Shown: piece after piece, positions 1 to 43,213 of the stretch
Numbering within the stretch: position 1 is the stretch's first letter
Layout: each line of letters opens with the position of its first letter
Made by a program: the position numbers and the translations under genes
Source of the DNA: Candidatus Buchananbacteria bacterium RIFCSPHIGHO2_02_FULL_39_17
GTDB taxonomy: Bacteria > Patescibacteriota > Patescibacteriia > Buchananbacterales > UBA6539
NCBI GenBank assembly: GCA_001817425.1
Contig: MHII01000010.1
Span: forward strand, 1 to 43,213
Direction: 5' to 3'
DNA: 43,213 nt
Notes under the pieces: model-generated
What the model was told of the DNA's origin: nothing
Databases searched by the model: none
The model's input: only the letters and a program-made list of their open reading frames with translations

Positions 1-174
1 TAAATTAAAAACTTTTAACTTTTGACTTGAACTTTTGCCTTTTGACTTTTGCCTTTTGGATTATTATTAATTATACCACAATTCACCAAATTCACCAATA
101 TAAAACCAGCCCGGCTAATGCAGGACTGGTTAGAGATTTAAAGAATCAAGAATATTTGTTGAATGTTGCAGTTT

Positions 175-1023
175 TTAGGTAATGGTTAAGACAACGGTCG
201 TGGTTAAATTCTGGGCCGTCGGATTGCTTGGGATATACTGTTCCAATTTAAATTCTTTAATCCAGTAATTACCCTTGCCAAAAGTCGCGGCCGCCGTGTA
301 AATGTCAATTGAGGTCACGCCCGCGCTAAAACAATCTGTCCCGCCTTTAGTAATACTGGCGGTGCTTTGACCAGAGTTTGAAAGAATAGAACCATTGTCA
401 ACCACTAAACACATTTTGCCCAAATTATTATCTGCGCCAGTAGCATTGTAATCCAATTGCATCACGTCTTCTCCGGCTTTCCAATCGTTACCGGATAAAT
501 TAACGACCCAGCCCGCGCCCGAACCGCGCGCATCCTCAACCCGAAACGCGCCAAAAGGATTTATGGAACTCGTCTGGGCGCTGAAAGAAACGTTAACGCC
601 GGAAAAACTGGCACTTGAGGAAGCGGAAATAACATCCAAGATGCCGGCGGAAACAGTCGTATACATCGTCGAAGTAGAATTAGTCACCGCATAGACATTT
701 GAGTTTGTGCCTAACCCCAAAGAGAAAAGACTATAAATGATCAAGATTGCCGCACCAATGACAACACTATAGCTAAACCGACCTAAATTCAAGGAACGAG
801 ACGTTGGCGCTTCACTACCGGGATGAGAAGCTAGTTGGAAATAATTTGTTTTCTTAACTAAAGAAACAATTTTTTCCACTTCGGCCGCCGTATAATAACG
901 CCAACCGCGGCTGTCGCGACTCGCCTTAGGAATTAAACCCTGTTGTTCCCAGCGAATCACCGTGCTTTTATCCCGATCGATTTTACGAGTGATGTCATGA
1001 AGCCGAAATTTTTCGATTAACAT
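175..1023 (-). CDS. MerR-like HTH protein with one TM helix and a WxL-like extracellular domain
   Basis: N-term [47 protein letters not shown] resembles a MerR HTH; TM segment [20 protein letters not shown]-term [22 protein letters not shown] resembles a WxL-type motif. Confidence 0.7.
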
Positions 1024-1466
1024 ATATTTGCCCCGACGCTACGGTCGGGATCCCCGACTTTCCCGACGTTGAGTCGGGATGCCGACTTAACACCGGCACC
1101 CTCAAAGCTAATAAATTTAGTAGTCGGGATTTTTATTTTTGATTTTAACCTCGACCTTTGTCCTAATAATTATAATTTATATTTAAAAAACGCCTTGATC
1201 AAAGCAAAAGCGTTACCAAATAAATTCAACTTAATTTTGAAATGGGAAATGCCGTCTTTATAGGCTTACAGCTCCCCTCCTTCGCTCAAGCGACGGAAAG
1301 GCAGGCTTTGGTTTTTGTTTTGCTTTGATTTTGATTTCTTGACTAGTGACTTTGAAAAGTACTTTTTTTGATGAAATAGTTCTTGGGGGTCTAGCCGCAA
1401 AAACCCGTTTTTGGGTCTTCTGCAGCAAGACTGCACTATCGCACCATATTACTAGCCTCTATTTAC

Positions 1467-1495
1467 ATGATAGCACATCTAACTTTTTTTGTCAA
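1467..1495 (-). promoter_or_regulatory. Consensus sigma70 promoter TTGACA-N17-TATCAT
   Basis: Reverse complement of 1490-1495 is TTGACA and of 1467-1472 is TATCAT, with a 17-nt spacer; directs transcription toward 1023. Confidence 0.7.
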
Positions 1496-1685
1496 TCATT
1501 TTAGGAAAATTTTATTTAATTTTAGATAAAAAATCCGGCGAAAAATATTTACTCCGGCTTTATTTAAATAAAAATAATTATCCACAACTCCCACTACCCT
1601 AAGAACTAACAGCTAACCCGCCTAAATTTTCCAGATTTTAAAATAAGAAAATTTTGGCGGGCTAAAAGCTATAAGCCACTAAAAT

Positions 1686-3035
1686 TTAGTACTGCGAAAT
1701 CATTTTCGGAATCTTAGTTTCCCTAAACTTATGGCCAATGATTTTATCAATATTATAAGTGCCTAATTTTGGCGCCTCAACGTAGCCTTGAATCGCGGCT
1801 TCGGCAAACCAACCGGAATTAATCCAGTCCAAAAGCCATTGATTAACATAACGGGGATCTTCCTGAGTGACGGCCGCGCCGATTGTTCGCAGCCACTTGC
1901 GATTAAATTCTTCTTGCGAGCCAATCGGCGGCGACATCACGATCGGTATGCCTAAAGCACAGTAAAAACTTAATTCCGACGGCTTGGTCCATAAAATATC
2001 AGTTTGGCGCAAGGCGGCATTAAACTTTTTAAAATAATCATCCCTTGTGTTAGAAAAAATAATTTTTACTCCCCGCTCAAGCTCATGACCCAAGCCGGCC
2101 TTTTTCGCGGCTAAACGGAAATAACGACTGACGCTGTTATGAATGCCCGCGACTAAAACCAAACGAATTTTTTTAGTCAAGATCTCGTTTCTCAAACTAT
2201 TTAAAGCTTGCGCCCCAATTTCTTTTTGCGCCCCGGCGCCACCCACGGCAAAAGTTAAAGTCAATAAATGATTGCTAATTTTGGGCAACTGGCTAATGCC
2301 TAAATATTTTTTAATGATGCCGTGATACAAGGACCAGTACTTTTTTTTGGGGTCAAGGTTAACTAAACGCTGAACTAAATCTTTGTTCAACAAGTTTAAT
2401 TTAAGATTACCGATGTTTTCTAACGGCAACGGGAAGCCGGTTAAAAAAATTCTTTTACCCTGCACGCCATAAAGCTTTAATCGTTCCACTACCCGGTAAT
2501 TTGGGGCAAAATAATTAATGCGGCTGGCCGTCGGATTTTTTGGCGCCCAGGCCCGATTGATATCCGCATCCGTCGTCAAACAATAAATCTCACCCGGATA
2601 ATTAAAAACTTCCGCCATAAAAGCCGGCACAAAAAAAGTAGTGATTAACGGCAATGGCTTTTTCGCCAGCTTATTAATTAAATCTTTGCCCCACTTCTTT
2701 TTTTCAATGAGTTCATAAATTTTTTTGACCTGAAAACTTAATTTTGACAAATCACGCCGGGGATAAAATTTTGGAATTTCCTGTAAACTATCATAAAGCT
2801 CCCAGACGGCTGGACCGATAATGGGAAATTTTTTAAAACGGGACACAAACTCATAAAACTTTTTCGCTTCCCGCCAGATCTTTCGGTCTGATGCCGAAAT
2901 CCCCGGATAATTATTAGCCGAGATGATCTGATTTTTTTCGGCCAAAAATTTCAAAGGAAAAGCCGCTCGCTGATGGCCATAGCCCATGTCAACGGAAATT
3001 AACCAGGCCTTGACGTGGTTGTGGTTTGGTTTCAT
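1686..3035 (-). CDS. GT-B-like glycosyltransferase (MGDG synthase/MurG-like)
   Basis: N-term DMGYGHQRAA nucleotide-sugar motif and C-terminal KPSELSFYCALGIPIVMSPPIGSQEEFN; full-length 449 aa ORF. Confidence 0.55.
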   Translation of the reverse strand: MKPNHNHVKAWLISVDMGYGHQRAAFPLKFLAEKNQIISANNYPGISASDRKIWREAKKFYEFVSRFKKFPIIGPAVWELYDSLQEIPKFYPRRDLSKLSFQVKKIYELIEKKKWGKDLINKLAKKPLPLITTFFVPAFMAEVFNYPGEIYCLTTDADINRAWAPKNPTASRINYFAPNYRVVERLKLYGVQGKRIFLTGFPLPLENIGNLKLNLLNKDLVQRLVNLDPKKKYWSLYHGIIKKYLGISQLPKISNHLLTLTFAVGGAGAQKEIGAQALNSLRNEILTKKIRLVLVAGIHNSVSRYFRLAAKKAGLGHELERGVKIIFSNTRDDYFKKFNAALRQTDILWTKPSELSFYCALGIPIVMSPPIGSQEEFNRKWLRTIGAAVTQEDPRYVNQWLLDWINSGWFAEAAIQGYVEAPKLGTYNIDKIIGHKFRETKIPKMISQY

Positions 3036-3110
3036 ATAATTTCATTTTAGCAGAAAAAATAAGAGTTTGAAACTCTTGCTCATTTAAAATCAAACCGCTA
3101 TAATTGATTT

Positions 3111-3722
3111 ATGATTGAAGCGATTGTTAGTTTTTTGGTTTATTGGATTACTTATATCATCGGTTTGACCGGCTATGCGGGCATTTTTTTATTAATGCTT
3201 CTGGAAAGCGCCGGCGCGCCGATTCCTTCGGAAATCATTATGCCGTTTTCCGGGTTTTTAATTGTTTCCGGCAAGCTCAATTTCTGGCTCGTGGTTCTGA
3301 TTGGCGCTTCGGCCAATTTAATCGGTTCAATTTTCGCCTACTTAGGCGGTGTTTGGGGCGGCCGACCAATGCTGGAAAAATGGGGCAAATACCTCTTAAT
3401 TTCCCGCCGCGATTTGGATTTGGCGGATCGCTGGTTTAAAAAACACGGTGAATTAACCGTATTTTTCAGCCGGTTGGTGCCGCTCTTGCGGACTTTTATC
3501 TCTTTTCCGGCCGGCGTGGCAAAAATGAATTTTAAAAAATTCTGTATCTATACATTTTTAGGCGCCCTACTCTGGGTTTGGCTTTTTACTTGGCTGGGCG
3601 TGAAAATGGGTCAAAATTGGGAATTAATCAGAAAAAAAATTGAGGCCTTTGATTTTTTTATTTTAGCAATTGCCGTCTTAATTATTTTTTGGTACGCAAA
3701 AAAACATTTCAAAAAATCATAA
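3111..3722 (+). CDS. DedA family membrane protein
   Basis: ESAGAPIPSEIIMPFSGFL and FFSRLVPLLRTFISFPAGVAKMNFKKF motifs, multiple TM segments. Confidence 0.9.
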   Translation: MIEAIVSFLVYWITYIIGLTGYAGIFLLMLLESAGAPIPSEIIMPFSGFLIVSGKLNFWLVVLIGASANLIGSIFAYLGGVWGGRPMLEKWGKYLLISRRDLDLADRWFKKHGELTVFFSRLVPLLRTFISFPAGVAKMNFKKFCIYTFLGALLWVWLFTWLGVKMGQNWELIRKKIEAFDFFILAIAVLIIFWYAKKHFKKS

Positions 3723-3927
3723 TAAAGCAGCAAGCCTTGAAAAACGTATGAAAAACGCAAGTGTTTTTTAGATTTTAAATCACTATTGCTGTTCTGTGAG
3801 ACGAGGGGGCTTGGGAGCAACATTGAGACCCAAGGCGAGAGAAACTAAACTTAGATTGACGCAACGGGACGAATTGTTGCCCCCAATGGTTTTCTGCCAC
3901 TTTTGCCACCAAAAGTGGCAGTATATT

Positions 3928-4266
3928 TTATTTCTTAATTAACCTATTCACCAAATAATTAACCACCGACAAAACAATGCCAAAAATAAAAGCGGTGACA
4001 AAACCATCAACCGAAAAACCCGGCACTAAGCCGCTGGCAATCAAAATCAAAATGGCATTAATCACTAAAGTAAAAAGCCCGAGGGTTAAAATATTAATCG
4101 GCAAAGTCAAAATCACTAGAACTGGCTTAATAATCATATTAACCAAAGCTAAAACTAAAGCGGCAACAAGCGCGGTACTAATATCAGCGACTTTAATGCC
4201 GGGCAAAATATTGGTGGCGAAAAAAATAACCACGGCAATCACGACTAATTTTATTAAAAATTTCAT
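3928..4266 (-). CDS. Phage holin family IV-type (4 TM) membrane protein
   Basis: 112 aa, four hydrophobic helices, ALVLALVNMIIKPVLVILTLPINILTLGLF signature. Confidence 0.8.
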   Translation of the reverse strand: MKFLIKLVVIAVVIFFATNILPGIKVADISTALVAALVLALVNMIIKPVLVILTLPINILTLGLFTLVINAILILIASGLVPGFSVDGFVTAFIFGIVLSVVNYLVNRLIKK

Positions 4267-4441
4267 AGAATTTTTTAGTTAATAGTTAGCTCATTTCATT
4301 ATACCAAAAAATCGCCCGACAATGAACAGCTGGCTAATGATAAATTAAATGCATAAAAACCGCCCCCGCCTTGACTCATATTCGGCGAGGCAGGCAAAGA
4401 GGCGGCTAGAGTTTTCTTGATGATAAAAGGAATAGCAAAAA

Positions 4442-4624
4442 TTATTTTTTAGCTATACTTTTATTAAAACATTGTTTGCAGTATTGTAGTTTATTTTTCA
4501 ATCTAACATCTTGAATAATCTCAAATAACGAATATGATTCTTTGCCACAGCTCTGGCAATACCTCGATTCGCCGGTTACAAATTTTCTGACTCCAAATTT
4601 CTTAGCCGTTCCAATTTTTTCCAT
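4442..4624 (-). CDS. Small zinc-ribbon protein, unknown function
   Basis: 60 aa with CQSC...CKQC. Confidence 0.5.
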   Translation of the reverse strand: MEKIGTAKKFGVRKFVTGESRYCQSCGKESYSLFEIIQDVRLKNKLQYCKQCFNKSIAKK

Positions 4625-4776
4625 ATTATTTTTGGTTAAATTTGCCTCTTATAATCTTACTACTTTCTGGCTAAAAAGTCAATTTTATGCATAAAAGCTA
4701 AGAATGAATTTCTCGGCTTTTTCTTCTTATATGACAGTTCGAAGCCTCTCGGTTACTCGAACCAATCACTAGGCAA

Positions 4777-4847
4777 CAGGGGAAGAAGGAATTGAACCCT
4801 CATCTCTGGTTTTGGAGACCAGCATACTACCGTTGTACTATTCCCCC
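4777..4847 (-). tRNA. tRNA-Trp(CCA)
   Basis: Acceptor GGGGGAA/TTCCCCT, anticodon arm CTGGT-CTCCAAA-ACCAG, T-arm GGGTTCAATTCC. Confidence 0.9.
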
Positions 4848-4852
4848 ACTAA

Positions 4853-4916
4853 GTCATCCGAACTTGATTCGGGATCTTATGATATATAAGAGATTCTGAA
4901 ACAAGTTCAGAATGAC
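4853..4916. repeat. Palindromic GTCATyCkGAACTTG...CAAGTTCrGAATGAC element
   Basis: Inverted arms gtcatccgaacttgattcgggatctta / aagagattctgaaacaagttcagaatgac; related copy at 42704-42758. Confidence 0.75.
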
Positions 4917-4927
4917 AGTTGTCAGAC

Positions 4928-5083
4928 TTATTTAGTTTCTTTGTGCATGGAATGCTTGCGGCAATGTTTGCAGAATTTTTTTAATTCCAGACGAGTTTTA
5001 AGAATTTTTTTATTTTTGTGGGAAAAATAATTTATCCTCTTGCAATTCGTACATTCAAATTTGATTAGATTATCTTGCGGCAT
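4928..5083 (-). CDS. rpmG: 50S ribosomal protein L33
   Basis: [45 protein letters not shown]; probable start is the internal Met (MPQDNLI) of the supplied ORF 4928..5116. Confidence 0.88.
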
Positions 5084-5193
5084 AAGTTCTCCTTCGCTTC
5101 GCTCAGTCAAATTCAAAATTTAAAAATCAAAATTCAAAATGACTGGTTAAATAATAGTTAATTATTAAGTGTTACTAGTTAATTGTTCTTTAG

Positions 5194-5218
5194 TGGAGCC
5201 AGGGAGAGGATTTGTCCC
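5194..5218 (-). pseudogene. tRNA 3'-end fragment (T-arm/acceptor with encoded CCA)
   Basis: Minus-strand GGGACAAATCCTCTCCCTGGCTCCA resembles the 3' end of the nearby tRNA-Thr; no matching 5' half found. Confidence 0.4.
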
Positions 5219-5362
5219 GGTCGCCTTAGGCGACCGAGGATCCCGACTTCTTAATTATTTTAATAAATCAGTGCGTCGGGGAACCGGGAACCTACAGTTT
5301 ATCCCGATTTTATAAAAATTTTACTGGAGCCGGAGGTCGGATTCGGACCGACGACTTATTTA

Positions 5363-5467
5363 CCCCGCACCATTTGCCAACAAGCCAGGAGAGGGATTCG
5401 AACCCACGACCTACTGTTTACAAAACAGTTGCTCTACCGCTGAGCTATCCTGGCAAATGGTGCGGGG
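5363..5467. repeat. 17-bp perfect inverted repeats flanking the nested tRNA-Thr
   Basis: ccccgcaccatttgcca (5363-5379) and tggcaaatggtgcgggg (5451-5467). Confidence 0.95.
5383..5454 (-). tRNA. tRNA-Thr(TGT), nested inside another tRNA gene
   Basis: Acceptor GCCAGGA/TCCTGGC, D-arm GCTC..GAGC, anticodon arm ACTGT-TTTGTAA-ACAGT, T-arm GTGGGTTCGAATCCCTC. Confidence 0.92.
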
Positions 5468-5610
5468 CTGGCGCAAAACAGTTACTCTACCACTGAGTTA
5501 CTCCGGCTTACAGTTTCTCACTATACTCTTGAATCATTGAGAATCCCGATTCTGGCCTAAATTCAATTCGATGGTTAATTGTCAATAGTTAAATGTTAAT
5601 TATTAAAAGT

Positions 5611-5692
5611 TGGGCCGGGAGGGATTCGAACCCCCGTAGGCAAAGCCAGCTGATTTACAGTCAGCCCTCGTTGACCGCTTGAGTACCGACCC
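5611..5692 (-). tRNA. tRNA-Tyr(GTA)
   Basis: Acceptor GGGTCGG/CCGGCCC, anticodon arm GCTGA-CTGTAAA-TCAGC, long variable arm. Confidence 0.9.
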
Positions 5693-5726
5693 AAGTAAAC
5701 AACTATTAACTAATAACAATTGACAG

Positions 5727-5996
5727 TTAACCTTGTCTTAACTTTTTACTAAAGCCGCCTAATTGTTTAGCAATCTCTTCACATTCCAACATCATTTCAT
5801 CAAAATTCTTTCTATTAATTAAATCGGCAGAATGCATTACGTCCAGACAAGCGACAACTTCACTAGCGGAACCAAGCGACAACTGAATGAAACGAAAAAA
5901 TTCTTTATCGGATTGCCGAGCTGATCCTTCTACGATATTCAGGACTATTGACAGAGTGGCGCGCCTAAGTTGTTCTTTCAAGCTATAAACTCTCAA
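5727..5996 (-). CDS. Four-helix-bundle protein (23S rRNA intervening-sequence protein family), N-terminus uncertain
   Basis: SLKEQLRRATLSIVLNIVEGSARQSDKEFFRFIQLSLGSASEVVACLDV family signature; the reading frame continues upstream without a canonical start codon. Confidence 0.75.
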   Translation of the reverse strand: MRVYSLKEQLRRATLSIVLNIVEGSARQSDKEFFRFIQLSLGSASEVVACLDVMHSADLINRKNFDEMMLECEEIAKQLGGFSKKLRQG

Positions 5997-6149
5997 GTCT
6001 TGAGTCTGGTGTAAAACTAACTTATAGAAATCCCGGGCTTTAATATAGACTGGGAAGTCAAGAAAGCGAAAAGTTTCCGTAACGAAAAATTATTACTAAG
6101 CTGCGCTATGTTATTAATTGTTAATAGTTAAATGTTAACTGTTCGAAAG

Positions 6150-6430
6150 TGGAGCCCAAGCGCGGAATTGAACCGCGGACCTACTCCTTCATGTATACCT
6201 CTATTTCGTCTTCTTTAAACTTATAAGAGGATTAGACTGTATCTTAGACATATTTCACTAAAAATGAAACTTAGTCTCCCTTGTCAGTCGTTCGAGCGCG
6301 CTGTGGCACTACGGTCTGATCCATATTAGATTAGGATTTTAACCGTTATTCGGGATTCATTATCGAGTTTCCAAGACAATGGGCATCTTTAAATACCATG
6401 GAGTTGCTCTACCAGCTGAGCTACTTGGGC
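6150..6430 (-). tRNA. tRNA-Thr(GGT) interrupted by a group I intron, CCA encoded
   Basis: Exon 1 GCCCAAG..GAGCAACTCCATGGT (6430-6395); exon 2 AAGGAGTAGGTCCGCGGTTCAATTCCGCGCTTGGGCTCCA (6189-6150); acceptor GCCCAAG/CTTGGGC. Confidence 0.85.
6190..6394 (-). other. Group I intron (~205 nt, no ORF)
   Basis: Follows U at the 5' splice site, ends in G; P7-like AGACT/AGTCT with J8/7-like TAAGATACAGTCT; P8-like hairpin TTTCA-tttttag-TGAAA. Confidence 0.8.
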
Positions 6431-6588
6431 AAAAACTATTTAAACATATTGCTATAAATTTTTAATTTCTTTACATAAAATATCGCGTAATTTTTTATTA
6501 TTATAATAAATTGTTAAGACACCGTGTTTAATTTTTCTTTTATAAGTACCCATACCTCTTTTAGGTGTAACGACAACGGCGTAATTAA

Positions 6589-7410
6589 TTATTTATCCGG
6601 CAAATTTTCAATTTCACTTCTAATCTCGGCTAACTTCTGGTTTTCCGGATCCGCATTAGATAAGGCCAAAAAGATTTCTTGAGCCAAATTTTTATTCTTT
6701 AATATTATACAGATTTTCAGCAATAAGTCAAGAAATCTAGGATTATTCGGCTCAAGTTCAACCGCTTTTTGGATATTAGTCAAAGCGTAATTATTTTTAT
6801 TCTCCAGCTGATAAACCCAGCCTAAATCGGCATAGCAATTGGCTAAACGATGCTTCTCAACATCCCCTTCCCGCCCATTAACAATTTTAACCAAAAGCTT
6901 GATTAAATAACGCAAAGTTTCTCTGGACTTCTTATATTCTTTCTTTTCCAGATAAATTCCCACCAAATATTGATAGGCATCAAGGTTTTTTAAATCAAGC
7001 TGTAAAATTTCAATACAAACAGTTTCCGCCGCCGCCAGATCTTTCTCATCTAAAAACTTTTTCACTTGTTCTAATTTTTCTTTAACTTGTTGCCGGACGT
7101 CAATTTCTTTTAATGGTTGAGGAGTTAAATTTTTCTTTTCTAATTCAAGAATTTTTTGATAAATTTCGTTTGCGCTTTTCGCCATCTGATTAATTAAGGG
7201 TTTAGTCAACTCAACCATCAATTGACGGAATTTTAAAAATTTTCGAGCCAAGCGCTCAGTTATAATCCGATTTTTAACCTGGCCTTCTTTTTCTGAAGGA
7301 ATTGTTTCAATTCTAATCGCCGCTAAATTCGGCAATTTCTTAATGACAATTGCCAAAATAACAAGCAAACTCAAGATAATAATGGCTAAGGGAATGAAAT
7401 AAATTAACAT
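6589..7410 (-). CDS. TPR-repeat protein with N-terminal TM helix
   Basis: N-term hydrophobic helix; TPR-like repeats (YADLGWVYQLENKNNYALTNIQKAVELEPNNPRFLDLL). Confidence 0.75.
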   Translation of the reverse strand: MLIYFIPLAIIILSLLVILAIVIKKLPNLAAIRIETIPSEKEGQVKNRIITERLARKFLKFRQLMVELTKPLINQMAKSANEIYQKILELEKKNLTPQPLKEIDVRQQVKEKLEQVKKFLDEKDLAAAETVCIEILQLDLKNLDAYQYLVGIYLEKKEYKKSRETLRYLIKLLVKIVNGREGDVEKHRLANCYADLGWVYQLENKNNYALTNIQKAVELEPNNPRFLDLLLKICIILKNKNLAQEIFLALSNADPENQKLAEIRSEIENLPDK

Positions 7411-7461
7411 AATTTAAAACGATAAACTCTCCGAAAGTTTTGAGAGTTTTTCTAAAAATTA

Positions 7462-8328
7462 TTAAATTTTATGAGCACTGCCCAAAATAGCGAGTTGCTC
7501 CTCAACTGTTTTTTGAACCGCGGCCATTGACGGGGCTAAAATCTTTCTTGGGTCATAAAATTCCTTAACCTGACTGACAGTTTTTCTTAAAGTTTTAGTA
7601 AAAGTAATACGTAGCGCCGTATCAATATTAACAATTCTAATCCCAGCACTAATGGCTTTTTTCAAAATCGCCGGATTAACGCCGGACGAACCGTGTAAAA
7701 CTAAAGGAATTTTTGTTTCTTGGGCAATGGCACGAACACGGTTTAAATCAATCTTTTCTTTGCCCACATAAAAACCGTGCATTGTCCCCACCGAAACCGC
7801 TAAGGTGTCAATTTTAGTTTTCGCCACATATACCTTAACCTTTTTCGGATCAGTTAAGTAATCATTAGGATTTTTTGGCAGTTTAATTTTCGCCAAGCCT
7901 TCCTTGCCGTAAAGGCTGCCTAATTCTCCCTGAACCCAAGCGCCAAAATGATGAGCATAATTAACAATTTTTTTGGTCATCGCCACATTTTGCGCCAACG
8001 GCTTGTCAGAAGCGTCAATATGAACTGAACGAAATCCAGCCTTTAGACACGCTTTGATAATTTGAAAATTTTTGCCATGATCCAAATGAATGACCACCGG
8101 AATTTTCGCCCCCGAATTTTGAGCAAAAGTCTTGATTAAATTCGTGACTGGCAAAAGACCGACATAATTAATGGTCGCTTCCGACACCTGAATAATAATC
8201 GGGGAATTTTTAGCTAAAGCGGCCTCAATAATCGCCTTAGTCACTTCGAGATTAGAGGTATTAAAAGCGCCAAGGCCATAGCCTTCTGCCTGGGCTTTTC
8301 TGACAATTTCTTTAAGATGAACAAGCAT
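7462..8328 (-). CDS. fba: Class II fructose-bisphosphate aldolase
   Basis: PVVIHLDHG, SVHIDASDKPLAQN, GTMHGFY, LVLHGSSGV, GIRIVNIDT motifs. Confidence 0.92.
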   Translation of the reverse strand: MLVHLKEIVRKAQAEGYGLGAFNTSNLEVTKAIIEAALAKNSPIIIQVSEATINYVGLLPVTNLIKTFAQNSGAKIPVVIHLDHGKNFQIIKACLKAGFRSVHIDASDKPLAQNVAMTKKIVNYAHHFGAWVQGELGSLYGKEGLAKIKLPKNPNDYLTDPKKVKVYVAKTKIDTLAVSVGTMHGFYVGKEKIDLNRVRAIAQETKIPLVLHGSSGVNPAILKKAISAGIRIVNIDTALRITFTKTLRKTVSQVKEFYDPRKILAPSMAAVQKTVEEQLAILGSAHKI

Positions 8329-8336
8329 AAAATATT

Positions 8337-9119
8337 TTAGGAATTCTTTACGATTTCAATAAATTCTTTAGCAACCAAACTCGCCGAACCGACTAAAACC
8401 CCGGCGCAATTATCAAGACCGGTAAATTTTGAAACGTTTTCGCTGTCTACGCTGCCGCCGTAAATGACGGAAAAATTATTTTTCACTAATTCTGATGGAA
8501 AAAAATCAAACAAGGTTTGCCAAATGACCTGATGGGCGCCACTGGCTTCCGCGGGACTGACGGCCTGACCAGAACCAATGACCCAAACCGGTTCATAAGC
8601 GATAATGACTTTCTGATTTTGTTTAACCACTGCTCCCTGAAGCGCTTTCGTTGTTTGCTGGATTAAAATATAGTCTTTGGCGCCTTCCTGCCGCTGTTCA
8701 AAGGTTTCACCCACGCAAATAATCGGCGTTAAGCCGACGCTTAGCGCCATTCTCACTTTTTGATGGACCATCTCATCGGTTTCGCCTAAATGCTGCCTTC
8801 TTTCGGAATGGCCTAAAATAACATACTGGCAACCAATTTCTGCTAAATGGCGGGCGGAAACTTCGCCGGTGAAAGCGCCCTCTACCTCCCAAAAACAATC
8901 TTGGGCACCAAGTTTTAAATGATTATTTTTTAAAATTTGCGCCACTTCAACTAAACTCACAAATGCAGGACAAATGACCACTTCTTTTTTACCAAAAATA
9001 CCATGCTTTAACTCTAAAGCCAACTTTTTACTCTCCCCTATGCCAAGTTTCATTTTCCAATTAGCAATAATAATTGGCTTTTTTTCCGGCATAAATGTCT
9101 TTTTTAGAGGCAAATCCAT
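8337..9119 (-). CDS. tpiA: Triose-phosphate isomerase
   Basis: ANWKM, YVILGHSERR, IIAYEPVWVIGSG, VIYGGSVDSEN motifs. Confidence 0.97.
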   Translation of the reverse strand: MDLPLKKTFMPEKKPIIIANWKMKLGIGESKKLALELKHGIFGKKEVVICPAFVSLVEVAQILKNNHLKLGAQDCFWEVEGAFTGEVSARHLAEIGCQYVILGHSERRQHLGETDEMVHQKVRMALSVGLTPIICVGETFEQRQEGAKDYILIQQTTKALQGAVVKQNQKVIIAYEPVWVIGSGQAVSPAEASGAHQVIWQTLFDFFPSELVKNNFSVIYGGSVDSENVSKFTGLDNCAGVLVGSASLVAKEFIEIVKNS

Positions 9120-9275
9120 TAAATTAGGGCTTTATTATTATACAACAATTGCTCAAAAATCCAAAGGTTCAAAATCTAAATGGCAAATGAATGCCAAAGA
9201 CTAAATATTAAAAAAATAACGCCTATCTTTGATTTTTGAATTTTGGATTTAATTTGTTATTTGGATTTTGATATT

Positions 9276-10193
9276 TTACTTCTGCCATTCATAGTTTCTC
9301 TCTACCCAATCAACCACGCCCTTAATCTCCTGGCTCCGGTCACGAATTGACTCTGAACCTAAAAGAGTGACTAAAAAAACTGGCCCATTTTGCTTTTTGA
9401 TTTTTGCCACTAAAGAGTAACCGGCCTCATCTAAATGACCAGTTTTCCCGCCTGAAATTTTATACTGACTTTGATTCAAAAAACTGGTAAGCAAGCTGTC
9501 AGTGTTAAACGCCTTAACCTGACGCTCACGATTTAAAACTTTAAATTCTAGCGTTGGGCTAGTGACAGCTTCAATAATTTCTGACTGACTAAAAACAACT
9601 CTAATTAATTTAATTAAATCAGTCACGCTGGAAACATTCTCCGGACTAATGCCGCTTGGTTCTAAAAAATAACTTTCCTTCAGACCAAGCTCTTGGGCTT
9701 TTTGATTCATCTTTTGATTAAAATTATCTAAACCGGTTTGCCGCACTAAAGCAATGGCGGCTTCATTGGCCGACGCCACCAGCATTAAATTAAATAAGTC
9801 TTTGACTTTTACTCTTTCGCCAGGCAAAAGATAAACCATGCCGCCCGGCCGTTGGTCTGAATCCAAAATTTCAATTTCCATCTTCCAATCTGGCTTGGTG
9901 TCCAAAAAAACCAAAGCCGTCATTAATTTGGTGATGCTGGCAATCGGTAAAACTTGATTGGGATTTTTCTGATACAAAACCGTTCCGGTTTTTTCATCAA
10001 CCACCAAAATACTTTTAGCTGTGGTTTTTAGACCTAGACTTTGATTGATAATTTTTTGGGGTGCCTCATTGACTGGCGCCAAAGATTTTAGCGGAAAGTT
10101 AATTTGATTTTGCCAAAAAAAATTCAAGCCGCTTGGGAAAAGCAGGCTGGCGAGAATAAGGCTGGTGATAAAGTTGAACATAAATAAAGTCAA
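9276..10193 (-). CDS. D-alanyl-D-alanine carboxypeptidase (peptidase S11 family)
   Basis: LPIASITKLMTALV (SxxK), ASANEAAIAL (SxN), SGGKTGHLDEAGYSLVA (KTG). Confidence 0.93.
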   Translation of the reverse strand: MTLFMFNFITSLILASLLFPSGLNFFWQNQINFPLKSLAPVNEAPQKIINQSLGLKTTAKSILVVDEKTGTVLYQKNPNQVLPIASITKLMTALVFLDTKPDWKMEIEILDSDQRPGGMVYLLPGERVKVKDLFNLMLVASANEAAIALVRQTGLDNFNQKMNQKAQELGLKESYFLEPSGISPENVSSVTDLIKLIRVVFSQSEIIEAVTSPTLEFKVLNRERQVKAFNTDSLLTSFLNQSQYKISGGKTGHLDEAGYSLVAKIKKQNGPVFLVTLLGSESIRDRSQEIKGVVDWVERNYEWQK

Positions 10194-10324
10194 AAATCAA
10201 AAGGTAAAAGTCAAAAGTACAAGTTAAAAGTTAAAATTTTATTACTTTTGAATTTTGGATTGCATTTTTGACTTTTGAATTTTGACTTTTTACTTAGCTT
10301 TTATTACTTATCCCTCTCTTTTTC

Positions 10325-10858
10325 TTAGTTAAGAATCTTTTCCAAACTCTCGTTGGAATTTAGTTTCTCGTAATCTGGCAGTTCTGATTGTTCGTTAATG
10401 CCTAAAAATTTCAAAAAATCAAAAGTAATATTATAAACCATTTGCATTTTCTTTTTATCTTCAGCGCTTTCAACCAAGCCGCGAATTAAAAGGTGACGCA
10501 AAATAATGGCACAATTGACGCCGCGGATCTGCTCAATTTCCGCGCGGCTAACTGGCCCACGGTAAGCAATTATAGTCAAAGTTTCCAGCGCCGGGCGAGT
10601 TAATTCCCCGGTGGTTTCCTCTTTAATAAAATCTTTAACAATTTTGGCGTTATCAGCCGTTGTCACCATTTGAATTTGCTCACCGATTTTTTGGATTTGC
10701 ACTCCCCTTTCTTTCTGATTATATTCGCTGATTAATTCTTTAATCGCTTCTTCCGCTTTTTCTTTTTCTACACCAGTTAAACTAACCAGCCGCTTAATTG
10801 ATAACGGCTGATTAGAAATAAAAAGAAGGCTTTCAATTTTCGCTTTCAGGCTCGGCAT
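10325..10858 (-). CDS. scpB: Segregation and condensation protein B
   Basis: KIESLLFISNQPLSIKRL...LTRPALETLTIIAYRGPVSRAEIEQIRGVNC. Confidence 0.95.
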   Translation of the reverse strand: MPSLKAKIESLLFISNQPLSIKRLVSLTGVEKEKAEEAIKELISEYNQKERGVQIQKIGEQIQMVTTADNAKIVKDFIKEETTGELTRPALETLTIIAYRGPVSRAEIEQIRGVNCAIILRHLLIRGLVESAEDKKKMQMVYNITFDFLKFLGINEQSELPDYEKLNSNESLEKILN

Positions 10859-10924
10859 AAGAAAATTATACAGGAAATTTAATGATTTTTAAATAATAAA
10901 AACAAATCAAATTTTGGGTGAAGC

Positions 10925-10953
10925 TTGACAAAAATAATGAAATATGCTATACT
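10925..10953 (+). promoter_or_regulatory. Consensus sigma70 promoter TTGACA-N17-TATACT
   Basis: ttgaca 10925-10930, tatact 10948-10953, 17-nt spacer, ~130 nt upstream of the + strand ORF. Confidence 0.75.
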
Positions 10954-11094
10954 TAAAACGTAATTTGAAATGGATAAATTACTCCTCAAATCAGCAAAAA
11001 TCGCTCTTTGAATTATCTTTTAGCCCTATTGGCTAAAAGTTCAAATATATAATGGCTAGAATTTAAAGTTGGGAAAACATTGAAGGGAGTTGAG

Positions 11095-11634
11095 ATGATA
11101 ATCTGGTTGGTAACCCATGGCGAAAAGGAAGATGGGCCGGATCCAAAAATGACGATAGAAGGGTTCAAGCGCGTCCAGTCCCTTCGGGATCAGCTTAATC
11201 AACGTTTACCAGCGACCGGACCTGCCCAGGTTCATATCGGTACAGGACGCAGGCAATTTGATGTCGCCAGAGCCCTTGATCTAAAAAAAGGCACGCCATT
11301 TTTCTCGGCGCTGTGGGGAGAGGGAGTAACAGAAATCAAGATAAAAGGTAAATCAATGATTCTGCTTACAGATGGCCGAATCATCGAGTTTGACCAGTAC
11401 CTAAGCCCGAAACATATGCGAGGGGCGATCCGAGAAGCAATTGTTAATCTGCCGACGCAGACTGTCATCTGTTCAGGCAGACCGGTCCTTGTTCGATTGG
11501 GAATGGCCCTGAAAGAGTGCCAAAGCGCCGCTCTCTACGCCATTCATTTTGAGCTCGGACGCCCTGACTCAATAAAAATTGAATTGGTTTCCGCCGGGAT
11601 TGACCTCGGTGACGGTAAGGGCGCTACCGTCTAA
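11095..11634 (+). CDS. Divergent histidine-phosphatase-superfamily-like protein (THG instead of RHG)
   Basis: IIWLVTHGEKEDGPDPKMTIEGFKRVQSLRDQL resembles the phosphoglycerate-mutase-like N-terminus; start chosen at the second Met after SD-like aaggga; supplied ORF starts at 11080. Confidence 0.5.
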   Translation: MIIWLVTHGEKEDGPDPKMTIEGFKRVQSLRDQLNQRLPATGPAQVHIGTGRRQFDVARALDLKKGTPFFSALWGEGVTEIKIKGKSMILLTDGRIIEFDQYLSPKHMRGAIREAIVNLPTQTVICSGRPVLVRLGMALKECQSAALYAIHFELGRPDSIKIELVSAGIDLGDGKGATV

Positions 11635-11656
11635 GTCAAGCCTACAAAAACATTCA

Positions 11657-11694
11657 GGCACCAGACAGCAATTTAGATCTGGTGCCTTTTTTTA
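11657..11694 (+). terminator. Rho-independent terminator
   Basis: aggcaccaga...tctggtgcct followed by ttttttta. Confidence 0.9.
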
Positions 11695-11710
11695 TCATTT
11701 TATTGTGCAG

Positions 11711-11893
11711 TCCGCCGAATACCCCGTCCCGACGTGACATCGGGGGGATGAGGCGGAGTTAAAGATTAGATGGTGAGTGAGCCGTTTGTAGAGCGAAAGC
11801 GGAACAAACGGCGAACGAACACTTATCACAAGAGGATTCCAAAGGAGGATACTCCTTTGGTCGGCGGGCAGGGTCTAAAACCCCGCCCGCCGA
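11711..11893. repeat. Cluster of four adjacent palindromes
   Basis: tccgccgaataccccg..cggggggatgaggcgga; gccgtttgt..acaaacggc; ccaaaggag-gat-actcctttgg; ggcgggcagggtctaaaaccccgcccgcc. Confidence 0.8.
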
Positions 11894-11904
11894 AACATTA
11901 TTTA

Positions 11905-12936
11905 TTATTTCATTCTTCTGATAATCCCCTGCTGGGCATCAACATTAATAAGATCGCCGTCACGCAGAACCTGGCTTGCAATTTTCGTGTCCACAATGCA
12001 GGGAATCTTAAACTCCCGTGCGCTGATTGCCGCGTGACTGTTGATACCGCCGATATCAGTGACAATGGCTTTAATTTTTTTTAAATAAGGAATATATTCA
12101 ATAATTGTCCTAGGGGTGACTAAAATCTTATCTCTCACGTCCTTTTTAAAATCAGTTAATTTTTTTATAATCACGACTTTGCCGGTAACTTCACCGGAAT
12201 AAGCAACCAATCCTTTAATTTCTTTGACTTTTTTATCAATCGCAATTTTCCTAAATTTTTCTTTGGCTAGAAAAGCTTTAGCCGCTAAGCCAGTATAAAT
12301 AGAAATTTTATTTTTATCTGACAAAGAAACAAAAAATTTTTTACGCCTCTTGATTTCTCCCACACTTAAAATTCTACCGGAAAATAATTCCGCTAAAAGG
12401 CAGTAATCCGGCTCTTTAAAATCCTTATATTTTTTGATTAGGTAAGGATAAATCTTATTATATTGATTATAGCCAATTTTCGCCAAGTGCTCACGCAATT
12501 TTCCGTTTTCTTCCAGTAACCTCTCAAAATATTTTTTATTTTTTGTTGTTTTTTGGAATTTTTCGGTTAGAATTCTTTCAGTATAATAAGTATAAAGCAA
12601 AATCGGGCAGAGTTCTTGCCAAATTTTAATTAATTTTTTAACCGGATCTATTTCCTTATTTTTATAATTTCCAATGAATTTTCTGAAATCAAAAAAAATT
12701 TTTTCTAACTTATTTTTTTCTAAATATTCTTTAGCTAATAAAAAATTCCTTTTATCATCACTTTCCTTAACATAAGTAAAATTAATATCTTTTCGGCCAA
12801 TAACTAAAAACTCACTAACTTTCATCTCCGAGACTGAATCAATATATAAATAACAAAACTTAATAAATTCTCTTTTTAAAATTGAGGTTGGACTTTCGGC
12901 AAAAAAATGCCATTTTTTACTTTCAAAGCGCAGCAT
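11905..12936 (-). CDS. Protein with C-terminal PEP-utilizing-enzyme mobile (phosphohistidine) domain
   Basis: C-term ILVTPRTIIEYIPYLKKIKAIVTDIGGINSHAAISAREFKIPCIVDTKIASQVLRDGDLINVDAQQGII. Confidence 0.8.
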   Translation of the reverse strand: MLRFESKKWHFFAESPTSILKREFIKFCYLYIDSVSEMKVSEFLVIGRKDINFTYVKESDDKRNFLLAKEYLEKNKLEKIFFDFRKFIGNYKNKEIDPVKKLIKIWQELCPILLYTYYTERILTEKFQKTTKNKKYFERLLEENGKLREHLAKIGYNQYNKIYPYLIKKYKDFKEPDYCLLAELFSGRILSVGEIKRRKKFFVSLSDKNKISIYTGLAAKAFLAKEKFRKIAIDKKVKEIKGLVAYSGEVTGKVVIIKKLTDFKKDVRDKILVTPRTIIEYIPYLKKIKAIVTDIGGINSHAAISAREFKIPCIVDTKIASQVLRDGDLINVDAQQGIIRRMK

Positions 12937-12968
12937 ATTTTTATAATTTTCTAATATCTTTTAGAATC

Positions 12969-13670
12969 TTAAATCCGCTCTATTTCAATATCCTCAAAAA
13001 TCTTGCTTTGCTTCACCACAATTAATTTCTGTTTCATTAATTCCAGTAAAGCCAAAAAACTGACAATGACTTCAGTCCTGTCTTTGGCTTCTTTCAAAAT
13101 TTCGGAAAAATTGGCAGTGGCTTGTCTGAAAATCCGCTCCCGAATTTGGGCAATTTTTTCCTGAATATTAATCGTCTTTCTCACCACTTCAGTGGGCAGA
13201 TTAAGAATTGGGCTTAGACTATTAATAATTTCCGTAAAGACACCGCGCAATTTATCTTTGGTCAATTTCAGCGGCGGGGCAAAGCCAATGGGTCCATTGA
13301 TTAAAAGTTTTTCTCGGGCAAAACTCCAGCGCTTTTGGCTAATCATTTTTTGAATTACTTTCATCGCCTCCAAATATTCTTTATAAATTTTTAATTGCCT
13401 CGTTAATTCCTCGCCCTCATCTTCTTCTCCCCAATCCAAAAACGGCAAAAGCGCCCGCGATTTTATCAAAAGCAAACGCGCCGCGACCACTAAAAAATCA
13501 GCCAATTCGTCGGCTGAAATTTGATCCGCCTGCTTTTGATTTAAAGCCTGAATATATTGCTCAGTGACTTGGGCTAAAGAGACTTCAGTAATTTGAAGTT
13601 TTTGTTCTTCAATTAATTGCAAGAGTAAGTCCAATGGTCCTTCAAATTGGTCAACTTTGATTTTAAACAT
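12969..13670 (-). CDS. scpA: Segregation and condensation protein A
   Basis: FEGPLDLLLQLIEEQKLQITEVSLAQVTEQYI...LADFLVVAARLLLIKSRALLP. Confidence 0.95.
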   Translation of the reverse strand: MFKIKVDQFEGPLDLLLQLIEEQKLQITEVSLAQVTEQYIQALNQKQADQISADELADFLVVAARLLLIKSRALLPFLDWGEEDEGEELTRQLKIYKEYLEAMKVIQKMISQKRWSFAREKLLINGPIGFAPPLKLTKDKLRGVFTEIINSLSPILNLPTEVVRKTINIQEKIAQIRERIFRQATANFSEILKEAKDRTEVIVSFLALLELMKQKLIVVKQSKIFEDIEIERI

Positions 13671-13764
13671 AATAAACTCTAATTTTGAAATTCTAATTTA
13701 GATTCAATATTAAAATATTTAAATATTAAAAATTGAATCAAAATTAAAAATTAAAAATTCAAAA

Positions 13765-14316
13765 TTATCTTCTCTTCTTTTTACGACTGCCTTTCTTTGT
13801 TTTAGTTGATTTCTTTCTTAATATAGTCGGTTTAACTTGCAGCTTATATCCCCCGCTTTTAGCAAAATTGGCTAGCTTAGCCTGCTCCATTTCAATAAAA
13901 TCTTTAACTTTCATCCGCACCGAATCAGTGAAACTGCCGGCCGAAATAATAATATCTTTGGTTTTAAGCAAACTTTTATCAACCCAAACTTCAATTTGAT
14001 GCAGGCCGCCAAAGGCCGTCATTGTCCCCGGCTTAACCCGAAAAACCTTTAACATTATTTTTTCGTTTGGAATTGAAACTTTTTTGACCTTTAAAGCGCT
14101 TTTTAATTTGCCTAAATCAAGACGCATATGGGCCGGCACCACCGCAATAACATAAGCTTTATCCGCCGCGATCAAAAGACTTTTAGCAATGTCTTTTAAT
14201 TCTTGGCGTAAAGTCTGGGCCGCATCGTAAGCCGTATAAACAGTTTTATGGGCGAGCGTGTCGTAGCGCGCCATTTTTTTATCCAAGTAAGTTTTGACGT
14301 GTTTGGGGATAGGCAT
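13765..14316 (-). CDS. YbaK/aminoacyl-tRNA deacylase domain protein
   Basis: TLAHKTVYTAYDAAQTLRQELKDIAKSLLIAADKAYVIAVVPAHMRLDLGKL. Confidence 0.75.
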   Translation of the reverse strand: MPIPKHVKTYLDKKMARYDTLAHKTVYTAYDAAQTLRQELKDIAKSLLIAADKAYVIAVVPAHMRLDLGKLKSALKVKKVSIPNEKIMLKVFRVKPGTMTAFGGLHQIEVWVDKSLLKTKDIIISAGSFTDSVRMKVKDFIEMEQAKLANFAKSGGYKLQVKPTILRKKSTKTKKGSRKKKRR

Positions 14317-14411
14317 AAATTTTACATTAATTTTGAATTTTTAATTTTTAATTTTGATTCAATTTTTAATAATTCAATATTCGAATTTGATTCAAAATTC
14401 TAATTTCAAAA

Positions 14412-14726
14412 TTATTTATTTTTTTTAAAAGGCAATTTCTGTTGCACCCCCAATAATCCCCTGGCAACCTTTTTTCCCTTAGCCGTCAATTTCACTTGGT
14501 TGATAAACCACTTTTGCGCCGTTTCTTCGCCAAAACCAACAATTAATTCTTTTTTAATTAACCGCTCAACGCTTTTAGTAATGATGTTAATAATGTCTTT
14601 TGACTTTGGCGGCTTGACCGACTGACGATAAAAATCGTGCAGGACTTTTTTTGAAATAATTTTGTCTTTTGCCTGCAAACATTGTTTTAAAATATATTTC
14701 TGCAGGGCGGATAGTTTCATAAGCAT
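14412..14726 (-). CDS. Hypothetical protein, probable winged-helix fold
   Basis: 104 aa ORF, SALQKYILKQCLQAKDKIISKKVLHDFY...VKLTAKGKKVARGL. Confidence 0.5.
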   Translation of the reverse strand: MLMKLSALQKYILKQCLQAKDKIISKKVLHDFYRQSVKPPKSKDIINIITKSVERLIKKELIVGFGEETAQKWFINQVKLTAKGKKVARGLLGVQQKLPFKKNK

Positions 14727-14812
14727 AATGCGAATTACAAATTTATGCTAATCTACGAATACGCTGAATATATTCGTATTATTTGCATATCATTCGTAGA
14801 TTTGCATTATAA
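14727..14812. repeat. AT-rich palindromic element
   Basis: taatgcgaattacaaatttatgctaatctacgaatacg / cgtattatttgcatatcattcgtagatttgcatta; related copy at 34485-34572. Confidence 0.75.
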
Positions 14813-15475
14813 TAATTTAAACTTATTAATCTCCAAACTAAACTTATAACCCAAATAATTTGCGGCTAACCGGCAAAAAGTCATGCGCTCGGTAAAAATC
14901 TCAAAATATTCCAAGGGGGCAGAAAATTTCGTGTCTAACTTTAAACGCAAAATAATAAATTTACTTTTAGGATCAACGATTAAATCATTGTCTATAATGG
15001 CATAATTAACGCGGTCATGAATGTCTTTCTTAAAATTAGTGCCCCTGACGTTTTTGACTCGCGAACGGTGGACATCAGATTTATCCGCTAAAATTAAAAC
15101 CGCCGTCACTTTATTAACAATTTTCAAATCGTCTTTGTCATGGCTGACAATCGCTTGAGCAATTGTGGAAACATCATTAGGATTATCAGCCTCATTTAAA
15201 AAAACTTGGCTAAAAAGCAAAGCCGCCCAATAATGATGCTGTTCCCGACCTAAAAAATTGCCCATATCGTGGCAGTAAGCAGCTATCCCGGCTAATTCCT
15301 GTTCATGAGCATTCATCCCAATTTTTTTTGAAATACTTTTCGCCCGATCAGAAGCAATGTTGACATGGCGAAAACCGTGATCAGTAAAACCCAAAGAATC
15401 TAAATAAATTTCGGTTTGGTGGATAAACTCTTTAATTTTTGAATTTTTTTTAACAATGTCTAAAGCTAATTTCAT
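14807..15475 (-). CDS. HD-domain phosphohydrolase
   Basis: DHGFRHVNIASDRA...AAYCHDMGNFLGREQHHYWAALL. Confidence 0.8.
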   Translation of the reverse strand: MKLALDIVKKNSKIKEFIHQTEIYLDSLGFTDHGFRHVNIASDRAKSISKKIGMNAHEQELAGIAAYCHDMGNFLGREQHHYWAALLFSQVFLNEADNPNDVSTIAQAIVSHDKDDLKIVNKVTAVLILADKSDVHRSRVKNVRGTNFKKDIHDRVNYAIIDNDLIVDPKSKFIILRLKLDTKFSAPLEYFEIFTERMTFCRLAANYLGYKFSLEINKFKLL

Positions 15476-15537
15476 AGGTTAGGAGTTAGCTCGCTAGAGG
15501 CGAGTCTGCCTACGGTGGAGAATTAGGCAGTCGGATT

Positions 15538-16167
15538 TTAATCTTTCTTTTTAGAGATCCGCCATTCGCTGTTTTTGTCCGAAAACCACCAGTTATCTGA
15601 CGGGGTTTTAATAATAATTTCGGCTAGTTTTTGGGCCGCCTCGGTTTGGAGGCGTTTGATGACTGACGGAATCCAACTCTCGGCTCGGCTGTTGCCGGTA
15701 TCAACTTGTTCTTTTAATGACATAATCCATTCCAACTGATCCGCGTCTTTAGCGAGTTTGGCCTCCAAGGTTTCTTTGGCATTATATTCGTTAACGATGG
15801 CAATCAGTTCTTCACCGAAAGGCAAAGTCTTTGACAAATCAGACAAGGCTTGGCTTTCATCCGCTTTCGCGTATTTTTGATGAACATAATTTAAGTCTGA
15901 AGTTCTGGCTTCAGCCAAATCATGAAAAAGACACATTTTTATGACTTTCACCTGGCTGGCCTGCGGCGCCATCGTTGATAAAACATAGCCAATAAAAATT
16001 ACCCGATGAATATGTTCCGCCACGCTTTGATTGCCGCTGCCTAAAAAGTAAAAACCGCTGCGCGGCGTTTTAGCCAGAATCCCAACTTCAAACAAAAAAT
16101 TAACAATTGATGCTAAATCCTTCATTGATTTGCCAAGCCCCGTTAGAAGTCCGATGCGCTTGCGCAT
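15538..16167 (-). CDS. HD-domain hydrolase (YfbR/5'-nucleotidase-like)
   Basis: QSVAEHIHRVIFIGYVL...MCLFHDLAEARTSDLNYVHQKY...AKDADQLEWI. Confidence 0.85.
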   Translation of the reverse strand: MRKRIGLLTGLGKSMKDLASIVNFLFEVGILAKTPRSGFYFLGSGNQSVAEHIHRVIFIGYVLSTMAPQASQVKVIKMCLFHDLAEARTSDLNYVHQKYAKADESQALSDLSKTLPFGEELIAIVNEYNAKETLEAKLAKDADQLEWIMSLKEQVDTGNSRAESWIPSVIKRLQTEAAQKLAEIIIKTPSDNWWFSDKNSEWRISKKKD

Positions 16168-16193
16168 CGGCAGTCGCCTAAGGCGACTTACTT

Positions 16194-17594
16194 CTAACGG
16201 GGTAAATCTTCTTTTTTGATTTCAATGTGAGCTTCTTTTAATTGCTCTTCATTAATTAAAGACGGAGCCTCCATCATTAAATCCCGATTATCTCCAGTTT
16301 TTGAGAAAGGAATAACCTCGCGGATATTTGGTTCATTCTGCAAAATGGCCACAATTCGGTCAAGGCCGCCAGCAATACCGCCATGGGGCGGCGCGCCAAA
16401 TTCAAAAGCATTAAGCATATGGCCAAAGCGCCGCCCAATTTCCTCTTCGGTCAAACCCAAAATATCAAAAACTTTTTTTTGAATGTCGCGCTGATGGATT
16501 CTGATTGAACCGCCAAAAATCTCAAAGCCGTTTAAAGCCAAATCATAAGCATAGGCCCGCCATTTCAAGGGGTCATGCGGATATTTTTTCATATCCTTGG
16601 GGTTGGGCGTGGTAAAGGGATGATGAACCGCCACCAGCTTTTTTTCGGTTTCTGAATTTTCAAACATTGGGATATCAACGATCCAACAAAAAGCCAACTC
16701 CTCCGGGTTATTTTTATCAACCCGCAAGTCCGGCTTATCGGTCTGGTACTTTACCATTGACTCTTGATAAGTCAGCTGGGGAAAAGGCATCTGGCTAATT
16801 TTTTTGTTCGGATAAAGTTTCTCAACCAACTTAATCATCAACTTTTCCACTAAAGAAAAAATATCTTTGGGGTTAACAAAGCTCATTTCCACATCAATTT
16901 GGGTAAATTCCGCCTGGCGATCCCCTCTTTGGTCTTCATCCCGAAAGCATCTCGCAATCTGAAAATATTTCTCCAAGCCGGCGACTATTAATAATTGCTT
17001 GAACTGCTGGGGCGATTGGGGCAAGACGTAAAATTTCCCCGGCCAAAGCCGCGCCGGCACGATAAATTCGCGCGCCCCTTCCGGCGTGCCTTTGGTTAAA
17101 ATCGGCGTTTCAATTTCCAAAAAACCAAGTTTGTCAAAATAGTCTCGGACAAATTTAATAATTTTATGGCGCATCACTAAATTGTTTTTCGGCCGGCTAC
17201 GGCGCAAATCCAAATAACGATACTTCATCCGAATCTCTTCGCCCGGCTCCTGGATGCTTTCAATCTCAAATGGCGGTGTTTTCGCCGGATTTAAAATTTC
17301 TAATTTTTCTGCTGATAACTCAATCGTGCCCGTACTGATTTTAGGATTAATTAAATTAGCCGGCCGCTCTTTAACCACACCGCTGATCATAATGACATAT
17401 TCGGAACGCAAAGTACCAGCTAGCTGATGGGTTTTTTCTTGGTCTGGGCTAAAAACGACTTGCAAAAGCCCTGACCGGTCGCGCAAGTCAATAAAGATTA
17501 ATTTACCATGATCCCGCCGGGCATGGACCCAGCCAGAAACTGTCACTTTTTTACCTACTTTTTTGACGACTTGATTAATAGCAATTCGCTTCAT
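16194..17594 (-). CDS. aspS: Aspartyl-tRNA synthetase lacking the GAD insertion domain
   Basis: VSGWVHARRDHGKLIFIDLRDRSG, RYLDLRR, FTQIDVEMSF, GGIAGGLDRIVAIL; only a short linker between SDKPDLR-like YQTDKPDLR and WIVDIPMFE. Confidence 0.95.
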   Translation of the reverse strand: MKRIAINQVVKKVGKKVTVSGWVHARRDHGKLIFIDLRDRSGLLQVVFSPDQEKTHQLAGTLRSEYVIMISGVVKERPANLINPKISTGTIELSAEKLEILNPAKTPPFEIESIQEPGEEIRMKYRYLDLRRSRPKNNLVMRHKIIKFVRDYFDKLGFLEIETPILTKGTPEGAREFIVPARLWPGKFYVLPQSPQQFKQLLIVAGLEKYFQIARCFRDEDQRGDRQAEFTQIDVEMSFVNPKDIFSLVEKLMIKLVEKLYPNKKISQMPFPQLTYQESMVKYQTDKPDLRVDKNNPEELAFCWIVDIPMFENSETEKKLVAVHHPFTTPNPKDMKKYPHDPLKWRAYAYDLALNGFEIFGGSIRIHQRDIQKKVFDILGLTEEEIGRRFGHMLNAFEFGAPPHGGIAGGLDRIVAILQNEPNIREVIPFSKTGDNRDLMMEAPSLINEEQLKEAHIEIKKEDLPR

Positions 17595-17659
17595 AATCCT
17601 AAAAATTAAATAATTTTAATGTCTATATTATATAATCTTTCTAATAATTTGAAAAGGGG

Positions 17660-17688
17660 TTGACAAATTCTAAATTCTACGGTAAGAT
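17660..17688 (+). promoter_or_regulatory. Sigma70-like promoter TTGACA-N17-TAAGAT
   Basis: ttgaca 17660-17665, taagat 17683-17688. Confidence 0.7.
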
Positions 17689-17738
17689 AAAAATCTCAAA
17701 TTGGAGTTCTTTTTAGTTTACCGAAAGGAGGGAAATCA

Positions 17739-18005
17739 GTGAACGCTCAAGTAGAAGAGGCCACTGGAGCTGCCGAAAATCGAGTGCATCGACTTTTTGA
17801 AGCAGCGGAAAGGAACGGCGGACCCTATGAAATCTGCGAACAAGAAACGTTCCAAGCGCTGCTACGGGAAGAAGGATGCAAGATTGGTACCATTGTCAAT
17901 ATCCCTCACGGGGATAAGGGATACAAGACCCAATGTTCTTCCAAACCAAATGGGTCTTCTCTTCACTTCTTTATTTTCACGCCAGAACCAGTTGACTGGC
18001 AGTGA
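17739..18005 (+). CDS. Small protein of unknown function (88 aa, GTG start)
   Basis: SD-like gaaaggaggg a few nt upstream of GTG; own promoter and downstream terminator. Confidence 0.65.
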   Translation: MNAQVEEATGAAENRVHRLFEAAERNGGPYEICEQETFQALLREEGCKIGTIVNIPHGDKGYKTQCSSKPNGSSLHFFIFTPEPVDWQ

Positions 18006-18029
18006 AAAAAGAAGCAAATCACCACCAAC

Positions 18030-18070
18030 GGAGGCTGGGTCACAAAGACTTTTCAGCCTCCATTTTATTT
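18030..18070 (+). terminator. Rho-independent terminator
   Basis: ggaggctg..cagcctcc followed by attttattt. Confidence 0.75.
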
Positions 18071-18114
18071 ATAACAAAATTAAAAAAAGGCCGATTTTGT
18101 GATATCAAAAAAAA

Positions 18115-18151
18115 CAACAAATAAAAAACCGTAACGGATAACCGCTACGGT
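18115..18151 (-). terminator. Rho-independent terminator for the PyrB-PyrI fusion gene
   Basis: Minus-strand ACCGTAGCGGTTATCCGTTACGGT followed by TTTTTTATTTG. Confidence 0.85.
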
Positions 18152-18161
18152 CGAACTTTAC

Positions 18162-19898
18162 CTAAAAACCAATCAAAGAACCAAAAGTATGCCGCACCAC
18201 TCGTTCGGCATGGTATTGATGCTGACAAAAAGCGCATTCCAGCCAGACAGTTGAACCAGCTTGACCGTTAACCCAAAAAAACGTCTTGGCTAATGGCTCG
18301 GTTTCAGAGTTAGTAATACAATGTATATTAGGGCATTTGAAAATCTCATCAACTGCCCTTGGCAGTGAAGGACAGATTTTAAGATAGCCATCCCTGCCCT
18401 CTGCTTCCAACTCCGGATAAGCCAGACTTAATCTAATCTCCGGTGAAACCAAAATCCAGATACCAGCCAATTGAGGCAAAACGCGAAGATTGGGATACCA
18501 TAACTCACCTTTTGTCCCCAAAGTTTCTGAACGGAACTCCTCGCCAATTAAACGCCTATGGCCTTTACTCCAGCCGAATTGATCATTAATCGTTCTAACC
18601 ACCCCGACAAGTTCTGGCCGAACGGCATTAATCACCACCCCATTTCGAAGAATCATTGAGACCGCTTCCGTGTCAGCGGCATACCGAGTTTCTAATTCAG
18701 CATGCTTATTTGCCAACTTCATGGTTTTAATAATGTTTTGACCAGGCACGAACTCAACAGGCGGAATATTCAAAAGCGTTGCCTCTGAATGAAAGCGGTT
18801 ATTGTAACAACGCCAAATAACTTCCTGACGAATATACCGGCCCATCGATGACTGCATCTTAGCAATCACCTTAGGGTGATTTCTTAGTTCAGCTGGTATG
18901 GTTGGTGTCATTTCGTCATATGGCTTAGCATCCATCACTTCACCACCAAAATTGTCCAAAAAATCTTGGGACAGCCTGTAAGGGGCAATAATCCGCCGCA
19001 CCTCATCGGCTTGTTCCTGAATATGTTTAGGCAATCGCTCAACCTGAACACGAATGAAGTAAGCAATGTTTGCCTTGATCGCATCATTTAAATCAGAGCT
19101 AATTTGAGCGCGTTCGCCTAAAAAGTCAAGACACCACTGCTCAACTTGAAAATCAACGGGTTTGCTTGGCGCAATGAAGATAAATTTGATGTCAAACCAC
19201 CGCCCCGCATTAATCCAAGTATGGGTGACTCGGCTTTCATGCAAACCGCCAATAAAAGCAACTGTCAGATTGTCTAATGCCTCGGTGATAATTTTGTCCA
19301 AAAAATCATCAGCATCGCCTCGGGCAAAGACCTCTTCTAAAATCCGGATTGTTTCCGAATTTTTCCAACGAATTGTTAACCGGCGGCAGACAATGGTCAT
19401 CACGTCCAACATAAATTGAGTTGGGTGTTCGCGCGTCCCCTCGCCACAACTGATAAAAGAAAGTTCTCTACTTACCCATTGATAGTCGTTAACGGTTTCT
19501 AAGACTCTGGCTAAGTGCAGCATCAAGCCTTCAACGCCAAAACGACCGGCAATAACATGAACGCCGTGCTCTTGCATGGTTTCAACAGTTTCCCAGTAAG
19601 ACTCACCCTTTTTTAAGGAAAGAGAACTGGGATCAATATATCTGACCCGAAAGCCAATGTCTTCACCAGCCGCGCCAGTCGACAAAATCGTACGCGAACT
19701 GTTTTCACCGCCGAACACGTCCAGGCCGGGCTTCTGCCCGTTGGGCAGTAAACCAACCTTTAATTCAGGTCGAACTGGCTCATTTTTCAAATCGGCGAGA
19801 AGGCGGCGTAATCCACCTCTGACATAATCACAAACTTCTTGGCGTGCCGCTTCTCGTTCTGGCCCTAAGTACCTAACTCCCAACAAATGCTTTCTCAT
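18162..19898 (-). CDS. pyrBI: Aspartate carbamoyltransferase, PyrB-PyrI fusion (catalytic and regulatory chain in one polypeptide)
   Basis: PyrB-like ENSSRTILS, SLKKGESYWET, EHPTQFMLD, RVQVER; PyrI-like GVVINAVRPELVGVV and zinc site CPNIHC...CAFC. Confidence 0.85.
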   Translation of the reverse strand: MRKHLLGVRYLGPEREAARQEVCDYVRGGLRRLLADLKNEPVRPELKVGLLPNGQKPGLDVFGGENSSRTILSTGAAGEDIGFRVRYIDPSSLSLKKGESYWETVETMQEHGVHVIAGRFGVEGLMLHLARVLETVNDYQWVSRELSFISCGEGTREHPTQFMLDVMTIVCRRLTIRWKNSETIRILEEVFARGDADDFLDKIITEALDNLTVAFIGGLHESRVTHTWINAGRWFDIKFIFIAPSKPVDFQVEQWCLDFLGERAQISSDLNDAIKANIAYFIRVQVERLPKHIQEQADEVRRIIAPYRLSQDFLDNFGGEVMDAKPYDEMTPTIPAELRNHPKVIAKMQSSMGRYIRQEVIWRCYNNRFHSEATLLNIPPVEFVPGQNIIKTMKLANKHAELETRYAADTEAVSMILRNGVVINAVRPELVGVVRTINDQFGWSKGHRRLIGEEFRSETLGTKGELWYPNLRVLPQLAGIWILVSPEIRLSLAYPELEAEGRDGYLKICPSLPRAVDEIFKCPNIHCITNSETEPLAKTFFWVNGQAGSTVWLECAFCQHQYHAERVVRHTFGSLIGF

Positions 19899-19943
19899 CT
19901 CTACTGCTCCTCTTTTCCTAATTTCCGCATATTATCTAGGCAC

Positions 19944-19995
19944 AAAAAAATAACGGCCTTTTGCCGTTTTTTCACAGGTTGTCAAAGAAACAACC
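19944..19995 (-). promoter_or_regulatory. Candidate attenuator in the pyrBI leader
   Basis: Minus-strand GGTTGTTTCTTTGACAACC hairpin followed by AACGGCAAAAGGCCGTTATTTTTTT terminator-like hairpin, before the SD and start codon. Confidence 0.65.
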
Positions 19996-20006
19996 CCCTT
20001 CAACAG

Positions 20007-20035
20007 ATATTAGCATTCCTGATAAATTAAGTCAA
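20007..20035 (-). promoter_or_regulatory. Sigma70-like promoter TTGACT-N17-TAATAT for pyrBI
   Basis: Reverse complement of 20030-20035 and 20007-20012, spacer 17. Confidence 0.65.
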
Positions 20036-20587
20036 GGATAATTTTGCCATTAATTTTTCTGACCCCAATTCTGATTCCAGATGATATTTTAAAAAATTGG
20101 CTAACTTAGCGGCATGCTGACTAATCTCGGCTGAAGGCGTAAATCCTAACAGAGAAAGAAGTTTTATCGTAAAGGCTTGTTTCACCATCTGCCACTCCGC
20201 CCAATTAAACTGGTTAATATCTAAAACGTTGAAATATTTAACGAGGAGAAAAAAAATCTTTTCATCCCTAAGACCAATTTTAGTTAACCGATCAATAATT
20301 TCTAAAGCAAAGCTGGCTAAAACAATTTTTTTCAAATCATGACCAATTTTCAAAAAATTTCTTTGAATTTGGGCCGCGGCGATATGGTCGTAATTTCTCC
20401 CAGAGGCAATCATCAAATCAATCACCGCCAAACTCTTGAGTTGGCTATTAAGCTTACTTTGAATTTTTTTTGTCCCTCGGCCCAAAGCTAAAATTTTTCC
20501 TTTTTTTTGAGTGTAAATCGTAAAAATCTGATCGGCTTCACCGCGATCAATTTGTTTTAAGATGATGCCCGGGGTTTGGTAAGTCAT
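20027..20587 (-). CDS. recO: DNA repair protein RecO (short form)
   Basis: TPGIILKQIDRGEADQIFTIYTQKKGKILALGRGTKKIQSKL; 186 aa. Confidence 0.88.
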   Translation of the reverse strand: MTYQTPGIILKQIDRGEADQIFTIYTQKKGKILALGRGTKKIQSKLNSQLKSLAVIDLMIASGRNYDHIAAAQIQRNFLKIGHDLKKIVLASFALEIIDRLTKIGLRDEKIFFLLVKYFNVLDINQFNWAEWQMVKQAFTIKLLSLLGFTPSAEISQHAAKLANFLKYHLESELGSEKLMAKLSLT

Positions 20588-20673
20588 AAAAATTTAAAAT
20601 GTAAAAATCAAAATTTAAAATGACAATATAAAATGTTAAAATTGAAAAGTTGCCAAAGGCAAATACCTAAATT

Positions 20674-21174
20674 TTACATTTTTATTTTTACATTTTTCAT
20701 TTTATCTAAGTGACTCTGTAGTATCAGCATTGCCGCCACGGCGTCATCCGGCCCCTTTTTTACCAAATCTCTACGCAAACCATTGGCTAATTTAGTACTT
20801 AAACGCTCGTCTTCTAATTCAACTGGTAAATCAAGATTTTTTTTCAGCCAATTAACAAAATTTAAAACTTCTTTCATCTGCTGATTTTGCAAATCAACTT
20901 GCCGCCAAAAAATTTTTTTACTGCCGTTTTGCATGCTTACCGGCACGCCAACAATAATTTTTTCAATTTGATTTTGTTGGCAAATTAACTCAAGCCGCGC
21001 TTTAATTTGACTTTGATTTTGACCAATCAAAACTTCGAGAGGTAAAGCTAATCTATGGCCTTCGTCAGAAACCGCCAAACCAATTTTTTTCCTCCCGTAA
21101 TCGATACCCAAAATTGACATAATTAAATTTTTAATTTTTAAATTCGAATTTTGATTCAATTTTGAATAACCCAA
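20674..21174 (-). CDS. ruvX: RuvX/YqgF putative Holliday junction resolvase
   Basis: ILGIDYGRKKIGLAVSDEGHRLALPL...IIVGVPV...VELEDERLST; true start likely at the internal MSILGIDYG Met. Confidence 0.93.
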   Translation of the reverse strand: MGYSKLNQNSNLKIKNLIMSILGIDYGRKKIGLAVSDEGHRLALPLEVLIGQNQSQIKARLELICQQNQIEKIIVGVPVSMQNGSKKIFWRQVDLQNQQMKEVLNFVNWLKKNLDLPVELEDERLSTKLANGLRRDLVKKGPDDAVAAMLILQSHLDKMKNVKIKM

Positions 21175-21269
21175 TTTTGAAACATTAAGATATTAAGATA
21201 TTGAATCGAAATTAAAAATTCTAAATTCAAATTTTAATCCCTTTAATTAATAAATAAAAACTAAACAAT

Positions 21270-22058
21270 TCAAATTTTAGTCAGTATCTCACAACCATTT
21301 TCTGTTACGACAATAGTGTGTTCAAAATGCGCACATAAACTCCCATCAGCCGTAACAATAGTTAGACCATCAGCCAAAGTTTTCACGTCTGATTCACCAA
21401 TATTAATCATTGGTTCAATCGCCAAAACCATGCCCTCTTTTAATTCAATTACTGGTTGAGACGGCTGATAAAAATTAGGAATCCGCGGCTCTTCATGAAC
21501 CGCATAGCCAACGCCATGACCGACTAATTGGCGCACCACGGAAAAACCTTGACTTTCCACATAATCCTGAATGGCTTTGCCAATATCTGACAAAATATTT
21601 CCGGGTTTTACTTGACTAATACCAATCATTAAGGATTTCTGCGTGACCTTAATTAGTTTTCTGGCGATCGCCGAAATTTGGCCAATCGGAATCGTCACCG
21701 CCAAATCAGTGTAGAATCCGTCTTGAGCCGGATATTTCATCCCAATATCAAGGCTTAAAATATCGCCTTTTTTCAATTGATAATTACTGGCTGGTGTGTG
21801 AACCAACTGTTCATTGACCGAAGCGCAAATAGTGGTGGGAAAAGATTGATCGGCCTCGTGATCCCGATGATTTTTAAAGGCCGGCGCGCCGCCTGCCTCT
21901 AAAATTAATTTTTCGGCTAATTGATCGAGGGCAATGGTTTTGCTGCCCGGTTTTACCGCCTTAATTAATTGTTCTAAAATTAAAGCCAGTTTTTTGCCGC
22001 CTTCAGCTAAAATTTTTATCTCTTCTGGTTTTTTTATGGTAATCATAAAATAATTCAA
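21270..22058 (-). CDS. map: Methionine aminopeptidase, type I
   Basis: LSLDIGMKYPAQDGFYTDLAVTI, VGHGVGYAVHEEPRIPN, MVLAIEPM. Confidence 0.97.
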   Translation of the reverse strand: MNYFMITIKKPEEIKILAEGGKKLALILEQLIKAVKPGSKTIALDQLAEKLILEAGGAPAFKNHRDHEADQSFPTTICASVNEQLVHTPASNYQLKKGDILSLDIGMKYPAQDGFYTDLAVTIPIGQISAIARKLIKVTQKSLMIGISQVKPGNILSDIGKAIQDYVESQGFSVVRQLVGHGVGYAVHEEPRIPNFYQPSQPVIELKEGMVLAIEPMINIGESDVKTLADGLTIVTADGSLCAHFEHTIVVTENGCEILTKI

Positions 22059-22167
22059 AAGTCAAAAGTCAAAAGTCAAAATTTAGGAATTCGCCTTCGG
22101 CGAATAATTTTAAATTATAAATCTTAATTATATAAAATAATCCCAATTAGCGATTTGCGATTAGCGA

Positions 22168-22827
22168 TTAGCTATTTTGGTGGATAATTTTTTCAATCTG
22201 CTGATAAACTTCTTCAATAGATTTTGATCCGTCAATATGGTATAAAATTCCGTCTTTGAGGTAAGCGGCGAAAATTGGTTCAGTTTCTTGATGATAAATT
22301 GCTAAACGCTTTTTAATCGCTTCAAGTTGGTCATCATCTCGTTTAAATAAGGCATGACCGCAACGGTCACAAACGCCTGTCTTTTTGGGTGGGTTAAAAT
22401 CTAAATGATAGCTTAAGCCGCACTTACAAGCCAAACGACCGCCCAAACGTCTGATGGCCTCCTGATCGATTAATTCAATAACAATGACAAAATCAATTTT
22501 TGTTAATTGATACAAAAAATCAAACTGAACCTGATCTCTCGGATAACCATCTAAAACAAAACCAACCGCGCAATCCGGTTGGTCAATCCGATTTTTGACA
22601 ATTTCGTTCGTTAAATCATCAGACACAAGTTTACCCGCATTAATATAAACGCCAATTTTCTTGCCTAATTCAGTCTGATTTTTAAGATGGTAACGAAAAA
22701 TATCACCAGTTGAAATATAAGGTAAGTGATGTCGGCGCGCAATTAATTCTGCTTGGGTACCCTTGCCTGAACCTTGAGGACCAAAAATAATAATTCTCAT
22801 AACCAATAAAGTAAAGTTAAAAAGCAA
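22168..22827 (-). CDS. adk: Adenylate kinase (zinc-lid type)
   Basis: IIIFGPQGSGKGTQAELIA, GFVLDGYPRD, lid with CKC...CDRCG. Confidence 0.97.
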   Translation of the reverse strand: MLFNFTLLVMRIIIFGPQGSGKGTQAELIARRHHLPYISTGDIFRYHLKNQTELGKKIGVYINAGKLVSDDLTNEIVKNRIDQPDCAVGFVLDGYPRDQVQFDFLYQLTKIDFVIVIELIDQEAIRRLGGRLACKCGLSYHLDFNPPKKTGVCDRCGHALFKRDDDQLEAIKKRLAIYHQETEPIFAAYLKDGILYHIDGSKSIEEVYQQIEKIIHQNS

Positions 22828-22847
22828 TGCCGCAAAAACTTTTAACT

Positions 22848-23087
22848 TTACCCCCTTATTGACTTTAACAAACTTTCTTTATCAACTTCCGAAATTTCCC
22901 CTTTTGCCCTAAGCTCTTTCACGACTCTCTTAATTTCCTCCTCACTCACGCCACCATCGTCAAGTTCCTTAATCAAAACCGTTAAAATCGTCTATCGTTG
23001 CCGAAAATCAAGACTTGGCAATTGAAATAAAACGTCTTTGATTTGCTGACTGGTCTTAAAAATTTTTTTTGAAGAAAAAAATCCCAT
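22848..23087 (-). pseudogene. Small ORF interrupted by one in-frame TAG
   Basis: MGFFSSKKIFKTSQQIKDVLFQLPSLDFRQR*TILTVLIKELDDGGVSEEEIKRVVKELRAKGEISEVDKESLLKSIRG; TAG at 22992-22994. Confidence 0.6.
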
Positions 23088-23230
23088 ATTCCCTCCGGTC
23101 GCTGAAGCGACCTCGGTTAAATTTAAACCCGCCTGCCACCCGCCTTTAATTATTCTTTAAAATTAAAATTGTTTAGCTAGATTTAATTCTATCTCTAATA
23201 AATCTCTTTCAGCAGTTATTGGCGGGCAGG

Positions 23231-23327
23231 TCTCAAAAATAAAAATTATGGAGTCCCGGTCGCCTTCGGCGACCGAAAACGGAATAATTACCTAAATTTT
23301 GATTTTTGACTTTTGAATTTTAACTTT
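23231..23327. repeat. Intergenic repeat with variable central hairpin (copy 1)
   Basis: tctcaaaaataaaaattatggagtccc[ggtcgccttcggcgacc]..ggaataattacctaaattttgattttt; copy 2 at 32431-32519. Confidence 0.9.
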
Positions 23328-24605
23328 TTAAAGTCCTTCATAGTCGCGCATGGTTAATTGCGACTCAATTTTTTTATAAGTTTCAATGACCACTGAAACC
23401 ACAATTAAAAGGCTGGTGCCGCCAACGGCTAAAGTTGTAATCCCGGTGAAGCTCCTTAAAGCCAAAGGCAAAACCGAAATAATCCCTAAAAATAAAGCCC
23501 CGGCTAAAATAATACGATTAGTCGTATTTTTAAGATAATCAACGGTTTGGTGGCCGGGCCGAATCCCCGGGATAAAGCCGCCCTGTTTTTGCAAATTTTC
23601 CGCAATTTGATCCGGATGAAAAATAACTTCCGTGTAAAAATAAGTAAAAGCAAAAACCAAAAGAAAATATAAAACACCGTAAAATATCTGATTTTGAAAT
23701 AAAGCAATAGTTTTTTCCGCTAAGCTGACTAAAATTTGAGTTTTTGCCGTCAAAAAGAATTGAGCGATCATTGGCGGAAATAAAATAATAGAAATAGCAA
23801 AAATAATTGGAATCACTCCGGCCATGTTTACCCGCAATGGCAAATGAGTATTGACCCCGCCGTACATTTTCATCCCCCGCACTCGTTTAGCATAAGAAAC
23901 GGGTACATTGCGCTGACCTTCAGTAATAATCACCACCCCCACAATAGTCAAAATGGCGATAAAAACAAAAAGCAAAAGATTAATTAATTGAGTATTATCA
24001 AAAACTAAGAAAGTTTGCTGTAGCGCTTGAGGCAATCCAGAAACGATGCCAGCAAAAATCAAAAGCGAGATGCCGTTACCGACATGTTTTTCGGAAATTA
24101 ATTCACCAAGCCACATCAAAAAAATCGTTCCGGCCGTTGAAGTTACAATAATCATTAACAGCCGCCAAGGAGTTAAATCAAGAAAAATTTGAGCCGATGA
24201 CTGACGGAGTAAAGCAACCAAACCATAGCCTTGCATCGCGGCCAAAGGGATAGTCAGCATTCTGGTCCACTGATTAATCCGGCGTTGACCAGCTTCACCT
24301 TCTTTAGAAATCTCTTCTAGGCGCGGGATAATCATAATCAAAAGTTGAAAAATAATTGATGCGGTAATATAAGGCGCCACGCCCATCGCCACAATGGAAA
24401 AATTTTCCATACCGCCGCCAGACAAAATATTCATAATGCCCAAAAGCTGGTTAGCGGAAAAAAAATCCTTTAAGGCCTTAGCGTCAATACCCGGAATCGG
24501 AATATGGGCGGCGATACGAAAAATTGCCAGCATCGCGGCAACAAAAACAATACTCTGTCGTAAATCTTTAATTTTCCAAATTTGAACTAATTTTTTCCAC
24601 CACAT
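23328..24605 (-). CDS. secY: Preprotein translocase subunit SecY
   Basis: FRIAAHIPIPGIDAKAL, GVAPYITASIIFQLL, GNGISLLIFAGIVSGLP, GGFIPGIRPG. Confidence 0.98.
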   Translation of the reverse strand: MWWKKLVQIWKIKDLRQSIVFVAAMLAIFRIAAHIPIPGIDAKALKDFFSANQLLGIMNILSGGGMENFSIVAMGVAPYITASIIFQLLIMIIPRLEEISKEGEAGQRRINQWTRMLTIPLAAMQGYGLVALLRQSSAQIFLDLTPWRLLMIIVTSTAGTIFLMWLGELISEKHVGNGISLLIFAGIVSGLPQALQQTFLVFDNTQLINLLLFVFIAILTIVGVVIITEGQRNVPVSYAKRVRGMKMYGGVNTHLPLRVNMAGVIPIIFAISIILFPPMIAQFFLTAKTQILVSLAEKTIALFQNQIFYGVLYFLLVFAFTYFYTEVIFHPDQIAENLQKQGGFIPGIRPGHQTVDYLKNTTNRIILAGALFLGIISVLPLALRSFTGITTLAVGGTSLLIVVSVVIETYKKIESQLTMRDYEGL

Positions 24606-24657
24606 AAGTCAGAAAGTAAGAGCTTAAGAAAGTAAAAGCTTAAGAGAGTAAGAAAGA

Positions 24658-25134
24658 TTATTTCTTATTTCTTAATAACTTATTACTTACCAACTGGGCT
24701 TGGCCACCTACTTCCATTATAGCCTTTTTTGCCGATTCTGAAAAAGCATTAGCCAAAACATTTAACTTTTTCGTTAATTTACCTTGACCGAGGATCTTAA
24801 TCCCATTTTTTATTTCCAGAGTGAGACCTTTGGCAATAATTTTTGCTGGATTAACAATTTCGTTAGCAGAAAAATTTTTCTCTAACTGATCCAAATTAAT
24901 AATCACAAATTTACCTTTTTGGCTTTTAAACCCACCGATTTTCGGCTTATTTTTCAAAAGTTGCTTTAAGCCTCTTAGCTTCAATCCCTTCTTACCACCT
25001 GAACGAGCCCGCTGTCCCTTTAAGCCGCGCCCGCTATAAGTGCCATGACCAGAGGCATTACCTCGGCCCACTCGCTTGCGTTTCTTTTTGGCGCCAAAAT
25101 TAATTTTTAAATTATCTAAAGTTAATTCCACCAT
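24658..25134 (-). CDS. rplO: 50S ribosomal protein L15
   Basis: KKKRKRVGRGNASGHGTYSGRGLKGQRARSGG. Confidence 0.97.
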   Translation of the reverse strand: MVELTLDNLKINFGAKKKRKRVGRGNASGHGTYSGRGLKGQRARSGGKKGLKLRGLKQLLKNKPKIGGFKSQKGKFVIINLDQLEKNFSANEIVNPAKIIAKGLTLEIKNGIKILGQGKLTKKLNVLANAFSESAKKAIMEVGGQAQLVSNKLLRNKK

Positions 25135-25142
25135 AAAAATAA

Positions 25143-25706
25143 TTAACCATTAATATTATCATTAATATTATCATTCTTTTTTTCTAATTTTTCTAATGAT
25201 TTTTTTGGTTCAACTCGCTTCAGCATCTTTAGAGCATTAATTGTTGCCCAAACATTGTTGATTTTATTTTGGGAACCTAGAATTTTAGCCACGATGTTAG
25301 AAATGCCGGACAGATCTAAAACCGCCCGGACGGCACCACCGGCAATAATACCAGTTCCTTTCGGTGCTGGTTTAATTAAAATTTTTGCCGCGCCAAATTT
25401 TACATCAACCCGATGAGGAATCGTCTCATTAATAATCGGAACATTAATCAAATTTTTTCTCGCTTTAGTCGCGGCTTTTCTCACAGCTAAAGTCACGTCA
25501 GCCCCTTTAGCCACCGCGGCGCCCACTCGGCCCGCCCGATCACCAACGACAACGCAAGTCCGAAAGCGCATTCTTTTGCCACCAGCCATAACTCGCGTCA
25601 CCCGAGCAATATCAATAATCGCTTGGTCAAAATCTTTATCTTTTTCAAAACCTTTACCCATTTTTCCTGAAGTCGCTTTATTATTTTTTTTAGTCGTATT
25701 GACCAT
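25143..25706 (-). CDS. rpsE: 30S ribosomal protein S5
   Basis: ARVTRVMAGGKRMRFRTCVVVGDRAGRVG, APKGTGIIAGGAVRAVLDLSG. Confidence 0.97.
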   Translation of the reverse strand: MVNTTKKNNKATSGKMGKGFEKDKDFDQAIIDIARVTRVMAGGKRMRFRTCVVVGDRAGRVGAAVAKGADVTLAVRKAATKARKNLINVPIINETIPHRVDVKFGAAKILIKPAPKGTGIIAGGAVRAVLDLSGISNIVAKILGSQNKINNVWATINALKMLKRVEPKKSLEKLEKKNDNINDNING

Positions 25707-25734
25707 AACAATTAATATTTATTATGATTGAAAA

Positions 25735-26094
25735 TTAAAATTTAAGGCCGCCAGCCCGAGCGCCATCGGCCACAGCCTGGACTCGACCATGATATTGATA
25801 ACTACTTTTATCAAAAACTACCTGAATAACTCCTAACTTTTGCGCTTTTTGAGCAATTAATTTTCCCGTCTCTAAAGCCTTTTGACTTTTAGTCATTTTT
25901 TGATTATTAATTTCTTGGTCAGAGGCCGCCACCAAAGTCACCCCCAACTGATCATCAATTAGCTGGACATACAAGTGATTAAGACTACGAAAAACATTTA
26001 AACGCGGACATTTAGCTGTACCAAAAATTTTTGCTCGCGTGCGAATCTTCCGTCTTAACCTTTTTTCCTGTTTAATTTTTTGATGCCGTGTCAT
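25735..26094 (-). CDS. rplR: 50S ribosomal protein L18
   Basis: PRLNVFRSLNHLYVQLIDD...YHGRVQAVADGARAGGL. Confidence 0.96.
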   Translation of the reverse strand: MTRHQKIKQEKRLRRKIRTRAKIFGTAKCPRLNVFRSLNHLYVQLIDDQLGVTLVAASDQEINNQKMTKSQKALETGKLIAQKAQKLGVIQVVFDKSSYQYHGRVQAVADGARAGGLKF

Positions 26095-26104
26095 AAATTT
26101 ACTA

Positions 26105-26653
26105 TTAAGCAGTGTCTTTCATGGCGGTTTTACCAGCTTTACGACGAATAATTTCCGTACTATATTTAATGCCTTTACCTTTATAAGGTTCTGGTTTACG
26201 TAAAGCCCTAATCTCAGCGGCCGTGTTGCCAACTAATTGCTTGTCACTGCCAAAAATGGTAACCATATTTTTTTCAACTTTAATTTCAATTCCTTTGGGT
26301 ATTTGAAACTCAATTGGATGAGAATAACCAAGCTTCAAAATTAGAGTATCCCCGCTAACTGTTCCTTTATAACCAATACCATTAATTTCCAATTTCTTAG
26401 AAAAACCTTCAGTCACACCAAGCACCATATTAGCAATTAACCGGCGGAAAAGCCCCCACAATGACCGTTGTCTTTTCTCTTCTGAATTTTTGACTGAAAT
26501 AATAAGTTGGTCATCTTCATGTCTAACATTAACCAACGGATGGATTTCTTTGGATAATTCACCTTTAGGTCCTTTAATCGAAAATTTCTGACCAGTAATT
26601 TTCGCTTCCACCCCGGCGGGAATTAAAATGGGTTGTTTGCCAATGCGACTCAT
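26105..26653 (-). CDS. rplF: 50S ribosomal protein L6
   Basis: MSRIGKQPILIPAGV...RKPEPYKGKGIKY. Confidence 0.97.
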   Translation of the reverse strand: MSRIGKQPILIPAGVEAKITGQKFSIKGPKGELSKEIHPLVNVRHEDDQLIISVKNSEEKRQRSLWGLFRRLIANMVLGVTEGFSKKLEINGIGYKGTVSGDTLILKLGYSHPIEFQIPKGIEIKVEKNMVTIFGSDKQLVGNTAAEIRALRKPEPYKGKGIKYSTEIIRRKAGKTAMKDTA

Positions 26654-26688
26654 AATTTAACAATTAACAGTTAACTATTAACAATTAA

Positions 26689-27090
26689 TTAATAAACCTC
26701 ACAAATAATTTCACCACCCAAGTGTCGTTTCTTTGCTTCTTTATTAGTCATAATGCCTTGGGGGGTAGAAATAATGGCTAAACCTAAGTTATTTAAAACC
26801 ACAGGCAACTGGCCGGCTTTTTGATAAACTCTACGGCCTGGTTTACTGATTCGCTTTAAATTACTAATCGCCGGCTCACGGCCCAAATATTTAAGGCCAA
26901 CTTTTAATTCATCGTAACTATTACTCCCCTTACTTTTTTCAATTATTTCCGCCATTGTTAAATAACCAGCGCCAACTAAAATTTTCGCAATCGCCAATTT
27001 GACTTTAGAATAAGGCAAAACCACCTCTGACTTATGAACAGCCAAGGCATTTCTAATTTGTGATAACATATCAGCAATTGGATCAGTCAT
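26689..27090 (-). CDS. rpsH: 30S ribosomal protein S8
   Basis: MTDPIADMLSQIRNAL...ISTPQGIMTNKEAKKRHLGGEIICEVY. Confidence 0.97.
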   Translation of the reverse strand: MTDPIADMLSQIRNALAVHKSEVVLPYSKVKLAIAKILVGAGYLTMAEIIEKSKGSNSYDELKVGLKYLGREPAISNLKRISKPGRRVYQKAGQLPVVLNNLGLAIISTPQGIMTNKEAKKRHLGGEIICEVY

Positions 27091-27199
27091 AACTTTAGCT
27101 TATTAGCTTATTAGCTTGTAGCTTCTCAGATTCTTTATTTTTAGCTTTCATTTTAATCCCTTTCCTAAAAAGCTAAAAAGCTACAAGCTACCAGCTAAT

Positions 27200-27400
27200 T
27201 TACCAGCTGGATTTGCGAATGCCCGGAATCTGACCATTATCGGCTAATTCGCGAAAGCAAATTCGACACAAATTAAAATCGCGCATGTATCCCCTGGCCC
27301 GACCGCAACGCCAACAGCGCCGCACCAGCCGCGTTGAATATTTTGGTTTTTTTAAAATTTTAGAAATTTTTGCTTGTGTCGACATAATCGGTAGTAACAC
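27200..27400 (-). CDS. rpsN: 30S ribosomal protein S14 (type Z, zinc-binding)
   Basis: [38 protein letters not shown]. Confidence 0.96.
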
Positions 27401-27538
27401 TTTGATTTATTTCTATAAATAATTTAGATGAATATTCCAAGAATATTTACAGAATATAACAAAGAATTATTAATTAGTTACTTTTGTTTCCTGCTCCGGC
27501 AGGAAACTTATCAAAGTTTCACTACCGGTCATAAAATT

Positions 27539-28078
27539 TTATTGACGAAAAGGAAATCCCAATGATTTAAATAATTCTAATCCAATCTCTTGAGAACCGG
27601 CATTGGTGGCAATGGAGACTTGTAAACCATGAATTTTTTCTACTTCATCTGATCGAATCTCTGGAAAAGCGATATTTTCTTTCAAACCAATGTTTAAATT
27701 GCCGTTGGGATCAACTGATTTTGTGTCTAAACCGCGAAAATCGCGGATCCGAGGCAAAGTCACATTAATTAGTTTGTCAATAAAATCATACATTTTTTTC
27801 CCTCGCAGCGTGACCATCATCCCGACGATCAAACCTTGCCGGATTTTAAAATTAGAAATTGATTTTTTTGCCGCGACTTTAACTGGTCGCTGTCCAGAAA
27901 TTCGCTGTAAAGTTGCTTCCACCACCTCATTAAATTTCGCATCCCGCAAACCCTGACCTGTACCAACATTAACCACAACTTTAGTTAATTTTGGGACGGC
28001 TAAATTATTTTGATAACCAAATTTAACCTTAAGTCTAGGTACAACCTCTTTTTGATATTTTTCCTTTAAACGATTCAT
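27539..28078 (-). CDS. rplE: 50S ribosomal protein L5
   Basis: NRLKEKYQKEVVPRL...VVVNVGTGQG...RIRDFRGL. Confidence 0.97.
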   Translation of the reverse strand: MNRLKEKYQKEVVPRLKVKFGYQNNLAVPKLTKVVVNVGTGQGLRDAKFNEVVEATLQRISGQRPVKVAAKKSISNFKIRQGLIVGMMVTLRGKKMYDFIDKLINVTLPRIRDFRGLDTKSVDPNGNLNIGLKENIAFPEIRSDEVEKIHGLQVSIATNAGSQEIGLELFKSLGFPFRQ

Positions 28079-28383
28079 ATAATTTCTTTACATTTTTTAC
28101 AAATTCTGACTCGTTCGTTATTTTCTAAAATTTTATGGCTGACCCGAGTGATTTTGCCGCATTTCGGACAAACCAAGGCAACGTTACTAATGTTAAGTGC
28201 CGCCGGAAATTGAATTTTTTGACCCTTTTCTCCTTGACGGCGCGCCCGAACGTTTTTGAAAAGCAAATTTATCCCTTCAACTGAAACTTTATTTCTTTTA
28301 GGATAAACCTGCAAAATTTTCCCAGTTTTGCCTTGATCCTTGCCAGCTAAAATTTTTACTTTATCATCTTTTTTAATTTTCAT
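28075..28383 (-). CDS. rplX: 50S ribosomal protein L24
   Basis: MKIKKDDKVKILAGKDQGKTGKILQVYPKRNKVSVEGIN. Confidence 0.96.
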   Translation of the reverse strand: MKIKKDDKVKILAGKDQGKTGKILQVYPKRNKVSVEGINLLFKNVRARRQGEKGQKIQFPAALNISNVALVCPKCGKITRVSHKILENNERVRICKKCKEII

Positions 28384-28408
28384 AAATTAATCTATTTAAA
28401 CTTGTCGC

Positions 28409-28780
28409 TTATAGAACTTCTAGTGCCAAAGAAATAATTTTAGTAAAACCGCCATCCCTTAATTCTCGAGCAACCGGTCCGAAAATACGTGTCCCTTTTG
28501 GCTCTTTACTTTTAACATCAACAATCACTGCCGCATTATCATCAAAGCGAACATAAGAGCCATCAGACCGCCTGGTTTCTTTTCTGGTTCTCACAATAAC
28601 GGCCTGTAAGACATCACCTTTTTTGACCGCACTGTGAGGGACCGCTTCTTTGACCGCAACGGTAATAATATCCCCTAAGCGGGCATAACGTTTTTTGTGA
28701 CCACCCAAAACTTTAATGCACTGAATTTTTTTTGCCCCAGTGTTATCAGCCACCGTCAGCATTGTCCGCATCTGAATCAT
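28409..28780 (-). CDS. rplN: 50S ribosomal protein L14
   Basis: [27 protein letters not shown]. Confidence 0.98.
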
Positions 28781-28815
28781 AATAAATAGTGATTAACTTT
28801 TAGAAAAGCTACAAG

Positions 28816-29064
28816 CTAATATAAGACTTGCCATTTTTTATCTTTACTTATTGGTCGACACTCAATAAAATTAACTAAATCACCAACTTTAAATTTATTT
28901 TGCGGATCATGGACTTTGTATTTTTTAGTCACTAAAAAACGCTTAAAATATGTAGCATGGAGCTTAGTTCTTTTGACCACCACGACAATTGTTTTATCCA
29001 TTTTATCAGAAATAACCACCCCCTCAAATTTTCGGCCAATAATTTTATTATTATCTTCAACCAT
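28816..29064 (-). CDS. rpsQ: 30S ribosomal protein S17
   Basis: GRKFEGVVISDKMDKTIVVVVKRTKLHATYFKRF. Confidence 0.95.
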   Translation of the reverse strand: MVEDNNKIIGRKFEGVVISDKMDKTIVVVVKRTKLHATYFKRFLVTKKYKVHDPQNKFKVGDLVNFIECRPISKDKKWQVLY

Positions 29065-29077
29065 AAATTTTTAAAAA

Positions 29078-29287
29078 TTAAGATTTTTTTTCTAGCTTCT
29101 TACCGCCTAAAAGAAATAAAACTTGGGCGATATTCTTTCTGGTTTGTCTAATCTCTCTGACATTCTTTAATTGGTCAGAAGACGCCTTAAACCTTAAATC
29201 ACGCAAATGATTGCGCCAATCTTCTAACAATTTCTGTAATTCTTTTTCGCTTTTATTTTTTAATTCTTTATATTCCATAAAAACCAT
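29078..29287 (-). CDS. rpmC: 50S ribosomal protein L29
   Basis: MEYKELKNKSEKELQKLLEDWRNHLRDLRF...RQTRKNIAQVLFLL. Confidence 0.93.
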   Translation of the reverse strand: MVFMEYKELKNKSEKELQKLLEDWRNHLRDLRFKASSDQLKNVREIRQTRKNIAQVLFLLGGKKLEKKS

Positions 29288-29692
29288 TTATTTGCTAATA
29301 AAAACCGTTTTAACGGGCAATTTATGGGCGGCTAATCTCATTGCTTCTCTGGCTTTATCCGGTATTACCCCGTCCATTTCAAATAAAATCATACCCGGTT
29401 TAACCACCACAACGTAATGGTCAACCGGGCCCTTGCCTGAGCCCATAGTTGATTGCTCCCCTTTTTGAGTGACTGGCTTGTCAGGAAAAACCCGAATCCA
29501 AATTTTGCCGCCACGCTGAATAAAACGGGTCATCGCCCGACGCGCGGCTTCAATTTGACGAGCAGACAACCAACAATTCCCCTGAGCCTTTAAACCATAT
29601 TTACCAAAAGTCAGCTCCGTTTTCGCTGAAGCCTTGCCTTTCAAAACTCCCTTATGCCATTTGCGATGTTTTACTTTTCTTGGGGATAACAT
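29288..29692 (-). CDS. rplP: 50S ribosomal protein L16
   Basis: [15 protein letters not shown]...[27 protein letters not shown]. Confidence 0.97.
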
Positions 29693-29695
29693 AAA

Positions 29696-30361
29696 TTATT
29701 TTTTATTGACCTTGGTTTCATTTTCTTTTTTAAAAATTTCACCTTTATAAATCCAGACTTTAACGCCGATTGTCCCATAAGTCGTATGGGCAACACCGCG
29801 AGCATAATCAATATCAGCTCTAAGGGTGTGCAAAGGTAAATTACCTGAACTCAAGCTTTCTTCCCGAGCAATTTCCGCACCGTTTAAGCGGCCGGAAATA
29901 TTAACTTTAATGCCCTTAGCGTCTGTCTTACTGACTTTACCGATCGCTTGTTTTAAAATTCGCCGATAAGGTACGCGCTTTTCTAAATCAGCAATCATTG
30001 ATTGTAAAACTAATTCGGCGGAAAGATTCGGATTAGTCACTTCTTTAATATTAATATTCAAGGTCGTTTTTGGTTCCAAAAGCTGTTTTTTTATTTTCTT
30101 TTTTAATTCTTCAATACCTTGACCACCTCGACCAATAATCACTCCTGGTTTGGCCGAATGAATAATAATCGTCACAGCCGCCGGTGACCGCTCAATCTCA
30201 ATCTGGGACACTGAAGCGTCTTTTAGCTCTTTTTTTAAAAACTTCCGAATTAGAACATCCTGTTTCAAAAACTTAGGAAACTCACGGCGGGAAAACCATT
30301 TTGAATCCCAACTATAGATGACGCCCATTCGAAAAATTTTTGGATGTACTTTTTGTCCCAT
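29696..30361 (-). CDS. rpsC: 30S ribosomal protein S3
   Basis: MGQKVHPKIFRMGV...GVIIGRGGQGIEELKK...SGRLNGAEIARE. Confidence 0.97.
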   Translation of the reverse strand: MGQKVHPKIFRMGVIYSWDSKWFSRREFPKFLKQDVLIRKFLKKELKDASVSQIEIERSPAAVTIIIHSAKPGVIIGRGGQGIEELKKKIKKQLLEPKTTLNINIKEVTNPNLSAELVLQSMIADLEKRVPYRRILKQAIGKVSKTDAKGIKVNISGRLNGAEIAREESLSSGNLPLHTLRADIDYARGVAHTTYGTIGVKVWIYKGEIFKKENETKVNKK

Positions 30362-30364
30362 ATT

Positions 30365-30445
30365 TTAGCTTCTTAGCTTCTTAGCTTCTTAGCTTCTTAG
30401 AGTTTTTACGTTCTCCTAATAAGCTAAAAAGCTACAAGCTAATTC
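30365..30445. repeat. AGCTAA/TTAGCTTC word repeats
   Basis: ttagcttcttagcttcttagcttcttagcttcttag...aagctaaaaagctacaagctaa; related words near 27110-27200, 28803, 31495 and 42555. Confidence 0.7.
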
Positions 30446-30451
30446 CTAATT

Positions 30452-31051
30452 TCAGCCGGTTTTACGTTGAAAAAATTTCTTAAGAAAGCCTTTACTTTCC
30501 TTAAAACTTTGGTCTCGACCTTTTTGAAAAGTTTTTGGTTTTTCTGTCTTTTTTTCCTCTGGCTTAACTTCTTTTTCGGCAACTGCGGCTTGATTTTTCG
30601 TCATTTGTTCTGTCTCTTGTTTGACTGTTTTTTTCTTTGCTCCTGGACTAACCCCTAAAATTAATTTAATATGGCTGCTTCTTTTACGAATCATCCCGGC
30701 TCGACCATAAGCTTTTGGTTGCCAACGTTTTAAAAATGGCCCATCATTAACAATAATTGTTTTAATAAATAAATCTTTAACCATAAAACCAAAATTGTGT
30801 TCAGCATTAGCCACGGCTGAATTGATCAATTTCACCAAGGGACGAACCGCCGCTTTATTGACGAAACGTAAATAATTCAGGGCTTTCTCAACCTCATTAC
30901 CGGGCAAAAAATTAGTGACCAATCTCACTTTTTTAGGAGACATCCGAAGGTAATTAAGCATAGCGGTAATTTCAGCTACCTCTTTTTTCGTCGGCTTTTT
31001 TGCCATTACCTCTTTCGCGTCCGCTTGATTTTTTTTACCACTTTTTTCCAT
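30452..31051 (-). CDS. rplV: 50S ribosomal protein L22 with Lys/Glu-rich C-terminal extension
   Basis: MLNYLRMSPKKVRLVTNFL...AYGRAGMIRKRSSHIKLILG. Confidence 0.95.
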   Translation of the reverse strand: MEKSGKKNQADAKEVMAKKPTKKEVAEITAMLNYLRMSPKKVRLVTNFLPGNEVEKALNYLRFVNKAAVRPLVKLINSAVANAEHNFGFMVKDLFIKTIIVNDGPFLKRWQPKAYGRAGMIRKRSSHIKLILGVSPGAKKKTVKQETEQMTKNQAAVAEKEVKPEEKKTEKPKTFQKGRDQSFKESKGFLKKFFQRKTG

Positions 31052-31062
31052 AATTTAATAAA

Positions 31063-31401
31063 CTATTTTTTCTCTGCCGCCGCCTGCGCCTTTTGCCTTT
31101 CTTCTGCGGCTTTATCCGATGCCACCTTTTGTTCTTCTTTGGCCATTCGACCACCGTGAATCACAAACTTTCGCGTTTGAGCGAATTCGCCTAAACGATG
31201 ACCAACCATATCTTCCACAATTAAAACTGGAATATGAATTCGTCCATTATGAACGCCAATAGTATAACCCACCATCTCCGGGGTAATCATACTGGCCCGA
31301 TCCCAAGTTTTAACTACGGTTTTATCCCCGGCTTTTAAACGTTGGAGTTTTTTCAATAATTTTTCGTTGACGTATGGACCTTTTTTAAGACTTCTTGACA
31401 T
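31063..31401 (-). CDS. rpsS: 30S ribosomal protein S19
   Basis: [15 protein letters not shown]...[19 protein letters not shown]. Confidence 0.97.
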
Positions 31402-31552
31402 AATTTAGTTTTTAGTCCCGATTTTCCTCCCGCCGTGGCGGGATGAAAAATCGAGGATCCGCGATTCCACTTTAATGGAATCGGGACTTTTAGCTTTTAG
31501 CTTGATGCTAATTTCCTATTTCCTGAAAGCTAAGGGGTAAAAGCTGTTTTAA

Positions 31553-32416
31553 TTATCTTTTTTTCTCTCGACGGCTAATAATAAATTTATTAGAATATTT
31601 TTTATTTTTACGAGTGATGACACCCAAGGCGGGTTTACCCCAAATTGTTTTTGGCGCCTTTAAACCAATCGGATTAACCCCTTCGCCGCCACCATGAGGA
31701 TGGTCAACTGGATTCATCGCTTTACCTCGCACGGTTGGTCGAATACCTCGATGGCGCATCCGGCCCGCTTTGCCATAACGAATATTCATTGCTTCCGGAT
31801 TAGAAACCTGACCAATCGTGGCCATTGATTTTTTCGAAATTAATCTGATTTCTGAAGATGGCAATTTAATCGTCGCATAATCCCCTTCAATTGCCATTAA
31901 TTTGGCCGCGCCGCCGGCCGTGCGAACTAATTGCCCGCCTTTGCCCGGCGTAATTTCAATGTTATAAATCAAAATGCCTAAGGGGATATGCTCAATTGGT
32001 AAACGATTACCAACCTTAATTTCAATCGGATTTTTTGAACAAAGAACGGTTTCACCAACTTTCAATTCAGTGGGAGCGATAATATAACGTTTTTCTCCAT
32101 CTTCATATTGGACTAAAGCAATCCTGGCCTGACGATTGGGATCGTATTCAATTGCTTCTACTTTGCCAGCCAAATCAAACTTATCCTGTTTATAATCAAT
32201 TAGACGGTAAAATTGTTTTGCGCCGCCGCCGCGATGCCGAACCGTAATTTTGCCATAAAAATTGCGGCCGCCGGTTCTCTTTTTTATCTTAATCAGTTTT
32301 TTTTCCGGTTTTCCTTTAGTAATTTCCTCAAAAGTCGAAACTGAAGTTTGGCGCCGGCCCGGAGTTGTTGGATTGTAAATTTTAATTCCCATATTCCTTC
32401 GCTTACGCTCAGTCAA
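31553..32416 (-). CDS. rplB: 50S ribosomal protein L2
   Basis: [17 protein letters not shown]...[16 protein letters not shown]. Confidence 0.98.
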
Positions 32417-32430
32417 ATTTAAAATTTAAA

Positions 32431-32519
32431 TCTCAAAAATAAAAATTATGGAGTCCCGACTCCGTCGGGACGGAATAATTACTTAAATTTTGATTTTTGA
32501 ATTTTGAATTTTGAATTTT
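32431..32519. repeat. Intergenic repeat with variable central hairpin (copy 2)
   Basis: tctcaaaaataaaaattatggagtccc[gactccgtcggga]cggaataattacttaaattttgattttt. Confidence 0.9.
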
Positions 32520-32966
32520 TTAGACTCCTTCATAAATTTCAATTTTATCACCCGGTTTCAAAGTCACAACTGCTTTTTTCCAATCTTTAGTTTTCCCGGC
32601 TGTTCTGCCGTAGCGAACTGACTTTCCCGAAAAATTCGCGATATTAATTTTAATTGGTTCAACTTTATAAATTGCCCGTACGGCTTTTTTAATCTCAACT
32701 TTATTCATTTTGGGGTTAACGACAAAAAGGTATTTTCCAGCGGCACTTAGACTACTTGCCTTTTCCGTGACCAACGGCTTAACCAAGACGCGATAAGCTT
32801 GCTTCGTTAATCCTTTAATCACTTGATCAGATTTTTTAACGGCAATTTTTTCTTTGCTAACTGGCACTGGCTGCTTTTTTTCTTCAGCTAATTTTGACAC
32901 CAGCGCCTTTTCCGTTTTTTTACCAGCGTCAACACTTTTAGTTTTGAAACGATTAAAAATTCCCAT
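32520..32966 (-). CDS. rplW: 50S ribosomal protein L23 with N-terminal extension
   Basis: VLVKPLVTEKASSLSAAGKYLFVVNPKMNKVEIKKAVRAIYKV. Confidence 0.94.
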   Translation of the reverse strand: MGIFNRFKTKSVDAGKKTEKALVSKLAEEKKQPVPVSKEKIAVKKSDQVIKGLTKQAYRVLVKPLVTEKASSLSAAGKYLFVVNPKMNKVEIKKAVRAIYKVEPIKINIANFSGKSVRYGRTAGKTKDWKKAVVTLKPGDKIEIYEGV

Positions 32967-32968
32967 AT

Positions 32969-33700
32969 TTATTTAACAAAAGTTTTCTCAATCACTTCTA
33001 ACGTCCCTAAAGGCATTAAAAGATAATTATTTTTTACGACTTGCCAGACATTTAAACTATCAGCCAAAATAATATCAAGTTTCGGAATATTTCTAGCCGC
33101 CCTTAAGAGACTCTGGTTTTTTTGGGGTAAAACCAATAAAATCGCCTTATTCTTTTTTGCCGGCAAATTTATTATTGCCGAATCCTTATCCTTTTTTTCT
33201 GAATTTTTCTTGCGGGTTTTTACTCTTAAATTAACATTTTGCAAAATTTGAAAAAATTTTTTCGTCTTTGGTTGATCTAATTCTAATTTATCAATTAAAA
33301 TAATTTTTTCATGTTTAGCCTTATCCGACAAAACCATCAACAAAGCCTGTCTTTTTTCTTTTTTATTGATTTTTAAAGAAAAATTCCGTTCTTTGGTTGG
33401 ACCAAAAGTCACTCCACCCCCTCGCCAAAGCGGAGAACGAATCGAACCATGCCTCGCTCGTCCAGTGCCTTTCTGCCGCCAAGGTTTTCTGCCGCCACCG
33501 CGCACTTCCCCTTTATTTTTGGTGTGAGCCAAAACTTGCCTTTGATTGGCCTTTTGGGCAATCACGACAAAACTGACCAAGTCTGGTTTAACCGCCAAAC
33601 CAAAAACTTTTGGATTTAATTCAACTTCACTGACTTTTTCTCCGTTTACATTGTAGACTGGTGTTTTAATCATATTTAGTAAATCAAGCAAGTCAAGCAA
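32969..33700 (-). CDS. rplD: 50S ribosomal protein L4
   Basis: KGEVRGGGRKPWRQKGTGRARHGSIRSPLWRGGGVTFGP. Confidence 0.97.
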   Translation of the reverse strand: MLDLLDLLNMIKTPVYNVNGEKVSEVELNPKVFGLAVKPDLVSFVVIAQKANQRQVLAHTKNKGEVRGGGRKPWRQKGTGRARHGSIRSPLWRGGGVTFGPTKERNFSLKINKKEKRQALLMVLSDKAKHEKIILIDKLELDQPKTKKFFQILQNVNLRVKTRKKNSEKKDKDSAIINLPAKKNKAILLVLPQKNQSLLRAARNIPKLDIILADSLNVWQVVKNNYLLMPLGTLEVIEKTFVK

Positions 33701-34430
33701 CGATTTGTTCGTTTGATTTACTGGTTGACTGACTTATCTCTTGATTATTTTGTTCTAGCTCCGCGGCTGGTTTTATCTCAGCTTTATTCTGACTGACTTC
33801 TTCAAGCGCTAAATCACCAGCGCCGATAATCAAAAGTAGACTATTTCTGGCTCCCGGCAAAGCACCTTTAATATAAAGCTCACTTGCCTCTTGATTCACT
33901 TCAATCACTTCAAGATTTTTAATTGTGACTTGGCCACCACCCATCCGTCCAGCCATCCGCACGCCTTTTAACACGTGCTGGGGTCCGGTTGAGCCAATTG
34001 AACCGGGCATACGCAACTGATCTTTGTGGCCATGAGTCGCCGGACTACCGCTAAAACCATGACGCTTCACCACGCCTTGAAATCCCCGCCCTTTGGCATA
34101 GCCGATAACTTCAATTGCATCTCCGGCCTTAAAAATTCTGGCATTGAGCCGGTCACCCACTTTAATTTTTTTAACATCTTGGGCCGAAATTCTAAATTCT
34201 TTTAAATAACGAAAGTTGCCTAAATTTTTTAAATGGCCTTGGATTGATTTACTTAAGCCTTTTTTACTGCCAAAACCCAACTGAACGGCAAAATAGCCAT
34301 CTTGCTCCTGGGACTTTATTTGCGTAACCACGCACGGCCCGGCAATAACTTTAGTCACTGGAATCACGCGACCATCAGCCGCAAATTTTTGGGTCATTTC
34401 TTTTTTTTCCGCTAAAATGAATTTGGCCAT
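33693..34430 (-). CDS. rplC: 50S ribosomal protein L3
   Basis: KEMTQKFAADGRVIPVTKV...GYAKGRGFQGVVKRHGF. Confidence 0.97.
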   Translation of the reverse strand: MAKFILAEKKEMTQKFAADGRVIPVTKVIAGPCVVTQIKSQEQDGYFAVQLGFGSKKGLSKSIQGHLKNLGNFRYLKEFRISAQDVKKIKVGDRLNARIFKAGDAIEVIGYAKGRGFQGVVKRHGFSGSPATHGHKDQLRMPGSIGSTGPQHVLKGVRMAGRMGGGQVTIKNLEVIEVNQEASELYIKGALPGARNSLLLIIGAGDLALEEVSQNKAEIKPAAELEQNNQEISQSTSKSNEQIVA

Positions 34431-34484
34431 ATTATTAAAAATTGACTACCTCTATCGGTCTAATTTTGGTTAAATCTATTGAAA

Positions 34485-34572
34485 TATAATGCTAATCTAC
34501 AAATTTATACCAATCTATGACTACGACAAATGAATTCGTATTATTCGCACCCATTTGTAGCTTCGCATTATT
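34485..34572. repeat. AT-rich palindromic element, related to 14727-14812
   Basis: ataatgctaatctacaaattt...tgaattcgtattattcgcacccatttgtagcttcgcattat. Confidence 0.7.
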
Positions 34573-34581
34573 TATAATATA

Positions 34582-34614
34582 AAATAAAAAATCTGCCTCA
34601 AGAAGCCAGATTTA
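34582..34614 (-). terminator. Terminator-like hairpin between rpsJ and rplC
   Basis: Minus-strand AAATCTG-GCTTCTTGAGG-CAGATTT followed by TTTATTTTAT. Confidence 0.6.
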
Positions 34615-34767
34615 ATGAATTGAACTGGCGAATTGTTGGCTTTTAAATTTCTTAAAGTTGTAAATCTCCTTAAATAATCTTTTGAACGAATAGAGGTTTT
34701 TCCCGCCAAATTTAGGGAAGCTTTCTCTATCTTTTCCAAGATTAAGTGTTTCTTTGGTCTTTAACCC

Positions 34768-35136
34768 TTAAACCATTTTTATTTCCACATCCACTCCAGC
34801 GGGCAAATTCAAGTTCGTTAACGAATCAACGGTCTTGGGCGTCGGATCAATAATATCAAGCAATCTTTTATGAATCCTCATTTCATACTGATCGCGCGAA
34901 TCTTTATGGACAAAGGAGGAACGGATTACCGTGTATTTCTTTTTTTCCGTCGGTAAAGGAATCGGGCCTAAAACTTTTGCCCCAGTCCGCTCAGCGGTTT
35001 CCATGATTGTCCGAGTCGACTGATCAATAATTTTATGATCGTAGGCTCTGATTTTAATCCGAATTTTTTGCTTACTTTCTTCGGCTTCTTCCTCAGCTTT
35101 CCGGGAGGAAACCGGAACTTTTTTTATCGCCACCAT
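34768..35136 (-). CDS. rpsJ: 30S ribosomal protein S10
   Basis: [49 protein letters not shown]. Confidence 0.97.
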
Positions 35137-35211
35137 GTTTCAAAAAAGAACTTACCCGCCTTGATGTTAAGCCTGCCTGTCGGCAGACAGGTCGGGGCGG
35201 GGTTAATTAAT

Positions 35212-36402
35212 TTACTTAATAATCTTAGTTACGGCACCAGCACCAATCGTCCGACCGCCTTCCCGAATCGCGAAACGTTGCTTTTCTTCCAGAGCCGCTG
35301 GCTTAATTAATTTAATTTTAACATTAATGGTGTCACCGGGCATAACCATTTCCGTGCCGGCCGGCAATTCAACTTCACCGGTAATATCGGCTGTACCAAT
35401 ATAAAACTGCGGTTTGTAACCTTTAAGAAATGGGCTGTGCCGACCGCCTTCTTCTTTGGTTAAAATATAGGTCGCACCTTCAAATTCAGTATGAGGCGTA
35501 ATTGAACCAGTTTTAGCGATAACTTGGCCTCTTTCCACTTCATCTTTTTTCGTACCGCGCAGCAAAAGCCCGGCATTATCCCCGGCCCGACCTTCATCCA
35601 ATGATTTATTAAACATTTCAATACCCGTAATAACCGTTTTTTGAGTATCGCGCAAACCAACAATTTCCACTTCATCGTTTAGTTTAATAATCCCTCGTTC
35701 AATTCGACCAGTAACGACCGTGCCTCGGCCTTCAATGGAAAAAATGTCTTCAATCGACATCAAAAATGGTTTTTCAATATCACGGACTGGTTCGGGGATA
35801 TATTCGTCAACCGCCTTCATTAAATCTTCCAGACATTTAGTCGCGGCGGCGTCGCTTGGATTTTCTAGAGCTTTTAAGGCCGAACCGCGAACCACTGGAA
35901 TTTTGTCGCCAGGAAATTCATATTTTTTTAATAGATCGCGAACTTCTTCTTCCACTAAGTCAATTAATTCCGGATCTTTGACTTGATCAACTTTGTTTAA
36001 AAACACAACCATGGCGGGCACGCCAACTTGGCGCGCTAACAAAATATGCTCGCGCGTTTGCGGCATTGGGCCATCGGTGGCGGCCACGACTAAAATCGCG
36101 CCGTCCATTTGGGCTGCGCCCGTGACCATATTTTTAATGTAATCAGCGTGACCAGGACAATCAATATGAGCGTAATGCCGTTTATCGGTTTCATATTCAA
36201 CATGCGCGGTATTAATCGTAATCCCGCGTTCTTTTTCTTCTGGCGCATTATCAATCTGATCAACCGTTTTTTGTTGCGCCTTTAAACCCTTTTTATTTAG
36301 GTACGCTAAAATCGCGGCTGTTAAAGTGGTCTTGCCGTGATCAACATGACCAATCGTACCGATATTCAAATGGGGTTTATTCCGTTCAAATTTGTCTGCC
36401 AT
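35212..36402 (-). CDS. tuf: Elongation factor Tu
   Basis: [21 protein letters not shown]...[49 protein letters not shown]. Confidence 0.99.
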
Positions 36403-36570
36403 AGTTTTTACCTCATTATTGCGATCTTTGTAATCCAGTCCCGCTGAAATTCGGGGACGATCGCCTTAACTTAATAGATTAATTATTATCTAAGGTTATT
36501 TCTAAAAATTTTTAACCAAAAATACAAAGCACTTTTGAGTATATAACAAAAAACCGTAATCTGTCAATAA

Positions 36571-36957
36571 TTAATCAATTGGCTCAAAGTAATAATGATC
36601 GGAATCGCCTTCTGAATCTAAAGAATTATTAGCTTGGTTAAGCGAAATTTGACTAGTTTTTATTTCATTTTCCTGACCTAAATTATTCACCTTTGGCTTC
36701 ATTTCCTGCCAGTGATCAAGCTCAAGCTTCTGCTGGCTAGTTTTCCAAACGGCAATATCGCGGTTAATTCGTTCTAAAAGTTCGTCTTCGGTTAAACCCG
36801 CCAACGGCGAAACCGACTTTTGGCCGTTAGCCACTAAATCTTGATAGCGGGAAAAATTCATAATCACAAAACTGGGATTACCCTCGTGATCCAAAATAAT
36901 AAAATTATCATCAGTCTTTTTTGTCAAGTCAATTATTTTTTGCAGTGGAGAAACCAT
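36571..36957 (-). CDS. Small protein with prevent-host-death/YefM-like N-terminus
   Basis: MVSPLQKIIDLTKKTDDNFIILDHEGNPSFVIMNFSRYQDLV; likely start is the internal Met of ORF 36571..36993. Confidence 0.55.
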   Translation of the reverse strand: MVSPLQKIIDLTKKTDDNFIILDHEGNPSFVIMNFSRYQDLVANGQKSVSPLAGLTEDELLERINRDIAVWKTSQQKLELDHWQEMKPKVNNLGQENEIKTSQISLNQANNSLDSEGDSDHYYFEPID

Positions 36958-37231
36958 AGAAATAAATCTCAAATTACAAAATTCAAATATCAATTAAAAT
37001 CCTAAATTCAAATATTAAAGAAATAATTTGGGATTTTGAGCTTTGAATTTGATTTGACACCCGCCTGCCACGCCCGACTTCGCTTTGACGAAGTCAAGAC
37101 GGACGGGCCTAAGCCTTTTAATGAATTTTGTAAATACATTTTAAAATAAACTAATTTCATAATTTTTCTTTAAATTTTATTGGTCAGGCAATAGCGGGCA
37201 GGTTTGGATTTTGAAATTTAGATTTTTGATT

Positions 37232-39343
37232 TTATTTTCCTTTCTTGCCTTCTTTATCACCTTTAATCTGCTCCGCCACATTGGCCGGCACTTCGGCATA
37301 GTGATTAAATTCCATATTATAAGAGGCCCGACCCTGGGTCATGGAACGAAGTTCAGTCGCATAACCAAACATTTCCGCCAACGGCACTTTGGCATCAATA
37401 ATTTTTACTTGTCCTCGATCGCGCATCTCTTCAATCTGACCGCGTTTGGAATTAATATTGCCAATCACATCACCCATAAATTGCTCGGGAGTGATGACTT
37501 CAACATTCATAATCGGCTCAAGTAAAATTGGCCGGGCTTTTCTTGTTGCTTCTTGGAGCGCCATGGAACCGGCAATTTTAAAAGCAGCTTCTGACGAATC
37601 AACATCATGGTACGAACCATCATAAACCGCGACTTGCATATCAATTAAAGGATATCCGGCGACAACGCCTTTGTCCATTGCTTCTTTAATTCCTTTTTGA
37701 ATCGCCGGAATATATTCTCGGGGAATAATACCACCTTTAACTTCATCAACAAATTCAAAACCTTCACCGCGATTTTTTGGTTCTACGCGCAACCAGCAAT
37801 GACCATATTGACCGCGGCCGCCTGACTGGCGGATATACTTGCCTTCGGCTTCAGCCGTAGCTTTAATCGTTTCTTTATAAGCGACTTGGGGGCGTCCAAC
37901 CGTAGCTTCAACTTTAAATTCGCGCTTCATACGCTCAACTAAAACTTCCAAATGAAGTTCCCCCATGCCGGAAATAATGGTCTGCATTGTTTCTTCATCG
38001 CCTCGGATTTTAAAAGTTGGATCTTCTTCGGCTAACTTGGACAAAGCAATGCCCATTTTTTCTTGATCGGCCTTAGTTTTTGGTTCAATGGCGACAGAAA
38101 TCACTGGCTCGGGGAAAGTGATTGATTCTAAAATAATTGGCTGTTCAACATCACATAAAGTATGCCCTGTAAAGGTATCTTTCAAGCCCACGGCCGCGGC
38201 AATCTCGCCGGCGTAGACTTCTTTAACATCTTCGCGATGGTTAGCATGCAACCGAACAATGCGCCCAATTCTTTCTTTATTGCCAGTTGAAGAATTTAAA
38301 ATATAAGAGCCAGACGATAAAGTGCCGGCATAAACCCGAAAAAAGCAAAGTTTACCAACAAAAGGATCAACCGCGATTTTAAAAGCTAGGGCGGCAAAAG
38401 GCTCGCTATCATCTGCCCGACGGATTTCTTCAATTTCCGAATTTTTAGAATGAAAACCTTTAACCGGCGGAATGTCTAAAGGATTGGGTAAATAATCACA
38501 AACTGAATCTAATAAAAGCTGAACGCCTTTATTTTTCAAAGCCGAGCCGCAAATAATCGGCATAATTTCATTTTTAATCGTCAGTTGACGCAAAATCTTT
38601 TTAATTTCATTGATCTCAATCTTTTGGCCCTCCAAATAACGACTCATTAAATTTTCATCATGGGAAACAACGGCTTCCAAAAGCTCATGGCGATATTTTT
38701 CGCTTTTTTCTTTCAGCTCTGCGGGAATCTCGATTTCATTGTATTCTTTGCCTAAATCATCGGAATAAATCCAAGCGGTTTGAGTTAAAAGATCAACGAC
38801 TCCGCTAAAGCCGCTTTCCGCCCCAATGGGCAATTGAATCGGATAAGCATTTTTGGTCAGGCGTTCACGGATACTTGCCAAGTCATTATAAAAATCAGCG
38901 CCAGTCCGATCAAGTTTATTAATAAAACCGATTAACGGCACTTTAAATTTTTCTGCTTGGTGATAAACCGTTTCTGATTGCGGCTCAACGCCAGCCACAC
39001 CGTCAAAGACCACGACGCCACCGTCTAAAACGCGCAAGGACCGCTGAACTTCGGCCGTGAAATCAATATGGCCGGGCGTGTCAATAATGTTAATGCGGTA
39101 TTTTTCCGCCTCATTGCCGCGCGGCGCCCAAAAACAAGTGGTCGCCGCGGCGGTGATGGTAATACCGCGCTCTTTTTCCTGATCCATCCAATCCATTTCC
39201 GCTTCGCCTTCATGAACTTCGCCAATTTTATGTTTTTTTCCGGTGTAAAACAAAATACGCTCGGTAACTGTAGTCTTGCCGGCGTCAATATGGGCAATGA
39301 TGCCAATATTTCTGGTTTTTTCTAAAGAGTATTCACGAGCCAT
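37232..39343 (-). CDS. fusA: Elongation factor G
   Basis: [58 protein letters not shown]. Confidence 0.99.
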
Positions 39344-39345
39344 AA

Positions 39346-39442
39346 TCTTAAAATTCGAATTTCGAAATTCGAATTTTGATTCAATAATTTAATATTTGAA
39401 CATTCAAAATTGATTTAAAATTCATAATTAAAAATTCAAAAT
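39346..39442. repeat. AT-rich palindromic intergenic repeat (TTTTGATTCAAT...ATTGA.TxAAAATT family)
   Basis: aaattcgaattttgattcaataattt..aaattgatttaaaattcataattaaaaattcaaaatt; similar at 13681-13766, 14329-14413, 21121-21236. Confidence 0.75.
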
Positions 39443-39909
39443 TAACGGATAAAGTGGGCAAAAGCGCGATTGGCTTCGGCCATCTTGTAAGTATCCTGCC
39501 GTTTTTTAATGGCCGCGCCTTCTCGGTTATAAGCGGCAATTAATTCATCGGCTAATTTTTGAGCCATGGGAGCGCCTTTGCGGGCGCTGGCGGCACCAAT
39601 AATCCAGCGGAAGGCCAAAGCCTGCCGCCGCTCGCCGACCACCGCAACCGGAATCTGATAATTGCCCCCGCCGATCCGCCGCGACTTGACTTCTACTTCC
39701 GGACCGACATTTTTCATTGCACCCTCAAAAATTTCCAAAGGGTCTTTTTTTGTCTTTTCTTTAATAATTGCAAAACAGCCGTAAATTACGCTTTGCGCTG
39801 TTGATTTTTTGCCGGCGCGCATCACTTGATTGATAAATCTGGCAATATTAAGACTGCGATATTTTGGATCAGGATTAATTTTTCTTTTTGGAGTTTTACC
39901 GCCACGCAT
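39442..39909 (-). CDS. rpsG: 30S ribosomal protein S7
   Basis: MRGGKTPKRKINPDPKYRSLNIARFINQVMRAGKKSTAQSVIYGCF. Confidence 0.97.
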   Translation of the reverse strand: MRGGKTPKRKINPDPKYRSLNIARFINQVMRAGKKSTAQSVIYGCFAIIKEKTKKDPLEIFEGAMKNVGPEVEVKSRRIGGGNYQIPVAVVGERRQALAFRWIIGAASARKGAPMAQKLADELIAAYNREGAAIKKRQDTYKMAEANRAFAHFIR

Positions 39910-39910
39910 A

Positions 39911-40027
39911 CCCCGTAGTGATCCCTCACCTTTAACATAATTTTGGATGAGGAATAATTATTTCTTAATTATTTTGACTTTACCCCGTTATAGTCCTCTT
40001 TATTTAAGGTGAGGGACTACTACGGGG
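39911..40027. mobile_element. Candidate MITE-like element: 25-bp terminal inverted repeats, candidate 4-bp target duplication CATA
   Basis: ccccgtagtgatccctcacctttaa ... ttaaggtgagggactactacgggg; flanked by CATA at 39907-39910 and 40028-40031. Confidence 0.55.
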
Positions 40028-40118
40028 CATAATAAACCCGACTCCGAAACAAGTTCCGGAGTGTCTGGGCGGGTTTTTTAGGAGCAGAGTCGGCTCCGCC
40101 GACATATTGTTTTACAAA

Positions 40119-40158
40119 CTCTCCTCATCCTCGCAGCAAGCTACGAGGTATTCGGAGA
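40119..40158. repeat. Palindrome of the CTCCGAATACCyCG...CGrGGATGAGG family
   Basis: tctcctcatcctcgcagcaagctacgaggtattcggaga; same layout as 11711-11757. Confidence 0.75.
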
Positions 40159-40172
40159 ACACCTAATAAAAA

Positions 40173-40604
40173 TTATTTAGCTTTCTTTTCTTCGGCTTTC
40201 TTGGCGCCATAAAGGCTTCGCCCCCGCTGTCGGGCTTCAACACCGATCGTGTCATAAACGCCACGGACAATGTGATAGCGCACCCCCGGCAAATCTTTCA
40301 CTCGGCCGCCACGAATTAAAACAATTGAATGCTCCTGCAAATTATGACCTTCACCGGGGATATAAGCCGTCACTTCCATGCCGTTCGAGAGCCGGACCCG
40401 GGCAATTTTGCGCAAAGCCGAATTTGGCTTTTTCGGCGTCATTGTCGTCACTTTGACGCAAACGCCACGTTTAAAACCCGCACCTTTAGGCATTTCTTTT
40501 TTGGTGCGGTGTAAAGTATCAGTCACCAATCTAAGAGCGGGCGTCTTAAATTTTCTGACTTTAGACTTTCTTCCTTTTTTAATTAATTGACTAACTGTCG
40601 GCAT
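40173..40604 (-). CDS. rpsL: 30S ribosomal protein S12
   Basis: [15 protein letters not shown]...[58 protein letters not shown]. Confidence 0.99.
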
Positions 40605-40698
40605 TAAAATAACAAAAACTAATAAAATCCTGCCTAACGGCAGTTTGGTAAAGACAAAAATATATTAACGGAAAAAAATAAGTTCGTCAACCCCGCAC

Positions 40699-40953
40699 TT
40701 AGAAAGTCTTTAAAGAATCGCTAATCCGAAGCTTCAGGCGTGAATAGGCTTGACCAAAATAATTTAAATGTTTTTCTCTAATTTTAGCGTCTTTTTCTGA
40801 TTGATAAACCTCATAATAAAGAGTATTGACTCCAGAGCAAGCTCTGGACTCGCAAAGATGCTCGCTGCGCTCGCCCTTTGCACCCCGCAGCAAGCTGCCG
40901 GGGTATTCTTTGTTTGCGGCGCGCTCCGCTCGGAAATGAAAGCAAGCTTTCAT
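40699..40953 (-). pseudogene. C-terminal remnant of a GIY-YIG-type nuclease preceded by palindromic repeats
   Basis: NTLYYEVYQSEKDAKIREKHLNYFGQAYSRLKLRI resembles the GIY-YIG C-terminal part; N-terminal half is low-complexity repeat-derived sequence. Confidence 0.6.
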
Positions 40954-41036
40954 TTCACTCGCTACGCTTGCAAATAAACCAATTTGAGCGGCTAACGGTA
41001 ACTGATAGACTTCCTCAGTGCAGAGTCAAGAGCTTT

Positions 41037-41690
41037 TTAATTTAAACCAAAAACTTTAATAAATATGCCAAAAATATAATTAATAATCAAAAAAATAATC
41101 GGCAGCACCAAAAATAAAAGTAAAATTGATACCACTAAGCCGTAACGCATCATAAATAAAGGATTGCCTAATGGCGTCTGGCTAATTAACCGACCAATCG
41201 GCGAAAAGGTCGTCAAAAAATTATAACCATCAAAACCCGGCAATGGCATCAGATTAAAAACGGCTAAAACTAAATTAATCTGAAATAAAAGCTGAAAGAA
41301 AAAAACGCCAAGGTTATTGGCCGGGATGAGCAGGGTCTGGGTCGTTAGCTTAAGCATTAAAATGCCAATAATGGCCAAAATCAAATTAGTGGCAATCCCA
41401 GCTAAACTGACCAGCCGATAAGCTGAAGCGCCTCCGCGCAACCGATAAGCGTTAACCGGTACGGGTTTGGCCCAACCAAAAAGAAATCCCGAATTAGAAA
41501 CAAATAAAAGCAAAGGAACTAAAATTGAACCAACGGGATCGATATGGACGACTGGATTCAAAGAAAGACGGCCGGCAATCCGGGCCGTGTCATCGCCAAA
41601 AAAATTAGCGACAAAACCATGGGCGATCTCATGCAAAATGACTGAACCGATGAAAACCACGATATAAATTAAAAAAATAATACCTTCCAT
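41037..41690 (-). CDS. Site-2 protease family (M50) membrane metalloprotease
   Basis: SVILHEIAHGFVANFFGDDTARIAGRLSLNPVVHIDPVGSILVP...GWAKPVPVN...LMPLPGFDGYN. Confidence 0.95.
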   Translation of the reverse strand: MEGIIFLIYIVVFIGSVILHEIAHGFVANFFGDDTARIAGRLSLNPVVHIDPVGSILVPLLLFVSNSGFLFGWAKPVPVNAYRLRGGASAYRLVSLAGIATNLILAIIGILMLKLTTQTLLIPANNLGVFFFQLLFQINLVLAVFNLMPLPGFDGYNFLTTFSPIGRLISQTPLGNPLFMMRYGLVVSILLLFLVLPIIFLIINYIFGIFIKVFGLN

Positions 41691-41743
41691 GGAGCAATTA
41701 TAAAAAATTAAGCAGGTTTAGCAAAATTTCTTTATCCAAAATT

Positions 41744-42139
41744 TTATCTATTTTTCCAATATCTAATAAAATATTCTAAAACGGGTAATTGGATAGGAAA
41801 AAATTTAGCTGGTTTGGTTTTAATTAACTGCCGTAACTCAGCAATAGTTAGCCATTGCGGATCCTTTGCTTCGGTTGGTTCGAGATGAGGTTCTCCCTTA
41901 ACTTCACATAAAAAAACGAATCCTATCCACGGCAATCCAGCGTTCGTCTGAAGCGCCTGTTGACAAAGAAATGGTTTAAAGACGAATGTCTTGTCGCGTT
42001 TTTTTGATTCTCTAATCGGGCCTCTGTAATGATCAATGATATTTGTTATCTCTAAATCACACTCTTCTTTTACTTCACGTCTCAACGCTTCATATACATT
42101 TTCATAAGCATTAATATTGCCTGCGGGAATTTCAATCAT
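41744..42139 (-). CDS. NUDIX hydrolase, N-terminus apparently short
   Basis: IEIPAGNINAYENVYEALRREVKEECDLEI (Nudix box). Confidence 0.8.
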   Translation of the reverse strand: MIEIPAGNINAYENVYEALRREVKEECDLEITNIIDHYRGPIRESKKRDKTFVFKPFLCQQALQTNAGLPWIGFVFLCEVKGEPHLEPTEAKDPQWLTIAELRQLIKTKPAKFFPIQLPVLEYFIRYWKNR

Positions 42140-42349
42140 ACCAGAGTAGGTTGGGCTTTTTTTTGGTTAATTAATACAAATTTATTTTAGAAGCAAAACA
42201 AAAAATTAACTAATAAATACAACTTAATTGGAATTATAGCACAGCCTTGATTTTTTCAAAAGGATTTGCTAAGATTCAAAAATAAGGTCGCCTCTGGCGA
42301 CCAACCTAAATTTTGAGATTTAAGATTTGAGATTTAATTTTTTATTACT

Positions 42350-42547
42350 ATGCTCACTTGTGAAATCTGCGGCCGCTCGCCGCTCAAAGCTAACTGGCGC
42401 AGCCACTCCAACCAAAAAACGATTCGCCGGCAAAAATTGAATTTGCAGACAAAAAAAATTAACGGCAAAAGAATGGTAATTTGCACGAGTTGTTTAAAAA
42501 CTCTCCTTAAGGCGCCACGGAAAAAATCCAACAAAAAAACTAAGTAA
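42350..42547 (+). CDS. rpmB: 50S ribosomal protein L28
   Basis: CEICGRSPLKANWRSHSNQKTIRRQKLNLQTKKINGKRMVICTSCLKTL. Confidence 0.93.
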   Translation: MLTCEICGRSPLKANWRSHSNQKTIRRQKLNLQTKKINGKRMVICTSCLKTLLKAPRKKSNKKTK

Positions 42548-42703
42548 CCAATTTTAGCTTATAGTTGGTAGCTTGTAGATTACTTAGTTTTTTGTTTTTA
42601 TTTCCCTTACCGGAAACCCCGTGCGAGGTTTCCCGAGCACGGGGATGAATGGGCAAAATCCGATCCAAGGATTTTGTAAGTTAGCGCGAGACTTTGCTTA
42701 CAT

Positions 42704-42758
42704 GTCATCCTGAATTCATTTCAGGATCTCTGAGATGCCGAAACAAGTTCGGCATGAC
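42704..42758. repeat. Palindromic GTCATCCTGAA..GAAACAAGTTCGGCATGAC element
   Basis: gtcatcctgaattcatttcaggatctctgagatgccgaaacaagttcggcatgac. Confidence 0.75.
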
Positions 42759-42824
42759 AATGGCGAGTGAGTAGCGGAGCAAAGGAAACCCTATACGAAC
42801 CGAAGGTGGGTGCGGGGGCGTCGT

Positions 42825-43199
42825 TTAAATTTCTTTTATTAAAGCTGAATGGCCGCACCAATTTAAAAATTTTTTTAAATCATCAATGGTGATAACTAAA
42901 GTTGCCGTATTGTCATTGGGATGAAAGCCAATTTTATCATAGTTGAAAAAATTTTTGTCAACAATCACCTTAATTTTTTTGCCGGTATCGTTAATCAGGC
43001 CAAACGGCGAAACCGAACCCAGCGTTAAACTTAAATATTTTTTTAGGTCATCAACTGAGCCAAAGCTTAATTTATCTTCAAGCAGCTCTCCGGCTAATTT
43101 TTTTAAATCAACGGTTTTGTCCGCTAAAACAATGATTAAATAATAATTAGTCTTTTTTTTATTTCTTAAAAGTGAATAAAGTTTCGGTGGGCAGGGCAT
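42825..43199 (-). CDS. Prolyl-tRNA editing (YbaK/ProXp-like) domain protein, truncated at the N-terminal side or by the window edge
   Basis: NYYLIIVLADKTVDLKKL...LGSVSPFGLIND...HPNDNTATLVITIDDLKKFL. Confidence 0.85.
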   Translation of the reverse strand: MPCPPKLYSLLRNKKKTNYYLIIVLADKTVDLKKLAGELLEDKLSFGSVDDLKKYLSLTLGSVSPFGLINDTGKKIKVIVDKNFFNYDKIGFHPNDNTATLVITIDDLKKFLNWCGHSALIKEI

Positions 43200-43213
43200 C
43201 AGACCCTGCCCAC

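Follow-up and report, generated by a model that had tools for sequence, protein, structure and literature searches.

A tRNA-Thr(TGT) gene nested within an interrupted tRNA-Thr(TGT) gene in Buchananbacteria, and cognate tRNA nests in related genomes

The window analysed here, a stretch of 43,213 nucleotides from Candidatus Buchananbacteria bacterium RIFCSPHIGHO2_02_FULL_39_17 (contig MHII01000010.1), harbours on its minus strand (5325-5507) an intact inner tRNA-Thr(TGT) enclosed by an interrupted outer tRNA-Thr(TGT), as established by a letter-by-letter check. This focal nest is probably a nuclease-less copy of a mobile hairpin/GIY-YIG element that disrupts tRNA-Thr(TGT) at 35|36 and supplies a complete replacement. 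The layout recurs, cargo and host tRNA are cognate, the hairpins are repeated, GIY-YIG genes cluster at tRNA genes, and some nests consist of multiple layers.

Anatomy of the nest and its neighbourhood

That a tRNA-Thr(TGT) is nested in another tRNA gene and framed by perfect 17-bp inverted repeats had been proposed in the initial annotation, and the letters bear this out, together with the details given for the outer gene. Its acceptor GCCGGAG in the 5′ half pairs 7/7 with CTCCGGC in the 3′ half, the D-stem (ACTC/GAGT) and the T-stem (GTCGG/CCGAC) are intact, and the CCA is encoded. What that annotation called the right arm overlaps the first 4 nt of the inner tRNA, the two having GCCA in common. 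The expected number of perfect 17-bp inverted repeats ≤150 nt apart is approximately 0.0008 per window of the same composition, and the RNA fold of the focal segment gave z = −6.1. The inner tRNA-Thr(TGT) was called by ARAGORN and matched the Rfam tRNA family with 73.1 bits. It was also the only Rfam match within 5325-5507, even at E ≤ 1, where neither a group I core nor an intron family was detected, and a nuclease ORF is absent from the focal locus.

Table 1. Features of the focal nest and of the adjacent tRNA-Thr relic in the window.
Feature	Position	Strand	Basis
Outer tRNA-Thr(TGT), 5′ half, nt 1-35 (GCCGGAGTAACTCAGTGGTAGAGTAACTGTTTTG)	5474-5507	−	Acceptor and D-stem pairing
Insert 5′ flank: CGCCAG and arm CCCCGCACCATTT	5455-5473	−	Sequence reading
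Left arm, perfect 17-bp inverted repeat	5451-5467	−	Sequence reading
Inner intact tRNA-Thr(TGT)	5384-5454; discriminator base 5383	−	ARAGORN, Rfam, genome tRNA list
Insert 3′ flank: TTGTTGGC and arm AAATGGTGCGGGG	5363-5383	−	Sequence reading
Right arm, perfect 17-bp inverted repeat	5363-5379	−	Sequence reading
Outer tRNA-Thr, 3′ half, nt 36-76, encoded CCA, 3-nt anticodon-stem gap	5325-5362	−	
Further tRNA-Thr 3′-half relic, first part (TAAACTGTAGGTTCCCGGTT)	5282-5301	−	Sequence reading
Empty two-hairpin element (CCCCG..CGGGA + TCCTCG..CGGGA) in T-loop of the further Thr relic	5215-5281	−	
Same further tRNA-Thr relic, end of 3′ half (CAAATCCTCTCCCTGGCTCCA)	5194-5214	−	Sequence reading

The break point lies between nt 35 and 36 of the outer tRNA. 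Here TTTG|TAA, once joined, gives TTTGTAA, the Thr loop, which identifies the outer gene as another tRNA-Thr(TGT). Its anticodon stem does not re-form, as had been observed earlier, but this is due to 3 nt missing from the outer 3′ half, not to another insertion point: the 3′ half reads TAA|A---TAAGTC versus TAAACAGTAGGTC in the inner copy (ACAGT to A---T). Lacking 3 nt of the anticodon stem in its 3′ half, the outer gene is, judged from its sequence, presumably dead. A one-off pseudogene accompanied by an intact gene of the outer isotype elsewhere had been considered, and the tRNA listing speaks against it, the inner copy being the sole Thr(TGT) gene among the 38 contigs (1.14 Mb) of the genome. 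The acceptor stems of the inner and outer copies differ, yet each pairs perfectly; the inner copy therefore came from elsewhere, or a long time has elapsed. More generally, a further idea is that nested copies may diverge in their acceptor stems because a transcript with identical halves would misfold.

The genome contains two Thr relics with an identical 3-nt loss in the anticodon stem (TAA|A---T), at 5325-5362 and on another contig (C21 64796-64956, L011), and these represent different isoacceptors, TGT and CGT. On the minus strand of the window at 6150-6430, a tRNA-Thr(GGT) is interrupted by an insert ~200 nt long (in the intron mode of ARAGORN, 205 nt at position 37; this mode was inconsistent on nests and was used only as a lead for Thr(GGT), not as evidence). 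By eye this insert is group I intron-like, yet it has no Rfam match. Between tRNA genes, at 5727-5996 (−), lies an ORF of the 23S_rRNA_IVP/four-helix-bundle family (PF05635, E = 7e-23). Both the 23S_rRNA_IVP and GIY-YIG families are also known from CPR rRNA insertions (PMC11270868).

Cognate nests in the genome and in its relatives

In a joint host test, the flanks of tRNAs were scored against the halves of every tRNA in the genome (41 candidates). The own isoacceptor was the best of the 41 for 9 of the 41 tRNA genes, well above shuffled flanks; these were Gly-GCC, Leu-CAA, Ala-TGC, Ser-TGA, Gln-CTG, Thr-TGT, Val-TAC, Leu-CAG and Arg-TCT. For Thr-CGT, it came second. Approximately eight more (Val-CAC, Pro-GGG, Pro-CGG, Ala-CGC, Ala-GGC, Gln-TTG, Glu-TTC and Ser-GCT) were cognate by eye, and the by-eye total of genes flanked by halves of the same tRNA is about 18 of the 41. 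Ala-TGC forms a triple nest: the innermost copy occupies the T-loop of a second, and this one sits in an anticodon-loop hairpin of a third. The tRNA set is nearly single copy, with 41 intact genes, and intact copies of Ile(GAT), Phe, Lys(TTT), Pro(TGG) and Gly(TCC) were not detected in this draft genome of 38 contigs; these may be interrupted by inserts or located in missing sequence.

A search of 143 relatives with the focal segment, followed by reading of the matching loci, showed that the nested layout recurs and so is conserved beyond its own genome, a point the initial annotation had asked about. Thr(TGT)-in-Thr(TGT) was found in G006, G044, G045, G049, G096, G102, G106 and others, and many of the Thr nests of relatives occupy one shared locus, tRNA-Tyr / tRNA-Thr / rpmG / tRNA-Trp. 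Across nests the insertion points fall in D-, anticodon- and T-loops; in G038, G053 and G112 the break is in the D-arm instead. The nest of G044 has four stacked layers, B(A(B(A))). At this locus (L049, C17:5244-5354), two Thr genes and two arm sequences alternate. In G132 (L150), the inner tRNA-Thr within an outer Thr(TGT) has the anticodon GGT, possibly by an anticodon switch T34G after nesting.

Among the Thr(TGT) loci of the class, about 19 of 82 scored ≥40 for flanking Thr halves versus 1 of 82 when shuffled, a fraction perhaps somewhat inflated because the nested query was used to reach the 82 loci. Halves of other tRNAs also scored ≥40 at 17 of the 82 (best of 12), as is expected from the motifs that tRNAs share. 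Isoacceptors are therefore not cleanly separated in the Thr survey, and cognate identity rests on the host tests in the own genome and in G045 and on the reading of the halves. G045 belongs to another family and is assembled in 3 contigs; there the own isoacceptor ranked first of 48 for 14 of 17 tRNAs with a joint score ≥46, and an Arg-TCT is nested in Arg-TCT, again broken at 35|36.

These data bear on three alternatives. An assembly artefact might be suspected in a draft of 38 contigs, but the same layout is present in many independent genomes, including on large contigs (698 and 744 kb), which leaves this explanation a negligible chance. It is highly improbable that plain tandem tRNA duplication, followed by deletions and chance palindromes, produced the nests with no mobile element involved. 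Such a history would suit the loci of G071, G016 and G229, where a dead 5′ half is followed by an intact copy, and the middle layers of G044, which look recombined; it does not suit the cargo's perfect inverted arms, the 7/7 pairing retained by outer acceptor stems, or the tRNA-free copies of these hairpin elements at other genomic sites.

The third alternative is an intron or split tRNA, in which the 17-bp stem would join the outer halves and a nuclease and a ligase would let both tRNAs mature. The outer tRNA-Thr is fully paired and intact but for the insert in G049 and G102, the outer stems of G096 are perfect apart from further hairpins, and many rRNA insertions occur in CPR bacteria (PMC11270868). 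In the focal and C21 nests, however, the outer anticodon stems are broken, no intron family matches inside the focal nest, and every nest examined keeps an intact inner copy while the break moves among D-, anticodon- and T-loops. We consider this alternative very unlikely, and with it the earlier suggestion of a precursor from which the long stem would release the inner tRNA, so that two tRNAs mature. An archaeal-type (bulge-helix-bulge) or split tRNA was rejected separately, as the focal exons, with 3 nt missing, rejoin to no cloverleaf, whereas those of G049 and G102 do.

The other earlier suggestion, a decayed tRNA serving as the landing site of a hairpin-borne tRNA cassette, is in contrast well supported, genome-wide and class-wide, with cognate cargo.

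Hairpin elements and GIY-YIG genes at tRNA genes

The hairpin elements inserted in tRNA genes are repeats. In one family, TCCCG..CGGGA precedes TCCTCG..CGGGA, and the genome has 10 copies of the exact motif (reversed control, one mismatch allowed: 3). About half of these copies lie within or next to tRNA genes or their relics, and the element at 5281-5215 is one of the 10. The sites of this family read (G/A)TT|CAA or TTTG|YAA, the motifs of the tRNA T-loop and anticodon loop. A second element, CCCCGCACC..GGTGCGGGG, was present in 40 copies versus 6 reversed-control matches, often as convergent pairs 100-300 bp apart and several times between genes; CCCCGCACC is part of the 5′ flank of the focal insert. 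A 30-nt version made of two 6-bp hairpins with 3-nt loops (reversed control zero) is inserted at 35|36 of Thr, Ile(TAT) and Ser(TGA), and on the opposite strand in Cys, so that the site preference seems to follow TTTTG and not the orientation of the tRNA. The insertions in tRNA-Cys were detected at three loci (L157, L159 and L160 in G334, G106 and G150, respectively). The 30-nt insert was also seen in G107 (L154, C5:81258-81297), apparently within a protein-coding gene that by eye is sugar-nucleotide dehydratase-like. In Rickettsia, palindromic elements are known within protein-coding genes. No target duplication is obvious at the element sites, no tRNA cargo was found in the intergenic copies, and a search of viral contigs with two exact patterns gave no match.

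GIY-YIG genes abut tRNA genes far beyond chance. Four of the 11 GIY-YIG ORFs in the own genome (P ~1e-4) and 8 of the 9 small ones in G045 (P ~6e-12) lie <300 bp from a tRNA, P values which treat the ORFs as independent although neighbours may be related to one another. When placed by coordinates, 12 of the 28 best small GIY-YIG ORFs of six relatives were within 300 bp of a tRNA. At Gln-CTG, Glu-CTC, Glu-TTC and Ser-GCT of the own genome the order is [cognate 5′ half]-GIY-YIG-[full tRNA], and similar cases occur in G096 and G102. The tRNA-adjacent ORFs do not form one clean clade, with 6 label changes on the tree and a subclade of 12 that never adjoins tRNAs; the intergenic GIY-YIG ORFs are found inside hairpins with similar arms but without a tRNA.

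The fullest element was identified in G045 (C2:481321-481533, L286), and it follows the same two-hairpin plan as the empty elements. Here, tRNA-Ala(TGC) is interrupted at 35|36 by two hairpins, after which comes the outer 3′ half. The first hairpin reads TCCCGATGCGCAC - GIY-YIG ORF - TTGCGCATCGTGGA, the ORF matching PF01541 with E = 4e-17, and the second TCCGCGATAAAATCAGGT - complete tRNA-Ala - CCTGATTTTATCGGGA, the inner tRNA-Ala being identical to the outer halves over the compared parts.

Hairpins might also carry random tRNAs and transpose freely, e.g. as folded single strands moved by a Y1/RAYT-type transposase, with only the cognate insertions surviving. Selection alone would then enforce cognate nesting in essential single-copy tRNA genes. 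The elements have hairpins, no obvious target duplication and sites of (G/A)TT|CAA or TTTG|YAA, and a Y1 transposase gene is present in 7 of the 10 genomes searched, with one in the own genome; a REPIN/RAYT or IS200/IS605 derivative would be expected to have hairpin ends and a linked Y1 gene. This would predict tRNA-bearing hairpins to be common between genes, but the intergenic copies are without tRNA and the 41 genes are nearly single copy. Together with the cognate-only cargo, these observations argue against free transposition of random cassettes, which we regard as unlikely, and favour a homology-guided or local process.

A candidate home-and-rescue system and its nearest known relatives

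GIY-YIG homing is, we infer, the best candidate for such a process. The evolution of a nest may be depicted as follows: the GIY-YIG enzyme would cut within a loop sequence of a tRNA gene, and repair of the break would draw on DNA that bears the element (homing). The full tRNA copy would rescue the broken essential gene, and the insertion would for this reason survive and could not be deleted. The inner copy would then offer a fresh target, so that nests would stack in the manner of Russian dolls, and most copies would later lose their ORF, with decay of the outer halves. For release of the inner tRNA, RNase P and the usual 3′-end processing presumably suffice. The breaks are spread over D-, anticodon- and T-loops, more than a single narrow recognition site can account for. 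Since the focal copy has no ORF and homing is a proposed step, the nests are placed in no named family.

It is possible, and suggested here tentatively, that these are natural home-and-rescue systems, in which GIY-YIG hairpin elements each cut one essential tRNA gene, insert in its loop and supply the complete replacement, and have in this way repeatedly replaced the tRNA set of the class. If this is true, the insertion becomes an undeletable part of translation, and the nests show that selfish DNA which brings a spare can invade even the genes under the strongest constraint in a streamlined genome. Rescue-type gene drives would have a natural precedent in them; the nests would also explain the stacked tRNA fragments of CPR genomes and could account for tRNA genes missed or mis-annotated in these, and their many insertion layers are available for the study of tRNA gene turnover.

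No description of a full cognate tRNA inside an interrupted tRNA was found in the open-access literature searched. The nearest known systems are SegB of phage T4 and the CPR rRNA insertions, neither of which describes such an arrangement (PMC2988022, PMC11270868). SegB, a free-standing homing endonuclease of the GIY-YIG type belonging to the tRNA gene region, is likewise encoded by a small gene among tRNA genes and favours the inheritance of its own tRNA region (PMC2988022). It is located between tRNA genes, however, whereas here the ORF and a full tRNA reside in a hairpin element within the cognate tRNA. The CPR rRNA insertions, from the same bacterial group, are located in a structural RNA gene at the top or the base of its stem-loops; some carry genes for GIY-YIG or 23S_rRNA_IVP proteins but match no group I/II intron, and many are short inserts of unknown nature, but they carry no replacement rRNA, and the main text is silent on tRNA (PMC11270868). 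REPINs, GTAG/CGTC palindromes and the like are short palindromic elements dispersed in bacterial genomes and mostly extragenic (PMC3116915, PMC3733652), whereas the palindromes described here occupy the loops of tRNAs, sometimes with a tRNA or nuclease ORF inside.

The layout is also similar to that of the intervening sequence (IVS) of 23S rRNA, a stem-loop insert in a loop of a structural RNA that RNase III excises and that leaves the ends unligated. Fungal mitochondrial endonuclease inserts of the Allomyces atp6 type bring a replacement gene end, and thus are alike in that a mobile element supplies the displaced part of its host gene, but there it is the 3′ portion only, fused in frame, and here a whole separate tRNA gene. 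Integrative elements and prophages with attachment sites in tRNA genes also leave a functional tRNA behind, but they depend on a recombinase and restore one tRNA half at the junction, while the replacement in the nests is the complete inner gene. Engineered home-and-rescue or cleave-and-rescue drives likewise break an essential gene for which they bring a functional copy; these are synthetic, and the nests, given the drive step proposed above, would be their natural bacterial counterpart.
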